NCBI RefSeq assembly: GCF_030644365.1 | Contig: NZ_CP130058.1 | Location: forward strand, 1,240,001-1,304,000 | Source: Schaalia sp. HMT-172 | Lineage (GTDB): Bacteria > Actinomycetota > Actinomycetes > Actinomycetales > Actinomycetaceae | DNA length: 64,000 nt | Reading direction: 5' to 3' | Part shown: in pieces, positions 1-64,000 of the stretch | Position numbering within the stretch: position 1 is the stretch's first letter | Layout of the letters: each line of letters starts with the position of its first letter | Program-made: the position numbers and the translations under genes | Notes under the pieces: generated by a model | Databases searched by the model: none | Told to the model about the DNA's origin: nothing | The model's input: only the letters and a program-made list of their open reading frames with translations

Positions 1-2
1 TG

Positions 3-191
3 CGCCTCGACATGACGCTGACGTCGGCCGCCTGCCCGCTGACCGACGTGATCGAGCGTCAGGCCCAGACGATCCTGTCGGGCGTGACCGACGAGGTGCA
101 GATCAACTGGGTGTGGATGCCGCCGTGGGGCCCCGACCGCATCACGCCGGACGGGCGCGAGCAACTGCGCGCGATCGGCTTCAACGTCTGA
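3..191 (+). CDS. DUF59/MIP18-family (SufT-like) protein, C-terminal part
   Basis: Only the last 62 codons are inside the window and the 5' end lies upstream. The visible protein carries the DUF59 signature: a segment TLTSAACPL with the conserved cysteine, then a helix with VTDEVQINWVWMPPWGPDRIT and the end LRAIGFNV. In this family the cysteine takes part in iron-sulfur cluster delivery, and actinobacterial copies normally close the suf operon, so a role in Fe-S assembly or maturation is the likely job. The frame is open from the first base to TGA and is followed at once by a strong hairpin terminator, consistent with the last gene of an operon. The family call is fairly sure; the exact paralogue cannot be decided from a fragment. 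Confidence 0.8.
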   Translation, partial: RLDMTLTSAACPLTDVIERQAQTILSGVTDEVQINWVWMPPWGPDRITPDGREQLRAIGFNV

Positions 192-210
192 GCTCCCCGA
201 GTTCACAGCT

Positions 211-238
211 GTCCCCGGAACTTCACGGTTCCGGGGAC
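211..238 (+). terminator. Intrinsic-type terminator after the DUF59 gene
   Basis: Perfect 11-bp stem GTCCCCGGAAC / GTTCCGGGGAC with a 6-nt loop, 19 bases after the DUF59 stop codon. There is no long T-run, as is common in high-G+C actinobacteria. It separates the conserved upstream operon from the accessory helicase unit. Confidence 0.75.
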
Positions 239-369
239 ACTCGTATGCGGCGCGCTGTCACTGTCGCCGCCTCCCGGCGCTCCTGTGCGAGCAGCACCGG
301 TGTCGCTCGTGCCCTTCGTCATGCTGTTCCGGTAACCTAGTGTGAGTCACGGCATGAAGGAGAGGAACA

Positions 370-3300
370 ATGCCCATAGAGATGCTCGACAACACCGAGG
401 GCAAACGCTTGGGAGACTCCCTGCGGGCCGTCCTCGACGACGAGGCGAAACTGTCGTTCATCAGCGCGCACGTCAGCTTGTTCGCCTTTGGAGAGTTACG
501 GGAAGAACTTGAACGCTTGGATTCCGTGCGCGTGCTGTTCAACGAACCAACCTTTATATCGGACATGAAAGGGCTCGCCGATGCTCCGGAGTTCGAGCTC
601 ACGCGACGTGCGCAGTGCGAGAGAGAAAGAGCGCTCACTGACTCGGCCCTGGAACTGTCGTTGCACAACAAGCTCAACCAGCGCGCTCTCGCGCGGGCGT
701 GTGCATCCTGGCTGAGGGAGAAGGTTACGCTGCGCTCCGTGCGGCGCGAGCACATGCTCCAGCATCCGCCGACCTACGTCATCGAAGGCTCTGGCGCGAG
801 TCCCCATTTGTTTTGGGGACAGGGCGCCACCTTCACCCTGGAGGGACTGGGAGTTGAACGCCGCCCGGACACGCTGACGATGATCACCCATTGTGCGGGG
901 GATGAGGCCAAGGCACAGGTCGAATTCCTCATGGCGCAATTTGAGTCCGTGTGGGCCGACGACGCTAAGACCTGCGACGTCACCGAGCAGATCGCTTCGA
1001 AGATCGAGGCGCTGTACACTGACAATTCCCCCGAGTTCATCTATTTCCTGACCCTCTACCACATCTTCCGGCGTTTCCTCCAGGAGAACCAGGACCACAA
1101 TCCGCGTGAAGACACCGGCTTTTTCGAGTCGGTGATCTGGGGCAAGCTGTACGATTTCCAGAAGGACGCCGTCATTGGGGCGATTCGTAAGTTGGAAAAG
1201 TACAACGGTTGCATCATCGCCGACAGCGTCGGCCTGGGCAAGACGTTCGAAGCACTCGCCGTCATCAAGTACTACCAGCAGCTCAACAAGAACGTCCTGG
1301 TCCTGTGCCCCAAGCGCCTGCGTGAGAACTGGACGCTATGGACGCAGGCGAGTGATGAACGTAACCCGCTGGCGAAGGACCGATTCGCCTACAAGGTGCT
1401 GAACCACACGGACCTGTCGCGCCGCCGTGGGAAGAGCGGGGACACCGACCTGGAACACCTGCAGTGGGGGACATTCGATCTGGTGGTCATCGACGAGAGC
1501 CACAACTTCCGCAACAGGAGCGCGACAGCGGCGAGCACGAATCGTTACACGCGGCTGATGAACGAGGTGATCCGGGCCAACGGACGCACGAAGGTGCTCA
1601 TGCTGTCGGCGACCCCGATCAACAATCGCCTCACCGACCTGCGTAACCAAATCGAGCTCATCACGGAGGGGCGCGATGACTACCTCGAGAAGACCGACGG
1701 CATCACGTCCATTGACTCGGTGATGCGGCTGGCACAAAAACGCTTCAATCTGTGGTGTTCTCAGGCACATGGACGTCACACGACCCAGAGCTTCGCCGAG
1801 TACGTTAACGCTGACTATTTCCGGCTTCTCGATGCGCTGACAATTGCGCGTAGCCGAAAGCACATAGCGAAATACTACGGCACGCAGACGGGCTCGTTCC
1901 CCGCCCGCCTCGCTCCACGCAACGTCCAGGTGCCCATCGACGAACGCGGCGAGCTGCCTCCTATCGGGGCGCTATACGACATGATCAGCGACCTGACGTT
2001 CGCCCAGTATCAGCTTCTGTCTTATGTGCGCGAGGACGCTCGGCCGACCTACGAGGCCAACTACCGCGAGGGCTTCGGCAACGACTTCGGCAGTGAATTG
2101 CATCGGACAAACGCGGTTGCCGTGCTCATGCGTGTCAACCTCCTCAAACGCATGGAGTCCTCCGTGAGCGCCTTCCGTTCGACGCTGGGCCGCGTGCGTA
2201 GCTCCTGCGCCGACATCCTGGATCGACTCGCGGCGCTTGACGCGCGCGATATCAACGATGCTCTCGCTTGCGTCGACGCGCTCTACGGGACCGAGGGGCT
2301 CGATGACGGCCTCGATGACCGCGATGCCGAAATATTCGAGATCGGGGCCCAGATTCGCGTCGACCTGCGCGACGTGGATCGCGGCGCTTTGTCCGCGGAC
2401 CTGTCACGCGACATCGAGATCCTCGACGAGCTCATCGGTTACGCCCGCGAGGTGACCCCCGATCGGGATGCCAAGCTCGGCGCGTTGAGGACACTGATCG
2501 CGGAGAAGACCGGAGCTGGACAGATCAATCCGGGTAACAGAAAAATACTCATTTTCAGCGCCTTCGCTGACACCGCGACCTACCTGTACGACCAGTTGGC
2601 GCCGGAACTGCTCCGGACCCATGGCCTGACGTGCGCCCAGGTGACGGGCACCCGCAACCGCGTCGCTGGGAAGCGGCGGGCGAGCGGTGGCTTCGAGGAT
2701 ATCCTCGGCCGTTTCTCGCCGCGTTCGAAGGAAACCATTGGACGTGCGCAGCGGGAGGGCGAGATCGATATTGTTGTCGCAACGGATTGCATTTCGGAGG
2801 GGCAGAACCTCCAGGACTGCGATTGCGTGATCAATTACGACGTGCACTGGAACCCGGTGCGCATCGTGCAGCGCTTTGGCCGCGTCGACCGCCTGGGTTC
2901 GACGAATAAGCACATTCAGATGGTGACCTTCTGGCCGGACGTCGACCTGGAGTCCTACATCAAGCTTGAGTCGCGTGTGAAGGCACGCATGGCTCTGGGC
3001 GATGCGAGCGCCTCCGGTGAGGAGAATCTGCTCACCCCCTCGGAGGACATGAACGACCTGGAGTATCGCTCGGATCAGTTGCGTGCCCTGCGCAGCGAGA
3101 CCCTCGACCTCGAAGACATGCGGCGAGGAATGTCGATCACTGATTTTGCGTTGGACGATTACCGGATCGAGCTGGAGCGCTACATGAACGCGAACCCGGG
3201 CGTGTTGGAAGGCGCAGCGACGGGCTTGCACGCGGTCGTGTCAATCCCGGACGACCTGCGCGCTCAGGTGAGTCCGGGAGTGGTTTTCTGCCTTCAACAG

Positions 3301-3657
3301 CGTGACGGCACCCATGATGCCAACCGTGCACACGCCCCGCTCTCTCTGATTTACGTGCCGCGGGACGCGACGGGCGCACCGACACTGTCCCATCCAACGT
3401 GTTCCCTGGACCTGCTCAGGCGGCTGTGCGAGGGACACCGTGAGCCACTGGAAGCCCTGTGCGCGCAATTCGATCGAGCGACACGTGATGGTGAGGACAT
3501 GAGCGAGTACACGGCTTTGCTGAGCCAGGGAGTCGCAGCGGCGATCAGGCAGGGAGAAGAGGCAACCCTCGAATCGCTGTTCACACCCGGAGCGATTGCC
3601 CAGGGGGCCTCGTCAGAAGCTGACTTCTCACTGGTAAGCTTTGTGGTGCTCCTGTGA
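370..3657 (+). CDS. SNF2-family DNA helicase/translocase with degenerate PLD-like N-terminus
   Basis: A 1095-residue superfamily 2 ATPase. Residues about 1-190 resemble the phospholipase-D-like region found in front of many phage-defence SNF2 proteins (KLSFISAHVSLFAFGEL, then RVLFNEP), but I see no HxK catalytic motif, so a nuclease activity is doubtful. The motor has Walker A ADSVGLGKT near residue 285, a DESH box near 373, motif III MLSATPINN near 413, and the C-terminal lobe with VVATDCISEGQNLQ and QRFGRVDRLGS near 835. The start is ATG with AAGGAGAGG just upstream. The stop overlaps the start of the next gene by 4 nt. The gene uses more A/T-rich codons (TTA, ATA, AAA) than its neighbours, suggesting acquisition by transfer. 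Likely role: DNA translocation in a defence system; this is inference. Confidence 0.85.
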   Translation: MPIEMLDNTEGKRLGDSLRAVLDDEAKLSFISAHVSLFAFGELREELERLDSVRVLFNEPTFISDMKGLADAPEFELTRRAQCERERALTDSALELSLHNKLNQRALARACASWLREKVTLRSVRREHMLQHPPTYVIEGSGASPHLFWGQGATFTLEGLGVERRPDTLTMITHCAGDEAKAQVEFLMAQFESVWADDAKTCDVTEQIASKIEALYTDNSPEFIYFLTLYHIFRRFLQENQDHNPREDTGFFESVIWGKLYDFQKDAVIGAIRKLEKYNGCIIADSVGLGKTFEALAVIKYYQQLNKNVLVLCPKRLRENWTLWTQASDERNPLAKDRFAYKVLNHTDLSRRRGKSGDTDLEHLQWGTFDLVVIDESHNFRNRSATAASTNRYTRLMNEVIRANGRTKVLMLSATPINNRLTDLRNQIELITEGRDDYLEKTDGITSIDSVMRLAQKRFNLWCSQAHGRHTTQSFAEYVNADYFRLLDALTIARSRKHIAKYYGTQTGSFPARLAPRNVQVPIDERGELPPIGALYDMISDLTFAQYQLLSYVREDARPTYEANYREGFGNDFGSELHRTNAVAVLMRVNLLKRMESSVSAFRSTLGRVRSSCADILDRLAALDARDINDALACVDALYGTEGLDDGLDDRDAEIFEIGAQIRVDLRDVDRGALSADLSRDIEILDELIGYAREVTPDRDAKLGALRTLIAEKTGAGQINPGNRKILIFSAFADTATYLYDQLAPELLRTHGLTCAQVTGTRNRVAGKRRASGGFEDILGRFSPRSKETIGRAQREGEIDIVVATDCISEGQNLQDCDCVINYDVHWNPVRIVQRFGRVDRLGSTNKHIQMVTFWPDVDLESYIKLESRVKARMALGDASASGEENLLTPSEDMNDLEYRSDQLRALRSETLDLEDMRRGMSITDFALDDYRIELERYMNANPGVLEGAATGLHAVVSIPDDLRAQVSPGVVFCLQQRDGTHDANRAHAPLSLIYVPRDATGAPTLSHPTCSLDLLRRLCEGHREPLEALCAQFDRATRDGEDMSEYTALLSQGVAAAIRQGEEATLESLFTPGAIAQGASSEADFSLVSFVVLL

Positions 3658-4430
3658 GTTCCATCGATTGGGTGTCGACACTGGCCATGCCGCCTTGCGT
3701 CCGCCGCTTCGAGCGCACGATTCCTGTCCACGTGCTGGCGCGCGAGGCGGATCTGACGCGCACGCAGCGCGAGGGTCTGGGCAAGATTGAGGCGCTGACT
3801 CTTCTGGGAGTCGCACAGGAGATCACGACGAGCATTCCCGCCACTCCAGCGACGGATCGTCGTATCGACGCGGTCTTGTTCGTGCGGGCCTCCCTCGGCA
3901 ACACGCGGGCGCTCGAGTCAACTGCCACCGTGGTGCACGCCTGCTTCCCGCATCCATCGGTCCTGATCCTGGAGAACGCCCGTGGCGACGTCTGCCTGTC
4001 GGCAGCGCTCACGTCGCGTCGCAAGCGTGCGACAGGGTTCGCCGTCAACGCCATGGAGGCGGACAGTGACATCGGTTCGTGGCGGCGGACCGAGCAGGGG
4101 AAGGCGTTCCTGTCCTCGTTGGCTTTCGAGACCCTTGATCAGCGTTCGCTGGCTCATCTGACCCAGGACATCATGGCCAGAATCCGTTTGGCTCGCGTCG
4201 CTCGTCTTGTTGGCTTCTATCCGGATCCGGGTCTATGCCGGAGCCCGGATGTGGTGGCTGTGATCGAGCGTTTGCTTGAGTGTCAGGGCAGGCAGGATCG
4301 ACTGCGCGCCCGGTGGAAGGCACACGGGACCACGCAGCGTGAACGCCTGCGGCTACGAATTCCTCTCAGCGAGGCGATCGACCAGACGAAGGCAGCGGTC
4401 GATGAGCTGACGCGACGTTGCGGCCGTTGA
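3654..4430 (+). CDS. DUF4391-family protein
   Basis: 258 residues, starting at a GTG that overlaps the helicase stop in GTGA, so the two are translationally coupled. The N-terminus (CVRRFERTIPVHVLAREADLTR, leading to KIEALTLLGVAQEITTSIPA) matches the DUF4391 pattern: a conserved FxRxIPK-like segment followed by a short strand-rich domain with a conserved central Asp (RRIDAVLFV). The C-terminal third is helical and charged. From memory of annotated genomes, DUF4391 genes sit beside SNF2 helicases and type III-like modification and restriction genes; neither partner is present here, and the next gene is an unrelated acyl-CoA ligase on the other strand. The molecular function is unknown. The family call rests on pattern memory, not on a search. 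Confidence 0.7.
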   Translation: MSSIDWVSTLAMPPCVRRFERTIPVHVLAREADLTRTQREGLGKIEALTLLGVAQEITTSIPATPATDRRIDAVLFVRASLGNTRALESTATVVHACFPHPSVLILENARGDVCLSAALTSRRKRATGFAVNAMEADSDIGSWRRTEQGKAFLSSLAFETLDQRSLAHLTQDIMARIRLARVARLVGFYPDPGLCRSPDVVAVIERLLECQGRQDRLRARWKAHGTTQRERLRLRIPLSEAIDQTKAAVDELTRRCGR

Positions 4431-4437
4431 CGTGCGC

Positions 4438-6123
4438 CTAGCGCCCGAGCTTCTCGCGCACAACCTGAGCGACCTTGCGGCGCAGGATTTTACCCATCTG
4501 GTTGCGGGGAAGCTCCGCGATGAAGACGATCTGGCGAGGCAGGGCGTAGTGGGCGATTGACTTTTCCGCCCACTCGCGCACCTGCTCCAGGGTGAGGCGC
4601 GCGGCGCCCTCCTCCAGGATGATCGCCGCAGTGACCTCCTCGGTGGCATCGGAGACGGGCACTCCGACGACGGCGACGTCAGCGACCCCGGGCAGCGACC
4701 TGATTGCGTCCTCAACCTGGGAGGGATAGACATTGAAACCGCCGGAGAGGATCAGTTCCTTCTTACGGTCGGCCATGGAGATGTAGCCGTCGTGGTTGAC
4801 GCCAACATCCCCGGTTTTGAACCATCCTTCCGAGGTAAACACGCGCGCGCTCTCCTCGGGAGCGTCAAGGTAGCCCTCGAAGACCTGCGGACCCCGCACG
4901 ATGATCTCGCCGGGCTGGCCGTCCTCGACGTCACGCGTATCGTCCTCCAGGGAGACCAGGCGCAGCTGTGTGGAGGGGAAGGGAACGCCGAGCACGCCGT
5001 GTCGGCGCCGGTCGGATAGGGGAGCGCCGGTGAGGACGGGCGCCGTCTCGGAAAGCCCGTATCCCTCGACGATGAGACCGCCCGTGGTGGCCTCCCAGTC
5101 TGCGGCGAGCGCCGTCGACAGGGGCATCGCGCCCGCGACCGAGTAGCGGATCGACGAGATGTCGGTACCGGTCTGCTTCGCGCGCGCGAGGATGCGCTCG
5201 AACATGGGAGGGACGCCCACGAAGAAGGACACCGGGCGGCGCTTGTGCGCGTCGAGGGCCATCTGGACGTCGAACTTGGGCAGCAGTACCTGGGTAGCAG
5301 CCTTGCGAACGGCAGCGCACAGGAAGAAGGTCATGCCAAAGGCGTGGAAGTAGGGCAGCAAAGAGAAGAATGTTTCGGCGCCCTCATGCAGTTTCCACAC
5401 CCAGAACATGCACTGATTGACGTTGACGCCGATGTTCGCGTGGGTCAGGGGAGCCGACTTGGGAACCCCGTTCGTGCCCGAGGTGTGCAAGATGACGGCG
5501 CGGTCGTGCGGGCCGGGCAGCGGATGGGAGGCGTCAATGGGCCGCGCCGAGGCCGTGGCGCGGTCCCACGACACGCAGGCCGCGGGCACGGCGCCGCGCA
5601 GCTGAGCGCGCATCTGGCGCGCGCGAGGCACCGGCAGCTTCAGGAGGAAACGCTGGGAGGCGGGCATCGCGACAGAAATATCGACCGTCAAGACCGTGTC
5701 GAGCGCATCGAGGGGATAGGCGTCGACGCACTTTTCCCACACGATCGCGACCCGACCGCCGTGACGCGCCAGCTGCCCGGCTATTTCTTGCGCGGGAGCG
5801 AGGGGATTGTGCTGGGCCGCGACCGCCCCGATGCGCATGCAGGCGTAGAAGGCCACGAAAGCCTGCGGGCAGTTCGGCAGCGCGATGGCCACCGTATCAC
5901 CCGCGCGTACCCCGGCCTCGTGCAGGACGCGTGCGGCGCGCAGCACCTGCTCGCGCACCTGCGCGTAGGTGGTCGTGGCCCCGAAATAGTCCAACGCCAC
6001 GCGATCGGGGTACAGGCGCGCGGCCGTGTCGAGGAGCTCGTACAGGGAAGCCTCGGGCACGGGTACTTCGTAGGGCACCGCGTCGTAGAAGTCGTGTGCC
6101 TGCTCGACGATACTCCGTGTCAT
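4438..6123 (-). CDS. fadD: Long-chain fatty-acid--CoA ligase (AMP-forming)
   Basis: 561 residues of the ANL superfamily. It activates a fatty acid with ATP to an acyl-adenylate and then to acyl-CoA. Seen motifs: the phosphate loop HTSGTNGVPK near residue 212, YGLSETAP near 356, the GWFKTGDVG motif near 432 with DRKKELIL after it, and the C-terminal catalytic lysine in RNQMGKILRR near 546. Length and motif order are normal. The start ATG has AGGAGGA 5 nt upstream, and a TACAAT -10-like hexamer lies at 6156-6151, so it probably has its own promoter between it and the metallopeptidase gene. It converges on the DUF4391 gene with only 7 nt between stops. Chain-length preference cannot be read from sequence. 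Confidence 0.9.
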   Translation of the reverse strand: MTRSIVEQAHDFYDAVPYEVPVPEASLYELLDTAARLYPDRVALDYFGATTTYAQVREQVLRAARVLHEAGVRAGDTVAIALPNCPQAFVAFYACMRIGAVAAQHNPLAPAQEIAGQLARHGGRVAIVWEKCVDAYPLDALDTVLTVDISVAMPASQRFLLKLPVPRARQMRAQLRGAVPAACVSWDRATASARPIDASHPLPGPHDRAVILHTSGTNGVPKSAPLTHANIGVNVNQCMFWVWKLHEGAETFFSLLPYFHAFGMTFFLCAAVRKAATQVLLPKFDVQMALDAHKRRPVSFFVGVPPMFERILARAKQTGTDISSIRYSVAGAMPLSTALAADWEATTGGLIVEGYGLSETAPVLTGAPLSDRRRHGVLGVPFPSTQLRLVSLEDDTRDVEDGQPGEIIVRGPQVFEGYLDAPEESARVFTSEGWFKTGDVGVNHDGYISMADRKKELILSGGFNVYPSQVEDAIRSLPGVADVAVVGVPVSDATEEVTAAIILEEGAARLTLEQVREWAEKSIAHYALPRQIVFIAELPRNQMGKILRRKVAQVVREKLGR

Positions 6124-6175
6124 GACGTCCTCCTGTGATCGACCTCAACAATTGTAGCGACCGGCACGGGCGCGC

Positions 6176-7072
6176 TCACACGCGAGAGGCGCTCCAGGTG
6201 TCGCACGTCGCAATATCGCCGGAGTCCAGCCCCTTCTGGAGCCAGGTCGCGCGCTGTGTGGCGCTGCCGTGCGTCCACGACTCGGGGTTCGTCGTGCCCT
6301 GGTACTTGCTCTGGAGTCGGTCGTCGCCGATGGCCTCGGCGGTCTGCAGGGCGCCCATCACCTGGTCGGCGGTGGGCGTGCGCAGGTAGGGCGTGCCCGT
6401 CGTCGGATCCGGGGTGGTGGAGGCCCAGTGCATCCACACACCCGCGTAGCAGTCCGCCTGCAGCTCGGAGCGCACACCCGCCCCCTGTTCGCCCGTCTCT
6501 CGCGTGTCGTAGGTGCGGAACACGCCCTGCAGGTTCTGGATGTGGTGGCCCCACTCGTGGGCGACGACGTACTCCTGCGCCAGCTCGGAGTCGGACGCGC
6601 CGTACTGGGAGACCATGTCCTCGAAGAAGCCGAGGTCGAGGTACACCGTCGAGTCACCCGGGCAGTAGAAGGGACCGACGGCGCTCGTCGCGGACCCGCA
6701 CGCCGTGGACACGGAACCCGTGAACACCTGGAAGTCGGGCAGCTCGTAGCCAACGCCCGTGTTCTGCTGTGCCAGCTGTGTCTTCCACACCTCGTCCAGG
6801 GACTGGGCGGTGGCCACCATGCGGCACTCCACGCGCGCGTTCGCGTCCGCGCCCGTGCGGCACGTCGAGACATCAACCGTGGAGCCGGACGAGGACGATG
6901 TCGACGACGGGGAGGAGATGAGACTCGTCAGGTCGATGCCCGTGACATAGGAGAAACCCAGGATCAGCAGGACGCCCAGGAGCGAGCCTCCGCCAACGCC
7001 GACGGCCTTACGGCCAGCGCCCGAGGTGCCCACGCGCGTGGGGTCCAGGTGGATGTTGTCGTTGAAACTCAT
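6176..7072 (-). CDS. Neutral zinc metallopeptidase, YpfJ-like, membrane-anchored
   Basis: 298 residues. The N-terminus MSFNDNIHLDPTRVG followed by a Gly-rich stretch and one membrane segment at about 29-48 (GSLLGVLLILGFSYVTG) is typical of the YpfJ/putative neutral zinc metallopeptidase family. A Ser-rich linker follows, then the catalytic domain with the zinc-binding HEWGHHIQNLQG near residue 168 and a glutamate-containing RSELQADCYAGVW segment that supplies the third zinc ligand. The bulk of the protein is predicted outside the membrane. The start is ATG with GGAG 7 nt ahead, 15 nt after the tgt stop, so it is likely transcribed with tgt. Physiological substrates are unknown for this family. 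Confidence 0.87.
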   Translation of the reverse strand: MSFNDNIHLDPTRVGTSGAGRKAVGVGGGSLLGVLLILGFSYVTGIDLTSLISSPSSTSSSSGSTVDVSTCRTGADANARVECRMVATAQSLDEVWKTQLAQQNTGVGYELPDFQVFTGSVSTACGSATSAVGPFYCPGDSTVYLDLGFFEDMVSQYGASDSELAQEYVVAHEWGHHIQNLQGVFRTYDTRETGEQGAGVRSELQADCYAGVWMHWASTTPDPTTGTPYLRTPTADQVMGALQTAEAIGDDRLQSKYQGTTNPESWTHGSATQRATWLQKGLDSGDIATCDTWSASRV

Positions 7073-7087
7073 TGATACTCCAGATCG

Positions 7088-8413
7088 TCAGGGGCGTCGA
7101 CCGGCCAGGTAGCGGCCGAGCATGTCTGAACGGAACTCCTCGAAGCACCCGTCCTCGATGGAGGCGCGGATGGCGTCCACGAGGCGCAGCGTGAACCACT
7201 CGTTGTGGATCGTGGCCAGCGTCGAGGACAGGATTTCCTTCGCCTTGAAGAGGTGATGGACGTAGGCGCGCGTGTAGTGCGTGCAGGTGTAGCACTCACA
7301 GCCCTCGACGAGCGGCGTGAAGTCGCGCTTGAAGCGCGCGTTCGTGATGTTGAAACGGCCGTCGGGCGTATAGATCGCCGCGTTGCGTGCGACGCGCGAG
7401 GGATTCACGCAGTCGAAAGTATCGGCTCCGGCCGCGACGCCGGCGAAGAGGTCCTCGGGCTCGGAGATCCCCAGGAGATGGCGGGGGCGGTCCTCGCCGA
7501 GCTCCTCGCACACCCAAGACACGATTGTGCCGAGGTTCTCCTTTTCGAGGGCGCCGCCCACACCGAAACCGTCGAAGCGCTGCCCGTCGGCCTCCATATC
7601 GGCCATCGTGCGAGCGGCCCGGCGGCGCAGGTCCTCCCACTGGGCACCCTGGATGACACCCCACAGCTGCTGGTAGGGCTTGCCTGCGCGTTCGCGCGTC
7701 AGCCGCCGGTGCTCGACCAGGCAGCGCCTCGCCCAAGCGTGCGTGCGCTCGAGCGAGGAGACCTGGTAGTCGCGCGGGTGCAGCAGGCTCGTCAGCTCGT
7801 CGAAGGCAAACATGATGTCGGCGCCCAGCTGATGCTGGATCCCCATCGACACCTCAGGATTGAAGCGGTGTTTCGTGCCATCGATGTGGCTGGAGAACAC
7901 GACACCGTCATCGTCGACCACGGCGTTCGAGGCCTTGATCGCCTGCATCTGGACGGCCGGGTCGCTCGGATCGGCGTGGCCGGAAAACTCCTGCGAGAGG
8001 ACCTTCTTAAAGCCAGCGCCCAGGGAGAGCACCTGGAAGCCGCCCGAGTCCGTGTAGGTTGGCCCCGCCCAGTTCATGAAGGACGCGAAGCCCCCGGCCT
8101 CGTCGACGATGTCGGAACCTGGCTGGAGATAGAGATGATAGGCGTTGGCCAGCACCGCCTGAGCGCCGAGCGATCGCACCATCTCCGGGGTGAGCGCCTT
8201 GACGTTCGCCTTGGTTCCCACGGGAATGAAGGCCGGTGTGGCAATGGTGCCGTGCGCTGTGTGAATAATGCCGGTCCGCCCCAGGCAGCGCTCGGCCTCC
8301 AGGCGCGCGCCGACCTCGAATCCGCGGTCGGGGCTGTGGGCTCCCGACGAGGCCGGGGCTGGGAAAGGCGCGACCTGTTCGGGGACGGGGGCGCCGAGCC
8401 AGTGAGCATTCAT
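7088..8413 (-). CDS. tgt: tRNA-guanine transglycosylase
   Basis: 441 residues; exchanges G34 for a queuine-type base in tRNAs with GUN anticodons. The TIM-barrel shows TYTDSGGFQVLSLG (catalytic Asp and base-binding loop), FDELTS, the nucleophile region ADTFDCVNPSR, and the zinc site CECYTCTHYTRAYVHH. Two base-pocket motifs differ from the Zymomonas-type enzyme: FDEC is FDEL and GGLAVGE is GGALEKE, so the preferred base may be queuine or another preQ1-related base. The start ATG overlaps the stop of the transporter gene upstream by 4 nt, which ties uptake to insertion. The N-terminal ~30 residues are an extension compared with the family. Confidence 0.93.
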   Translation of the reverse strand: MNAHWLGAPVPEQVAPFPAPASSGAHSPDRGFEVGARLEAERCLGRTGIIHTAHGTIATPAFIPVGTKANVKALTPEMVRSLGAQAVLANAYHLYLQPGSDIVDEAGGFASFMNWAGPTYTDSGGFQVLSLGAGFKKVLSQEFSGHADPSDPAVQMQAIKASNAVVDDDGVVFSSHIDGTKHRFNPEVSMGIQHQLGADIMFAFDELTSLLHPRDYQVSSLERTHAWARRCLVEHRRLTRERAGKPYQQLWGVIQGAQWEDLRRRAARTMADMEADGQRFDGFGVGGALEKENLGTIVSWVCEELGEDRPRHLLGISEPEDLFAGVAAGADTFDCVNPSRVARNAAIYTPDGRFNITNARFKRDFTPLVEGCECYTCTHYTRAYVHHLFKAKEILSSTLATIHNEWFTLRLVDAIRASIEDGCFEEFRSDMLGRYLAGRRP

Positions 8414-9099
8414 TGACCAAACACCTCGTCTTTCGCCAGGCCCTCGCTGCGGCGGATCGCCGCGATCACCGGGTAGGTCACGGGCAGGAGCACGACCTCG
8501 AGCAGCACCTTGTAGAAGTACCCGGTCACGGTGTAGTTAATGAGGTTACCCATCGACATCTCGCCGTAGAACAGGATCGTGCAAAACAGGATCGTGTCCG
8601 CGGCCTCGCCGACGATCGTCGAACCGATGAGGCGGGCCCACAGGTGCTTCGAGCCCCACTTCCGGCGAATCCACACGAGCACGTAGGAATTCAGCAGCTG
8701 ACCCGCGAGGTACCCGACCAGGGACGCCAGCACCGCGCGCCACACGACGCCCAGAACTGCGGCGAAGGCGTCCTGGTTCTCGTAGTCGGGGGCCGGGGGC
8801 AGGTACTGGACGATGAAGAAGGTAAAGGAGGCCAGGAACGAGGCCACAAAACCCATGATGATGACCCGCCGCGCGCGAGCGAAACCATACACCTCGGACA
8901 GGACGTCGCCGATGATGTAGGTGAGCGGGAAGAGGATAGCGCCCCCATCGAAAATCAAATAGTGGGTGGAAGACCCCACCATGAAAGCCTTCGTCGCTGC
9001 GATATTCGAAATAAGCAGCAGCGCGACGAACGCGACCGAAATGATGTCGAGGGCGCGCGCGGGGCGCGCCGATCCAGACGGGACCGGGCTATCTGTCAT
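8410..9099 (-). CDS. Queuosine precursor transporter (YhhQ/QPTR family)
   Basis: 229 residues, about six hydrophobic membrane segments (for example IISVAFVALLLISNIAA, then a segment ending PLTYIIGDVLSEVYGFARAR, and VIIMGFVASFLASFTFFIV). The GDVLSEVYG motif and the late GSTIVGEAADTILF segment are characteristic of the VUT/YhhQ family that imports preQ0, preQ1 or queuine. It is directly coupled to tgt (ATGA overlap). No queuosine biosynthesis genes (queC, queD, queE, queF) are in the window, so the pair looks like a salvage route. The promoter should lie in 9100-9240, which it shares divergently with the ABC-F gene; I could not recognise a preQ1 riboswitch there. Confidence 0.88.
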   Translation of the reverse strand: MTDSPVPSGSARPARALDIISVAFVALLLISNIAATKAFMVGSSTHYLIFDGGAILFPLTYIIGDVLSEVYGFARARRVIIMGFVASFLASFTFFIVQYLPPAPDYENQDAFAAVLGVVWRAVLASLVGYLAGQLLNSYVLVWIRRKWGSKHLWARLIGSTIVGEAADTILFCTILFYGEMSMGNLINYTVTGYFYKVLLEVVLLPVTYPVIAAIRRSEGLAKDEVFGQ

Positions 9100-9240
9100 G
9101 GGATGAAATCCTCACTTATGAGCACTGTAACGGTTATATGCACCACCCATTGTGCCCGGAAAAGGTGCCGTGTGACCCAACAGGGCACTGCCGGGGCGGG
9201 TTGATTCGCCCACAACGGTCCCTCCCTCTACTCTTGGAGC

Positions 9241-10854
9241 GTGATTAACGTCCAGGACTTCTCGCTGCGAATCGGTGCCCGTGAACTCGTCAACCACGCG
9301 AGCTTCCGCATCGACAAAGGAATGTGCATCGGCCTCGTGGGGCGCAACGGCGCCGGAAAGACCACGACAATGCGCCTGCTCGCCGGCGAAGCCGACCGCG
9401 GGGGAGCGGCCGAGTACACCGGCACAATCACCTCCAACGGAACCATCGGCTACCTCGCGCAGGACACGCACGTCGGCGACCCGCAGATGCTCGCTCGTGA
9501 CCGCATCATCTCCGTGCGCGGCATCGACTCCATCATCGCGCGTATTCGCAAGGCAGAGCACGAGATGTCGACGACCGAGGGCGCCCGCCAACAGCGTGCC
9601 ATGGAACGCTACGTCAAGCTCGATCAGCAGTTCACGAATTCGGGCGGCTGGGCAGCCAACGCGGAGGCCGCACAGATCGCCCATTGCCTCGGCCTCGAGG
9701 ATCGCGTCCTGAATCAGAGGCTCGACACGCTCTCGGGTGGTCAGCGCCGCCGCGTCGAGCTCGCCCGCGTGCTCTTCTCCAACGCCGACGTCCTCCTGCT
9801 CGACGAGCCCACCAACCACCTCGACCACGATTCCATCGTGTGGCTGCGCGACTGGATCAAGACCTTCCCCGGCGGCGTCATGATCATCTCCCACGACGTC
9901 AAGCTGCTGGGCGACACCGTCAATCAGGTGTTCTACCTGGACGCCAACCGCGCCCACGTCGACATCTACCATCTCACCTGGGCCGCCTACCTCAAGCAGC
10001 GCGAGGAAGACGAGCGCCGCCGCCGCAAGGAACGCGCCAACGCCCTGAAGAAGGCCGAGCACCTCAAGGCCCAGGGCGAAAAGATGAGGGCCAAGGCCAC
10101 CAAGGCCGTCGCCGCCCAGCAGATGCTGCGCCGCGCCGAAGAACTCTTCGCCCAGGCGGGAGGGGAGGTCGCTTCGGACAAGGTCGCGCGCCTGCGCTTC
10201 CCCGACCCCGCTCCCTCCGGCCGCGTGCCGCTCACCGCCGAGGGCCTGTCCAAGTCCTACGGGTCCCTCGAAGTCTTCACCGGCGTCGACCTGGCCATCG
10301 ACCGCGGCTCCAAGGTCGTCGTCCTGGGCCTCAACGGCGCCGGTAAGACCACGCTGCTGCGCCTCCTGTCCGGCATCGAGGAACCCGACTCCGGCCGGGT
10401 CGTCCCCGGTCACGGCCTCAAGCTCGGCTACTACGCCCAGGAGCACGAAACCCTCGACGATACCCGCACAATTCGCGAGAACATGGCCGAGGCCGCCCCC
10501 ACACTCGACGACACGCACGTGCGTAACATCCTCGGACAGTTCCTCTTCCAGGGCGACGACGTCGACAAGCCCGTCTCTGTGCTCTCCGGCGGCGAAAAGA
10601 CCCGCCTCGCCCTGGCCACCCTCGTCGTCTCCGGCGCCAACGTCCTGTTGCTCGACGAACCCACCAACAACCTCGACCCCGCCTCCCGCGAGGAGATCCT
10701 CGCAGCCCTGCGCGACTACGAGGGCGCCGTCATCCTCGTCACCCACGACCCCGGCGCCGTCACCGCGCTCAACCCGCAGCGCGTCCTGCTCCTGCCGGAC
10801 GCCGACGAGGACCTGTGGGACGACAGCTACCTCGACCTCGTCACCCTCACCTGA
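9241..10854 (+). CDS. ABC-F family ATPase (translation factor or ribosome-protection type)
   Basis: 537 residues with two ABC domains and no membrane segment. Domain 1: Walker A GRNGAGKTT near residue 35, signature LSGGQRRRVELAR, Walker B VLLLDEPTNHLD. A charged, Lys/Arg/Glu-rich linker follows at about 250-300, the expected P-site tRNA-interaction motif. Domain 2: GLNGAGKTT near 360, LSGGEKTRLALA, LLLDEPTNNLD. These proteins bind the ribosomal E site; some relieve stalling and others give antibiotic resistance. Which applies here is not decidable. The start is GTG; TACTCT at 9229-9234 lies 6 nt upstream, so the mRNA may be leaderless. Confidence 0.9.
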   Translation: MINVQDFSLRIGARELVNHASFRIDKGMCIGLVGRNGAGKTTTMRLLAGEADRGGAAEYTGTITSNGTIGYLAQDTHVGDPQMLARDRIISVRGIDSIIARIRKAEHEMSTTEGARQQRAMERYVKLDQQFTNSGGWAANAEAAQIAHCLGLEDRVLNQRLDTLSGGQRRRVELARVLFSNADVLLLDEPTNHLDHDSIVWLRDWIKTFPGGVMIISHDVKLLGDTVNQVFYLDANRAHVDIYHLTWAAYLKQREEDERRRRKERANALKKAEHLKAQGEKMRAKATKAVAAQQMLRRAEELFAQAGGEVASDKVARLRFPDPAPSGRVPLTAEGLSKSYGSLEVFTGVDLAIDRGSKVVVLGLNGAGKTTLLRLLSGIEEPDSGRVVPGHGLKLGYYAQEHETLDDTRTIRENMAEAAPTLDDTHVRNILGQFLFQGDDVDKPVSVLSGGEKTRLALATLVVSGANVLLLDEPTNNLDPASREEILAALRDYEGAVILVTHDPGAVTALNPQRVLLLPDADEDLWDDSYLDLVTLT

Positions 10855-10876
10855 GGAGCAACGCAGCCCACGACAA

Positions 10877-10907
10877 AGGCCGGGACTGGACGAACCAGCC
10901 CCGGCCT
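10877..10907. terminator. Bidirectional hairpin between ABC-F and amino-acid ABC transporter genes
   Basis: Stem AGGCCGGGACTGG / CCAGCCCCGGCCT with one mismatch and a 5-nt loop, located between two convergent stop codons. Its left flank contains AAA and its position fits termination from both sides. Confidence 0.7.
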
Positions 10908-10918
10908 CGTCGCACCTG

Positions 10919-11716
10919 TCAGAGGACCTTGGAGAAGAACTCCTTCGTGCGCTCCTCCGTGGGGTTGTCGATGACGTCCGCGGGAGCGCCCGCCTCGACG
11001 ATCACGCCGCCGTCCATGAAGACCACCTGATCGGCGACCTCCCGGGCAAACCCGATCTCGTGGGTGACCACAGCCATCGTCATGCCCGACGCCGCCAGGT
11101 CCTGCATGACCTGCAGGACCTCGCCGACCAGCTCCGGGTCGAGCGCGGAGGTGGGCTCATCGAAGAGCATGATGTCCGGATCCATCGCGAGCGCACGGGC
11201 GATCGCCACACGCTGCTGCTGGCCGCCCGACAGTTCGGCGGGGTAGTGGTCCGCGCGATCCGCCAGCCCCACACGCTCCAGGAGTTCCAGGGCCTGCGCG
11301 CGGGCCTCCTTCTTCGAATGCTTGAGCACCTGAACGGGCGCCTCCATCACGTTCTCCAGGGCCGTCATGTGGGGGAACAGGTTGAAGCGCTGGAACACCA
11401 TGCCGATGCGGGAGCGCTGCGCGGCGATCTCCTTGTCGTGGCGCTCGAAGAGCGCGCCGCCCGCATACTCGCGATAGCCCAGCAGCTCCCCATCGACGTA
11501 CACGCGACCCGCGCTGATCGCCTCCAGCAGATTCAAGCAGCGCAGCAGCGTGGACTTACCGGAGCCCGACGGCCCAAGGATCACGCACACCTCGCCCGGC
11601 GCGATGTCCAGGTCGATGCCCCGCAGCACGTGCAGGTCGCCGAAGAACTTATGGACGCCGCGCACGGACACCATCGGCGTCGCATCGGTCGTCGTCTCCA
11701 CAGCGTTGTCCGTCAT
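10919..11716 (-). CDS. Polar amino-acid ABC transporter, ATP-binding protein
   Basis: 265 residues of the GlnQ/HisP type. Walker [10 protein letters not shown] near residue 50, the Q-loop region [19 protein letters not shown], signature [16 protein letters not shown], Walker [15 protein letters not shown] and the switch [12 protein letters not shown]-like segment. It energises uptake together with the permease encoded directly upstream, whose stop it overlaps by 4 nt. The last gene of a four-gene run (two binding proteins, permease, ATPase), ending at the shared terminator. The motif set indicates amino-acid import, but the substrate is not resolved. Confidence 0.92.
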
Positions 11717-12672
11717 GGTGTCACATCCAAAAACTTGTGCGTGCTCATCTTCTTGTCGTCCCCATCCGAGCTATCCTCGCCGGTGGACGCATGCGCGCCG
11801 GCGTTGTCGCGGCGCTCGAACCCCTTGCCGAAGTGCTTTTCGATCATCGACTGGATGACCATCAGCAGGCTCGTAATCACCAGGTACCAGATCGCGGCTG
11901 CGATCAGGAGCGGCACGGGGGCGAAGGTCGCCTGGCCGCGCTGACGCGCGATGAAGGTGAGCTCAAGCGTGAAGGGAATCGCCGACACAAGGGAGGTGGT
12001 CTTGAGCATCGAGATCGTCTCGTTGCCGATCGGGGGCACGATGACGCGCATCGCCTGGGGCAGGATGATCCTGCGGAAGATCGTCGCCCGCGGCATGCCC
12101 AGGGCCGTCGCCGCCTCCCACTGGCCCTTCGAGACGCTCAGCAGGCCCGCGCGCATGATCTCCGCGAGGTACGCGCCCTCGTTGAGGCCCAGGCCCACGA
12201 ACGCCATCCAGAAGGGCGTGAAGTAGGTCGCCGTATTGAAGCTGACCTCCCAGCCCCACAGCGTGCCGAGGAACGGCACCCCAACGGACAGTGACGGGTA
12301 GAGCGTGGGCAGAAGTGACCAGAAGATCAGCTGCGTGTAGATAGGCGTCCCACGGAAGAACCAGATGTAGGCCATCGCCACCCAGCGCAGGACCGGGTTG
12401 ACCGACTGGCGCATGATCGCCATCGTGATGGCGAGGACCGTACCCACCGCCATCGCGAGGACCGTCAGGATGATCGTGAAGGCGACGCCCTGCATGATCG
12501 AGGCGGAGAAGAGCCACTGGAACACGACGTTCCATTGGAAATTCACGTTGGTGATCAGGCCGTGAATGGCCATTGCCGCGAGGATAGCGACGATGATCGC
12601 GCTGACCCACCTCCCCGGCCGGGGGACGGGTTTGGCGTCGAGCAGCTTGACGCCGTCTTTCATGTGTGCCAT
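11713..12672 (-). CDS. Polar amino-acid ABC transporter, permease
   Basis: 319 residues with about five to six membrane segments. The HisM/GlnP-type core contains the EAA loop, seen as [29 protein letters not shown], followed by [19 protein letters not shown]. The N-terminal ~35 residues are cytosolic and the C-terminal ~45 are charged, an extension beyond the family core. It starts 7 nt after the stop of the neighbouring binding protein and overlaps the ATPase gene by 4 nt, so all three are one transcript. As the only permease gene, it presumably forms a homodimeric channel. Confidence 0.92.
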
Positions 12673-12679
12673 GTGAGCC

Positions 12680-13627
12680 TCAGTCGGTGGTTGCCGGGTT
12701 GAGTTCCGCCGTCGTCAGGGCGGCTTCCTTCGCGCCGTAGGTGTCGAGGATGTCGGCGAGGTAGCCGTTGTCCATCAGGTACTGCATGGCCTTCTGGACC
12801 GCCTCAGCGAGCTGGGCATCATTCTTGTTGACGGCCACGCCCTGGGGGGCGGACTCGACGACGTCGCCGATCTGCTCGATCTGGCCGCCCGAGAGGGAAG
12901 CCGTGTATCCGATGACGGTGGAGTCGGCTAAGGTCGCATCGTACTGGCCGCCGATCACCTTGGTGGTGATGTCGGTCTGCAGGTCGTGCGGCATGATCGT
13001 GATCTTGTCCTTACCGTCGGCCTCGCATTTCTCGGACAGCTCGGTCGCGTAGTCTTCCTGAGCGGTGCCGGTCTGGACGCCGATGGTGGTGCCGCAGGGG
13101 TTGGTCGGGTCGAAGTTTTTCGGGTTGCCCTTGGCGACGCCGAAGGCGGATCCGACCTGGACGTAGGAGATCAGGTTGGCCTGCTCCTCGCGCTCGGAGG
13201 TGATCGTGAAGGAGGAGATGCCCACGTCGAACTTGGTGCCGAGGGCAGGGATGATCGTCGGGAACTCCGCGTGGTTGGTGGTGCCTTCCTTCAGGCCCAT
13301 GACCTTGGCGAGGGCGCGGTTGATGTCGACGTCGTAGCCCTGGGGGGTCTGGGAGTCGTCGCCGAGGAATTCGGCGGGGGCGTAGTCCGCGGAGGCGCCG
13401 TTGCGCAGGGTTCCTCGCTTCGCGACGTCGTCGGGCACCAGGGCGGCGATTTCGTCGACCGTGGGGATCGCCGAGACGTCGTACGAGGTCGTGGCAGCGC
13501 TCGAGCTGGAAGTGTTCGCCCCGGTGGACGGTCCGTTCGAGGACGTGGCCGGGTCCGCGCAGGCGGCCAGCGGGAGTGCGGCTGCTGCTGCCAGAGCGAT
13601 GAGAGCGTGTGCCTTCGTGATGGTCAT
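12680..13627 (-). CDS. Amino-acid ABC transporter substrate-binding lipoprotein (copy 1)
   Basis: 315 residues. A lipoprotein signal peptide ends in the lipobox LAAC (Cys23), followed by a Ser/Thr-rich linker and a family-3 solute-binding domain (GTLRNGASADYAPAEF, GYDVDINRALAKVMG, VGISSFTITSERE, and the hinge region GTTIGVQTGTAQEDY). It captures a polar amino acid outside the membrane for the adjacent permease. It is closely similar along its length to the next gene upstream (13727-14662), a tandem duplicate. The region upstream of its ATG carries palindromes at 13674-13697 and 13700-13710. Confidence 0.9.
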   Translation of the reverse strand: MTITKAHALIALAAAAALPLAACADPATSSNGPSTGANTSSSSAATTSYDVSAIPTVDEIAALVPDDVAKRGTLRNGASADYAPAEFLGDDSQTPQGYDVDINRALAKVMGLKEGTTNHAEFPTIIPALGTKFDVGISSFTITSEREEQANLISYVQVGSAFGVAKGNPKNFDPTNPCGTTIGVQTGTAQEDYATELSEKCEADGKDKITIMPHDLQTDITTKVIGGQYDATLADSTVIGYTASLSGGQIEQIGDVVESAPQGVAVNKNDAQLAEAVQKAMQYLMDNGYLADILDTYGAKEAALTTAELNPATTD

Positions 13628-13673
13628 GATGTGCCTTCCGATGGGGTGGGGCTGTGTGCCCCTGCGTTGCTAC

Positions 13674-13710
13674 CATTATGCGCCTATATGCATAATGATG
13701 CATATTATGC
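13674..13710. promoter_or_regulatory. Palindromic operator cluster upstream of binding-protein copy 1
   Basis: An A/T-rich island holding an inverted repeat CATTATGC (13674-13681) / GCATAATG (13690-13697) and a perfect odd palindrome GCATATTATGC (13700-13710). The same GCATA-N-TATGC pattern sits upstream of copy 2. Half-sites of this kind resemble amino-acid regulators such as ArgR, but the regulator is not known. Confidence 0.55.
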
Positions 13711-13726
13711 GTTGAGTGTCACGCGA

Positions 13727-14662
13727 TTATTCGACGGTAGGATTGAGTTCGGCCGTCGTTAGTGCGGCACTGTCGGCGCCGTAGGTGGCGAGAATGTCGG
13801 TGAGGTAGCCATTGTCCATGAGGTACTGCATAGCCTGCTGGACCGCCTCGGTCAGCGCTGCATCATCCTTGCTCACCGCGACGCCCTGGGGTGCGGATTC
13901 GAAGGTATCTCCGAGCTGGACGATCTTTCCGCCCGACTGCGCGCTCGTATAGCCGATGACGGTCGAGTCGGCCAGGGTTGCGTCGTACTGGCCCGATATG
14001 AGCTTGGTGGCAATGTCGGTCTGGAGTTCGTGTGGCATGACCGTGATTTTCTCCTTCCCGTCGGCCACGCACTGATTGGACAGATCGTCTGCGTAGGTCT
14101 CCTGGGCGGTGCCGGTCTGAACGGCGATCGTCATGCCGCACGGGTTGGAGGGGTCGAAGTTCTTCGGGTTCCCCTGTGCGACACCCCAGGCTGATCCTAC
14201 GTTGAGGTAGGAGATCATGTTGACCTGCTGCTCGCGTTCGGAGGTAATCGTGAAGGAGGATAGGCCCACGTCGAACTTCGTGCCCAGTGCGGGGATGATC
14301 GTCGGGAACTCGGAGTGCTTCGTCGTCCCCTCTTCAAGGCCCATGACTTTCGCGAGCGCCCTGTTGATGTCGATGTCGTAGCCGATGGGGGTCTGCCCAT
14401 CGGCAGCCATGTACTCGGCGGGGGCGTAGCCGGTCGATGCGCCGTTGCGCAGTGTGCCCCGCTTCTTAATCTCGTCGGGGACGAGGGCCGCGATCTCGTC
14501 GACCGTGGGGATGGCCGAGACGTCGTAGTGCGTCGTCGATGCGGCGGTGGAGGAGTTACTCTGCTCGGTCATGCTGGAGTTTGTCGTCGGGTCCGCGCAT
14601 GCGGTCAGTGCAACCGCCGCCGTGGTCGCCGTCAGGGCTGCGAGAATCTTTGTCGAGTGCAT
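13727..14662 (-). CDS. Amino-acid ABC transporter substrate-binding lipoprotein (copy 2)
   Basis: 311 residues from the ATG at 14662, chosen over the longer TTG-started frame because GAGGAAC lies 5 nt upstream and because a proper signal peptide begins there (MHSTKILAALTATTAAVALTAC, lipobox LTAC). The mature domain parallels copy 1 block by block: YDVSAIPTVDEIAALVPDE, GTLRNGAS, GYDIDINRALAKVMGLEEGT, MPHELQTDIATKLISGQYD and YLMDNGYLTDIL. The copies diverge most in the linker and around the ligand cleft, so they may feed the same permease with different amino acids. It has its own upstream palindrome and a 99-nt gap to copy 1, suggesting separate promoters. Confidence 0.9.
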   Translation of the reverse strand: MHSTKILAALTATTAAVALTACADPTTNSSMTEQSNSSTAASTTHYDVSAIPTVDEIAALVPDEIKKRGTLRNGASTGYAPAEYMAADGQTPIGYDIDINRALAKVMGLEEGTTKHSEFPTIIPALGTKFDVGLSSFTITSEREQQVNMISYLNVGSAWGVAQGNPKNFDPSNPCGMTIAVQTGTAQETYADDLSNQCVADGKEKITVMPHELQTDIATKLISGQYDATLADSTVIGYTSAQSGGKIVQLGDTFESAPQGVAVSKDDAALTEAVQQAMQYLMDNGYLTDILATYGADSAALTTAELNPTVE

Positions 14663-14722
14663 GGTTATGTTCCTCAGTATCTGTATTGTTGCGGATCGTC
14701 GATACTGAATATGCAAGCAGAC

Positions 14723-14733
14723 GCATACTATGC
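14723..14733. promoter_or_regulatory. Palindrome GCATACTATGC upstream of binding-protein copy 2
   Basis: A perfect 11-bp odd palindrome about 60 bp before the copy 2 ATG, differing only in the centre base from GCATATTATGC in front of copy 1. Its position fits an operator overlapping the promoter. It is the best visible sign that both binding-protein genes answer to one regulator. Confidence 0.5.
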
Positions 14734-14766
14734 ATGTCTAGGGAGTCTCACATCCCGGATACGAAA

Positions 14767-14793
14767 GTGGGCGAGCACACTGTGCTCGCCCAC
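14767..14793 (-). terminator. Hairpin terminator after the DUF4191 gene
   Basis: Perfect 12-bp stem GTGGGCGAGCAC / GTGCTCGCCCAC with a 3-nt loop, 13 nt after the DUF4191 stop on the minus strand and followed there by TTTCG. It insulates the DUF4191 gene from the transporter operon. Confidence 0.75.
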
Positions 14794-14806
14794 TTGACTG
14801 CGCGTC

Positions 14807-15499
14807 TTAGTTTCCGCGCAGCGCACGCCGCGACGCGCGGGCGCGCAGGGGATCAATGCCCTTGGGGATGGGAGGCTCATTCGAACGCAGCGCGTTGATG
14901 CGCGCCGACACCTGCGGAACCTCCTCCGCAGTCAGAACGTTCTTCAGGCCACGCAGGGCGCGCTGCAGGTCCTTCAGAGCTGTCTGACCATCCTCTCGAC
15001 CCACCTGAATCTGGTGGACGGGAACGTTTCGCATCACCTTGGTGACGCGCTTGGCCTCGGACTGCAGGAGTGGGCGCACGCGGGACGCGGGTCCCTCGGA
15101 GATGAGGACGACGCCCGGGCGTCCGACGATGCGCCAGACCAGATCCTGCTCACGCGTGAAGGCGACCGGCTGTTCGGGAATGATCCAGCCACGCTGAATC
15201 TGGGAGAGCGCGACCTTCACGGCCCCGGCGGTTTCTTCGACCTGCGCATAGAGCGCGCGGCGGGCCAGGAAGCTCAGGATCGCGAGGGCTGCGGTGATGG
15301 AACCCATGATGCCGATGACGAGCCAGCCGATCCAGGATGTGTTCGTCAGGAACGCCAGCAGCATAAACACGGCGATGACGAGAGCGGCCGCTCCCAGGAG
15401 GATCCACGGCAGCGCCGGATACGTGCGTGCGGTCAGTCGATACGCGTCGAGCACGTTCTGGTAGAAGCGCCTCTTCGCAGGGGGATTCTTTTCACTCAT
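14807..15499 (-). CDS. DUF4191 integral membrane protein
   Basis: 230 residues. Residues about 30-50 and 56-78 form two membrane helices (WILLGAAALVIAVFMLLAFL and a second starting WIGWLVIGIMGSI), followed by a cytosolic domain with the conserved RGWIIPEQPVAFTREQDLVWRIVGRPGVVLI block typical of DUF4191. Actinobacteria almost always carry one copy, often near lipoate or glutamine synthetase genes; here lpdA/sucB lie nearby. No enzymatic motif is visible and the function is unknown. The C-terminal tail is basic and Arg-rich. Family call is by recognition of the conserved block. Confidence 0.8.
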   Translation of the reverse strand: MSEKNPPAKRRFYQNVLDAYRLTARTYPALPWILLGAAALVIAVFMLLAFLTNTSWIGWLVIGIMGSITAALAILSFLARRALYAQVEETAGAVKVALSQIQRGWIIPEQPVAFTREQDLVWRIVGRPGVVLISEGPASRVRPLLQSEAKRVTKVMRNVPVHQIQVGREDGQTALKDLQRALRGLKNVLTAEEVPQVSARINALRSNEPPIPKGIDPLRARASRRALRGN

Positions 15500-15583
15500 A
15501 GGACCATTATTCTACGTGCTAACACCCCGACAAAGCCCACGCATCCGGCCGGGCACTATGTGAGATGAGTTGCATCACATTGA

Positions 15584-16942
15584 GTGAGTTTAGACAATGA
15601 CCGTATGGATATCGGGGGATATGACATTGGTCAGGTGTTCCACATCGGCGCCCGTGGCCCGCTATGGAGGACGCGAACGAACGCCGGAGAGGCACTCATC
15701 GCCCTGCGCTCAGCAGACGATGGTCGGCGCTGCCTCCCGCGATGGAAGGCGTGGGCGCGTGTGTCGTCGCATCACGTCGTCGCGCTGCGTGACGTCGTCC
15801 AATCCGACGACGGTCGGTGGGCCATCGTCTATGACTACGTCCACGGTCGCCCGCTGGACGTCGAGATCGGATCGGCGGACCTTCGCCCCAAGGCAACCCG
15901 ACGGCAGATTGTCGAGGGAATTGCCGCTGGCCTGGGTGCCCTTCACGCGGCGGGTATCGTCCACGGCGACCTCACGCCCGCAAACATCATGGTGACGCCG
16001 CAGGGCAGGGCGGTGATCATCGATCTCATCGACGAGATCGGGGAAGGGGAGGGGACGCCCGGATGGAGCGTGGACAGCGTCGGCATGGAGGGGGATCGTC
16101 AGTGCCTGCGCCGCATCGCCTCGCTCCTCGAGATGGACGAGGTCTTGGCGCAGCTCGGCTACGACGATGTCGCCGCCGCCGTGGCATCGGGGGCAACCCC
16201 AGTGCTTGCCGACCCCGAGGAACACGTCATCGCGCGCGAGCCCGTTGATCCCGAACAGGTCATCGCGGATCTTCGGGCGGCTGCCCTGCGCGAAGACACG
16301 GCTATCGAAGACGAGGGACACGCGCGGCGGACGAGGAGGCGAACGCACGCAGGAGACATGGGTCCCACCGAAACGAGAGGCCGGATCCGCACCAGGGCGG
16401 CGCTCGTTGGCGCAATCGCGGTGCTCATCCTCGCTCTCGGTGTCGGCGGTTACGCGGGATGGCGCACCCTGACTTCGACGGCGAGGCCGAGCGATGGGCA
16501 GGGCATTCAGTCCCAGCCCCCGGCGGACCCGTGCGATGTGACGGCGGTGACCGACCTGATCAATCACGCGATCGAGGTACGCGATCAGGCGGTTATCGCG
16601 GGAGATGCCTCGGGACTCGATGCCGTCCTCGGCGGAGAACTGCTCGATCAGGACACCGAACGGATCGAGTCAATGCGATCGGGAGGGGTGCGCGTCGAAG
16701 CACTCGTATCCCGTGTCGACGACGTCTCCGTTGTCGCCTGCGAACCCGGAGCTATCGACGTGAGCGCGACCCTGAGCGTCTTAGAGTCGCGCACCTGCGT
16801 GGAAGAGACCTGCGACCAACACGGGGCGCCGAACTCCGCCACTCTCACCCTGAGGGTTGATCCGGTGTCCGGCAAGGTCGTCGCGGCCACTGCGACACCA
16901 TCCCCGGAGTCGGAGCAAGCCGAGTCGGGGCACAAGGAGTAG
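15584..16942 (+). CDS. Membrane-anchored serine/threonine kinase-like protein (probable pseudokinase)
   Basis: 452 residues. The N-terminal ~210 residues have a kinase fold outline: a degraded glycine loop (IGARGPLW), EALIALRS where the VAIK lysine should be, and a catalytic-loop sequence HGDLTPANIM in which the Asp and Asn are kept but HRD is HGD. The magnesium DFG is replaced by DLI. One membrane helix follows at about 270-292 (AALVGAIAVLILALGVGGYAGW) and then an extracellular ~155-residue domain with a Cys-rich segment (RTCVEETCDQ). Loss of the ATP-anchoring lysine and DFG suggests a signalling scaffold and not an active kinase. The GTG start has a weak ribosome site; ATG at 15605 is an alternative. 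Confidence 0.7.
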   Translation: MSLDNDRMDIGGYDIGQVFHIGARGPLWRTRTNAGEALIALRSADDGRRCLPRWKAWARVSSHHVVALRDVVQSDDGRWAIVYDYVHGRPLDVEIGSADLRPKATRRQIVEGIAAGLGALHAAGIVHGDLTPANIMVTPQGRAVIIDLIDEIGEGEGTPGWSVDSVGMEGDRQCLRRIASLLEMDEVLAQLGYDDVAAAVASGATPVLADPEEHVIAREPVDPEQVIADLRAAALREDTAIEDEGHARRTRRRTHAGDMGPTETRGRIRTRAALVGAIAVLILALGVGGYAGWRTLTSTARPSDGQGIQSQPPADPCDVTAVTDLINHAIEVRDQAVIAGDASGLDAVLGGELLDQDTERIESMRSGGVRVEALVSRVDDVSVVACEPGAIDVSATLSVLESRTCVEETCDQHGAPNSATLTLRVDPVSGKVVAATATPSPESEQAESGHKE

Positions 16943-16954
16943 CGTGACAATGCA

Positions 16955-16988
16955 GTGATGGGGTGGGCCCGCGGGCCCACCCCATCAC
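16955..16988. terminator. Strong bidirectional terminator between pseudokinase and sucB
   Basis: Perfect 16-bp stem (GTGATGGGGTGGGCCC and its complement) with a 2-nt loop, between convergent genes, 12 nt after one stop and 16 nt after the other. Confidence 0.85.
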
Positions 16989-17003
16989 GAGCGTGGAAGA
17001 GAA

Positions 17004-18740
17004 TCAGAGAGCCAGGTCGGCCTCGAACGCACCCTCCTCCAAGCGCTTCTTCACGTCCATGAGGAAGCGCGACGCATCCCCGCCGTCAATCAGGCGGTGA
17101 TCGTAGGACAGCGACAGGTAGACCATGGAGCGGATCGCGATGACATCGGCGCCGTCGGCCCCCTTCATCACGACGGGGCGCTTAACGATCGTGCCGACGC
17201 CCATGATCGCGGTCTCGGGCATGTTGAGAACGGGCGTGTCGAAGAGCGCGCCACCCGAACCGGTGTTCGTGACCGTGAAGGTCGAGCCGGACAGCTCGTC
17301 GGGGCCGATCTTCGAGTCGCGGGTGCGTGCCGCCAGGTCGTTGATGGACGCGGCGATGCCGGGGATGTCCTTCTCGCCCGCATTCTTCATGACCGGGACG
17401 AGCAGGCCACGCGGCGTATCAACGGCGATGCCCACGTGCTCGTAGTCGAAGTACGTGACCTCCTTGTCGTTGATGGTCGCGTTGAGCTTCGGGTGGTAGG
17501 CGAGAGCCTCCGTCGCTGCCTTCACGAAGAAGGGCAGGAAGGTCAGCTTCGTGCCGTGCGTGGCCAGGAAGGTGTCTTTCGAGCGGGCGCGAAGCGCGGC
17601 AACCTTGGTGACGTCGACCTCGATGACCGTGGTCAGCTGAGCCGCGGTCTGGAGCGACTCGACCATGCGGCGCGCGATCGTCTGGCGCAGGCGGGTCATC
17701 TTTTCGGTCGTGCCACGCAGGGGCGACGGCTCGCGAACGGCCTCGGCCTTCGCGGCGGCGGGTGTGGCCGAGGCCGAGGCGGGAGTCGCCGCTGCGGCGC
17801 GCGCGGCGGCAGCCGCAGCCTCGACATCCTCGCGACGCACGCGACCACCGACGCCGGTACCCGACACGCTGGCCAGGTCAACGCCGAGATCGCGGGCAAG
17901 CTTGCGCACGATCGGGGTCACGTAGGCGCTGCCGGTCGCGGCCGCGGGGGTTGCGACGACGGGTGCGTTCGAAGCGGCCGCCGCAAGCGTGGAGGCGTTC
18001 GGGAACGGATCGACGGGCGCAGCGGGAGCCGCGGGCGCAGCGGGAGCCGCGGGCGCAGCGGGAGCCGCGGGGGCGACCGGAGCCGCGGGGGCGACCGGAA
18101 TCGCGGGCGCAGCGGGAGCCGCGGGGGCGACCGGAGCAGCCTGAGCAACCGCCGGGGCGGCAGACGGGGCGGACGCGGAGATGACCGCGACGACCGTGCC
18201 GACCTCAACGGTCTCATCCTCGGGCACGCGAATCTCGGCGAGGAAGCCCGCAACGGGAGAGGGGACCTCGGAGTCCACCTTGTCGGTGGACACCTCGAGC
18301 AGCGGCTCGTCGGCCTCGACGGCGTCGCCCACGGCCTTCAGCCACGTGGTGACGGTGCCCTCGGTGACGGACTCGCCCAGCGCGGGCATGCGGACCTCGG
18401 TGCCCGAAGCGGGTGCGGCGGAAACGGGGGCCGCGGGGGTGACCGGCGCGGCGGCAGCCGGCGCAGCGGCAGCCGGAGCGGCGGCGGGGGCCGAGGCCTC
18501 GGACGCGTCGCCGATGCGCGCGATCTCGGTGCCGACCTCGACGGTCTCGTCCTCGGGAACCAGGATCTCGAGGAGGACGCCCGCGACGGGGGAGGGGACC
18601 TCGGAGTCGACCTTGTCGGTGGACACCTCAACGATGGGCTCGTCGAGCTCGACGGTATCGCCGACCTGCTTGAGCCACGTCGTAACGGTGCCCTCGGTGA
18701 CGGACTCGCCCAGCGCGGGCATGGTCACTGACGTTGCCAT
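17004..18740 (-). CDS. sucB: Dihydrolipoamide acyltransferase (E2) of a 2-oxoacid dehydrogenase complex
   Basis: 578 residues. Two lipoyl domains (about 2-75 and 118-192), each with the lipoylated lysine in [15 protein letters not shown]; an Ala/Pro-rich flexible linker; a peripheral-subunit-binding domain near 275-310 ([21 protein letters not shown]); and the acyltransferase core ending in [14 protein letters not shown] with the catalytic His and Asp. It transfers the acyl group from lipoyl-lysine to CoA. The E3 gene lpdA lies 25 nt upstream in the same direction. Actinobacterial proteins of this form are named SucB or the shared pyruvate dehydrogenase E2, so whether the substrate is succinyl or acetyl is open. 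ATG start, with AGGAGA upstream. Confidence 0.92.
18015..18142 (-). repeat. 18-bp tandem repeat coding the Ala/Pro linker of the E2 protein
   Basis: GGGCGCAGCGGGAGCCGC recurs at 18015, 18033 and 18051 and then continues with near-copies that replace GCAGC by GGCGACC. It encodes PAAPAA-type residues between lipoyl domain 2 and the E3-binding domain. Repeat number is likely to vary between strains without breaking the frame. Confidence 0.8.
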
Positions 18741-18765
18741 GTGTGTTCTCCTAATAAAAGCTGTA

Positions 18766-20139
18766 TCAGTTGTGGACGTGGAGGGGCTTGCCGGCCAGCG
18801 CCATAGCTGCCTCGCCGAGAGACTCGTTCTGGCTCGGGTGGGCGTGAATGAGGGATGCGACGTCCGAGGGGTACGCCTCCCAGTTCACCATGAGCTCGCC
18901 CTCACCAATCTGCTCTCCGATGCGCGCGCCGATACCGTGGAAGCCCACGATCGGTCCGCCCTCCACCGAGACCAGCTTGATGAGACCCGACGTTGCCAGG
19001 ATAGACGACTTTCCATTGCCCGCGAGGTTGTACTCAACCGTGCGCACCCGATCGCCATACTTCTCGCGAGCCTGCTTCTCCGTCATGCCGACCGAAGCGA
19101 TCTCGGGCTCGCAGAAGGTCACGCGCGGGATGTCGATGTCGGCCTGCATGGTCGGGTTCAGGCCCGCGATCTCCTCTGCCACGAAGATGCCCTGCATGAA
19201 GCCGCGGTGAGCGAGCTGCAGGCCAGGAACGATATCGCCGACCGCGTAGATGTTGCCAACGCCGGTGTGCAGGCGCTCGTTCGTGATGACGAAGCCGCGA
19301 TCCAGCGTGATGCCGACCTGCTCGTAGCCCAAGCCCTCGGTGACGGGGCCTCGGCCAACAGCCACCAGGAGCACGTCAGCGTCGAAAGACTTGCCGTCCT
19401 CGGTGCTCACGTGCACGCCCTGCTCAGACTGCGAAGCCGACGCGAAACGGGTGTTCGTGTGGAACTTGATGCCGCGCTTGCGGTAGGCGCGCTCAAGCTG
19501 CTTGGAGATGGCCTCGTCCTCGTTGTTGGCCAGGTGGGGCAGCGCCTCGATGATCGTGACCTCGGCGCCGAAGCTGCGCCACACGGAGGCGAACTCGAGG
19601 CCGATGACGCCGCCGCCGAGGATCACGGCGGAGGAAGGAACCCAGTCCATCTGGAGGGCCTGGTCGGAGGAGATGATGCGTCCGCCGATCTCGAGGCCGG
19701 GGATCGAACGCGAGTAGGAGCCGGTCGCGAGCACGATGTTGCGGCCGGTGATGCGCTGGCCGCCCACCTCAACGGTGTTGGCGTCGGCGAGGCGGCCCCA
19801 GCCAGAGATGAGCTCGACGTTGCGGGACTTGAGCAGCCCCTGCAGGCCCTTGTACAGGCCGGAGATGACCGAGTCGCGGTACTTGCCGACCTGAGCCATA
19901 TCGATGCCGTTGAAGGTGGAGTTGACACCGAACTTCGCGGACTCTCGCACGGCCTCGGCAGTCTCGGCCGCGTGCAGGTACGCCTTCGTGGGGATGCAGC
20001 CGCGGTGCAGGCAGGTGCCACCGACCTTATCGCCGTCGATGAGGGCGACCTTCATGCCCAGCTGCGCCGCGCGCAGGGCGGTCGCGTAACCGCCGGAACC
20101 CGCACCCAGAATGACGATGTCGTAGATCGATTCGCTCAA
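18766..20139 (-). CDS. lpdA: Dihydrolipoyl dehydrogenase (E3)
   Basis: 457 residues from the TTG at 20139. This start is preferred because GAGGAG sits 9 nt upstream and the protein then begins at the FAD-binding strand ([21 protein letters not shown]). In-frame upstream starts, such as ATG at 20190, would add a 17-residue tail unlike the family. Seen: the redox disulfide [13 protein letters not shown], the NAD-binding [26 protein letters not shown] for FAD, and the C-terminal [13 protein letters not shown] with the active-site His-Glu pair. It reoxidises dihydrolipoamide on E2 and passes electrons to NAD. It is the first gene of an lpdA-sucB operon. Confidence 0.92.
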
Positions 20140-20351
20140 GGTAGACAACTCCTCGTTGATGAACTGAACGCTCAGTATGGTTGATTTCATGACGGGCCTC
20201 ACGGTCCATATAGGCCCATTGTCCCACGTTTGCCCATCGCTGTCCCACAGGTCGGTGTGCCGAGTTGGTGTATCGGGACACACGATCCCGTGCGGCGGGT
20301 CGCCTGGCGGAACGCGGTGCATCGAGACAGGCCTGTCGGTAGGATCGAAGC

Positions 20352-20843
20352 GTGCACACACAAGACGCGACTCATGACAATGGCGGCGCTCGCGACAAGC
20401 GCCCACCCTCCCTGGGGCTCGGGCGCATCATTATCGCGCTGTTTTGGGTTCTCGGTGTCTGGATTTTTGCGACGGCTATCATCGATCTTTTTCACGGGCA
20501 GGGCAAACCTTGGGGGCCGCAGCTCGTCGCCCTCCTGGCGGGCATCGACTACCTCGTCGCCGCGACTGCCTTGACGCACAACGGCAAGCGCATGCGCATG
20601 GTCGGCTGGGTGTCTATCTCCCTGTCGATTGGGATCCCCCTCGTCCTGTGGGTTGCCTCCCTCGGGTTGGACGAACTCAACTCCGCGCGCTCGGCCTGGA
20701 CCGCGATGGGCGCCGACTTCTACTACCTTCCCCTGGTCGTCTCGCTCATCGGCATCGTATGGATGTGGCGCTCGAATCCTCGCCGGATCGTCTCGCTCGC
20801 CGAGCAGGTCGAGCGCTCGGGCCCGCCATGGAAGGCGAGCTGA
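20352..20843 (+). CDS. Hypothetical four-helix membrane protein
   Basis: 163 residues with a short charged N-terminus and about four membrane segments (IIIALFWVLGVWIFATAII, LVALLAGIDYLVAATAL, MVGWVSISLSIGIPLVLWV, FYYLPLVVSLIGIVWMW), ending in a basic tail SNPRRIVSLAEQVERSG. I do not recognise a family. The GTG start has TAGGAT at 20340-20345, 6 nt ahead and no ribosome-binding site, fitting a leaderless message. It converges on the trmL gene across a hairpin and is divergent from lpdA. No function can be assigned. Confidence 0.7.
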   Translation: MHTQDATHDNGGARDKRPPSLGLGRIIIALFWVLGVWIFATAIIDLFHGQGKPWGPQLVALLAGIDYLVAATALTHNGKRMRMVGWVSISLSIGIPLVLWVASLGLDELNSARSAWTAMGADFYYLPLVVSLIGIVWMWRSNPRRIVSLAEQVERSGPPWKAS

Positions 20844-20875
20844 CGCGGGTATTGGCCCGATATCAAGAGACGAGG

Positions 20876-20909
20876 CGAGGCCCGGCGGAGCGATCCGATC
20901 CGGGCCTCG
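20876..20909. terminator. Hairpin between the hypothetical membrane gene and trmL
   Basis: Stem CGAGGCCCGG / CCGGGCCTCG, perfect over 10 bp, with a 14-nt loop, between convergent stop codons. Confidence 0.65.
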
Positions 20910-20921
20910 ACCGGTTGGAGT

Positions 20922-21383
20922 CTAGACCCCGCCCGGGAATCCCAGCTGACGCCACGCCTCGTACAGGACGATTGACGCCGAGTTGGCGAGGTTGAGCGAA
21001 CGCACCCCCTCGCGCATGTGGATGCGGACGCGCTCGCGCACGCGCGGATGATTCATGGCCTCCTCGGACAGGCCGACGGACTCGCGCCCGAACAGCAGAG
21101 CGTCGCCGTCCTGGTAGGCGACGTCCGAATACATGGAGGTCGCGTGCCCCGTCAGCGCCCACACTCGTCCGGGAACCTGGGCGAGGGCGTCGTCCAGGCT
21201 CTCGTGCACCATGACGTGCGCGAGGTCGTGGTAGTCGAGGCCCGCTCGGCGCAGCTTCGCGTCGTCCATGTCGAAGCCCAGGGGTTTGACCAGGTGCAGC
21301 ATGGATCCGGTGCAGGCCGACAGTCGGATCGCGGCGCCCGTGTTGCCAGGGATTTCGGGCTCCCAGAAGATGATGTGCAGCAT
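20922..21383 (-). CDS. trmL: tRNA (cytidine(34)-2'-O)-methyltransferase, SPOUT class
   Basis: 153 residues, the usual length for TrmL. It methylates the 2'-OH of the wobble nucleotide in leucine tRNAs, with AdoMet. Motifs: the start IIFWEPEIPGNTGAAIRLSACTG with the conserved Asn and Arg, HLVKPLGFDMDDAKLRRAGLDY, and the knotted AdoMet site LLFGRESVGLSEEAMN followed by REGVRSLNLANSASIVLYEAWRQ. Its ATG lies 4 nt after the stop of the PEBP-family gene, so the two are cotranscribed. Confidence 0.93.
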   Translation of the reverse strand: MLHIIFWEPEIPGNTGAAIRLSACTGSMLHLVKPLGFDMDDAKLRRAGLDYHDLAHVMVHESLDDALAQVPGRVWALTGHATSMYSDVAYQDGDALLFGRESVGLSEEAMNHPRVRERVRIHMREGVRSLNLANSASIVLYEAWRQLGFPGGV

Positions 21384-21387
21384 GTCC

Positions 21388-21915
21388 TCAGGCCTGGTGG
21401 GTGACGGTCAGGGTGGCACGCGCGATCGTGTGCTCGAGCGCGGCGAACGAGGCCATGGCGGGGGTCGCGTCGTCGTCGAGCCCCAGGGTGTCTACGTCGA
21501 GCGCGTGCACCGTGAAGATGTAGCGGTGGGGGCGGTCGCCGGCCGGCGGGGCGGCTCCGAAGTAGGAGGCCTCGCCCGCATCGCCGCGCAGGTGGAACGC
21601 GGGGCCGTCGAGGGTGAGATCGGATGTGCCCGCGCCCGGGTCTAGGTGGGTCATCGAGGCGGGGATGTCCAGGATCGTCCAGTGCCACCAGCCCGAGGGG
21701 ATGGGGGCGTCCGGGTCGAAGCAGGTCAGCATGAAGCTGGCCGTCTGCTCGGGGAAGCCCTCCCATGTGAGGTCGGGGGAGAGGGAGCCTGCGCGCGCGG
21801 TCGCCGACTCTGGCATGGGTGCGCCGTCGGTGAGGGTGGACGAGGTCAGGGTGAAGCTGGGCAGATCGATGCCCTCGAAGGGGGCGGGTGCCGGGGGGCG
21901 AGTATCGATGTTCAT
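21388..21915 (-). CDS. YbhB/YbcL-family (PEBP, Raf kinase inhibitor-like) protein
   Basis: 175 residues, single-domain PEBP fold. Family motifs: SPDLTWEGFPEQTASFMLTCFDPDAPI (the DPDAP anion-binding loop), WWHWTILDIPA, and GDRPHRYIFTVHALD near the C-terminal third. Bacterial members are cytosolic and bind anions or small ligands; their role is not established. The ATG is preceded by AAGGAG. It is divergent from the SOS-regulated imuA gene, sharing the 21916-22047 spacer, and forms an operon with trmL. Confidence 0.88.
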   Translation of the reverse strand: MNIDTRPPAPAPFEGIDLPSFTLTSSTLTDGAPMPESATARAGSLSPDLTWEGFPEQTASFMLTCFDPDAPIPSGWWHWTILDIPASMTHLDPGAGTSDLTLDGPAFHLRGDAGEASYFGAAPPAGDRPHRYIFTVHALDVDTLGLDDDATPAMASFAALEHTIARATLTVTHQA

Positions 21916-22010
21916 GAGTACTCCTTTTCTTGTGTCCCCATTGTCGCGTATGAGATGGGGAACGTGCGCCCGGGACGCAGATGTGTGAGCGGGGTTCTAC
22001 ACTTCCCCTA

Positions 22011-22026
22011 TCGAACAGGTGTTCTA
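22011..22026 (+). promoter_or_regulatory. LexA-binding SOS box in front of imuA
   Basis: TCGAACAGGTGTTCTA, one mismatch from the actinobacterial SOS palindrome TCGAAC-N4-GTTCGA and sharing the same AGGT centre with the dnaE2 box. It lies 21 nt before the imuA GTG, so LexA binding should block its promoter. Confidence 0.88.
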
Positions 22027-22047
22027 CGGTTGTGGAAAGGGGGAGAC

Positions 22048-22539
22048 GTGTCCGATGCGCGCATGCGCCTGCTGCGAGCCCGTGAGGCTCTGAGCCGCGC
22101 CGAAAATTCTGTCGGTCTGCGCGGCCGGGTCGCCGTCGAGGCACCTCGTATATCCGGCGCACTCGCCCCGGTCCTCCTGGGCCCACAGGACAGGGGACGG
22201 CTGATACGCATCCTCATCGACGCCTGCCCGCCAGAGGGGTGGATCGGGCTGTGCGGGGTACGCCATATCGGGTGGGAATGGGCCGAGCGCCAGGGGATGG
22301 ACCTGGAGCGCGTGCTCGTCCTGAGCCCCGGGGAAGGGACGAACGTGGGGCAGCTGTGCGCGCTACTTCTCGACGCCTGCGACGTCGTCTGCCTGGATGT
22401 CGCGGAGCTGACCCGCTCCGAGTGCCGCACGCTGGCGGCCCGAGCCCGCTCGCTGGGGCGCACCCTCGTGACGCTGCGCGCGTGGCCGGGGCTCTCGCGC
22501 GCGACGAACGTCGCGGGAGAAAGACGGGCGGTGGTCTAG
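22048..22539 (+). CDS. imuA: ImuA-type RecA-like mutasome protein
   Basis: 163 residues from the GTG at 22048. A long frame is open further upstream, but this start has AAAGGGGGAG 6 nt ahead and lies just after the LexA box. The protein is a short RecA-fold relative (GRLIRILIDACPPEGWIGLCGVRHIGWEWAERQG, then RVLVLSPGEGTNVGQLCALLLDACDVVCLDV) without a Walker A sequence. This matches ImuA', which binds ImuB and tunes the error-prone mutasome. It abuts imuB with no gap. Identification rests mainly on context (SOS box, imuB, dnaE2), as ImuA sequences are poorly conserved. Confidence 0.82.
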   Translation: MSDARMRLLRAREALSRAENSVGLRGRVAVEAPRISGALAPVLLGPQDRGRLIRILIDACPPEGWIGLCGVRHIGWEWAERQGMDLERVLVLSPGEGTNVGQLCALLLDACDVVCLDVAELTRSECRTLAARARSLGRTLVTLRAWPGLSRATNVAGERRAVV

Positions 22540-24120
22540 GTGCGCTACATGGTGGTGTGGGTGCCCGACTGGCCCGTGAATTGCCTGGTGGTCGACCTGC
22601 CTCCCGGTGGGTGCGGCGCCGTGACCCACGCGGAACGTATCGAGATCGCCAGCGCCGCAGCCAGGCGCTGCGGTGTGCGCTCTGGGATGAGCGTGCGCCA
22701 GGCGACCTACCTGTGCCCGGAGCTCGTGTGTCTGCCGCGTGACCCCGACCGGGAGGCGCGCGCCTTTGGCGCGGTCGTCGACGCCTTCGACACGGTCGCG
22801 GCGGGTGTCGAGTGCCTGCGCCCGGGGCTGGCGCGCTGCCGCGCTCGGGGGCCCGCGCGCTGGGTGGGCGGAGAAGAGCAGGCCGCCTCCCTGCTGGTCG
22901 AGGCGATCGAGGCGGCCGTGGGTGTCGAGTGCTTCGTTGGAATTGCCGACGGTCCTCTTGCTTCCACGGAGGCTGCCAGGGCGGGGCGCATCATCCCCTC
23001 CGACGACACGCTCTCGTTTCTCGGCCCACTCGGCCTATCCAGCGCTCTGGGATGCGTGCCGACGTCGATGGACGAACGCATGCGGGCCACTATCCAGCTC
23101 CTGGCGGGGCTGGGCATCACGACGTGCTCGGACCTGCGCGGTCTTGGCCGGGGCCCCGTATGCGAACGTTTCGGGGACGTCGGCCAGCGCCTCTGGACGC
23201 TGGCATCGGGCGGGGATGTCGTCGTGCCGCTCGGGGTGCGCGCTCACTCGGACCTGTCAGTCGAGCGCGATATCGACAGCGGAGGAGAGCGCATCGAGAC
23301 GATGACGATCCCCGTGACACGTGCGGCTGACGAACTCTCCGGACGCCTCTTCCGAGCGGGCCTCGTCTCGCACACGCTGCGCATCGACGTGACAGACGGT
23401 GGCGGCTCCTCGCGCACCCGCACGTGGAGCGGATGCGACCTGTCGGTGAGCGCCGACATTGCGTTGCGCGTGCGCTGGACCCTGACGGGGTGGATGAGCG
23501 CAACGCAGGGGCCCTCCGGTGAGGTCCGATCAATCCGTCTAACGGCCTGCGACCCGCATCCCGGCGATTCCGCTTCAGCCCTGTGGGGGCGCGGACACAG
23601 GGACGCAGACGTGTCGCGCAGCGCCGTGCGCATCCAGGGCCTGGCTGGGCCGGACGCTCTCCTGATGCCGCGCGTGCAGGGCGGGTACGACCCGCGCAGC
23701 CGCGTCGTCATGGCGCCGTGGGGGGCGGGGGAGGCGTTACGTTCCCGTTCTGGCGCCTGGGAGGGGGCCGTGTCGGAGCCACCGGCAACCCTGTTCGAGG
23801 AGCCGGTGCCGGTGCGTCTCACAGCGTCGATCGGAGCGGGCAGTGACATCTGCGTCGACCAGCGCGGCGCGCTGACGGCGCCCCCCGCGTATCTGTGCGC
23901 TGGACGCTCCGCTCATCGCGAATCGGATAGGTGCGACGCCCTCGCGGGCCTCGTGGGGCCCGCGAGGATACGCAGCGTCGCCGGCCCCTGGCCCGTAGCC
24001 GGGCGCTGGTGGGAGGGTGAGCGGGCCCGCGCCTACATGCGCGCCACGCTCGAGGACGGGCGAGTGGTCCTGCTCGTGTGGAGTGGGGGTGAGTGGATGG
24101 TAGAGGGGCTTGACGAGTGA
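22540..24120 (+). CDS. imuB: ImuB, catalytically inactive Y-family polymerase of the SOS mutasome
   Basis: 526 residues, GTG start immediately after the imuA stop. It has the Y-family layout (thumb region LAGLGITTCSDLRGLGRGPVCERFGDVGQRLW near residue 187) but not the palm acidic residues: the DxD position reads VPDWPVNCLVV and the SIDE position reads LRPGLARC. This fits ImuB, which cannot polymerise but bridges the beta clamp, ImuA' and DnaE2. The Arg-rich middle and the C-terminal OB-like domain are as expected. DnaE2 is encoded 4.3 kb downstream. I did not find a clear clamp-binding motif by eye. Confidence 0.88.
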   Translation: MRYMVVWVPDWPVNCLVVDLPPGGCGAVTHAERIEIASAAARRCGVRSGMSVRQATYLCPELVCLPRDPDREARAFGAVVDAFDTVAAGVECLRPGLARCRARGPARWVGGEEQAASLLVEAIEAAVGVECFVGIADGPLASTEAARAGRIIPSDDTLSFLGPLGLSSALGCVPTSMDERMRATIQLLAGLGITTCSDLRGLGRGPVCERFGDVGQRLWTLASGGDVVVPLGVRAHSDLSVERDIDSGGERIETMTIPVTRAADELSGRLFRAGLVSHTLRIDVTDGGGSSRTRTWSGCDLSVSADIALRVRWTLTGWMSATQGPSGEVRSIRLTACDPHPGDSASALWGRGHRDADVSRSAVRIQGLAGPDALLMPRVQGGYDPRSRVVMAPWGAGEALRSRSGAWEGAVSEPPATLFEEPVPVRLTASIGAGSDICVDQRGALTAPPAYLCAGRSAHRESDRCDALAGLVGPARIRSVAGPWPVAGRWWEGERARAYMRATLEDGRVVLLVWSGGEWMVEGLDE

Positions 24121-24157
24121 CGGCGCCGCACCTGAGAGCGTGCCGTAGACTGAAAGG

Positions 24158-27100
24158 ATGGTAGCCCTGCCTCTGAGCGAGACCCTCGCGTCGATGTCCG
24201 ACGACGACATCATGGCCCTCGTCGGCCCCGCCACCTGGGCCAACGGCCTGCGCCTGGAACGCGCGGGCGCTGTGCGCGACGTGTCGTGGGCCACGGAGGA
24301 TGGCCAGCTGGAGGCGCGCGTGAAGGACGCGGGCCTGACCTATCGGGTGCGCATCTCGCACGGGGCGCTGCGCCCCACGCTCGCCTGCGCCTGCCCGCTG
24401 AGATCAGATTGCCCACACGCGGTGGCCGCGCTCATCACGGGCCGCGCGCAGGCCATCGAGCGCCAGTCCCACGTACCCGAGTGGAGCCGCGTCCTGGGTC
24501 AGGTGCTGGGGGGCGAACGCTCGCGCGGCGGAGATCCCCTGGCCCTCGTCATCGACGCGCATGATCCGGCCGTGGAGGCCTCGCTCACGCCGCTGCGGCG
24601 AGGAGCCTCCTCGTGGACGCCGAAGCGGGCCTCGTGGCTTGACCTGACGGCCACGCAGTGGGCATCGGTGACGGATGGGCTCGATCCGACCCACGTGTCC
24701 TTGCTTCGCGAAGGGTATCGACTCTCCCGCGAATCGCGCTCGTGGCATTCGCGCACGGAGGTGACCCTCAGCTCGCTGGGAGAGCACGCCTACGCGTGGC
24801 TGACTCGCCTCGTGCGCGCGGGAGTCGAGCTCTTCGCATCCGCGGACGCGCGCGAGCCCTTCGTGCTCTCGCACGCGACGTGGGACGCCGATATCGACGT
24901 GACCTGCGGCGACGAGGGGCTGGACGTGCGAGTCGTGGCACGCAACGGCGACCACGTGCTGTCCCGCCCGAGGATCGATCGCGACGCCGGTCTGCTGCTC
25001 CTCGATGGAGGCACGGCGGCCGCGCGCATCGAGGGGCTCGCCGCGCTGGACGGTTTTCCCCTCGGGCGCGCGCTGAGGGTACCGACCTCGGACGTCGCTG
25101 ATTTTCGCGCCTCGTGGCTGCCCGCGCTGCGCAGACGTTTCGCAATGAGCTCCGTCGACGGCAGTTTCGACCCGGAGGCGACACCACCGGTGTCGGTCGT
25201 GGGCACGGTGCGCCGGGATGGGCAGACCGTCGTGGTGCGCTGGTGGGCAGAATACGACGAGGGTGGGTTGCGCTCACGCACGCCGCTTGCGCAAGGCGTT
25301 GGGGATCAGGCCGTAGCGAGCCTCGTGGAGCGCATCAACCGGTGGGGACGCGGCGTGGAAGGCGACCTATGGACGATGCTTCCGACCACCGGGCGGATCG
25401 CCCCGTGGCGGATTCCGCAGTTCCTGGCGACCGTCGTCGATCGCGAAGCCGTGGAAGGCCTCGTGTGGGACGTGGCCGACGACGTGCGCGCCATCGAGGT
25501 CTCCGACGACGGCATGGCCGTTGATCTGCGCGTCGAGGACGCACAGTCCGACTGGTTCGACCTGTTCGTGCGCCTGCGGGTCGGCGCCCACAGCCTGAGC
25601 GTGCGCGAGGCCCTCGAGGCCATCGGACGCGGGGACGACTACGTGGAGGTGGAGGGCGTCTGGGTGCGCCTGGACGGGCCACGCATCCGCGCGCTGCAGG
25701 CCCTCTTGGAGGAGGCACGTGCGCTGACGGGCTGGGAGGGTGAGGGTCTGCGCCTGTCGGCTATGTCGGCGGGCGTGTACGAGCTCTTCGAGAAGGAGGC
25801 CGACTCGGTCGTCGCATCGACGCAGTGGCGTGAGCGACTCGCCGCGCTGAGGGGGCAGGAATCGGGCGGCGGACTGGCGCCCGTGCCGGCCCTGGCGCAG
25901 GTGCTGCGCCCCTATCAGCGTCACGGGCACGCCTGGCTGACGTCTCGCCTGGGCGCCGGGATCGGCGCCATTCTGGCGGACGACATGGGCCTGGGCAAGA
26001 CCGTGCAGATCCTCTCCGCCGTCGCTGCCCTGCGCGCCTCGGGCGCCAGCGTCGGGCCGGTCCTCGTCGTCGCCCCCACCTCGGTCGTGGGCGTGTGGGC
26101 CGAGCAGGCCGCGAAGTTCACGCCCTTCCTGCGCGTTCGCTGCATTGTCGAAACAGCGGCGCGCAGGGGAACGACGATCACGTCGCAGGTGCAGGACTGC
26201 GACATCGTGGTCACCTCTTACACGCTGGCGCGCCTCGAGGCCGACCAGTGGAGCGGGGTTGCTCTGGCCGGCGTCGTCATCGACGAAGCGCAGGCCGTCA
26301 AGAACCCCCGCACAGCCACGTATCGGGCGTTGCGTGACATGGATGCGCCCTGGCGCCTGGCGGTGAGCGGCACGCCGATCGAAAACTCGCTGGGCGACCT
26401 GTGGTCGCTCCTGTCCCTGACCTGCCCGGGGCTTCTGCCCGGGTGGGACACCTTCACGCAGAAGGTGCGCCGCCCCATCGAGGGGGGCGACGTGGGCATG
26501 GCCGCCCGCCTCACCTCCTACGTCGCCCCCTTCATCCTGCGCCGCACGAAGGAGGAGGTCGCCACGGATCTGCCCGACAAGATCGTCGACGTCGTGCGCG
26601 TGGAGCTCGGCAAGGAGCACCGCCACATCTACGACCAGTACCTGGCCCGCGAGCGCGCGCGGATCCTGGATCTGCTGGCCGATCCGGAGGCGAATCGCAT
26701 GAGCGTGCTGGCGTCGATCACCCGTCTGCGTCAGCTCGCGCTCGACCCCGCGCTGGTGGATGAGTCGTATGCGCACGTGGGATCGGCCAAGGTCGAGTAC
26801 GTTGCCGACCGCCTCGACGAGATTGTGCCGGGCGGGCACCGGGCGCTGGTGTTCAGCCAGTTCACGTCGTTTCTGGCTCGTATTCGGCGCGTGTTGGAGC
26901 GGCGCGGTATCTCGGTGGTGCAGCTGGACGGATCGACGCGCAACCGCGAGGAGGTGGTCGAGCGTTTCCGTTCGGGCCAGGCGTCGGTCTTCCTGATTTC
27001 GCTCAAGGCCGGCGGCTCAGGCCTGACGCTCACGGAGGCGGACTACGTGTATGTCATGGACCCGTGGTGGAATCCGGCGGCCGAGGAGCAGGCGATCGAC

Positions 27101-27286
27101 CGCGCCCACCGCATTGGCCAGACGAAGAAGGTCAACGTCTATCGGCTGGTGGCCACCGACACGATTGAGGCGAAGGTCGTGGAGCTTCAGGACCGTAAGC
27201 GGCGCCTGATTTCCTCGGTGATGAACGGGACGGGGGCGGGCGCGTCGCTCAGCGCTGCCGACCTGCGAGGCTTGCTCGAATGGTGA
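24158..27286 (+). CDS. SWIM zinc-finger SNF2-family helicase
   Basis: 1042 residues. A SWIM zinc finger near residue 76 ([12 protein letters not shown], the CxC-x6-CxH pattern) is followed by about 500 residues of poorly conserved sequence, then a SNF2 motor: Walker [11 protein letters not shown] near 612, DEAQ near 709, [16 protein letters not shown], and the C-terminal lobe with [20 protein letters not shown], then [21 protein letters not shown]. It should translocate on double-stranded DNA; bacterial members have no settled role. The gene begins 38 nt after imuB in the same direction, has TAGACT at 24146-24151 6 nt before its ATG, and could be read from both that promoter and the SOS promoter. 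Placement inside a mutasome locus hints at a repair role. Confidence 0.88.
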   Translation: [1042 protein letters not shown]

Positions 27287-27301
27287 CGCCCCGGCGAGGG
27301 A

Positions 27302-28357
27302 TTACCCCTGCTCTGGGCGCACGGCGACCTTGAGGCCGACGCGGGAGCGGACGGCGTCGAGGGCGGCATCGACCTCGGTGAGGGCGAATTCGTGCGTGAT
27401 CAGCGCGGAGAGGTCGAGAGCGCCCGTCGATAGTGCAGTGACGGCTGCCGCGTAGTCTGCCAGGGTCGCGTTTGCGCTGCCGGAGACGGTGAGCTCGCGG
27501 TAGTGGACCACGTTCGGGTCGATCTGGGCCAGTGCACCGGCGGGGAAGCCCGCGAAGCAGGAGACGCTCCCACCGATGGCCGCGCACTGGGCGGCGACGG
27601 GGACGAGGCCGGGGTCGCCGACCGCGATGATGACGACGTCCGCGCCGGCTCCGCCCGTCCAGTCGCGCACCTCGGCGACGAGGTCGTCTCCCTGGGAGGC
27701 GGTGGTAACCTGTGCGCCGAGGGCGAGGGCGGGGGAGAGGCGGTTGGGGCGCCCGCACGCCATGACGGATGCGTGGGCGCTGGCCGCGAGCGCGCAGTGG
27801 ATGAGTCCGATGGGGCCGGTGCCCAGGACGAGGACCCGGGTGCCCTCGGTGATGGGCAGGCGTGTGGTGGCTCGCAGGCAGCAGGAGAGGGGTTCGGCGA
27901 GGGCTAGGAGGGGTGGGGCGATCTCGCGCGCGGTGGGGGTGATGCACGCGAGGGCTCGTTCGGGCACGCGGATGACGTCGGCGAGGCCGCCGTCCACTCC
28001 GGTTCCGAACAGGGCCATGGAGGCACAGACGTTGGAGCGCCCGGCGGTGCACGGCTCGCAGTGGCCGCAGGCGATTTCGGGGGCGAGGCCGACCTGCGTT
28101 CCCGGGGCGGGGACGTCGACGCCGGGGGTGAGGGCGGAGCCGACGCGCCAGACGCGAGCGGCGATCTCGTGGCCGAGGATCACGCCGGGGGTGACGCCCT
28201 TCGTTTTTTGTCCGGTGACGATGCGCAGGTCTGTGCCGCACAGCGTCGTGGCCTCCACGGTGAGGAGGGCGTCGCGCGGCCCCAGGGCGGGAAGTGGGCG
28301 CCGGTCCAGGGTGAGGGTGCCAGGTGAGGTGAGCGACGCTGCGAGCATGGAGTCCAT
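27302..28357 (-). CDS. Zinc-dependent medium-chain alcohol dehydrogenase
   Basis: 351 residues of the sorbitol/threonine dehydrogenase branch. Catalytic zinc ligands in LCGTDLR (Cys39 region) and GHEIAARV; structural zinc cysteines in CGHCEPCTAGRSNVC; Rossmann motif VLGTGPIGLIHC near residue 172. It oxidises a secondary alcohol or polyol with NAD(P); substrate unknown. It is the only minus-strand gene between the SWIM helicase and dnaE2 and converges on the helicase with a 15-nt gap. It looks like an insertion into an otherwise continuous DNA-repair region. Confidence 0.88.
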   Translation of the reverse strand: MDSMLAASLTSPGTLTLDRRPLPALGPRDALLTVEATTLCGTDLRIVTGQKTKGVTPGVILGHEIAARVWRVGSALTPGVDVPAPGTQVGLAPEIACGHCEPCTAGRSNVCASMALFGTGVDGGLADVIRVPERALACITPTAREIAPPLLALAEPLSCCLRATTRLPITEGTRVLVLGTGPIGLIHCALAASAHASVMACGRPNRLSPALALGAQVTTASQGDDLVAEVRDWTGGAGADVVIIAVGDPGLVPVAAQCAAIGGSVSCFAGFPAGALAQIDPNVVHYRELTVSGSANATLADYAAAVTALSTGALDLSALITHEFALTEVDAALDAVRSRVGLKVAVRPEQG

Positions 28358-28433
28358 GCGACCAGGATAGGGCGTGGCGGGGTTGTTATGAGTGCCTTGC
28401 GTCGCGCGTGTGTGGGCGGCAAACGACGGACTA

Positions 28434-28455
28434 TCGAACAGGTGTTCGATATAAT
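28434..28455 (+). promoter_or_regulatory. SOS box and -10 element of dnaE2
   Basis: A perfect LexA palindrome TCGAACAGGTGTTCGA (28434-28449) runs directly into TATAAT at 28450-28455. The GTG start is 6 nt further on. LexA would cover the promoter core, and transcription would begin at or next to the start codon, giving a leaderless mRNA. Confidence 0.9.
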
Positions 28456-28461
28456 GGTGTA

Positions 28462-31400
28462 GTGAGTGATGAACCCCGATACGCCGAGCTGCATGCCCAC
28501 AGCGCCTTCACCTTCCTAGAGGGCACCGACGAGCCTGCCGATATGGTGGCGCAGGCCTCGCGCCTGGGCTTGGACGCGCTCGCCATCCTCGACGTGGACG
28601 GCATGTATTCGACCGTGCAGACCACGATGGCGGCCCGTGACTGCGGGCTCCCCATCGTCTACGGGGCCGAGGTCACCCTGGACCCCCACGCGTTGCGCGC
28701 GATTGTTCCGGGTTCCCATGCGCGGGGCTGGGGGCTGGCTCCCGGGGCCGAGGAGCCGGGGATCCGTCTGCCGCTGCTGGCCGGGGGGCCCGACGGGTAC
28801 GAAAACCTCGTGGGCATGATGAGCACGCGGGCGCTGGCCCGGGAGGGGGAGCGCTCTCCCCGCTTCACCCTGGAGGACGTGAGCGGGGCCGGTGGCGGCC
28901 TCGTCGCCCTGACCGGGGGCAGGCGGGGCCCCCTCATACGTGCCCTGCGTGCGGGTGGGCCCACGTGGGCGCGACGGGTCATCAACGCCCTCGCGGAGGC
29001 GGTCGGAGGGGCCGATCGCGTGCTCGTCGAGTGGCAGGCGGCGCCGGGGGATGGGCCGCAGGACGCGGATGTCCTCGCGGATCTGGCACAGCGGACGGGA
29101 GCCATGCTGGTGGCCACGACGGGGGCGCGCATGTCCTCTCCGGCCAAGGAGGCCCTCGGCGATGTCCTCGCGGCGACCCGCATCGGCACCTCACTGGAGG
29201 AGGCCTACGCCCACCTGGGGGCACGCCGCTCGTTCCTGCGCTCGCCCTCCGAGATGGCACGCCTGCACGCCGCCTATCCCGAGGCCCTGAGCAACTCCTG
29301 CGAGGTGGCGGCGCGCGCGGCCTTCGACCTGCGCCTCGTCGCACCCAGGCTCCCTCACACGAGCGTCCCGACGGGCCATACTCCCCAGACGTGGCTGTCC
29401 CACCTGGCCCGGCAGGGCGCACGCGAGCGCTACGGCAGGCGGGAGGAGCATCCCAGGGCGTGGGAGACGATCGACCGGGAACTGGGCGTCATCGAGCGCC
29501 TCGGTTTCGCCGGTTATTTCCTCATCGTCAAAGAGATCGTGGACTTTTGCGCCCAGCGTGGCATCGTGTGCCAGGGGCGTGGCAGCGCGGCGAACTCCGC
29601 CGTGTGCTTTTGCTTGGGCATCACGGCGGTGGATGCAGTGCGCCATCACCTGCTCTTCGAGCGTTTCTTGTCGGACGCCAGGTCGGGCCCTCCCGATATC
29701 GACGTCGACATTGAGGCGAGCCGGCGCGAAGAGGTCATCCAGCACGTGTACGAGCTCTATGGGCGCGATCGTGCGGCCCAGGTCGCCAACGTCATCACGT
29801 ATCGTCCGCGCTCGGCGATGCGTGACGCGGCGCGGGCCCTGGGCTATCCGGCGGGCAGCGCGCAGGCGTGGTCGCGGGGGAAGGGGGAGGCGCCGCTCCT
29901 CGTGAGCGAGGCCGCCCGGGCCTTGTCACGCCTGCCGCGACACATGGGCATCCACTCGGGGGGCATGATTCTGACCGATCAGCCGGTCTCGCGTATCTGT
30001 CCGGTCGGGTGGGCAGCGATGGAGGGGCGCACCGTGCTCCAGTGGGACAAGGAGGACTGCGCGGACGCGGGCCTGGTGAAGTTCGATCTGCTCTCTCTCG
30101 GCATGTTGACGGCTCTGCGCATCGCCTTCGACGAGTTGGGTGACGGCTCGGGACGCGGCGAGCATCATCCTCCCCTGCGCGGCTGGGCGTCGCGCGCCCT
30201 GAATGGGGTGGGGGAGCGTCGGCTCGGCCTGCACACGCTTCCCGCGGAGGATCCTCGCGTCTACGACCTGCTGTGTGCGGCTGACACGGTGGGCGTGTTT
30301 CAGGTGGAGTCGCGCGCACAGATGAATACGCTTCCGCGCCTGAAGCCCCGATGCTTCTACGACATCGTCGTCGAGGTGGCTCTCGTTCGGCCGGGCCCCA
30401 TCCAGGGTCGCGCGGTCAACCCGTATCTGCGCCGACGCGCTGGGAGGGAAGCGGTCACCTACCTGCACCCCCTGCTGGAGCCTGCCCTGCGTCAGACTCT
30501 GGGCGTCCCCCTCTTTCAGGAGCAGCTCATGCGCATCGCCTCGGACGCGGCGGGCCTGTCCGGAGCCCGCGCCGATCAACTGCGCCGAGCCATGGGGGCC
30601 AAGCGCAGCCCGGAGCGCATGGAGGCCCTCAAGGAAGATCTCATGGCTGGGATGGAGACGCGCGGTATTGACGCGCCCACGCGCGAGCGCATCTTCGATC
30701 AGCTCAAGGGTTTCGCCGACTTCGGCTTCCCCGAGTCTCACTCTTTTTCCTTCGCGCACATCGTGTACGCGTCCGCGTGGCTGAAGGTGCACGCACCCGA
30801 GCACTTTTATGCGGCGATCCTTTCCTCCCAGCCCATGGGGTTCTACTCGCCGGCGACGCTGGTCCAGGACGCGCGCAGGCACGGCGTGAGGGTCGCGGGC
30901 CCGTCGGTGAACGCCTCCTTCCTGGACGCGGGCGTGCAGCTCGCGACCGTCGCGCCAGAAGAATATCGGGAGGGGCGCCCCGACCCGCTCCCGTCGCGCC
31001 AGGTCGTCCCCCTGGATGTGGATCCCTCGCTGGTGCTGCGCATCGGCCTGTCCTCGGTACGAGGCCTGGGCGGGGCCGCGACGCGCATCGTGACGGCCAG
31101 GGAAGCGGGAGCCTTCACGAGCCAGGCGGATCTGGCCGCGCGGGCCCACCTGAGCGCCACGGACATGGAGAAGCTGGCCCTGGCCGGGGCGCTTGAATGC
31201 CTGGGAGTGAGCAGGCGTGAGGGCGCCTGGTCGGCCGGGGCGCTGGCCGCGCCGACGTCGAGGCGGGGGGAGTGGCAGCCCTTCCTGCCCGGCACCGAGG
31301 TGGGCACCCGCGTACCCGACCTGCCGGCTCTGACGCCGGCCGAGCAGATGTGCGCCGACGTCGAGGCGATGGGGCTCACCCCCGGGCGCCACCCGTTCTC

Positions 31401-31740
31401 TTACCTGCGCGACTGCCTCCCGAGCACGGTTCTTCGTGCCGCTGACCTGGGAGCCCACCTGGACGGGCGCATCGTCGAGGTGGCAGGCCTGGTCACGCAC
31501 CGCCAGCGCCCCCACACGGGCGGCGGCGTCACCTTCTTGTCCCTCGAGGATGACACCGGCTACGTCAACGTCTCGGTGGCCGTGGGCACCTGGAATAAGT
31601 TTCGCCGCGTCGGCCTCGAATCGGATGCCCTGCTCGTGTCGGGAACCCTCGAGTGGGGCGACGGCGCGATCAACGTGCGAGCCTTCCGCCTGCGCGCCGT
31701 CGAGCTGCCCATCGACGTGCGCTCGCGCGACTTTCGTTAA
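28462..31740 (+). CDS. dnaE2: Error-prone DNA polymerase III alpha-type subunit DnaE2
   Basis: 1092 residues from the GTG at 28462 (the frame is open further upstream but would read through the SOS box and promoter). Domains: PHP at the N-terminus (ELHAHSAFTFLEGTDEPADM), the polymerase palm with the catalytic Asp pair in GPPDIDVDIEASRREEVI near residue 412, the fingers segment GFPESHSFSFAHIVYASAWLK, a helix-hairpin-helix part, and a C-terminal OB fold (RIVEVAGLVTHRQRP). It performs damage-induced mutagenic synthesis with ImuA'/ImuB. The polymerase is shorter than the replicative DnaE, as expected. It converges on the HAD gene with only 6 nt between stops. Confidence 0.93.
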   Translation: MSDEPRYAELHAHSAFTFLEGTDEPADMVAQASRLGLDALAILDVDGMYSTVQTTMAARDCGLPIVYGAEVTLDPHALRAIVPGSHARGWGLAPGAEEPGIRLPLLAGGPDGYENLVGMMSTRALAREGERSPRFTLEDVSGAGGGLVALTGGRRGPLIRALRAGGPTWARRVINALAEAVGGADRVLVEWQAAPGDGPQDADVLADLAQRTGAMLVATTGARMSSPAKEALGDVLAATRIGTSLEEAYAHLGARRSFLRSPSEMARLHAAYPEALSNSCEVAARAAFDLRLVAPRLPHTSVPTGHTPQTWLSHLARQGARERYGRREEHPRAWETIDRELGVIERLGFAGYFLIVKEIVDFCAQRGIVCQGRGSAANSAVCFCLGITAVDAVRHHLLFERFLSDARSGPPDIDVDIEASRREEVIQHVYELYGRDRAAQVANVITYRPRSAMRDAARALGYPAGSAQAWSRGKGEAPLLVSEAARALSRLPRHMGIHSGGMILTDQPVSRICPVGWAAMEGRTVLQWDKEDCADAGLVKFDLLSLGMLTALRIAFDELGDGSGRGEHHPPLRGWASRALNGVGERRLGLHTLPAEDPRVYDLLCAADTVGVFQVESRAQMNTLPRLKPRCFYDIVVEVALVRPGPIQGRAVNPYLRRRAGREAVTYLHPLLEPALRQTLGVPLFQEQLMRIASDAAGLSGARADQLRRAMGAKRSPERMEALKEDLMAGMETRGIDAPTRERIFDQLKGFADFGFPESHSFSFAHIVYASAWLKVHAPEHFYAAILSSQPMGFYSPATLVQDARRHGVRVAGPSVNASFLDAGVQLATVAPEEYREGRPDPLPSRQVVPLDVDPSLVLRIGLSSVRGLGGAATRIVTAREAGAFTSQADLAARAHLSATDMEKLALAGALECLGVSRREGAWSAGALAAPTSRRGEWQPFLPGTEVGTRVPDLPALTPAEQMCADVEAMGLTPGRHPFSYLRDCLPSTVLRAADLGAHLDGRIVEVAGLVTHRQRPHTGGGVTFLSLEDDTGYVNVSVAVGTWNKFRRVGLESDALLVSGTLEWGDGAINVRAFRLRAVELPIDVRSRDFR

Positions 31741-31746
31741 TGCCCC

Positions 31747-32403
31747 TCAGCGACCGGCAGGCATGAGGAGCGCACGCAGGTCCTCGACCGTGTCGCACAC
31801 GACCTCGGCGTCGTCCAGACCGTCCGCCGTCGCATACCCCCACCGAACGCCGACCACCGCGATGCCGGCCTCGTGGCCGCCGCGCACGTCCCACACCGAG
31901 TCGCCGACGATCACGGGGTGTGACACGTCGGCGCCCATTGCGTCCAAGCGAGCCACGGCCTCGTGAATGACCGTCGCCTTGGAGGAACCCGGGTCCGGCG
32001 TGGCCCCCGCGATCACGTCGAAAGCGCCCGCCAGTCCCAGGTCCTCCATCTGTGACAGCGCCATGGGAGCCTGCTTCGACGTGGCCGTCGCCACTGGCAC
32101 GCCCGCCCGATGCAGGTCCCACACCAGCTCGGGCACCCCCTCGAAAGGCACGGGGTCCAGATAGTGACGCATGTAGCACTCCCGGTAGCGTTTTACCAGG
32201 TCAGCCAAGAGTTGACCGGAGTAGCCCAGATCGCCGAAAGAATGCCACAGGGGAGGCCCCACATAGCTGCGAAGACGCTGATCATCGGGGATCGGCAGTC
32301 CGAAGTCTGACAGGGTTTCGCGGAAGGCGCCCATAACGGCCGGGGCGGAGTCGACGATCGTCCCGTCGACGTCGAAAAGAACAGCAGAAATGGGTAAAGA
32401 CAC
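31747..32403 (-). CDS. HAD-superfamily hydrolase, phosphoglycolate phosphatase-like
   Basis: 218 residues, HAD subfamily IA. Motif I LFDVDGTIVDSAPAV with the nucleophile Asp, a helical cap with PFEGVPELVWDLHRAGVPVATATSKQ (motif II), the motif III lysine in GSSKATVI, and motif IV VIVGDSVWDVRGG. It hydrolyses a phosphomonoester such as phosphoglycolate or a sugar or nucleotide phosphate; the substrate is not predictable. The GTG start has GGGGGA 5 nt upstream. It is divergent from the MarR-type gene through an 88-nt spacer. Confidence 0.88.
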   Translation of the reverse strand: MSLPISAVLFDVDGTIVDSAPAVMGAFRETLSDFGLPIPDDQRLRSYVGPPLWHSFGDLGYSGQLLADLVKRYRECYMRHYLDPVPFEGVPELVWDLHRAGVPVATATSKQAPMALSQMEDLGLAGAFDVIAGATPDPGSSKATVIHEAVARLDAMGADVSHPVIVGDSVWDVRGGHEAGIAVVGVRWGYATADGLDDAEVVCDTVEDLRALLMPAGR

Positions 32404-32491
32404 TAAATCCCCCGAGTTGTTGGTGCTTTCTTAGTCACTATGCCCTATTATCCCGAGAGAAGCATCCGACACGACTACGCGAGAGGCAGAC

Positions 32492-32980
32492 GTGGAATCA
32501 CGAGCACGGCTCACCCCGATCGTTCAAGCCAATAGTGCGCGTGCGGCCGCGTGGAGAGTCTTCTTCGAGGCGTCCGGACGCCTGCAGGGGATCCTCGAGA
32601 CGCGCCTGAAGCGCACCTACGGCGTCTCCATGCCGGACTACAACATCCTCCTGGCCCTGTGGGAGGCGCCCGGCCACCGCCTGCGCATGGGCGAGTTGGC
32701 CGACCGCGTCGTCTACTCGCCCTCGCGCGTCACCTACCTGGTGTCCAACCTGTCGCGCGATGGCTGGGTCGAGCGCATCCCCTCCAAGGTCGACCGACGC
32801 GGGTACGACGCTTGCCTGACCACCCAGGGCATTCAAACTGTGCTTGCTGCCACAGAACTGCATCAGCAGACGGTCAGCGAGTACCTCCTGGACGGCATGA
32901 CGGACGAGGATATCGACGCAATTGCAAAGGTTTTCTCGACCCTGGACTCCCGCCTGAAGGCCGACACAGCCGATTCATAG
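32492..32980 (+). CDS. MarR-family transcriptional regulator
   Basis: 162 residues. The winged helix-turn-helix runs from MPDYNILLALWEAPGHRLRMGELADRVVYSPSRVTYLVSNLSRDGWVERIPSKVDRRGYDACLT, with the typical DRRGY wing; dimerisation helices lie at both ends. It should bind a palindrome as a dimer and release it with a ligand. Candidate targets are itself and the divergent HAD gene. The GTG start has GAGAGGC 4 nt upstream. A TATTAT hexamer at 32446-32451 may be its -10 element, although no well-spaced -35 is seen. Confidence 0.88.
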   Translation: MESRARLTPIVQANSARAAAWRVFFEASGRLQGILETRLKRTYGVSMPDYNILLALWEAPGHRLRMGELADRVVYSPSRVTYLVSNLSRDGWVERIPSKVDRRGYDACLTTQGIQTVLAATELHQQTVSEYLLDGMTDEDIDAIAKVFSTLDSRLKADTADS

Positions 32981-33058
32981 TTTCGATTGGCGCAAGTCGA
33001 CGCAATCGTGTTAGGCTTCTACTCGCTTGCGGATCGCAATGGTTCGCATCGCTCACCT

Positions 33059-33145
33059 GCGCGGGTGGCGGAATAGGCAGACGCGCTAGCTTGAGGTGCT
33101 AGTCCTCATTTTACGAGGGTGGGGGTTCAAGTCCCCCTCCGCGCA
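33059..33145 (+). tRNA. tRNA-Leu (anticodon GAG)
   Basis: Full class II cloverleaf. Acceptor GCGCGGG pairs with TCCGCGC, the last pair being G-T, with discriminator A at 33145. The anticodon arm CTAGC-TTGAGGT-GCTAG places GAG at 33093-33095. A long variable arm (TCCTC-ATTTTAC-GAGGG) is diagnostic for Leu/Ser. The T arm is GGGGG-TTCAAGT-CCCCC. CCA is not encoded. It reads CUC and CUU codons. Confidence 0.96.
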
Positions 33146-33152
33146 CGAGATG

Positions 33153-33180
33153 CCCCGGGGCCGGAAGGCTCCGGGGTTTT
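33153..33180 (+). terminator. Intrinsic terminator after tRNA-Leu
   Basis: 10-bp stem CCCCGGGGCC / GGCTCCGGGG (one G-T pair) with a GGAA tetraloop and a TTTT tail, starting 8 nt after the tRNA. It ends tRNA transcription before the following coding sequence. Confidence 0.93.
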
Positions 33181-33204
33181 CCATATCACCGAACAGGAGA
33201 CACC

Positions 33205-33888
33205 GTGCGCATAGATATGTGGCTCGACACGTGCGACCCGTGGAGCTACCTGGGGCTACGCCACCTTCGCTCCGCCATGGATACCTTCGACCACGGCGAC
33301 GAGATCGAGGTCTATCTGCACGCCTACCTGCTCGACCCCGACCTGGACGCGCCCATCGACAAGCCGCGCGTCGTCGCCCTCGTCGAATCCGGGGCGGCGA
33401 CCCTGGAGGAGGTGCGCGAGGCCGACGAACGCATGCGCTCCCTTGGAGCCCGCGAGGGCGTTCGATTCGACTTCGACTCCCTCGTCATCGCCCCCACCTC
33501 CCGCGCCCACCGCGTCATCGCCGCCGCCCACGACGCCGACATCGACACCGACACGGTCGCTGGCCCCGACTCTCTCCATCTCAAGGTCGCCGAGGCCATC
33601 ATGCGCTCGCACTTCGAGATGGGCCTGGACGTATCCCACCCCGAGGTGCTCATCGGATGCGCGCAGGACATCGGCATGCCCGGGCAGCTGGCAGCCCTCG
33701 CCATCGAGGACGAGGAGTGGGCATCGCGCGTCTACTCCGACTACCAGATGGCGATGCACATGGGCGTCACCTCCGTGCCCACCTACGTCTTGGATGCCCA
33801 GTTCCTCGTCGATGGACATCAGACCGTCACCGCTTTTTCCAATATCCTGGCCACCGCCTGGGACAACGCACGAAAGGATCACGCATGA
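33205..33888 (+). CDS. DsbA/FrnE-fold protein lacking the redox cysteines
   Basis: 227 residues with a thioredoxin-like fold and helical insertion as in FrnE/HCCA-isomerase proteins: DMWLDTCDPWSYLGLRHL at the N-terminus, a helical middle (HLKVAEAIMRSHFEMGLDVSHPEVLIG), and the cis-proline region MGVTSVPTYVLDAQFLVDG near residue 190. Where active members have CPWC, this one reads DPWS (residues 11-14), so disulfide exchange is unlikely; Cys10 is one position off. The GTG start has AGGAGA 6 nt upstream. It overlaps the MazG-like gene by 4 nt. Possible roles: isomerase, glutathione-conjugating or structural function. Confidence 0.82.
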   Translation: MRIDMWLDTCDPWSYLGLRHLRSAMDTFDHGDEIEVYLHAYLLDPDLDAPIDKPRVVALVESGAATLEEVREADERMRSLGAREGVRFDFDSLVIAPTSRAHRVIAAAHDADIDTDTVAGPDSLHLKVAEAIMRSHFEMGLDVSHPEVLIGCAQDIGMPGQLAALAIEDEEWASRVYSDYQMAMHMGVTSVPTYVLDAQFLVDGHQTVTAFSNILATAWDNARKDHA

Positions 33889-34400
33889 GCGAGAAGGACA
33901 CCACGGCCTCGTCGGTGACGACAGGCGCCCCCAGCCCGATGGAGCTGGTCCTCCAATTCCACCGCACCTACTCCACTCCCATCCGCCCCTTCGACGATCC
34001 CACGCTCGACTACGAGCGCGTCGGCATGCGCATGAGCCTGATCGCTGAGGAGTTCGCCGAGCTCATGGGCGCGGTCTACGGACCGCGCGCACGCGCGATC
34101 GTCGAGGCCGCCACCGCCGAGGCCGTCGCCGCTGACGACGGGACCCGCGACGTTATCGAGGCCGCCGACGCGCTGGCCGACCTCGTGTACGTCATCTACG
34201 GCATGGCCATCGAGTCGGGCATGGACCTCGATTCGGTCCTGGCCGAGGTGCAGGCCTCGAACTTGTCCAAGCTCATGCCCGACGGCTCCGTCAAGCTGCG
34301 CGAAGACGGCAAGGTGCTCAAGGGCCCCAACTTCTTCCAGCCCAATATCGCCCGCGGACTGGGGCTTGACACCAGTGCGACCAAGGCGGATGCGGACTAA
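33885..34400 (+). CDS. MazG-like / phosphoribosyl-ATP pyrophosphohydrolase-like protein
   Basis: 171 residues, ATG overlapping the previous stop in ATGA. The alpha-helical NTP pyrophosphatase fold is indicated by ERVGMRMSLIAEEFAELMGAV (the EExxE-like metal-binding helix) and VIEAADALADLVYVIYGMAIE (the ExxD helix) near residues 45-115. The C-terminus with NLSKLMPDGSVKLREDGKVLKGPNFFQPNIA is typical of the HisE-like MazG branch found in actinobacteria and phages. It probably cleaves a nucleoside triphosphate or related compound to the monophosphate, a house-cleaning role. The long frame that opens upstream at 33096 is an artefact of the overlapping DsbA-like gene. Confidence 0.85.
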   Translation: MSEKDTTASSVTTGAPSPMELVLQFHRTYSTPIRPFDDPTLDYERVGMRMSLIAEEFAELMGAVYGPRARAIVEAATAEAVAADDGTRDVIEAADALADLVYVIYGMAIESGMDLDSVLAEVQASNLSKLMPDGSVKLREDGKVLKGPNFFQPNIARGLGLDTSATKADAD

Positions 34401-34471
34401 AGTCCCTATCACGCGCATTCGAGGGCGCGAGGTGACACAATAGACGCGGTCCATTCAAAAGGAGGAATGTC

Positions 34472-35569
34472 ATGGCACGCGTCGTAGTCATCGGCGGAGG
34501 ATACGGAGGCGTCACCGTCGCCAAGGGGCTCGACCCCCTCGCGGAGGTCATCCTCATCGAGCAGAAGGACCAGTTCGTCCATCACGCGGCCGCCCTTCGC
34601 GCCGCCGTTGACACCGTGTGGGAACACGCCATCTTCATGCCCTACACGAACCTCCTGAGCCGCGGCCAGGTCGTGCGTGGAACCGTCTCCGCCGTCGATG
34701 GCACCACCGTCCACATCTTCGGGCACGACCCCATCGAAGCCGACTACATCGTCTTTGCCACCGGCTCGACCTACCCCTTCCCGGCCAAGTACTCCTCCTA
34801 CCGCTCTTCCGTGGCCAAGGCCCGACTGGAACAGCTCCACGAGAACCTCTCGCGCGCCCGTTCCGTCATGATCGTCGGCGGCGGAACAGTCGGCATCGAG
34901 CTGACAGGCGAGCTCGCCAGCGCGTTCCCCGGACTGGACATAACGATCGTCGAGGCCACCGACCAAATCCTGGGCACCCCCGGATACACCGACGCGCTGC
35001 GCGACGAGATTAGTGAGCAGCTGGCCACCCTCGGTGTTCGCGTCGTCACCGGCTCCGAGCTGGCCTACCTGCCGCCACAGAACGTCGGAGACCTGGCCCA
35101 CTTCATGGTCGAGACCAAGAACGGCGATGTCATTGAGGCCGACCTGTGGTTCCAGTGCTACGGCGCGCGCGCCAACACCGGGTTCCTGATCGGCAGCGAG
35201 TACGAGTCTGTCATGCACCCCGACGGCACGCTCCGCGTCGAGCCGACCATGCAGGTGGCGGGCCATTCCACCATCTACGCCGTCGGCGACCTGACCGATG
35301 TGCGCGAGTCCAAGCGCGCCGACGCCGCCCGCCAGCAGGCCCGCGTCGTCATCGCGAACATCACCGCGCAGATTGAGGGGGAGGCTCCTGACGCCCACTA
35401 CGTTCCCACCAAGGAATGGGTCATTCTGCCGCTGGGCCCGAACATGGGCGCCTCGCAGCTGCTGGATTCCGATGGGCAGACGCGCATCCTGGGCGCCGAG
35501 CAGACGGCAGAGATCAAGGGAACGGACCTCATGGTGTCCGTTATCCGTTCGCAGCTCAACCTGCCCTGA
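34472..35569 (+). CDS. FAD/NAD(P)-dependent oxidoreductase (AIF/FSP1-like)
   Basis: 365 residues. N-terminal FAD motif VVVIGGGYGGVTVAKGL; internal pyridine-nucleotide motif VMIVGGGTVGIELTGELAS near residue 133; DYIVFATGS strand; and TIYAVGDLTDV near 270, which closes the FAD site. It resembles NDH-2/AIFM2-type flavoproteins that reduce quinones or similar acceptors at the membrane. The hydrophobic C-terminus is short, so membrane association is uncertain. The ATG has AGGAGGA 5 nt upstream. A TAGACG-like -10 lies near 34441, so it probably has its own promoter. Confidence 0.87.
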   Translation: MARVVVIGGGYGGVTVAKGLDPLAEVILIEQKDQFVHHAAALRAAVDTVWEHAIFMPYTNLLSRGQVVRGTVSAVDGTTVHIFGHDPIEADYIVFATGSTYPFPAKYSSYRSSVAKARLEQLHENLSRARSVMIVGGGTVGIELTGELASAFPGLDITIVEATDQILGTPGYTDALRDEISEQLATLGVRVVTGSELAYLPPQNVGDLAHFMVETKNGDVIEADLWFQCYGARANTGFLIGSEYESVMHPDGTLRVEPTMQVAGHSTIYAVGDLTDVRESKRADAARQQARVVIANITAQIEGEAPDAHYVPTKEWVILPLGPNMGASQLLDSDGQTRILGAEQTAEIKGTDLMVSVIRSQLNLP

Positions 35570-35589
35570 AAAAGTGCGCGTTCTCACGG

Positions 35590-35595
35590 TAGACT
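35590..35595 (+). promoter_or_regulatory. -10 hexamer TAGACT, leaderless start of the acidic-protein gene
   Basis: TAGACT ends 7 nt before the ATG at 35603, with no purine-rich ribosome site between. This is the same arrangement and the same hexamer as in front of the SWIM helicase gene. Confidence 0.55.
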
Positions 35596-35602
35596 AAGTG
35601 CC

Positions 35603-35884
35603 ATGACCCGAGATGCCCGCCGCGCGCTGACGCGCCTGCTCAATGCATTCGAGAACCACTTCGACATCGCACGCGATGGAGACGAGGCCGACGACGCCGC
35701 GCTCGAAGCCGCCGAGCTGGCGCTGCGCGACGCCTTCTTCACCTACGACGACATTCTCTTCACCCAGCTGGGCGTCGAGCTCCCCTTCGATATCCTCGAC
35801 GATAGCGACGACGAGGACGACTACGACGATGAGGAAGAGGACGAAGACGACGGGGACGACGACTTCATTGAAGTCGACGACTGA
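35603..35884 (+). CDS. Small protein with an extreme acidic C-terminal tail
   Basis: 93 residues. The first half is helical with basic patches (MTRDARRALTRLLNAFENHFDIA), the middle is AELALRDAFFTYDDILFTQLGVELPFDIL, and the last ~27 residues are almost entirely Asp and Glu. I do not recognise a family. Acidic tails of this kind occur in DNA-mimic, histone-chaperone-like or RNA-polymerase-associated proteins, but that is only analogy. It starts 33 nt after the oxidoreductase and ends at a strong terminator. Codon pattern fits a real gene (G/C in third positions, clean start and stop). Confidence 0.72.
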   Translation: MTRDARRALTRLLNAFENHFDIARDGDEADDAALEAAELALRDAFFTYDDILFTQLGVELPFDILDDSDDEDDYDDEEEDEDDGDDDFIEVDD

Positions 35885-35910
35885 TCTGCGCCTCTCAGTC
35901 CATTCGTGAC

Positions 35911-35946
35911 GTGAAGGGTCCGAACCTGATGGTTCGGACCCTTCAC
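35911..35946. terminator. Strong bidirectional terminator
   Basis: Perfect 16-bp stem (GTGAAGGGTCCGAACC and its complement) with a 4-nt loop TGAT, between the acidic-protein gene and the convergent aldo/keto reductase gene. Confidence 0.88.
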
Positions 35947-35967
35947 GGGTTTCGGCGCTCAACTACT

Positions 35968-36900
35968 CTACTGGGCGACCTCAGCCAGAACCTGGCGGAT
36001 CGGGTCGGGCAGCGGCTCCGTGTACTCCAAGAGTGTGTCAAGCTGGCGCACGGTGCGTGGGCCAACGAGAGCGGAGCTGACACCCGGGTAGTCGCGCACC
36101 CACGCCAGCGCCACGTCCGCAGTCGAGCGGTCCAAGCCGGAGGCTGCACGATGCGCCGCCTCGATGACCCCGCGGGCAAAGCCCGACAGGTACGGCTCTA
36201 CCATGTGGCGCAGATGCGGGGACGCGGCGCGCGAGTCGGCGGGAGTGGAATGACGGTACTTCCCCGTCAACGCGCCCCCCGCCAGCGCGGAAGCCGCCAC
36301 CACACCTACCCCGCGGCTGGCGAGCTCGGCCACCGTGCCCGCATGCGAGGCGTCCGCCAGCGAGAAAGGAAGCTCGACGAGCGTGATCGGAGCACTGACA
36401 CCCACGGCGCCGCGTGTCACGGCCTCGGCGAGCTGCCAGTGCGACGAACGCGACAGGCCCACGTAGCGCGCACGCCCGCTGCGGTAGGCGAGGGTCGCCG
36501 CCTCCAGCGTTTCCTCCAGGGGAACCTCAGGGCGCGGCTCAACCAGCCAGACATCGACGTAATCCGTGTCCAGTCGCGCCAGCGCATCGTCCAGGCTCCG
36601 CAGCAAATCTCCACGACCCGCCGCGCCCACCCAGGCGCCCTCCGAAGCACGACGCATCCCGCCGCGCCACGCAAGAACCACGCGGTGCCTGCCCACCGAC
36701 GCCACGGCCTCGGACACAACATCCACAGCCATCCCGTCGCCGTGAGAGGGAGAGCACTCGAGGAGGGAACCACCCGCGTCGACGAAATGCGTGAGCATCT
36801 CGAGAGCCTCGGGCGCGTCAGTGTCGCGCCCCCACGTGAGGGTCCCCAAACCGATCGGGGACAGGAAAAGGCCGCTGCGTCCGCATTGCTCCGAGTTCAT
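35968..36900 (-). CDS. Aldo/keto reductase-family protein without the catalytic tetrad
   Basis: 310 residues from the ATG at 36900, chosen because the family starts with NxxxxGRSGLxxSxIGLGT and the recB-like stop lies 6 nt upstream. The TIM barrel is complete (TLTWGRDTDAPEALEMLTHFVDAGG, RSGRARYVGLSRSSHWQLAEAV, ALAWVRDYPGVSSALVGPRTVRQL). All four catalytic residues are changed: Asp to Glu48 (LLECSPSHGDG), Tyr to His53, Lys to Arg79 (LAWRGG) and His to Glu121 (WLVEPRP). Normal aldehyde or ketone reduction is therefore doubtful. The NADPH-binding end looks kept. It ends an operon with the RecB-like gene. Confidence 0.85.
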   Translation of the reverse strand: MNSEQCGRSGLFLSPIGLGTLTWGRDTDAPEALEMLTHFVDAGGSLLECSPSHGDGMAVDVVSEAVASVGRHRVVLAWRGGMRRASEGAWVGAAGRGDLLRSLDDALARLDTDYVDVWLVEPRPEVPLEETLEAATLAYRSGRARYVGLSRSSHWQLAEAVTRGAVGVSAPITLVELPFSLADASHAGTVAELASRGVGVVAASALAGGALTGKYRHSTPADSRAASPHLRHMVEPYLSGFARGVIEAAHRAASGLDRSTADVALAWVRDYPGVSSALVGPRTVRQLDTLLEYTEPLPDPIRQVLAEVAQ

Positions 36901-36905
36901 GAACA

Positions 36906-37760
36906 CTAGCCTAGCCGAGTCCGAGCCAACCACCGCGCATGCTCCTTCGGCATCGGGGGAGTGGTGCCCCCAAAGACCGGGCACAGGGAACGCACGCCGC
37001 ACCAGTTGCACAGCGGGTTCTTGCGCGCAGCGAAAGAATCGTTCTCAATATCGGACTCGATGCGCGCCCACAGCTGATCGATATGTCGCTCGAAGGCACG
37101 AATATCGTCGGCCACCGGATCGAACGTGATCACCTGCCCGGCACGCAGATACACCAGCTGCATGCGCGCCGGCAGCCTCCTCGTTCGCGCCAGAAGCAGC
37201 GCGTAGAAACGCATCTGGTACAGGGCCTCGTCCACATAGCGCGGACCGGGAGCCTTGCCCGTCTTATAGTCGACGACGCGCAGGCGCCCGTCCGGGGCCG
37301 CATCGATGCGGTCGATGAAGCCGAGCAGGCGCACGCCGCCCGCAGTCGTCGTCGTCACGCGCTCCTCGCGCGCGGCTGGCGCGATCCAGCGCGGCTGCTC
37401 GATGGCGAAGTAACCGTCGATCACCCCGCGCGCCTCCTCGAGCCAGGCGTCGCGATCCGCCTCGTCGGCAAACAGCCGAGCAATCGCAGGCGCCTTGTCA
37501 ACCGCCGCCTCGTAGGCGGGGCCCACCTGCGCGCGAGCGGCCTCGGGCGTGCGCTGCTCGGGCGGGAGCGCGAACAGATCCTCAAGGACCGCGTGGACGA
37601 TGGTGCCCAGCGCCTTCGCCCGGGTCTCGGGCTCGCGGTACCCGTCCAGGACGTGGAGCCGATACTGCAGGGGGCAGCGCTCGTATTCCTTCGCGCGCGA
37701 GGCCGACAGGGCGGGGTCCCACGTGCGCGGGCCGGGGGAGGGGGCAATGAGGTCTGTCAT
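36906..37760 (-). CDS. RecB-family (PD-(D/E)XK) exonuclease-like protein
   Basis: 284 residues from the ATG at 37760 (a 10-residue longer form is possible). The nuclease core shows ALGTIVHAVLEDLF near residue 50, then GFIDRIDAAPDGRLRVVDYKTGKAP with the catalytic Asp and Lys, and QMRFYALLLARTR. Four cysteines, one in YERCPLQYRL and three in LCNWCGVRSLCPVF, are placed as in the 4Fe-4S cluster of AddB/Cas4 nucleases. It should cut or trim single-stranded DNA in repair. The gene is divergent from trmI by 79 nt, as in mycobacteria (RecB-like gene beside trmI). No other Cas gene is present, so a CRISPR link is not supported. Confidence 0.9.
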   Translation of the reverse strand: MTDLIAPSPGPRTWDPALSASRAKEYERCPLQYRLHVLDGYREPETRAKALGTIVHAVLEDLFALPPEQRTPEAARAQVGPAYEAAVDKAPAIARLFADEADRDAWLEEARGVIDGYFAIEQPRWIAPAAREERVTTTTAGGVRLLGFIDRIDAAPDGRLRVVDYKTGKAPGPRYVDEALYQMRFYALLLARTRRLPARMQLVYLRAGQVITFDPVADDIRAFERHIDQLWARIESDIENDSFAARKNPLCNWCGVRSLCPVFGGTTPPMPKEHARWLARTRLG

Positions 37761-37826
37761 GAATACCACGCTAACCCCCGCCGCCCCCATCTGCGTCCTG
37801 GCAGGGGCCAGACAGGCCCGAAGCGC

Positions 37827-37832
37827 TATTCT
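37827..37832 (+). promoter_or_regulatory. -10 hexamer TATTCT of the trmI-ARC-dop-pup operon
   Basis: TATTCT lies 7 nt before the trmI ATG at 37840, with no ribosome-binding site between, predicting a leaderless message. It would drive the whole overlapping run trmI-ARC-dop and possibly pup-pafA-FKBP. Confidence 0.6.
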
Positions 37833-37839
37833 TTACGTA

Positions 37840-38889
37840 ATGACTATTCAACGTAATAATTCCGAAACAGCCACTGATTATGGCCAACCCACCCGCCGAG
37901 GCCCCCTCGCCGAGGGCGACCGCGTCCAGGTCCGCGACCCGAAGGGGCGCTTCCACCAGGTGATCCTGGTCCGTGGCGGACGCTTCCAGTCCAACCGCGG
38001 CGGATTCAACCACAACGACGTCATCGGCCGCCCCGACGGCCAGGTCATCATCACCGACGAGGGCCGTCAGTTCCAGATTCTGCGCCCCCTCCAGGTCGAC
38101 TACGTCATGTCGATGCCTCGCGGAGCCGCCGTCGTCTACCCCAAGGATGCCGGCGTCATCACCCACATGGGCGACATCTTCCCGGGCGCCACGGTCGTCG
38201 AGGCCGGGGCCGGGTCGGGTGCCCTGTCAATGGCGCTCCTGGACGCCGTCGGCCCGCAGGGGCGCCTGATCTCCGTGGAGCGTCGCCAAGACTTTGCCGA
38301 CATCGCCGCGGCGAACGTGGACCTGTGGTTCGGACGCCGTCACCCCGCGTGGGACCTGCGCGTCGGCGACGTCGACGCGGTGCTGTGGTCAGCCGAGCAG
38401 GGCAGCGTGGACCGCGTGGTCCTCGATATGCTTGCCCCCTGGGAGAACATCGAGGCGATCACGCACGCGCTCATTCCCGGCGGCGTGCTGGTCTGCTACG
38501 TGGCGACGGTGACCCAGATGTCGCGCCTCGTCGAGGACCTGCGCTCCTCGCAGCGCTTCACCGATCCCGTCGCATGGGAGGACATGCGCCGCGAGTGGCA
38601 TCTTGACGGCCTGGCCGTGCGCCCCGAGCACCGCATGGTCGCGCACACCGGATTCCTCGTCGTCACCCGACTGCTTGCCCCCGGCGTCACGCCGCAGGAG
38701 CGTTCGACCCGCCCCGCTAAGGCAGCGGAGGGCCAAGGCGGCGCCTGGGACGACGAGGCGGACTGGTCCTTGGAGAAAGTCGGCCAGCGCGTGAACTCTG
38801 AGAAGAAGGTCCGTAAGGTGCGCCGCGACGTCGTCGCACAGGCCGACACGTGGGCCAGCGAGGGACGCGAGGCACAGACCGATGAATGA
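37840..38889 (+). CDS. trmI: tRNA (adenine(58)-N1)-methyltransferase
   Basis: 349 residues from the ATG at 37840 (an open frame extends upstream into the divergent gene). N-terminal beta domain (EGDRVQVRDPKGRFHQVILV), then the AdoMet-binding Rossmann domain with [21 protein letters not shown] near residue 115, DLRVGDVDAVL and VLDMLAPWE. It methylates A58 in the T loop of tRNAs as a tetramer. The C-terminal ~60 residues are a charged extension seen in actinobacterial members. The stop overlaps the ARC ATPase start by 8 nt; this trmI-ARC linkage is standard in actinobacteria. Confidence 0.93.
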   Translation: MTIQRNNSETATDYGQPTRRGPLAEGDRVQVRDPKGRFHQVILVRGGRFQSNRGGFNHNDVIGRPDGQVIITDEGRQFQILRPLQVDYVMSMPRGAAVVYPKDAGVITHMGDIFPGATVVEAGAGSGALSMALLDAVGPQGRLISVERRQDFADIAAANVDLWFGRRHPAWDLRVGDVDAVLWSAEQGSVDRVVLDMLAPWENIEAITHALIPGGVLVCYVATVTQMSRLVEDLRSSQRFTDPVAWEDMRREWHLDGLAVRPEHRMVAHTGFLVVTRLLAPGVTPQERSTRPAKAAEGQGGAWDDEADWSLEKVGQRVNSEKKVRKVRRDVVAQADTWASEGREAQTDE

Positions 38890-40426
38890 CGCCGACCAGC
38901 GCCTCTCGCTCGAACGGCGCATCGTCTCGCTGGAGGAGAAGAACGGGCGCCTCACGAGCGCTCTGACGGCCGCCCGCACGGAGCTGATCCGCCTTCAGGG
39001 CGAGTTGGCTGACGTGTCACGCCCGCCGCAGACGCTCGCGACCTTCGTGCGAGCCTTCCCGGCGGCGCGCCAGATCGAGGTCGTGACGGGCGGCAAGCGC
39101 ATGCGCGTGGCGGTCTCGCCCAAGCTTGACGTCACCGACCTGTCCTACGGGCAGTGGGTACGCCTGGACGACACGATGATCGCGGTCGCCGCGGACGACT
39201 TCGCGCGCAGCGGGCAGGTCGTCTCCGTCCTGGAGCTCGTGGGCCCCGACCGCGTGCTCGTCGCCGCCGAGGGCGGCGCAGAGACTCTCTTGGAGCTCGC
39301 CGGGCCGCTGCGTCACGGCAACCTGCGCCCCGGGGATTCCCTCGTCGTGGACGCACGCTCGGGTATCGCGCTCGAGCGCATCGTGCGCGAGGACGTTGAG
39401 CAGCTCCTCACCCCCGAGGTGCCCGACGTGACCTACGGGGACATCGGAGGCCTCGACGCGCAGATCGCTCAGGTGCGCGACTCCATCGAGATGCCGTTTA
39501 ATCACCCCGAGCTTTACCGTCAGTTCGGCCTGCGCCCGCCCAAGGGCATCCTGTTGTACGGACCGCCTGGGTCGGGCAAGACCCTCATCGCCAAGGCGGT
39601 CGCGAACTCCCTGTCCCGGCGCGGCGGGGCCTCGACGTTCTTCCTGTCGATCAAGGGCCCGGAGCTCCTCAACAAGTTCGTGGGCGAGACCGAGCGACAG
39701 ATTCGCGCGATCTTCGCCCGCGCGCGCACGCTCGCGGCCGGAGACACCCCCGTCGTCATCTTCTTCGACGAGATGGAGGCGCTGTTCCGCACGCGCGGCA
39801 CGGGCGTGTCCTCCGACGTGGAGACGATGATCGTCCCGCAGCTGTTGGCCGAGATGGACGGCGTCGAGTCCCTCGACAACGTCGTCATCATCGGCGCCTC
39901 CAACCGCGCGGACATGATCGACCCCGCCGTCCTGCGCCCCGGGCGCCTGGACGTGCGCATCCGGGTGGATCGCCCCGACCGCGCGGGCGCCCTCGACATC
40001 TTCTCCAAGTACCTGACCCCTCGGGTCCCGATCCACGCCTCCGAAGTCGCCCGCTTCGGCGGCCTCGATGAGGCCGTGGCGGGGATGATCGAACGCGCCG
40101 TGGACGCGCTGTACACCCGCGATGAGACGACCGCTTTGTTCCTCGCGACGCTCGTGAGCGGCGAACACAAGCGCATCTACCTGGCCGACCTCGTCTCCGG
40201 CGCACTCATCGCGGGGATCGTGGAGCGCGCGAAGAAGTACGCGATCAAGGATGCCCTGAGCGGCAAGGCCGCGGGGCTCACGATGGGTCACCTGCTGCGC
40301 GGCGTGCACGAGGAAATGAACGAGTCGCTGGAGCTGGCAGCGACGTCCTCGCCGGAGGACTGGGCTCGCACGAGCGGGCTCGCGCCCGAGATCGTCAGCG
40401 TCAAGCCGATTGGAGTGGTGAAATGA
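38882..40426 (+). CDS. arc: Proteasome-associated-type AAA ATPase (ARC/Mpa)
   Basis: 514 residues. N-terminal coiled coil (LERRIVSLEEKNGRLTSAL) that in the family binds Pup; two OB-like segments to about residue 175; AAA module with DIGGLDAQIAQVRDSIEMPF, Walker A GPPGSGKTLIAKA near 226, pore loop region FFLSIKGPELLNKFVGETER, Walker B VVIFFDEMEAL near 290 and RPGRLDVRIRVDRPD. The hexamer unfolds pupylated proteins. The C-terminus ends IVSVKPIGVVK: the proteasome-docking tail (Mpa ends GQYL) is absent, fitting the missing prcBA genes. It overlaps trmI by 8 nt and dop by 4 nt. Confidence 0.93.
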   Translation: MNDADQRLSLERRIVSLEEKNGRLTSALTAARTELIRLQGELADVSRPPQTLATFVRAFPAARQIEVVTGGKRMRVAVSPKLDVTDLSYGQWVRLDDTMIAVAADDFARSGQVVSVLELVGPDRVLVAAEGGAETLLELAGPLRHGNLRPGDSLVVDARSGIALERIVREDVEQLLTPEVPDVTYGDIGGLDAQIAQVRDSIEMPFNHPELYRQFGLRPPKGILLYGPPGSGKTLIAKAVANSLSRRGGASTFFLSIKGPELLNKFVGETERQIRAIFARARTLAAGDTPVVIFFDEMEALFRTRGTGVSSDVETMIVPQLLAEMDGVESLDNVVIIGASNRADMIDPAVLRPGRLDVRIRVDRPDRAGALDIFSKYLTPRVPIHASEVARFGGLDEAVAGMIERAVDALYTRDETTALFLATLVSGEHKRIYLADLVSGALIAGIVERAKKYAIKDALSGKAAGLTMGHLLRGVHEEMNESLELAATSSPEDWARTSGLAPEIVSVKPIGVVK

Positions 40427-41943
40427 GCAGCGAACGCATCATCGGGACCGAAACCGAGTACGGCGTCTACCGCCCGGGCGACGCCTGGGCGAACCCGATC
40501 GCCCTGTCCACCCGCGTCGTCTCCGCCTACGGGGAGATCTCGCGCGCCGGGACTGCGGCCGAGGGGGCGGGTGTCGTGCGCTGGGACTACACGGGCGAGG
40601 ATCCGCTCAATGACCTGCGCGGCATGCGCATGTCGCGCGCGGCAGTCGACCCGTCGCTCCTCACGGACGATCCGTACCACCTCGCGCCGTCGGGCGGCTC
40701 CGAGCGCGTCGCACGCCCCACGGCCGAGGAGCTTGCCTTGCCGGCAGCGACGACCGCTGTGCTCACCAACGGCGCGCGCCTGTACGTCGACCACGCCCAC
40801 CCCGAATACTCCGCGCCCGAAACCCTGGGTGCGCGCGACGCCCTCCTGTGGGATCGAGCGGGCGAGGTGATCGCCAGGCGCGTCATGGAGCGCCTGGAGG
40901 CACTGGGCGAAGAGCCCATCGTTCTCGTCAAAAACAACACCGACGGCAAGGGCGCGGCCTACGGCACCCACGAGAACTACCAGATGCCACGCATCACCGA
41001 CCTGGACACAATCGTGCGCGGCCTGACCCCCTTTATGGTCACCCGCCCCGTCATCTGTGGCGCGGGCCGCGTCGGACGCGGGCAAAAGAGCGAGGTCCCC
41101 GGCTTCCAGATGTCTCAGCGCGCGGACTTCGTCGAAAACGAGGTCGGACTCGAGACGACCTTCAACCGCCCGATCATCAATACGCGCGACGAGCCCCACG
41201 CCAACCCCGCACAGTTCCGCCGCCTGCACGTGATCGGCGGAGACGGCAACATGTTCGACGTGTCCGCCTTCCTGCGTTTCGGCACAACCTCCCTGGTGCT
41301 GTGGGCCATCGAGCAGGGCACCGACCTGCGCTGGGACTCCATCGTCATGGACGATCCCGTGCAGGAGACGTGGAATGTCTCCCACCACCCGGACCTCGAC
41401 TATAAGATCGGCACGGCCGGCGGCTCCTACACGGCCGCCGAACTCCAGCAGGTCTACCTCGACCTCGTCCTGGACACCTTCAAGGAGACCGGAACCACGC
41501 CGACGGCGGCGGACCAGGAGATCCTCAGGCTGTGGCAGTCCGTCCTCGACCGCATGCGCACCGACCTCTTCTCGGTGGCAGCCCAGGTCGAGTGGGTCGG
41601 CAAGTACCAGCTGGTCAAGCGCCAGAAGGAACGGGCGGGACTGGACTGGAACGACCCGCGCCTGGCCGCCATCGACTTGCAGTGGGCGGACCTGCGCCCC
41701 AGCCACGGCCTCGTGTTCCGCCTCGCCCAGGCCGGCATGGTGCACCGCCTCGTGTCCGACGAGGAGGTCGAGCGCGCCGCCGACGAGGCACCGACCAACA
41801 CGCGCGCCCACGTGCGCGGATGGGCCGTGCGCAACCGCCCGGACCTGGTCAAGGCCTCGTGGTCGTCGCTCGTTTTCGACCCGGGCCAGGGCGACCTGGT
41901 GCGATTCCCGCTCGCCGACGCCCTCGACACGTCCACCCGCTGA
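40423..41943 (+). CDS. dop: Pup deamidase/depupylase
   Basis: 506 residues, glutamine-synthetase-like fold. Start IIGTETEYGVYRPGD with the nucleotide/metal-binding Glu pair, then the insertion unique to Dop (about residues 37-80), the strand RLYVDHAHPEYSAPE, KNNTDGKGAAYGTHENY, RPIINTRDEPHAN and the C-terminal domain ending FPLADALDTSTR. It deamidates the C-terminal Gln of Pup to Glu and can remove Pup from targets. The ATG overlaps the ARC stop in ATGA. The Pup gene begins 27 nt downstream and ends in Gln, so this activity is needed. Confidence 0.95.
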   Translation: MSSERIIGTETEYGVYRPGDAWANPIALSTRVVSAYGEISRAGTAAEGAGVVRWDYTGEDPLNDLRGMRMSRAAVDPSLLTDDPYHLAPSGGSERVARPTAEELALPAATTAVLTNGARLYVDHAHPEYSAPETLGARDALLWDRAGEVIARRVMERLEALGEEPIVLVKNNTDGKGAAYGTHENYQMPRITDLDTIVRGLTPFMVTRPVICGAGRVGRGQKSEVPGFQMSQRADFVENEVGLETTFNRPIINTRDEPHANPAQFRRLHVIGGDGNMFDVSAFLRFGTTSLVLWAIEQGTDLRWDSIVMDDPVQETWNVSHHPDLDYKIGTAGGSYTAAELQQVYLDLVLDTFKETGTTPTAADQEILRLWQSVLDRMRTDLFSVAAQVEWVGKYQLVKRQKERAGLDWNDPRLAAIDLQWADLRPSHGLVFRLAQAGMVHRLVSDEEVERAADEAPTNTRAHVRGWAVRNRPDLVKASWSSLVFDPGQGDLVRFPLADALDTSTR

Positions 41944-41969
41944 TACGACGACAGAAAGAAGAACACACC

Positions 41970-42146
41970 ATGTCGAACCAGATTTTTGCCGGCACCCCTA
42001 CGCCCGACGACGACGCCACCGAGGCGGCGGGTCAGGTCCAGGCCCGTACCTCCTCGATTGACTCCCTCCTCGACGAGATCGACTCCGTCCTCGAAACGAA
42101 CGCCGAGGCCTTCGTGCAGGGCTTCGTCCAGAAGGGCGGCCAGTGA
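41970..42146 (+). CDS. pup: Prokaryotic ubiquitin-like protein Pup
   Basis: 58 residues, disordered N-terminus (MSNQIFAGTPTPDDD) and a helical C-terminal half (SIDSLLDEIDSVLETNAEAFVQGF) that should pair with the ARC coiled coil. It ends KGGQ: the Gly-Gly motif and a terminal Gln that Dop must convert to Glu before PafA can attach it to lysines. It is slightly shorter than the mycobacterial protein (64). ATG start; the upstream sequence AGAAAGAAG is a modest ribosome site. One base separates its stop from the pafA GTG, leaving no room for prcBA. Confidence 0.96.
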   Translation: MSNQIFAGTPTPDDDATEAAGQVQARTSSIDSLLDEIDSVLETNAEAFVQGFVQKGGQ

Positions 42147-42147
42147 C

Positions 42148-43533
42148 GTGAGGCGGAGAGTTTTCGGCATCGAAACGGAGTACGGGCTGACGGCCGCGTC
42201 CCCGTCCGGAGCGGCGCCGATGGACGCCGAGCACGCCGCTCGCCAGCTGTTCGAGCCCCTCCTGCACCAGGGCCGTTCCTCCAACCTATTCCTGCGTAAC
42301 GGCGGTCGACTCTACCTGGACGTGGGCGCCCACCCCGAGTACGCCACCGCCGAGTGCGACCGGCTCGAGGATCTCCTCGAGCAGGACCGCGCCGGTTCCG
42401 TCATGCTCGCCGACCTGGCCGTTTCTGCCGACGAGGCGTTGGCGGAGCTGGGCACCGACCTGTCGCTGCACCTCTTCCGCAACAACCTGGACTCGCAGGG
42501 CAACTCGTATGGCTGCCACGAGAACTACCTGCTGCACCGCAGGCGCGACTTCCGCCAGGTCGCCGACGCGCTCGTCGCCTTCTTCGTGACCCGCCAGATC
42601 CTGGTGGGTAACGGGTGGATCAACACGGGAGCCGCGACGCCGCGCCTGCAGTTCTCCCAACGCGCCGACCAGATGTGGGACGCCGTGTCCTCGGCCACTA
42701 CCCGCTCGCGCCCCATCATCAACACGCGCGACGAGGCCTTGGCCGACTCGGGCGCGTACCGGCGCATGCACGTCATCGTCGGCGATACGAACGTCGCGGA
42801 GCCGACGACGGCGCTGAAGGTCGGCATGACCGAGCTTCTCATCCACGCCATCGAGGACGGGCTCCAGATCGAAGACCTCTCTCTCGCCGATCCGATGCGG
42901 GCCATTCGAGAAATCAACGCCGACTTGACCGGCTCCACCCCGATCGAGCTGGCCTCGGGCCGCACGACGAGCGCCGTGGTCCTCCAGCGCGAAATCCGCG
43001 AACGTGTCCTCGCGCGAATCGGCGTCGCCGAGCTCGACCCGATGCGTGCCTACGTCGTCGACCTGTGGGGCCGAGGCCTCGACGCCATCGCGAGCGGCGA
43101 CTGGAGCGGGGTCGACACCGAACTCGACGTCGCCATCAAGCGCTCGCTGCTGGAGTCCTACTGCGCGCGCACCGGCGCTGCCCTGAGCGACCCGCGAGTA
43201 GCCCGCCTCGAGCTGTCCTATTCGGACATCACGGCGCAGGGCCTGCGCGAGCGCATGGAGCGCGCCGGCCTCATGCGACGCCTCACGACGCCGGAGGGGG
43301 TGGCCCGCGCCACCACCGTGGCGCCGGCTACGACGCGCGCGTGCCTACGTGGTCGCATCATCGCGGCAGCGGAGGACGCGCGCGCCGACCTCAGCGTCGA
43401 CTGGGTGCACGTGCGCCTCGACGATTCCTCGGCCATTCCGCTCTCCCTGCAGGATCCACTGGCCACCTCGGACCCGCGCGTCGATGGACTCATCGCGCAG
43501 ATCACCGCGTCGTCTCCTACGATTCCGGCATGA
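42148..43533 (+). CDS. pafA: Pup ligase (proteasome accessory factor A)
   Basis: 461 residues from the GTG at 42148, where the family N-terminus RRRVFGIETEYGLT begins; an open frame continues upstream through pup but is not used. Glutamine-synthetase-like fold with GGRLYLDVGAHPEYATAEC, the ATP/Mg site LFRNNLDSQGNSYGCHENYL, and SRPIINTRDEALADS. The C-terminal domain that binds Pup runs from about 400. It joins the Pup C-terminal Glu to substrate lysines using ATP. It overlaps the FKBP gene by 4 nt. In proteasome-bearing relatives prcB and prcA separate pup from pafA. Confidence 0.95.
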   Translation: MRRRVFGIETEYGLTAASPSGAAPMDAEHAARQLFEPLLHQGRSSNLFLRNGGRLYLDVGAHPEYATAECDRLEDLLEQDRAGSVMLADLAVSADEALAELGTDLSLHLFRNNLDSQGNSYGCHENYLLHRRRDFRQVADALVAFFVTRQILVGNGWINTGAATPRLQFSQRADQMWDAVSSATTRSRPIINTRDEALADSGAYRRMHVIVGDTNVAEPTTALKVGMTELLIHAIEDGLQIEDLSLADPMRAIREINADLTGSTPIELASGRTTSAVVLQREIRERVLARIGVAELDPMRAYVVDLWGRGLDAIASGDWSGVDTELDVAIKRSLLESYCARTGAALSDPRVARLELSYSDITAQGLRERMERAGLMRRLTTPEGVARATTVAPATTRACLRGRIIAAAEDARADLSVDWVHVRLDDSSAIPLSLQDPLATSDPRVDGLIAQITASSPTIPA

Positions 43534-44573
43534 GCTCAGCTTCGCAGACCCCCGACTCCTCGCGTGCCCGACGCGCGAAAGGCTCCTCGCAGCGCGCTGC
43601 CGCGAGAGGTGAGCGCTCGCGCGGCTCCTCGCGTGCTTCGCTGCTCGGACGCCTCCTCCTCGCCCTGGTCCTCCTCGCGGCGGGAGGCGGCATCGCCTGG
43701 TGGGCTCTCCACCCGGCCGAGCCGAGCGCGACGGAGGTAACGGCCGAGCCGAGCCCGCAGTCGGCGCCGCTTCCCCTCTTCGAGCGCGTCGCCGTCTCGG
43801 GCCGCGTCGGCGCGACGCCGACGATCGAGATCAAGGCCCCTCTCGAAGTCACGGGAACGAAGGCGACCACCCTCGTCGAGGGCAGCGGGCGTGACATCAC
43901 CGAGGGCTCTCCCGTACTGGTCGCGATCACCGCCTTCGACGGCGAGACCGGGCAGACCCTGTCGGAGTCGGGGCGCCCGCAGCTGAGCCTGGGCATCGTG
44001 GGAAGCGACGTCATCGGCGACGAGCTGACCTCCATGGTCGTGGGCCAGCGTGAGGGCACGCGCATTGTCGCCTTCCGCACGATCGCGCCGGGTGCCGGCG
44101 CTCCGGGAGCCACCAGCGGCATTGAGGTCGACGTCATCGACATCCTGCCTTCGATCGCCATGGGGACTGCGGTGGATGCCACGGTCGGCCCCCTGAGCGT
44201 CGAAATGAGCCCGGAGGGCCCGATCATCACGCATTCGACCACCGTTCCCGACGGGGTCACGACGCAGGCCCTCATTAAAGGCGACGGCGTACAGGTCCAC
44301 GAGAGCGATCGGGTGGTCGCCCAGTTCACGGTGCTCGGCTGGACGGACGGCGTCGTGCGCGTCTCCACCTGGGAGACGGGCGTCCCGCAGGTCATCAACC
44401 TCAGCACGGCCATGCGTGGCCTCCAGACCGCGCTGGTCGATCAGAAGGTCGGGTCGCGCCTGGCGATCACGATCCCGCCGGACCTGGCGGCCGGCGACGA
44501 TACGCTGTGCATCGTCATCGATATTCTCGGCACCGAACCGAGCCTGAGCGGCGACGAATCATCCCAGTCCTGA
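43530..44573 (+). CDS. FKBP-type peptidyl-prolyl isomerase-like membrane/secreted protein
   Basis: 347 residues, ATG overlapping the pafA stop. A Ser/Arg-rich cytosolic N-terminus is followed by one membrane helix at about 39-62 (LLLALVLLAAGGGIAWWAL) and two FKBP-like domains (about 100-195 and 215-335; for example TTLVEGSGRDITEGSPVLV with ELTSMVVGQREGTRIVAF). Aromatic residues of the FKBP active site look sparse, so catalytic activity is uncertain. FKBP genes next to pafA are usual in several actinobacteria, so the link is conserved even without the proteasome. It is likely an extracytoplasmic chaperone. Confidence 0.8.
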   Translation: MSSASQTPDSSRARRAKGSSQRAAARGERSRGSSRASLLGRLLLALVLLAAGGGIAWWALHPAEPSATEVTAEPSPQSAPLPLFERVAVSGRVGATPTIEIKAPLEVTGTKATTLVEGSGRDITEGSPVLVAITAFDGETGQTLSESGRPQLSLGIVGSDVIGDELTSMVVGQREGTRIVAFRTIAPGAGAPGATSGIEVDVIDILPSIAMGTAVDATVGPLSVEMSPEGPIITHSTTVPDGVTTQALIKGDGVQVHESDRVVAQFTVLGWTDGVVRVSTWETGVPQVINLSTAMRGLQTALVDQKVGSRLAITIPPDLAAGDDTLCIVIDILGTEPSLSGDESSQS

Positions 44574-44633
44574 GCGTTCACCCCGTGAGAGACGGCGGGC
44601 GTCGGCGGGCGGCCTTGTGGGACACTGGGAGGC

Positions 44634-45845
44634 ATGCTGAGTTGGATGACCGCCGGAGAATCGCACGGGCCCGCACTGCTTGCCACGATCGAGGGGATTC
44701 CCTCCGGCCTGCACATCACCACGGAGGATCTGCGCCGCGCCCTTGCTCGGCGCCGCCTCGGCTATGGGCGCGGCGCGCGCCAGAAGTTTGAGGCCGACGA
44801 CGTCTCGATTCTTGCGGGCGTTCGCCACGGCGTGACGACGGGCGCCCCGATCGCCCTGCGCATCGGTAACTCCGAGTGGCCCAAGTGGGAGACCGTCATG
44901 AGCGCGGACCCCGTGGATCCCTCGGCTCTTCTCATTGATGCCGGTACCGGGGACGAGCGCGAGATCGCGCGGAACCGCCCGTTGACGAGGCCTCGCCCGG
45001 GGCACGCCGACCTGCCCGGCATGCTCTCCTACGATCTGCCCGAGGCTCGCCCCGTCCTCGAGCGCGCCTCCGCCCGCGAGACCGCCGCGCGCGTCGCCCT
45101 CGGCGCGCTGGCCGAGGCGCTCATCGACCAGGTCGCCGGCATCCGCCTCGTTTCCCACGTCGTGGCCGTGGGCGCCCAGCGCGCCACGTCCCAGGCCGTG
45201 CCCACGCCCGCTGACGAGGAAGCCCTGTGCGCCGCGTCCATGCGCACGCTCGACCCGGCCGACAACGCGCGATTCGAGGCGGCCGTGGACGACGCGAAGC
45301 ACGCGGGGGACACCATCGGCGGCGTCGTCGAGGTCATCGCCTACGACGTTCCGGTGGGCCTGGGAACGCACGTGAGCGCGCGAGAACGCCTGGACGCCCG
45401 CCTGGCGGGCGCGCTCATGTCTATCCAGTCCGTCAAGGGCGTCGAGATCGGCGATGGGTTCGCCCAGGCCGCCCTGCTCGGTTCCGCCGCGCACGACGAG
45501 ATCGTGCGCGGGGAGGACGGACATCTGACGCGCACGTCCAACCACGCGGGCGGAATTGAGGGCGGCACCTCCAACGGCGCTCCCATCGTGGCGCGCGCCG
45601 GCTTCAAGCCGATCTCGACCGTCCCTCGCGCCCTGCGCAGCGTGGATCTGGCCACCGGCGAGGAGGCGGTGGGCCTGCACCAGCGCTCCGACACCTGCCA
45701 GGTCGTTCCCGGCGCCGTCATCGCCGAGGCCGAGGTGGCCCTGGTGCTGGCCGACGCTCTCTTCGACCACGCGGGCGGGCGCTCGGTGGGCGAGATGCGC
45801 CGCAATCTGGCCGCCTACCTTCATGCCGTGGGTGAGCGCGCATGA
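44634..45845 (+). CDS. aroC: Chorismate synthase
   Basis: 403 residues; converts EPSP to chorismate with reduced FMN, last step of the shikimate pathway. Motifs: LSWMTAGESHGPALLATIEGIP (first signature), RRRLGYGRGARQKFEADDV, RPRPGHADLPG, and the late signature SNHAGGIEGGTSNGAPIVARAGFKP. Normal length. The start ATG has GGGAGG upstream. Its stop overlaps aroK in ATGA, beginning the run aroC-aroK-aroB-aroK-like, all with 4-nt overlaps. aroQ/aroD is not in the window. Confidence 0.95.
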   Translation: MLSWMTAGESHGPALLATIEGIPSGLHITTEDLRRALARRRLGYGRGARQKFEADDVSILAGVRHGVTTGAPIALRIGNSEWPKWETVMSADPVDPSALLIDAGTGDEREIARNRPLTRPRPGHADLPGMLSYDLPEARPVLERASARETAARVALGALAEALIDQVAGIRLVSHVVAVGAQRATSQAVPTPADEEALCAASMRTLDPADNARFEAAVDDAKHAGDTIGGVVEVIAYDVPVGLGTHVSARERLDARLAGALMSIQSVKGVEIGDGFAQAALLGSAAHDEIVRGEDGHLTRTSNHAGGIEGGTSNGAPIVARAGFKPISTVPRALRSVDLATGEEAVGLHQRSDTCQVVPGAVIAEAEVALVLADALFDHAGGRSVGEMRRNLAAYLHAVGERA

Positions 45846-46351
45846 GCGTCAACCTACCCATCGTGCTCGTCGGCCTACCCGGCGCCGGTAAGTCGAAGGT
45901 CGGTCGCCTGCTGGCCTCCCGCCTCGGCGTGGACCACGTGGACACCGACGATCTCGTCGAGGAGCGCCAGGGGCGACCGATCGCCGACATTTTCGCCGTC
46001 GATGGCGAGGCTGCCTTCCGCGTCATGGAAACCGATGCGGTCGCTTGCGCGCTCACGCGCAGCGCAGTCGTGTCTCTGGGTGGGGGAGCGGCGGCCACGC
46101 AGGCCGTGCGCGACCTGCTCGCTGGCCACACCGTCGTCTACATTGACGCTCCCCACGAGGAGCTCGTGCGCCGTACCGCGTCTAAGACCCATCGTCCTTT
46201 GCTCGCGACGGATCCCGACGGGGCGCTGCGGCGCCTGCGCGAGGCACGCGAGCCCCACTACCGCGCCGTCGCCACGCTGATCGTTTCCAGCGGTCCGGGC
46301 CCAGCCGACGGCGTCGTCACCGACATTCTCACCAACCTGGAGCACTCATGA
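45842..46351 (+). CDS. aroK: Shikimate kinase
   Basis: 169 residues. Walker A GLPGAGKSKVG, the shikimate-binding DTDD, FRVMETDA with the substrate Arg, the GGG motif in VVSLGGGAAA, and the lid segment KTHRPLLATD are all intact, so this is the functional kinase phosphorylating shikimate at the 3-position. Overlaps aroC and aroB by 4 nt each. A second, degraded kinase-like gene lies on the far side of aroB. Confidence 0.94.
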   Translation: MSVNLPIVLVGLPGAGKSKVGRLLASRLGVDHVDTDDLVEERQGRPIADIFAVDGEAAFRVMETDAVACALTRSAVVSLGGGAAATQAVRDLLAGHTVVYIDAPHEELVRRTASKTHRPLLATDPDGALRRLREAREPHYRAVATLIVSSGPGPADGVVTDILTNLEHS

Positions 46352-47430
46352 GCACCACCATCGAGGTGACCGGCGTCCAGCCGTCGACCATCACCGTCGG
46401 ACGCGATCTCGGTTTCGATCCGATCGTCGCCGCTCTCGACTCGGCGGCGACCAAGGCCCTCATCGTCCACGCCCGCCCGCTCGCCGCCCGCGCGCAGGCC
46501 CTGGCCGAGCATCTACGCAGCCTCGGGTACGAGGCCGCCACCGCCGACCATCCCGACGCCGAGGCCGGCAAGACCATCGACGTCGTGGCCGGCCTGTGGG
46601 ACACGTGCGGGTGCCTGCAGCTGGGCCGCAAGGACGCGATCATCGCCATGGGCGGGGGAGTGACCACCGACATGGCGGGCTTCGTGGCCGCCACGTGGCT
46701 GCGCGGCGTGAGTCTCATCAACGTGCCGACTACGCTGCTCGGCATGGTCGACGCCGCCGTCGGCGGCAAAACCGGGATCAACACGTCGGTAGGCAAGAAT
46801 CTCGTCGGCTCGTTCTACCCGGCCCGCGCCGTCGTCGCCGACATGAGCCTGTTGTCCTCGCTGCCGCGCGAAGACCTCGCCGCCGGGGCAGCCGAAGTCA
46901 TCAAGTGCGGTTTCATCGCCGATCCGGACATCTTGCGCATCGTGGAGGAGACTGACCCTGATGCGCTCCTCGATCCCTCCAGCGAGCAGCTGGCCGAGAT
47001 CACGACGCGCGCGGTCGCCGTCAAGGCCCGCGTCGTGTCGGCCGACCTGACCGAGGGAGGCCTGCGCGAGATTCTCAACTACGGGCACACCCTCGCCCAC
47101 GCGATCGAGCGCGCGAACGACTACACGTGGCGCCACGGCGATGCGGTCGCCGTCGGCTGCTGCTTCGCGGCGCGCCTGGCCCAAGCCCGGGGGCAGCTCA
47201 GCGCCGAGGACGTTGCGCGCCACGACCAGCTCTTCTCCCGCGTAGGCCTGCCCACGCGCTACGAGGGAAGCACTCTGGAGGAGCTGACGCGCATCATGTT
47301 GTCAGATAAGAAGGTACGCCGCGGGATTCTGCGCTTCGTCCTGCTGGACGGGATCGCAAACCCGCGCACCGAGGCCGTCGAACCCGGCGAGCTCTGCGTC
47401 CCCGCCGAGGCGATCGGAATTCGCCCATGA
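46348..47430 (+). CDS. aroB: 3-dehydroquinate synthase
   Basis: 360 residues; cyclises DAHP to 3-dehydroquinate with NAD and a metal. Seen: the NAD site DAIIAMGGGVTTDMAGFVAATWLRG near residue 97, VPTTLLGMVDAAVGGKTGIN, the metal His region GYGHTLAHAIERAN-like (seen as NYGHTLAHAIE), and KKVRRGILRFVLL at the end. Normal length. ATG overlaps the aroK stop and its own stop overlaps the kinase-like gene. Confidence 0.95.
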   Translation: MSTTIEVTGVQPSTITVGRDLGFDPIVAALDSAATKALIVHARPLAARAQALAEHLRSLGYEAATADHPDAEAGKTIDVVAGLWDTCGCLQLGRKDAIIAMGGGVTTDMAGFVAATWLRGVSLINVPTTLLGMVDAAVGGKTGINTSVGKNLVGSFYPARAVVADMSLLSSLPREDLAAGAAEVIKCGFIADPDILRIVEETDPDALLDPSSEQLAEITTRAVAVKARVVSADLTEGGLREILNYGHTLAHAIERANDYTWRHGDAVAVGCCFAARLAQARGQLSAEDVARHDQLFSRVGLPTRYEGSTLEELTRIMLSDKKVRRGILRFVLLDGIANPRTEAVEPGELCVPAEAIGIRP

Positions 47431-47951
47431 GCATGATCGTCCTCATCGGAGTGACGGGCTCGGGCAAGACGACGGTCGGTTGGATCCTGTCTCAGCGCTA
47501 CGCACTCCCGCTCTACGAGGTCGACGATGCCGTTGAGGAGAGCCTGGGCGCGCCAATGCGCACCCTCGTCGTCGGGCGCGACCCGCGCCTGCCCGAGGCC
47601 TCTCGCGCACAGGCCGCGCGCCTCTTAGACGCTAACGAGGGCATCGTCACGCTCGGCGCCTCGCAGCCGCTTGACTCCGCCACGGCCTCGGCAATTCAAC
47701 GAGCACGTGCCAAGGGCGCGCATATCATCGAGCTCGGCGCGGACCTTTCCGCAGTATCTCGCCGAGAAAACCTGGGTGCACCACGCTCGGTGGGGCTTGG
47801 CGCACCCCGCGCGGTCCTCACCCAGCTGATGAACCAGGCCCGCGAGGCGTATGCGGCCGTGGCCGACACAACAGTCGATACGAGTGAGCGCACCCCGCAA
47901 GAAGTCGCGGATTTCGTCGCCGGCGCGTGTAAACTGACCCCTGATTACTGA
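47427..47951 (+). CDS. Shikimate-kinase-like P-loop protein with lost substrate motifs
   Basis: 174 residues, shikimate-kinase fold with Walker A GVTGSGKTTVG at residues 8-18 and VDDAVEE at the DxD position. Unlike AroK it lacks the GGG shikimate motif (reads LGAS), the FRxxE motif (reads RLPEAS) and a clear RPLL lid. It is translationally coupled to aroB (ATGA). ATP may bind but shikimate phosphorylation is doubtful; a regulatory or different small-molecule kinase role is possible. A dehydroquinase, often found here in relatives, is absent at this site. Confidence 0.78.
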   Translation: MSMIVLIGVTGSGKTTVGWILSQRYALPLYEVDDAVEESLGAPMRTLVVGRDPRLPEASRAQAARLLDANEGIVTLGASQPLDSATASAIQRARAKGAHIIELGADLSAVSRRENLGAPRSVGLGAPRAVLTQLMNQAREAYAAVADTTVDTSERTPQEVADFVAGACKLTPDY

Positions 47952-47975
47952 TTCCTTCACAAGTGAGGTACCCCT

Positions 47976-48539
47976 GTGGCAACGACAAATGATCTGAAGA
48001 ACGGCCTCGTCATGGTGATCGACGGCCAGCTCTGGCAGGTTGTCGAATTCCAGCACGTCAAGCCCGGCAAGGGCCCGGCCTTCGTGCGCACCAAGATCAA
48101 GAACGTGCTGTCCGGCAAGACCGTCGACAAGACCTTCAACGCCGGCCTCAAGATCGAGACCGCGACCGTCGACCGCCGCGACATGACGTACCTGTACCAG
48201 GACGGCACCGACTATGTCTTCATGGACCAGTCCACCTACGAGCAGATCAACGTTCCCGCCGAGACCGTGGGCGATGCCCGCAACTTCATGGTCGAGAACC
48301 AGGACGTCATCGTCTCCCAGCACGACGGCACCGTCCTGTTCGTTGAGCTGCCCGCGACCGTCGTCCTGACGATCACGCACACCGAGCCCGGCCTACAGGG
48401 CGACCGTTCCTCCGCCGGCACCAAGCCCGCGACGCTCGAGACCGGCTACGAGATCCAGGTTCCCCTCTTCATGGAGGAAGGCACCCGCGTCAAGGTCGAC
48501 ACCCGCGACGGCTCGTACTCGGGCCGCGTGACCGAGTAA
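47976..48539 (+). CDS. efp: Elongation factor P
   Basis: 187 residues, three beta-barrel domains. It binds stalled ribosomes and helps formation of Pro-Pro bonds. Domain I carries the loop [10 protein letters not shown] with Lys at the tip flanked by prolines, the actinobacterial form that works without lysine modification; no epmA or epmB gene is present in the window. Domain III ends with the conserved [13 protein letters not shown]. The GTG start has GTGAGG upstream. Its TAA overlaps the nusB ATG by one base. The Ala/Pro-rich E2 linker nearby is the type of substrate that needs this factor. Confidence 0.95.
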
Positions 48540-49177
48540 TGTCGAAGCAGCACCGCTTCACGTCGCGCACGAAGGCCCGCAAGCGCGCGGCCGACGTCGT
48601 GTACGAGGCCGATCAGCGCGGGATGGGGTCTAACCCCGACGTGCTGCGCGACCTTCTGCGCGAGCGCCGCGTCATCACTGCGGCTCAGACTCCGCTCCCG
48701 GAGTTTTCGATTCAGATCATCGCCGGTGTGGCGGATAACCTGCGTCGCATCGACTCGTTGATCTCGGCGCACGCGCGCGTACCCGGGCTGGATCGTATCG
48801 CCGCCGTGGACCTGGCCGTCATGCGCGTGGCCGTGTGGGAGATGCTCGAGAACGACGAGGTGTCGCCGATCATCGTGATCGACGAGGCGATCTCTATCGT
48901 TCGCTCGATTTCGACGGATACATCGCCGTCCTTCGTCAATGCGGTCCTCGACGCGATTCGCAAGGATCTGGCCTCGCCAGCGTGGTCGCGCAGAGAGGGC
49001 CGCGAGGAGGAGTCTTCCGCTCTTTCCGAGGCCGAGGCGTCCCAGACGAGTCACGTGGACTCAGGTGAGGATCTGCCCGTTCAGGAGGCGCCCGCCAGGT
49101 CGCTTCCCGTCGGCGCGAAGCCGCTTGACGGTGCCAGCGTTGACGACGAGCTCGATGAGCTGCTCGAGGAATACTGA
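48539..49177 (+). CDS. nusB: Transcription antitermination factor NusB
   Basis: 212 residues. All-helical core at about 5-145: FTSRTKARKRAADVVYEAD with the basic RNA-binding face, LISAHARVPGLDRIAAVDLAVMRVAVWEML and VIDEAISIVRSISTDTSPSFVNAVLDAI. It binds boxA RNA with S10 in rRNA antitermination. The C-terminal ~65 residues are an acidic, Ser/Glu-rich extension ending DDELDELLEEY, beyond the usual NusB length. It is directly linked to efp as in most actinobacteria and ends at a hairpin terminator. Confidence 0.93.
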   Translation: MSKQHRFTSRTKARKRAADVVYEADQRGMGSNPDVLRDLLRERRVITAAQTPLPEFSIQIIAGVADNLRRIDSLISAHARVPGLDRIAAVDLAVMRVAVWEMLENDEVSPIIVIDEAISIVRSISTDTSPSFVNAVLDAIRKDLASPAWSRREGREEESSALSEAEASQTSHVDSGEDLPVQEAPARSLPVGAKPLDGASVDDELDELLEEY

Positions 49178-49206
49178 GCCGACGCCTCGACGACAATAGT
49201 GCATGG

Positions 49207-49240
49207 GTGTGGCCGCCATGATCGTTCGTGGCGGCCACAC
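49207..49240. terminator. Bidirectional terminator between nusB and the DUF2249 gene
   Basis: 12-bp perfect stem GTGTGGCCGCCA / TGGCGGCCACAC with a 10-nt loop, in the space between convergent stop codons, followed by TTGT on the plus strand. Confidence 0.85.
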
Positions 49241-49278
49241 TTGTATGCGTCTGCGTTGTGATCCCTGGTCGGGCGCCC

Positions 49279-49575
49279 TCACAGGGAGACGCGCGTGGTG
49301 CGCACGTCCCAGTACTGCGGGCCATCGACGAGGACCTCGAAGGTCCATTCGCCGGGCAGCTGCATGATCTGCGCGAGCAGGGGGCGGGGCAGATGGGGGG
49401 CACGGATGATGAACGACTCACCGGCGTTCATCGACCCGGCCGCGCCGAGCACCGCCGCATGACGGAGCCGGTGGGGGATAGCGGTCGCATCGATCGTGGG
49501 CTCGTCGCCGTCGTGTCCTCCACACCCGCAGCCGCCGCCGTGGACCCCGGGCGTAGGCAGTTCTTCAATGGTCAT
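49279..49575 (-). CDS. DUF2249-family small protein
   Basis: 98 residues from the ATG at 49575, with AGGAT 10-13 nt upstream. A Gly/Cys/His-rich N-terminal patch (HGGGCGCGGHDGDE) precedes the DUF2249 domain: IDATAIPHRLRHAAVLGAAGSMNAGESFIIRAP, then LAQIMQLPGEWTFEVLVDGPQYWDVRTTRV. The domain has a TusA/SirA-like fold and often accompanies hemerythrin, nitrite or sulfur-metabolism genes. The CGC motif could bind metal or carry sulfane sulfur; this is inference. A double CsoR/CstR-like operator lies 124 bp upstream. Confidence 0.75.
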   Translation of the reverse strand: MTIEELPTPGVHGGGCGCGGHDGDEPTIDATAIPHRLRHAAVLGAAGSMNAGESFIIRAPHLPRPLLAQIMQLPGEWTFEVLVDGPQYWDVRTTRVSL

Positions 49576-49698
49576 TGCGTGATCATCCTGTCTGTCGACG
49601 TTGAATGGGTGCGCGTATTCGCACGGTACCAATTTTAACGGCTTCATCCCTTTCATTCGCTTCGTAGGTGACGGGCGCGCAATTTGCGTGATGCGTCG

Positions 49699-49738
49699 AT
49701 ACCCGGTAGGGGTATTCTTCTATACCCCTACCGGGTAT
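49699..49738. promoter_or_regulatory. Double CsoR/CstR-like operator, 17-bp arms
   Basis: ATACCCGGTAGGGGTAT (49699-49715) and its exact complement ATACCCCTACCGGGTAT (49722-49738), separated by 6 bp. Each half is itself an ATACCC-N5-GGGTAT palindrome, the core known from CsoR and CstR (copper and persulfide sensor) operators. Together they can form a perfect hairpin. The rest of 49576-49910 holds no convincing gene. Confidence 0.65.
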
Positions 49739-49910
49739 ATTCCTCGCAGCTTCATGCCCCGGCGTCCACCTCGGGGACATGCCCCACACCGCACCCAGCC
49801 CTCATCGCGCCGCCTCATATGCCCTCCCACGTGGCCTTTCACACGCGCCCGTGATCCGCGAGTGTCACACCAGGCGCGTACCATTGATCTGGAACACATC
49901 CTTTAATGAC

Positions 49911-49933
49911 CGTCCCGTGAGGCGGGGAAGGAG
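49911..49933 (+). promoter_or_regulatory. PyrR-binding RNA element over the pyrR ribosome-binding site
   Basis: The leader reads CGTCCCGTGAGGCGGGGAAGG, with the PyrR recognition features UCC, a GUGAGG-like loop, GGC and GAAGG. A small stem CCCG/CGGG presents the loop. The AAGGAG ribosome site (49928-49933) overlaps it, 6 nt before the GTG, so PyrR with UMP would block translation initiation, as shown for mycobacterial pyr operons. Confidence 0.75.
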
Positions 49934-49939
49934 CTCGCA

Positions 49940-50503
49940 GTGGGATCACTGCACGCTGATCGCGCATCGCGCGGCAAAGAAGTATTGGGAGCAGGCGACG
50001 TCGCCCGCTCTCTGACACGCATCGCCTACGAAATCATCGAGCGCAACGGTGGCAGTGACAGTCTCGTCATCGCCGGCATTCCGACTCGCGGAGCCACCCT
50101 CGCGCGCAGGCTTGTCAACAGGATTCGCGAAGTGTCCGGCACCTACGCGGACCTGGCGATCATCGACGCCACGATGTTCCGCGACGACCTGGCCAGCCAG
50201 CCGCTGCGTGCCCCCAAGGAAACGCTGATTCCAGTCACCGGCATCGATGGAAAGACAGTCGTCCTGGTGGACGACGTCCTGTACACGGGCCGCACGATTA
50301 AGGCCGCCCTCGATGCGCTCAGCCGCATCGGCCGACCCGCGGCCGTCCAGCTCGCCGTCCTGATCGACCGCGGCCACCGCGAGCTGCCGATCCGACCGGA
50401 CTACGTCGGCAAGAACTTGCCGACATCGCGGGATGAAACAGTGACCATCCTGCTCGACGAAACCGATGGGCGCGACGGCGTCCTGCTAGGGAAGGGCCTG
50501 TAA
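49940..50503 (+). CDS. pyrR: Bifunctional PyrR: pyrimidine operon regulator / uracil phosphoribosyltransferase
   Basis: 187 residues from GTG at 49940, AAGGAG 6 nt upstream. Type I PRTase fold with the PRPP loop VVLVDDVLYTGRTIKAALDAL near residue 108, LVIAGIPTRGATLARRL near 43 and the late segment RGHRELPIRPDYVGKNLPTSRDE that is specific to PyrR. It senses UMP and binds pyr mRNA. It is the first gene of the pyrR-pyrB-pyrC-carA-carB-pyrF operon and lies 3 nt before pyrB, so control at its leader can affect the coupled downstream genes. Confidence 0.94.
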   Translation: MGSLHADRASRGKEVLGAGDVARSLTRIAYEIIERNGGSDSLVIAGIPTRGATLARRLVNRIREVSGTYADLAIIDATMFRDDLASQPLRAPKETLIPVTGIDGKTVVLVDDVLYTGRTIKAALDALSRIGRPAAVQLAVLIDRGHRELPIRPDYVGKNLPTSRDETVTILLDETDGRDGVLLGKGL

Positions 50504-50506
50504 GCG

Positions 50507-51493
50507 ATGAGCTTGAGCCATCTTATTTCGATCCGCGACGTGACCCGCGAGGAGGCGATCCTGATCCTCGACACGGCGGAGCAGATGGCCGCCACACAGC
50601 GCCACGGCGTCAAGAAGCTTCCGACGCTTCAGGGAAAGACCGTCGTCAATCTCTTCTTCGAAGATTCGACGCGCACCCGCATCTCCTTCGAGACGGCCGC
50701 CAAGCGCCTGAGCGCCGACGTCATCAACTTCCAAGCGCGAGGCTCGTCCGTGTCCAAGGGCGAGTCCCTCAAGGACACGGCACTGACGCTGCAGGCGATG
50801 GGCGCGGACGCCGTCATCGTGCGCCACTCCTCCTCCGGCGCCGCCCACCGCCTGGCCCACGCCGGATGGATGGACCTGCCCGTCCTCAACGCCGGTGACG
50901 GCACCCATCAGCATCCGACGCAGGCGCTGCTCGACGCAATGACGCTGCGCCGCCACTACGCGCCGTCGCTGGGAGAAGACGGCACCCCCGCTCCCGGCTC
51001 CGGCCTCGACGGGGCGCACGTCGTCATCGTCGGCGACGTCCTCCACTCGCGCGTGGCGCGCTCCAACGTCGACCTACTGACGCTCCTGGGTGCCCGCGTC
51101 ACCCTGGTCGCGCCCCCGACGCTTCTGCCGATCGGCGTGGACACCTGGAACTGCGACACCTCCTACGACTTTGATGAGGCCCTGGCAAGCCGCCCCGACG
51201 CGGTCATGATGCTGCGCGTCCAGCGCGAGCGCATGTCGAGCGCCGGCGGCGGCTTCTTCCCCTCGCCGGGCGCCTACCACGCCGAATACGGCCTGACCCC
51301 CGAGCGTTTCGCGAAGCTGCGCTCCGACGCGGTCGTCATGCACCCCGGCCCCATGAACCGGGGCCTCGAAATCTGCGCTGAGGCAGCCGACTCAGACCAG
51401 TCTGTCATCGTCGAGCAGGTGTCCAACGGCGTGTGTATCCGTATGGCTGCCCTCTATCTGCTCCTCGCATCGGAAGGACATAGCAATGACTGA
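50507..51493 (+). CDS. pyrB: Aspartate carbamoyltransferase catalytic chain
   Basis: 328 residues; makes carbamoyl-aspartate from carbamoyl phosphate and aspartate. Motifs: the carbamoyl-phosphate loop [19 protein letters not shown] near residue 48, [33 protein letters not shown] near 130, and [11 protein letters not shown] near 288. Length is normal for a catalytic chain; no pyrI regulatory chain is present. It follows pyrR by 3 nt and overlaps pyrC by 8 nt. Confidence 0.95.
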
Positions 51494-52805
51494 ACAGACC
51501 CGTGACATCCTGATCACCGGCGCTTCGCTGCTCGGCGGGGAGCCCACCGACATTGCGCTGTCCGGCGGCACGATCGTCGCGATCGGCGCCGACGCTCGCG
51601 ACGCCGTGCGAGACCCGCGCGTCATCGACGCGGAGGGCCTCATCGCCCTGCCCGGCCTCGTCGATATTCACACCCACCTGCGCCAGCCCGGCGGTGAGGA
51701 CGCCGAGACCGTCTTCACGGGCACCCGCGCGGCCGCCGTCGGCGGCTACACGGCCGTGCACGCGATGGCGAACACGACGCCCACGCAGGACAGCGCGGCC
51801 ATCGTCGACCAGGTGCTGCGCCTGGGCGAGGAGGCCGACTGGGTCGAGGTGCGCCCCGTCGGCGCGGTCACCAAGGGCCTGGAGGGCAAGCATCTGGCCG
51901 CTCTCGGCTCGATGGCCCGCTCGCGCTCGAAGGTGCGCGTCTTCTCCGACGATGGCAAGTGCGTGTCCGACCCCGTGCTCATGCGCCGCGCCCTCGAATA
52001 CGTCAAGGGCTTCGGCGGCGTCATCGCCCAGCACAGCCAGGATCCTGCCCTCACCGAGGGCGCGCAGATGAACGAGTCGGCGCTGTCCGGTGAACTCGGC
52101 CTGGCCGGCTGGCCCGCCGTCGCCGAAGAGGCGATCATCGCCCGCGACATCCTGCTCGCCAAGCACGTGGGCTCGCGCCTGCACGTGTGCCACCTGTCCA
52201 CGGCGGGCTCCGTCGACCTCGTGCGCTGGGGCAAGGCGCAGGGCGTCGACATTACGGCCGAGGCCACGCCCCACCACCTGCTGCTCACCGAGCAGCTGGC
52301 CGCCACCTACGATCCGCTCTACAAGGTGAACCCGCCGCTGCGCCGCGCGGAGGACGTCGAGGCGGTGCGTGAGGGCCTGGCCGACGGCACGATCGATTGC
52401 ATCGGCACCGACCACGCCCCCCACCCCCTCGAGATGAAAGACTGCGAGTGGCAGGCCGGCGCCTTCGGCATGACGGGACTGGAAACGGCGCTGCCGATCC
52501 TCATCGAGACGATGGTCAATACCGGTCGCATGGACTGGACGGATATCGCTCGCGTCATGTCGACGGTTCCCGCCCGCATCGGCCGCGTGCAATCGCAGGG
52601 CCAGGGCCTCGTCGTCGGTGCCCCCGCGCACGTGGCCCTCGTGGACGCCACCGTCCGCGTGACGGTCGATCCTGCCAAGCAGTGGACGCGCTCCACGAAC
52701 TGCCCCTTCCGCGGCATGGAACTGCCCGGCCAGGTGCGCTACACCATTTTCAACGGCGTCCCCACGGTCGTCGACGCCACCCCGATTGCCAAGGAGGACC
52801 GATGA
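51486..52805 (+). CDS. pyrC: Dihydroorotase
   Basis: 439 residues, amidohydrolase fold of the type I class. Zinc ligands in [14 protein letters not shown] near residue 59; the conserved region [32 protein letters not shown]; and [13 protein letters not shown] near 308 with the catalytic Asp. It closes carbamoyl-aspartate to dihydroorotate. It overlaps pyrB by 8 nt and carA by 4 nt. The dihydroorotate dehydrogenase and pyrE are not in the window. Confidence 0.95.
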
Positions 52806-53989
52806 CCACGTCCGATATCGCTTTGCTCGTCTTGGAGGACGGAACCGTCTTCAAGGGCCGCGCGTGGGGCGCGAGGGGCCGCACGCTCGGCGAGATCGTG
52901 TTCTCGACCGGCATGACCGGCTACCAGGAGACGCTCACCGACCCGTCGTACCACCGCCAGATCGTCGTCATGACGGCCCCTCACATCGGCAACACCGGCG
53001 TCAACGACGAGGACCCCGAGTCCTCGCGCATCTGGGTCGCGGGCTTCGTCGTGCGCGACGCAGCGCGCCGCGCCTCCAACTGGCGCTCGCGCCGGGAGCT
53101 GGAAGATGAGCTGATCGCCCAGGGCATCGTCGGCATCGCGGACGTCGATACGCGTGCGATCACGCGCCACATTCGCGAGCGCGGCGCCATGCGCGCCGGC
53201 ATCTTCTCGGGGGATGCACTGCCCGTGGGCGCGCAGTACCTGGGGGATGAGGCCGTGGCCTCGCTCGTGCGCATCGTCGCCGATTCTCCCGCGATGAGCG
53301 GAGCGGCGTTGGCAGCCGAGGTGTCGACGGACGAGACCTACGTGGTCGAGCCCCTCGGTGACTTCGAGGGCAAGGAACCCATCGCGCGCGTCGTCGCCGT
53401 CGACCTGGGCATCAAGTCGCGCACGCCCTACCACCTGGCCGCACGCGGAGCGCGCGTTTACGTGGTGCCCTCCACCGCCACCTTCGCGGACATCGAGGCG
53501 CTCAAGCCGGACGGCGTGTTCTTCTCCAACGGCCCCGGCGACCCGTCGACCGCCGACCACGAGATCGGCGTGCTACGCGCCGTGCTGGACGCGGGCATCC
53601 CGTACTTCGGTATCTGCTTCGGTCACCAGCTGTTTGGACGCGCCCTCGGGTATGGCACCTACAAGCTAAATTACGGGCACCGCGGCATCAACCAGCCGGT
53701 GAAGGACGTCGCGACGGGCCGCGTCGAGATCACCGCCCACAACCACGGGTTCGCGGTTGATGCGCCCGTGGGGGAGCCCTCGATTGCCCCCTTCGAGTCG
53801 GGCAGGTACGGCCGCGTCGAGGTCTCGCACGTCGGGCTCAACGACGGCGTCGTCGAGGGCCTACGGGCCCTGGACATCCCTGCCTTCTCCGTCCAGTATC
53901 ACCCCGAGGCAGCCGCCGGCCCGCACGACGGCGAGCTGCTGTTTGATCGCTTCATGTCCCTGATGAGCGCCGCTAAGGAGACCCACTGA
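52802..53989 (+). CDS. carA: Carbamoyl-phosphate synthase small (glutaminase) subunit
   Basis: 395 residues from the ATG at 52802 (the frame is open upstream inside pyrC). The N-terminal domain begins [20 protein letters not shown] with [21 protein letters not shown]. The class I glutaminase domain has the nucleophile Cys in [16 protein letters not shown] near residue 270 and the His-Glu pair in [11 protein letters not shown]. It supplies ammonia from glutamine to CarB. Overlaps pyrC by 4 nt and meets carB with a 1-nt overlap. Confidence 0.95.
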
Positions 53990-56900
53990 TGCCCCGCAGG
54001 AATGATCTGTCCTCCGTCCTCGTCATCGGGTCGGGCCCCATCGTCATCGGCCAGGCGTGCGAGTTCGACTACTCGGGCACGCAGGCATGCCGCGTCTTGA
54101 AGGAGGAGGGCCTGCGCGTCATCCTCGTCAACTCCAACCCGGCAACCATCATGACCGACCCGGGCATCGCGGACGCCACCTACGTCGAGCCGATCACCCC
54201 GGAGGTCGTGGCGTCGATCATCGAGAAGGAGCGCCCCGACGCGCTGCTGCCGACCCTGGGCGGCCAGACGGCCCTGAACACGGCCGTCGCCCTGTCCGAG
54301 ATGGGCGTGCTCGAGCGCTTTGACGTCGAGCTCATCGGCGCCTCGATTGACGCGATCCGGGCGGGCGAGGACCGCGAGGAGTTCAAGGAGATCGTCGAGC
54401 GTTCGGGCGCCGAGGTCGCGCGTTCCTTCATCGCCCACACTCTGGAGGAGTGCCACGCGGCCGCCGCCGAGCTCGGCTACCCCCTTGTCGTTCGTCCCTC
54501 CTTCACGATGGGCGGCCTCGGCTCCGGTTTCGCGTACACCCCCGAGGATCTCGAGCGCATCGCCGGCCAGGGCCTGGCCGCCTCCATCACGACCGAGGTG
54601 CTCCTGGAGGAGTCGATCCTCGGGTGGAAGGAGTACGAGCTTGAGCTCATGCGCGACAAGGCGGACAACGTTGTCGTCGTGTGTTCGATTGAGAACGTCG
54701 ACCCGGTCGGCGTGCACACGGGTGATTCGATCACAGTCGCCCCGGCGCTGACCCTCACCGACCGCGAGATGCAGCGCCTGCGCGACATCGGCATCGCCGT
54801 CATCCGCGCCGTGGGCGTGGACACGGGCGGCTGTAACATCCAGTTCGCGATCCACCCCGAGACGGGCCGCATCATCGTTATCGAGATGAACCCGCGCGTG
54901 TCGCGTTCCTCCGCCCTGGCCTCGAAGGCGACGGGCTTCCCGATCGCGAAGATCGCCGCGCGCCTTGCCACCGGCTACACGCTGGACGAGATCCCCAACG
55001 ACATCACGGGCTCAACCCCGGCCTCGTTCGAGCCGACGCTCGACTACGTGGTCGTCAAGGTCCCGCGTTTCACCTTCGAGAAGTTCCCGGCCGCCGACCC
55101 CACCCTCACCACGTCGATGAAAGCCGTCGGCGAGGCCATGGCAATCGGCCGTTCCTACACGGAGGCTCTGCAGAAGGCGCTGCGCTCGATCGACAAGGGC
55201 GGCGTTCAGTTCCACTGGGATGGGCCGGCCCCCACCCCCGAGGAGACCCGCGCGCTCGTGGAGGCTGCGGGAGTCGGCACCGAGGGGCGCCTCGTCCAGG
55301 TCCAGCAGGCGATTCGCGGGGGCGCGACCCTCGAGGAGCTCTACGAGTCCACGAAGATCGACCCGTGGTTCTTGGACCAGGTGTTCCTCCTCGACGAGGT
55401 CGCGACCCGCATCCGAGGGGCCGAGGCCCTCACGGGCGACGTCCTCGCCGAGGCGAAGCGTCACGGCTTCTCCGACCGTCAGATCGCCGCCATGCGCGGC
55501 CTGTCGGAGGATACGGTGCGCGAGGTGCGCGGCGCGTTTGGCATCCACCCGGTCTTCAAGACGGTCGACACCTGCGCCGCCGAGTTCGCCGCCCGCACGC
55601 CCTACCATTACTCGACCTACGACCAGGAGAACGAGGTACGCCCGCGCGAGCGCGAGGCCGTCATCATCCTGGGAGCCGGTCCCAACCGCATCGGCCAGGG
55701 CATCGAATTCGACTACTCGTGCGTGCATGCCGCCATGTCGCTGCGCGGCCGCTACGAGACGATCATGGTCAACTGCAACCCGGAGACGGTCTCGACCGAC
55801 TACGACATCTCGGACCGACTCTACTTCGAGCCCTTGACCCTCGAGGATGTGCTGGAAATCTACCGCGCCGAGTGCGCGGCCGGCCCCGTCAAGGGCATGA
55901 TCGTCCAGCTCGGTGGCCAGACCCCGCTGTCGTTGGCCGCCGACCTCGAGCGCGCCGGCGTGCCGATCCTGGGCACAAGCCCGCGGGCCATCGACCTGGC
56001 CGAGGACCGCGAGGAGTTCGGCAAGGTTCTCGAGGCGGCCCACTGCCCGGCACCCGCACACGACACGGCGCACACGCCCGAGCAGGTCATTGCCGTCGCC
56101 GAGAAGGTCGGATACCCGGTCCTCGTTCGGCCCTCCTTCGTGCTGGGCGGGCGCGGCATGGCGATCATCAACGACGAGTCGGCGCTGCGCGAGTACCTCG
56201 CCAGCCACGACTCCGAGCTGCTCTTCTCGCGCGGCCCGCTTCTCATCGACCGCTTCCTCGACGCGGCCATCGAGATCGACGTGGACGCCCTGTACGACGG
56301 CCAGGAGCTCTTCATGGGCGCCATCATGGAGCACATCGAGGAGGCGGGCATCCACTCGGGTGACTCTTCTTGCGTGCTGCCTCCCATGACGCTGTCTGCA
56401 CGTGAGCTGGAGCGCATCACCGCCTCGACCGAGGCGATCGCGCGGGGAGTCGGCGTGCGAGGCCTCATCAACATTCAGTTCGCGCTGCTCTCCGACACCC
56501 TCTACGTCATCGAGGCAAATCCGCGCGCCTCGCGCACCGTCCCCTTCGCCTCGAAGGCGACCGGCGTGCAGCTGGCCAAGGCCGCGGCCCTCATCCAGGT
56601 GGGTGCTTCGATCTCGTCCTTGCGTGAGCAGGGCCTTCTACCCACACACGACGCGCGCGAGATTCACGACGGCGGATCGATCGCCGTCAAGGCCGCGGTC
56701 ATGCCGTTCAAGCGTTTCCGCACGGACAAAGGCGAGATCGTCGACACCGTCCTCGGTCCCGAGATGCGTTCGACCGGCGAGGTGATGGGCATCGACCGCG
56801 ACTTCCCGACGGCCTTCGCCAAGTCACAGCTCGGTGCATCGACCGACATGCCGACCTCGGGCACGGTGTTCATCTCCATCGCGGACACCGACAAGCGTGC

Positions 56901-57288
56901 GATCGTCCTGCCGGCTGCACGCATGCATGAGATGGGATTCAACATCCTCGCAACGTCCGGCACCGCCTCCGTGCTGCGCCGCAACGGCATCGAGGCCCAG
57001 TCTGTGCGCAAGTCCTCCGAGGGCCGCGGCGACGGGGGAGAGCCGACGGTCGTCGACCTGATCAACGAGGGGTCGATCGACCTGGTCGTCAACACGCCAC
57101 AGCGCAGCGCCCCGCGTAACGACGGCTACCAGATCCGCGCGGCCTCGGCCTCGCAGGATCGCCCCGCCGTCACGACGCTCCAGGCGTTCAACGCGATGGT
57201 GCAGGCCATCGAGGTGCGCATGCGCGGAGCCTACTCCGTGCGCTCCCTGCAGGAATGGGATTCGATCCGATCGGAGGAAACACGATGA
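53989..57288 (+). CDS. carB: Carbamoyl-phosphate synthase large subunit
   Basis: 1099 residues. Two homologous ATP-grasp halves: the first with [35 protein letters not shown] and [19 protein letters not shown]; the second beginning near residue 557 with [34 protein letters not shown] and [19 protein letters not shown]. The C-terminal MGS-like regulatory domain follows from about 950 ([21 protein letters not shown]). It forms carbamoyl phosphate from bicarbonate, ammonia and two ATP. The stop overlaps the pyrF start by 4 nt. Confidence 0.96.
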
Positions 57289-58151
57289 ACCCGCATTCCG
57301 CCACCCGTCCGATTCGCCTCGGTTTCGGAGACCGCCTCTACGCCGCCATGGAAGAGCATGGTCCCGTGTGCGTGGGCATCGACCCGCACGCCTCGCTGCT
57401 GGCCCAGTGGGGATTGGATGATGACGCGAACGGCGTTCGAGAGTTCTCTCTTCGCGTCGTTGAGGCCCTGGGTGGGCGCGCCGCCGCCTTCAAGCCGCAG
57501 GCCGCATTCTTCGAACGCCATGGCTCGCGCGGCGTCGCGGTCCTCGAGGAAGTCATCGCGGCCTGCCGCGAGGTGGGCACGCTGTGTATCGTCGATGCTA
57601 AGCGCGGCGACATCGGCTCCACCATGGCCGGCTATGCGCAGGCCTATCTGTCGGATGATTCGCCGCTCGCCGGCGACGCTGTCACCCTGTCTCCCTACCT
57701 GGGGGTCGGCTCGTTGACCCCCGCTCTTGAGCTTGCGAAGCAGACGGGCAGGGGAGTGTTCGTTCTGGCGCTGACCTCGAACCCCGAGGGCGCCTCCGTG
57801 CAGCACGCGCGCGGAGAGGACGGACGCAGCGTCGCAGGTCACGTCGTGTCCCAACTGGCGGACTTTAATGCCTCTTGTGATCAATTACACCTTGGCCCTG
57901 CGGGCATCGTCATCGGTGCCACCGTGGGCGATGCCGTGCAGCGTCTCGGCATCGATCTTCCGGCTCTAAAAGGCGCTTTTTTGGCTCCAGGAGTGGGCGC
58001 GCAGGGTGCCGGTCCGGTGCAGGTCAGGCAGGTTTTCGCGGGCGCGGAAGACGCCGTGTTGGCCTCGTCGTCCCGCGCGATTCTGGGCGCGGGCCCGAGT
58101 GTGGCCGGACTGCGCGACGCCTACCTTGCGACGGTCGATTCTCTGAAATAA
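57285..58151 (+). CDS. pyrF: Orotidine 5'-phosphate decarboxylase (type 2)
   Basis: 288 residues from the ATG at 57285, preferred over an upstream ATG at 57255 because GGAGGAA lies 6 nt ahead. The catalytic motif [19 protein letters not shown] near residue 104 marks the long, actinobacterial type of the enzyme; [12 protein letters not shown] and [13 protein letters not shown] are the substrate phosphate regions. It makes UMP, the effector of PyrR. Last gene of the pyr operon; no obvious terminator hairpin in the following 100 nt. Confidence 0.94.
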
Positions 58152-58252
58152 CCTATCGAGTTAATCAGAAGTCGGCGTTTTGGGATGGCGCAAGTGCTTT
58201 GAGAGGTGACATAGTTTAATTACCGAAGATCCCAACGGAGGAGATGATCAGA

Positions 58253-58564
58253 ATGGCACTACCTGATCTCACGCCGGAACAGAGGGCACAGGCCCTCGAG
58301 AAGGCAACTCAGGCACGGCGTCGTCGCGCCGAGGTCAAGAACGCGCTCAAGGCGCGCTCGATGAACCTGTCTGAGGTTTTGGAACTCGCCGATTCCGACG
58401 AGGCCGTGGCGAAGATGAAAGTCGTTTCGCTTCTGGAGTCGCTGCCGCGCGTCGGCACGAACACGGCCGCTGTCCTGATGGACGAGTACAAGATCGCCCA
58501 GAGCAGGAGAGTACGAGGCCTTGGCCCCGTCCAGCGCAAGGCACTGGTCGAGCGTTTCGGCTGA
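58253..58564 (+). CDS. mihF: Actinobacterial integration host factor (mIHF)
   Basis: 103 residues from the ATG at 58253; the in-frame ATG at 58244 directly abuts the GGAGGAG site and is too close to be used. The N-terminus MALPDLTPEQRAQALEKATQARRRRAEVK and the helix-two-turn-helix with [42 protein letters not shown] are typical. It bends DNA and shapes the nucleoid; it is essential in mycobacteria. It precedes gmk and rpoZ as in most actinobacteria. Confidence 0.94.
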   Translation: MALPDLTPEQRAQALEKATQARRRRAEVKNALKARSMNLSEVLELADSDEAVAKMKVVSLLESLPRVGTNTAAVLMDEYKIAQSRRVRGLGPVQRKALVERFG

Positions 58565-58591
58565 TACGGGCACGCATGGCACAATTGAGCC

Positions 58592-59149
58592 ATGACTCAG
58601 GCTCAATTGACAGTCCTTGCTGGCCCAACCGCTGTTGGAAAGGGAACCGTCGTCGCCGCTCTCCGTGAGCGCTACCCGCACCTGTTGGTGTCGGTTTCGG
58701 CGACGACTCGTCATCCTCGACCCGGTGAAGCGAACGGCGTCCACTACTACTTCGTTTCCCCCGAAGAATTCGATTCCATGATCGAAGGGGGAGAGATGTT
58801 GGAGTGGGCGCTTGTTCATGGCACAAACAAGTACGGCACCCCTCGCGGTCCTGTCGATGCGGCTCTGGCGGCTGGCGAGCCAGTCCTGCTCGAGATCGAC
58901 CTTGCTGGCGCGCGACAGGTTCGAGCTAATCGCCCCGACGCTCAGTTCATCTTCCTGGCTCCGCCCTCCTGGGAGGAGCTGGAGCGTCGACTCGTCGGCC
59001 GCGGCACCGAAGGCCAGGAGGAGCGCGAGCGCAGGCTTGCCACGGCCCGCGTCGAGATGGACGCCGCCTCCGAGTTCGATCACGTTGTGATCAACGACGA
59101 TGTCGAGCGCGCGGTGCGTGAGCTGGCCGGGCTCATTGGCCTGGAGTAA
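58592..59149 (+). CDS. gmk: Guanylate kinase
   Basis: 185 residues; phosphorylates GMP to GDP. P-loop [11 protein letters not shown] at residues 9-19, GMP-binding [23 protein letters not shown], and [36 protein letters not shown] at 58580-58585 lies 6 nt before the ATG and no ribosome site is seen, so a leaderless transcript is possible in addition to readthrough from mihF. Normal length. Confidence 0.94.
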
Positions 59150-59185
59150 TATCTATCTGAATCTGCCACTGAGAGGAAGACACGC

Positions 59186-59452
59186 ATGTCCGGAATTGTT
59201 GCCCAGCCCGTGGGTATCACCTCCCCGCCTATTGACGATCTGCTGGAGCACGTCGATTCCAAGTACGCGCTGGTTATTTTTGCCGCGAAGCGTGCTCGCC
59301 AGATTAACTCCTACAACCTGCAGCTTCAGCAGAACATGATCCAGTTCGTGGGTCCCGTCGTCGACGTTCAGCCCGACGAGAAGCCTCTGGCCGTGTCTCT
59401 GCGTGAGATCAACGAGGGCCTGCTCTCTCTCGAAGCAAACCCCGAGGCCTGA
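59186..59452 (+). CDS. rpoZ: RNA polymerase omega subunit
   Basis: 88 residues. Contains the conserved [34 protein letters not shown] segment that wraps the beta' C-terminus, and ends in [23 protein letters not shown]. It stabilises RNA polymerase assembly. The ATG has GAGAGGAAG upstream. It lies between gmk and coaBC, the standard order. Confidence 0.95.
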
Positions 59453-59453
59453 C

Positions 59454-60689
59454 GTGGCGTCGATCGTCGTCGGAGTGACCGGCGGCGTCGCAGCCTTCAA
59501 AGCACCGATCGTGGTCCGCGAGTGTCAACGCGCGGGCCACGACGTGTATGTGGCGGCGACGCACGCTTCGTTAGAGTTCGTGGGCAGGTCGACCTGGGAG
59601 GGCATCACGTCTCGCCCCGTCGCAGTCGAGATCGCGGGGGAGGGGCGCGCCGAGCACGTCGAACTGGCCCGGGTCGCCGACCTGATCATCATCGTCCCTG
59701 CGACCGCAAACACCCTCGCCCGCCTGGCCGGGGGCTTTGCCGATGACATGGTGTCGCTCACCGTGCTCGCCTCTCGCGCTCCGGTGGTCGTGGCGCCCGC
59801 GATGCACTCGAACATGTGGCTGGCTCCCGCGACCCAAGCGAACGTCGCAACGCTGCGCCAACGCGGCGTCCACGTCATCGAACCCGAGTCGGGCGCACTC
59901 GGCTCCGGAGACAGCGGCGTCGGCCGGTTGCCGTCGCCGGAGGAGATCGCGCGCCGCGCCCTGGCGATTCTCGGCGGGAGCGATGAGGCCACTGTGGGCA
60001 CCTCGCTCGCCGGAAAGACACTGGTCGTGACGGCCGGAGGCACGAGGGAGCCGATCGACCCGGTGCGTTTCCTTGGCAACAAATCTTCGGGTCGTCAGGG
60101 CCTGGCCATCGCCGCCGCCGCGCAGCGTGCGGGAGCACGTGTGCGCGTCATCGCAGCCAACATCGACGACTCCGTGATGGCGTGCCTTCCCTCCTCGGTT
60201 GAGGTGACTCGCGTGGGCAGCGCCCAACAGATGCGCGAAGCCACCCTCGCCCAGGTGCGGGGCGCCGACGCCCTGGTCATGACGGCCGCGGTCGCCGATT
60301 TTCGCCCCGAGGCGACCCACGCCTCGAAAATGAAAAAGGACCCGAGCACGTCGGACGCGCCGACCCTGCGCCTCGTTCGAAACCCCGACATTCTCTCCGA
60401 GGTGGGCCACAGCGTCACTCGCCCGCCCCTCGTCGTGGGCTTCGCGGCAGAGACGGGCACCGACGAGCAGATCCTGGCCTACGGCGCCGACAAGGCCGCG
60501 CGCAAGGGGGCGGACTACATCGCCTTGAACCGTGTGGGTGCGGGCGTCGGCTTCGGTGACGTCCCCAACGATATCCGACTTCTCGACGCCAGCGGCGCCA
60601 TCGTGGGCCGTTACACCGGCTCAAAGGATGAGGTTGCCGCAGGTCTTATCGGCCAGATCGCCGCTTTCCTTGATAGCCTTGAGCGGTGA
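59454..60689 (+). CDS. coaBC: Coenzyme A biosynthesis bifunctional protein CoaBC
   Basis: 411 residues from the GTG at 59454, 1 nt after the rpoZ stop; a longer frame opens inside rpoZ but is rejected. The N-terminal FMN-dependent decarboxylase (CoaC) has [12 protein letters not shown] and the motif PAMHSNMW, the mycobacterial-like variant of PAMNxxMW. The C-terminal CoaB ligase begins near residue 183 with [28 protein letters not shown] and contains AAVADFRPE and NPDIL. It makes phosphopantothenoylcysteine and decarboxylates it. Overlaps metK by 4 nt. Confidence 0.95.
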
Positions 60690-61873
60690 GTCAACAGCTT
60701 TTCTCTTCCGAGTCCGTCACCGAAGGTCACCCCGACAAGGTCTGTGACCGCATCTCCGATGCGATCCTCGACGCCCTGCTCGACGCCGATCCCCGCTCGC
60801 GCGTGGCCGTCGAGACGATGGCCGCCACCGGCCTCATCCACGTCGCAGGCGAGGTGACCACGGAGGCATACGTTGAAATCCCCGAGATCGTGCGCCGCGA
60901 GATCCTCTCTATCGGCTACGACTCCTCGCGCGTCGGCTTCGACGGCGCCTCGTGCGGCGTCTCCGTATCGCTCGACGGGCAGAGCCCCGACATCGCTGGC
61001 GGCGTCGACGAGGCGCTCGAGGTGCGCGGCACCCAGGGCGGCGATCGCCGTGACCGCCTGGGAGCGGGCGACCAGGGCATCATGTTCGGCTATGCATCCT
61101 CCGATACCCCCGATCTCATGCCGGCGCCCATCTGGCTGGCGCACCGCCTCGCCAAGCGCCTGACCGACGTGCGCAAGCAGGGCGTCGTGGAAGGGCTGCG
61201 CCCCGACGGCAAGACCCAGGTGACCCTCGCATACGAGGGCGGGCGCCCCGTGGGCATCGACACCATTGTCGTGTCGACCCAGCACGACGAGAAGCTCACC
61301 CAGGGGGCCATCGCCGACGCCGTGCGTACCCACGTCATCGACCCCGTCATCGAGGAGTCCGGCCTGGCTCTGGCAACCGGCGACATGTCTGCGCTGATCA
61401 ACCCCTCGGGACGCTTCGTCCTGGGCGGCCCCGCGGCGGACGCGGGCCTGACGGGCCGAAAGATCATCGTCGACACCTACGGGGGTATGGCCCGTCATGG
61501 CGGCGGCGCCTTCTCGGGCAAGGATCCCTCCAAGGTTGACCGCTCCGCCACCTACGCTGCCCGCTGGGTCGCCAAGAACGTCGTGGCCGCCGGCATCGCC
61601 CAGCGCTGCGAGATTCAGCTTGCTTACGCCATCGGACGCGCCCGCCCGATCGGCCTGTACGTTGACACCTTCGGCACCGGCGTCGTACCCGAGGAACGCA
61701 TCGCGGATGCTATCCGCGAGGTCTTCGACCTTCGTCCCCTCGGCATGATCGAAGACCTGGATCTGCTCCGCCCGATCTACCGCGAGACCGCCGCATACGG
61801 CCACTTCGGCCGCGAGGGCTTCCCCTGGGAGGCCACGAACCGCGTCGAACAGCTCAAGGCCGCCCTCGCATGA
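60686..61873 (+). CDS. metK: S-adenosylmethionine synthetase
   Basis: 395 residues. Start [31 protein letters not shown], the ATP motif [12 protein letters not shown] near residue 129 and [17 protein letters not shown] near 271. It forms AdoMet from methionine and ATP, feeding methyltransferases such as TrmI and TrmL in this window. The GTG overlaps the coaBC stop by 4 nt; TAGCCT at 60674-60679 lies 6 nt upstream, inside coaBC, and may give a second, leaderless transcript. Confidence 0.96.
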
Positions 61874-62508
61874 CGAGGTCAGCGGAGCAGATCGAGGATT
61901 TCGTGCCCTCCTGGGATACCGAGGAGGCGCGCGGGGCGTGGCGTCGGCGCACGAGCCTGGAGATGATCGTCTCCGGGTTTATCGGCCTGGTCACTTCCTT
62001 CGTCCTGTCGATCGAGGCGTGGCAGCTGGCCGCCGATTCGTCGACGCGCTTCGGCTGCGACGTCTCCGCGGTTCTGTCGTGCTCGACGGTCGCCCAGACG
62101 TGGCAGGCCCGTATTCTGGGATTCCCCAACGCCTTCCTCGGCATTTTCTTCGAGGCGGTGGTCTTGGCTATCTCCGTCGCGATTGCCTCCGGCGTGCGAT
62201 TCCCGCGCTGGTACATGGCCTGCACGAATCTCCTGTACACGGTCGCGCTGTTTTTCGCGTTCTGGCTCTTCAGCCAGTCCTACTTCGTCATTCAGGTTCT
62301 GTGCCCGTGGTGCCTCCTCATCACGCTCACGACGACGCTCGTGTTCGGCGGTATTACGCGCATCAATATTCGTGACGGCGTGATTCCGGCGCCGGAGTCT
62401 GTGCGTCGCATTGTTGGCCAGGGCCTGGATTGGGCGTTGTGGGGGCTCATCGTCTTTGGTGTGCTCGCGATGGTGGTCGCCAAGTATGGGCTTAAGCTCT
62501 TGGGCTGA
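61870..62508 (+). CDS. Vitamin K epoxide reductase (VKOR)-family membrane protein
   Basis: 212 residues with about four to five membrane helices. The loop cysteines in [18 protein letters not shown] and the active CXXC in VLCPWCLLI near residue 145, inside a late helix, are the VKOR hallmarks. It reoxidises a DsbA-like partner by passing electrons to quinone, supporting disulfide formation in secreted proteins. No fused thioredoxin domain is present. The only DsbA-fold protein in the window (33205-33888) has lost its cysteines and so is not its partner. ATG overlaps metK by 4 nt. Confidence 0.92.
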
Positions 62509-62549
62509 GCGGTACCGCAGATGAGCCCGCGCCGTGTTTCACTAGGCTC

Positions 62550-64000
62550 ATGATGTCCACGCAGGGTCTGCTCGACGGTTTCGACCCGCCTGCCACACGC
62601 AGCGCGGAGGTCGCCCGCGTGCTCGTCGACGTGGATCTGGCTCACATGGACCGGCCGCTCGACTACCTCGTCCCCGACGGACTCGTTGACCAGGCCACGG
62701 TCGGCTCTCTCGTTCGTGTGCGCTTCTCCGGCAACCGCGTTGACGGCTGGATTATCGAGCGCACCCGCCGCGAGGTGAGCGACGGCGTCGGCCGTCTCGA
62801 GGCCGTCGTGTCGGCAACGCCCGTGCTCACGCCCTCCCTGTACGAGGCCGCACGCCGCGTTGCGTCACGTTTCCTTGCCACCACCTCCCAGGTGCTCTCA
62901 CTTGCGCTGCCGCCCCGGCACGCGCGCGCGGAGAAGGACGTGCTAGCCAGTGCGCCTGGCGCGTGGCCTCTCGTTGATAGCCCGGCTGCAGGGGAGGGAT
63001 GGCGCGCATATTCGGCCGGTCAGGCCCTGCTGTCGCGACTGGCGGCGGGGGAGAGCCCCCGCGCCATCGTCACCTCCCTGCACCCTCACCTGCGTTCGTG
63101 TCTGTCGGAAGCTGTGGCCGCAACTGTGTCATCGGGGCGCAGCGTCATAGTGATCACGGCGACCGGCGAGCAGGCCACGCGCGTGGCCCACGACCTCGAG
63201 CAGGATCTCGCCGTTCCCGCGGTCGTCAGCGGAGGAGAGGTGAGTGCCGAGGAGCGTTACCGCGTTCACGTCGCCGCTTCCCTGGGCCGCGTTCCCGTCG
63301 TGGTGGGTACTCGCTCGGCCGCGTGGGTTCCCTGCGCGTCCCTCGGGCTCATCATCATCCTTGACGATGGGGACGATCGTCTGCGCGAGCGTCGTTTTCC
63401 TCGCTGCGATGCCCTCGACGTGGCCGTGCAACGCTGCGCGGTTGAGGGCGCCGGCCTACTCGTCCTGTCCGCGTCCCGTTCGGTCAAGGCTCAGGCTCTC
63501 GTCCGCTACGGTTGGGCGGTGAGTGTCGATCCCACCGTGCACGCGCTGCGCGAGGCTACGCCGCGCGTGCACCTGCACGGGCAGGTTGAGGCACAACGAG
63601 AGGGAGCCGGCGGACACATGCGCATCCCGCAGGCCGCCTTACGCATGATTCGCCAGGGCCTGCGCGACGGGCCGGTCCTTATCCAGGTGGCGTCCGCAGG
63701 CTACTGGCCGACCGTCGTGTGCCGCCGCTGCGAGGAGCATGCGCGCTGCCCGCGATGCTTCGGGCCTCTGACGATGAGCGCCGACGAGGCGCTTTCGTGT
63801 GCCTGGTGCGGGCGCGAACCTAGCTCTTGGCGGTGCCCCCACTGCTCTGGGCGAGAGCTGCGCGGTGCCCGCGTGGGTTCCTCGCGCACGGCTGAGGAGA
63901 TCGCTCGAAACCTGCCTGAGGCCTCCGTGCTCGAGTCTTCGGCTGCCCATCGCATCAGTCGCACGCTTCCGTCTCGCCCCACCGTCATCGTTGCGACGGC
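62550..64000 (+). CDS. priA: Primosomal protein N' (PriA-like), N-terminal part
   Basis: Runs off the window end after 483 codons with no stop. N-terminal DNA-binding domain (VARVLVDVDLAHMDRPLDYLVPDGL, VGSLVRVRFSGNRVDGWI), then a helicase-like region in which Walker A is missing (TSLHPHLRSCLSEAV where GTGSGKT is expected) and DEEH reads LDDGDD. The zinc-binding insertion follows: CRRCEEHARCPRCFG, then CAWCGREPSSWRCPHCSG. This matches actinobacterial PriA, which is thought to be helicase-dead but able to bind forks. ATG at 62550 and 62553 are equivalent choices. Confidence 0.92.
   Translation, partial: MMSTQGLLDGFDPPATRSAEVARVLVDVDLAHMDRPLDYLVPDGLVDQATVGSLVRVRFSGNRVDGWIIERTRREVSDGVGRLEAVVSATPVLTPSLYEAARRVASRFLATTSQVLSLALPPRHARAEKDVLASAPGAWPLVDSPAAGEGWRAYSAGQALLSRLAAGESPRAIVTSLHPHLRSCLSEAVAATVSSGRSVIVITATGEQATRVAHDLEQDLAVPAVVSGGEVSAEERYRVHVAASLGRVPVVVGTRSAAWVPCASLGLIIILDDGDDRLRERRFPRCDALDVAVQRCAVEGAGLLVLSASRSVKAQALVRYGWAVSVDPTVHALREATPRVHLHGQVEAQREGAGGHMRIPQAALRMIRQGLRDGPVLIQVASAGYWPTVVCRRCEEHARCPRCFGPLTMSADEALSCAWCGREPSSWRCPHCSGRELRGARVGSSRTAEEIARNLPEASVLESSAAHRISRTLPSRPTVIVAT

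Follow-up and report, generated by a model that had tools for sequence, protein, structure and literature searches.

The window, a stretch of 64,000 nt from the Schaalia sp. HMT-172 genome, carries genes for ARC, Dop, Pup and PafA on the forward strand (Table 1). All four are intact and score above their family cut-offs (curated NCBIfam cut-offs for ARC, Dop and PafA; Pfam PF05639 for Pup), and conserved sequence blocks are shared with solved ARC/Mpa, Dop and PafA. The nearest PDB entry to ARC is 7ljf (ARC/Mpa, E 7.8e-148); the AAA module contains GPPGSGKT, IFFDEME and KFVGE, which were aligned with the solved ATPase. Dop matches entries 9cku and 4b0r, and Pup matches chain G of 7px9; as in the rest of its family, the Pup C-terminus would need deamidation by Dop. 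In the LYLDVG sequence of PafA the Asp is kept, with Asn aligned at the same place in the 4bjr chain.

Table 1. Features of the pupylation locus and adjoining genes (positions in the window)
Feature	Position	Strand	Description
PD-(D/E)XK (RecB-like) nuclease	36906-37790	-	Pfam PF12705 138.7 bits; frequent left neighbour, adjoins many family core loci
TrmI-type tRNA methyltransferase	37549-38889	+	Pfam PF14801, PF08704; conserved neighbour
ARC, proteasomal-type AAA ATPase	38882-40426	+	514 aa; TIGR03689 681.9 bits vs cut-off 504.75
ARC OB domains (two, proteasomal-ATPase)	39032-39382	+	residues 51-167; Pfam PF17758, PF16450
ARC AAA module	39548-39970	+	residues 223-363; Pfam PF00004
ARC C-terminus after DWAR	40370-40423	+	18 residues, ends SVKPIGVVK, no GQYL-type tail
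Dop, deamidase/depupylase	40423-41943	+	506 aa; TIGR03688 546.8 bits vs cut-off 492.3
Pup	41970-42146	+	58 aa, C-terminus GGQ; Pfam PF05639 67.4 bits vs 27
One-base gap from pup stop to pafA start	42147	.	site of prcB-prcA in proteasome-bearing relatives (order PUP-PRCB-PRCA-PAFA)
PafA, Pup ligase	42148-43533	+	461 aa, GTG start; TIGR03686 567.7 bits vs cut-off 551.3
FKBP-type prolyl isomerase	43563-44573 (start approximate)	+	frequent right neighbour

The genes are tightly packed. The 3′ end of the tRNA methyltransferase gene, whose true start probably lies further in than 37549, overlaps the start of the ARC gene; the ARC stop overlaps the in-frame dop start as ATGA, and GGAG at 40412-40415, within the ARC tail codons, lies 7 bases 5′ of the dop ATG. 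An earlier note on this DNA, made from the letters alone, had described the four genes as intact and overlapping; they are intact, but 26 bases separate dop from pup. Its statements that one base lies between pup and pafA and that ARC lacks a GQYL-type tail agree with our reading of the sequence. The FKBP-type isomerase was scored on an open frame at 42615-44573 (PF00254, 21.6 bits vs cut-off 21.1).

We searched for the 20S core with the PF00227 profile, which covers proteasome alpha and beta subunits and HslV. There was no match in the closed window genome (2.53 Mb, 99.99% complete), in any of 35 same-genus genomes, or in any of 151 same-family genomes (the family search names 20 of the 151; its draw was assumed equal to that of the ARC search, which had identical settings). 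A proteasome hidden elsewhere in the window genome was thus rejected, and the claim of pupylation without a proteasome stands. The earlier note had named a paralogous ARC ending in QYL as a finding that would count against its reading. The genome yielded no further ARC; two weaker AAA matches, a 676 aa frame that we read as FtsH-like (ending NENEEQA) and a 412 aa frame (ending DWVVR), have no docking tail, and such a paralogue was likewise rejected. The genome has no match to Bpa (PF10759). The available text of PMC8223512 claims strict co-occurrence for Bpa; in the genomes compared here it was not strict.

ARC is widely retained in these bacteria. It was found in 143 of the 151 family genomes (no match at E 1e-90 in eight). 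In the order, 352 of 396 genomes have ARC and 198 have the proteasome (PF00227), so that 154 are ARC-positive and proteasome-free (352 minus 198; lists checked by hand). Among 44 family core loci of at least 10 kb, 42 contain all four genes and none contains prcA or prcB; of the other two, L039 gave no tblastn match to Pup, and in the stretch of L053 neither Pup nor PafA was matched.

We consider it likely that the locus encodes proteasome-free pupylation of the Corynebacterium glutamicum kind, in which Pup directs unfolding or disassembly followed by depupylation. Presence of the gene set and absence of the core were both observed directly; the catalytic steps are those predicted from the Dop, PafA and ARC families. 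Dop would deamidate PupQ, PafA would ligate Pup to lysines on target proteins, and the N-terminal coiled coil of the ARC hexamer would bind Pup. ARC would then pull on the target, which would presumably be unfolded or disassembled, and Dop would take Pup off, making tag and target available for reuse. In C. glutamicum a non-degradative role, ferritin disassembly, is described in the available text of PMC8223512 and PMC12288473. The only ferritin-family protein of the window genome (PF00210, 156 aa) is Dps-like by our reading, and would be a candidate target. PF00210 finds nothing in eight of the 35 genus genomes, at least one of which (G033) keeps ARC; this argues against ferritin as the general Pup target.

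Other explanations of the locus were considered. ARC could pass pupylated proteins to another protease, such as ClpP or FtsH, through a contact that does not involve the tail, Pup remaining a degradation tag. The unfoldase parts of ARC are intact and the genome has the FtsH-like frame; still, we identified no docking element on an ARC that ends 18 residues past DWAR and whose last residues vary in the genus, which argues weakly against a hand-over of this sort, and we think it unlikely. We regard it as quite improbable that core loss left pupylation useless and that the system is now disappearing. Absence of ARC from eight family genomes and from 44 of the 396 order genomes would fit such decay, but four intact proteins in the window, a Pup ending in GGQ and retention of ARC in nearly all of the family do not; moreover, all 15 window-genus Pups (that of the window and 14 others) end in FVQGFVQKGGQ.

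It is also hardly credible that the search overlooked a proteasome or that the assembly left one out. Very divergent proteins can escape profile searches, yet the genome is closed and nearly complete, and the same profile was positive in half of the order genomes and in 10 of 14 control genomes while finding nothing in the family; the usual prcBA site between pup and pafA holds no core gene.

Proteasome-free pupylation remains our preferred reading, and the arrangement is not new in kind. The general rule is already given in the available text of a 2012 review (PMC3511204): in actinobacteria that lack the proteasome, pafA follows directly on pup and the ATPase carries no docking motif. The C. 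glutamicum system and that of the window have in common the four genes, pup directly 5′ of pafA, no prcBA and an ATPase without the motif. The earlier note had presented this lineage as another C. glutamicum-like example; the analogy holds, but its scope was undersold, as the rule was in print and the core is missing from all 151 family genomes. In mycobacteria and in about half of the order genomes searched, the Pup-proteasome system has the tagging enzymes and gene order of the window, prcBA apart; unlike it, the window shows neither 20S core nor Bpa match, and its ARC lacks GQYL. What we add is that core loss and tail loss are not locked together.

This was seen in an ARC tree (FastTree only) of 199 rows from 182 genomes, hand-picked to cover genera rather than drawn at random. 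Its 99 family rows represent 82 of the 143 ARC-bearing family genomes. We left out short loci that duplicated longer ones, L040 (200 bases only) and loci without listed positions (e.g. both ARCs of G434, G454 and G469). Genomes were labelled for the proteasome by the genus, order and family PF00227 searches. In 22 of the 199 rows ARC ends in YL or FL in a genome without a proteasome match, and in 11 the genome has a match and ARC has no YL end. For eight of the latter 11, prcB and prcA are in the same locus; the stretches read at L132, L133 and L135 showed no core genes. These discordant rows make tail state only loosely predictive of proteasome state. A law that tail loss follows core loss was rejected, as rows disagree in both directions, and the earlier note's argument that the two losses reinforce each other independently is not supported by these counts. 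A sign test on independent pairs, eight of them on supported branches, gave a median p of 0.5; this is compatible with a link as well as with none, and we claim no correlation. The ARC tail is therefore not a dependable criterion for proteasome-free pupylation; the working rule is corrected in that proteasome presence cannot be safely inferred from it.

All 99 family rows fall to the same side of a branch with support 94, below the 95 required for a star, and YL-type ends occur in several of their subclades. This scatter suggests that the core was lost first and the tail later. Parsimony on the FastTree tree would place loss of the 20S core at the root of the family or earlier, and loss of the docking tail later, on the branch to the window; there, ARC stop and dop start now overlap. 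Within the window's genus the last ARC residues are variable, and the stop overlaps an in-frame dop start (ATGA or GTGA) at all 15 loci read (35 genomes in the genus). Given this overlap, truncation of ARC may partly reflect compaction onto dop translation.

The proteasome-free Georgenia and Oceanitalea ARCs have kept GYL or DYL ends. GYL forms the last three residues in all 11 rows of groups g119, g111 and g113, and DYL in all five rows of g8. In the three GYL groups the stretch after DWAR is 50 to 100 residues long, with identity of 0.09-0.22 at -15, -20, -25 and -30 (unaligned, numbered back from the C-terminus). Judged from this sequence pattern, it is possible, though somewhat doubtful, that the tail is selected here for a partner or job other than the 20S core. 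With its invariant end after a variable stretch, ARC would then have a second docking client or a use for the tail within the ring, which might later have been given up in the window's lineage. These are the organisms in which to seek another ARC partner, and the family as a whole is a natural experiment on the purpose of pupylation with no proteasome to degrade its targets.

Another candidate docking motif is a GLI, SLI or ELI end on ARCs of groups g2, g7, g10, g15 and g116. In g2 the dop start is contained in the last ARC codons; for g10 and g116 the first base of the ARC stop is 11-96 bases ahead of the closest dop start. The two cases read in group f6 gave no sign of co-variation between Bpa and ARC tails, with Bpa ending GNYL against SDLV or DPDLL on ARC; a third f6 Bpa (L223) was missed by the gene caller.

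Two ARC genes were detected in 26 of the 151 family genomes. At 13 of 23 second loci sampled there is a complete second ARC-Dop-Pup-PafA cassette with the four-gene order of the window locus, and the stretches read gave no prcA or prcB match. No such cassette was found in the window genome, which has one ARC. The second-cassette ARCs form a clade of their own (support 97), and the accompanying Pups differ from that of the window.

The pupylation locus of the window carries the full gene set with intact domains, and has neither the 20S proteasome core (genes prcB and prcA) nor the C-terminal GQYL-type docking motif (tail) of the ARC ATPase. The earlier note had reported four intact genes and a single-base gap between the pup stop and the pafA start. 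Both observations stand: ARC, Dop, Pup and PafA are complete, contiguous and co-oriented, and the gap is one base.

Genes of the pupylation locus in the window
Gene	Position	Strand	State
ARC	38882-40426	same as Dop, Pup, PafA	intact, one run
Dop	40423-41943	same as ARC, Pup, PafA	intact
Pup	41970-42146	same as ARC, Dop, PafA	intact, C-terminus GGQ
PafA	42148-43533	same as ARC, Dop, Pup	intact, GTG start

In profile searches of the window proteins ARC, Dop and PafA passed NCBIfam cut-offs and Pup passed the Pfam cut-off. Alignment with solved ARC/Mpa, Dop and PafA chains revealed conserved blocks that we take to be the nucleotide-binding, pore-loop and ligase motifs; the solved Pup was aligned with window Pup residues 12–58. 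As predicted from the protein families, the locus would provide deamidation, ligation, depupylation and Pup binding by ARC. ARC would unfold or disassemble tagged proteins, to be depupylated after its action.

Passages of a 2012 review (PMC3511204) describe actinobacteria that keep the ATPase and lack proteasome genes, with pup immediately 5′ of pafA and with ATPases devoid of the C-terminal motif, implying another role. The window locus is one more case of this published class of proteasome-free pupylation. Sections of a 2021 review (PMC8223512) consider proteasome loss likely secondary and mention ferritin disassembly as proposed for C. glutamicum; a 2025 review (PMC12288473) agrees. Ferritin is not a safe guess as the target here, since the window genome encodes one ferritin-family protein (156 aa) and a ferritin-family match is absent in 8 of 35 genus genomes.

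The lack of a proteasome given in the earlier note was borne out: profile PF00227 (proteasome subunits and HslV) had no match in the whole closed window genome (2.53 Mb, 99.99% complete). The same profile matched 0/35 genus genomes, 0/151 genomes drawn from the family, 198/396 order genomes and 10/14 controls. ARC (E 1e-90 or better) was present in 143/151 family and 352/396 order genomes; subtraction and manual comparison of both lists gave ∼154 of 396 order genomes with ARC and no core. Among 46 hand-picked genomes, Bpa was detected in none of 20 family genomes, in one of seven other proteasome-free genomes (G369) and in 12 of 19 proteasome-bearing ones.

Order group f18 accounts for 15 of the 20 genomes listed as lacking ARC at this threshold, and no f18 genome was seen among order genomes with a match. 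This group may have lost the ATPase, perhaps the entire system.

The ARC tail is a poor proxy for proteasome presence. Among 199 ARC rows (182 genomes, rows selected by genus), 39 combined a core match with a YL ending and 127 had neither a core match nor a YL/FL ending; 11 had a core match and no YL, and 22 had no core match, yet ended in YL or FL. For the proteasome-bearing loci in a set of 80 named ones the published rule is followed: all 64 with prcB and prcA have ARC ending in GQYL.

A tail-less ARC shares one locus with prcB and prcA in L124–L126, L128–L131 and L134. All eight conserve the Thr-Thr block of prcB and the Lys block of prcA, two blocks whose residues presumably have their usual roles. 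An intact-looking 20S core accompanies tail-less ARC in L124, L125, L126 and L134 (genomes G400, G204, G092 and G071); profile search found no Bpa match in these four genomes, and no tail-bearing activator was found for the core.

Nine records among the 80 named loci keep the tail where the core is gone: Georgenia subflava, G. thermotolerans, G. ruanii, two further Georgenia, three records of G. satyanarayanai, and Oceanitalea stevensii. The flanks of two G. satyanarayanai records (L239, L241) showed neither Pup nor PafA. In G369 (loci L074, L219), with no core match, both ARC and Bpa end in TGQYL; the core was apparently lost recently, or falls in a gap of the 30-contig assembly. We found no report of tail-bearing ARC in proteasome-free genomes in the literature searched, mostly outside subscription journals. 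In proteasome-free loci L037, L061–L063, L065 and L209–L213 a linker of variable sequence leads to an ARC ending of GLI, SLI or ELI, and several of these ARCs have a Trp upstream; these endings are possibly an altered tail.

In the ARC tree 99 family rows lie on one side of one branch (support 94). This side has no core match and has YL-type endings in several subclades, so by parsimony the family lost the core earlier than the tail. The tree suggests the reverse order, tail before core, in group f11, where proteasome-bearing tail-less ARCs (L124–L126) are nested among tail-less proteasome-free ones. The fourth proteasome-bearing f11 ARC, L127, ends in GQYL and is placed elsewhere.

Eleven ARC rows of genome groups g119 (Georgenia), g111 and g113 all terminate in GYL and all have P at residue −6. 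Identity at −15, −20, −25 and −30, numbered back from the C-terminus of unaligned sequences, is 0.09–0.22. The stretch after DWAR takes 50 to 100 residues in these rows and 38–41 in core-bearing rows (17 measured among 18). A plausible dop start lies 11–24 bases beyond the first nucleotide of the ARC stop codon in the g119, g111, g8, g123 and g127 loci checked, and some hundreds of bases past it in L057 (g113). With dop starting at a distance, the ARC ending is not forced by the dop start in these loci; L048 and L179, whose ARCs end in DDYL, have no dop motif within 900 bases and fall outside this argument. All 15 of the 15 window-genus loci read have an in-frame dop start overlapping the stop codon of ARC; in the window itself, GGAG is located within the final ARC codons. 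Judged from sequence, the tail appears to have been replaced by translational coupling in this genus. In Georgenia locus L051 a gene at 11960–12640, by eye presumably short-chain dehydrogenase-like, separates dop and pup.

Two ARC genes were found in 26/151 family genomes; within the same literature, again largely outside subscription journals, we found no report of a second cassette in the family. ARC, Dop, Pup and PafA follow in order in 13 of 23 second loci sampled (L034, L036, L038, L042, L044, L046, L048, L049, L177, L179, L181, L183 and L185). Seven others are short stretches ending in or past Dop, and L175 reaches the contig end past Dop. L025 (G181) and L030 (G504) have ARC-Pup-PafA order in a 4.5 kb stretch with no Dop between ARC and Pup, and may use Dop of the first locus. 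No prc match was present in the stretches read of the 23 second loci, which also have no TrmI/FKBP neighbours; the Pups of the 13 complete cassettes are divergent, with endings including FVQEGGE and FVQMGGQ. Genomes with a complete second cassette would have two parallel tagging systems per cell. The second-locus ARCs group in one 24-row clade (support 97) together with that of G439, a genome whose single ARC is of the second-cassette type. The L038 cassette is situated directly 3′ of genes that by eye resemble rpoB and rpoC.
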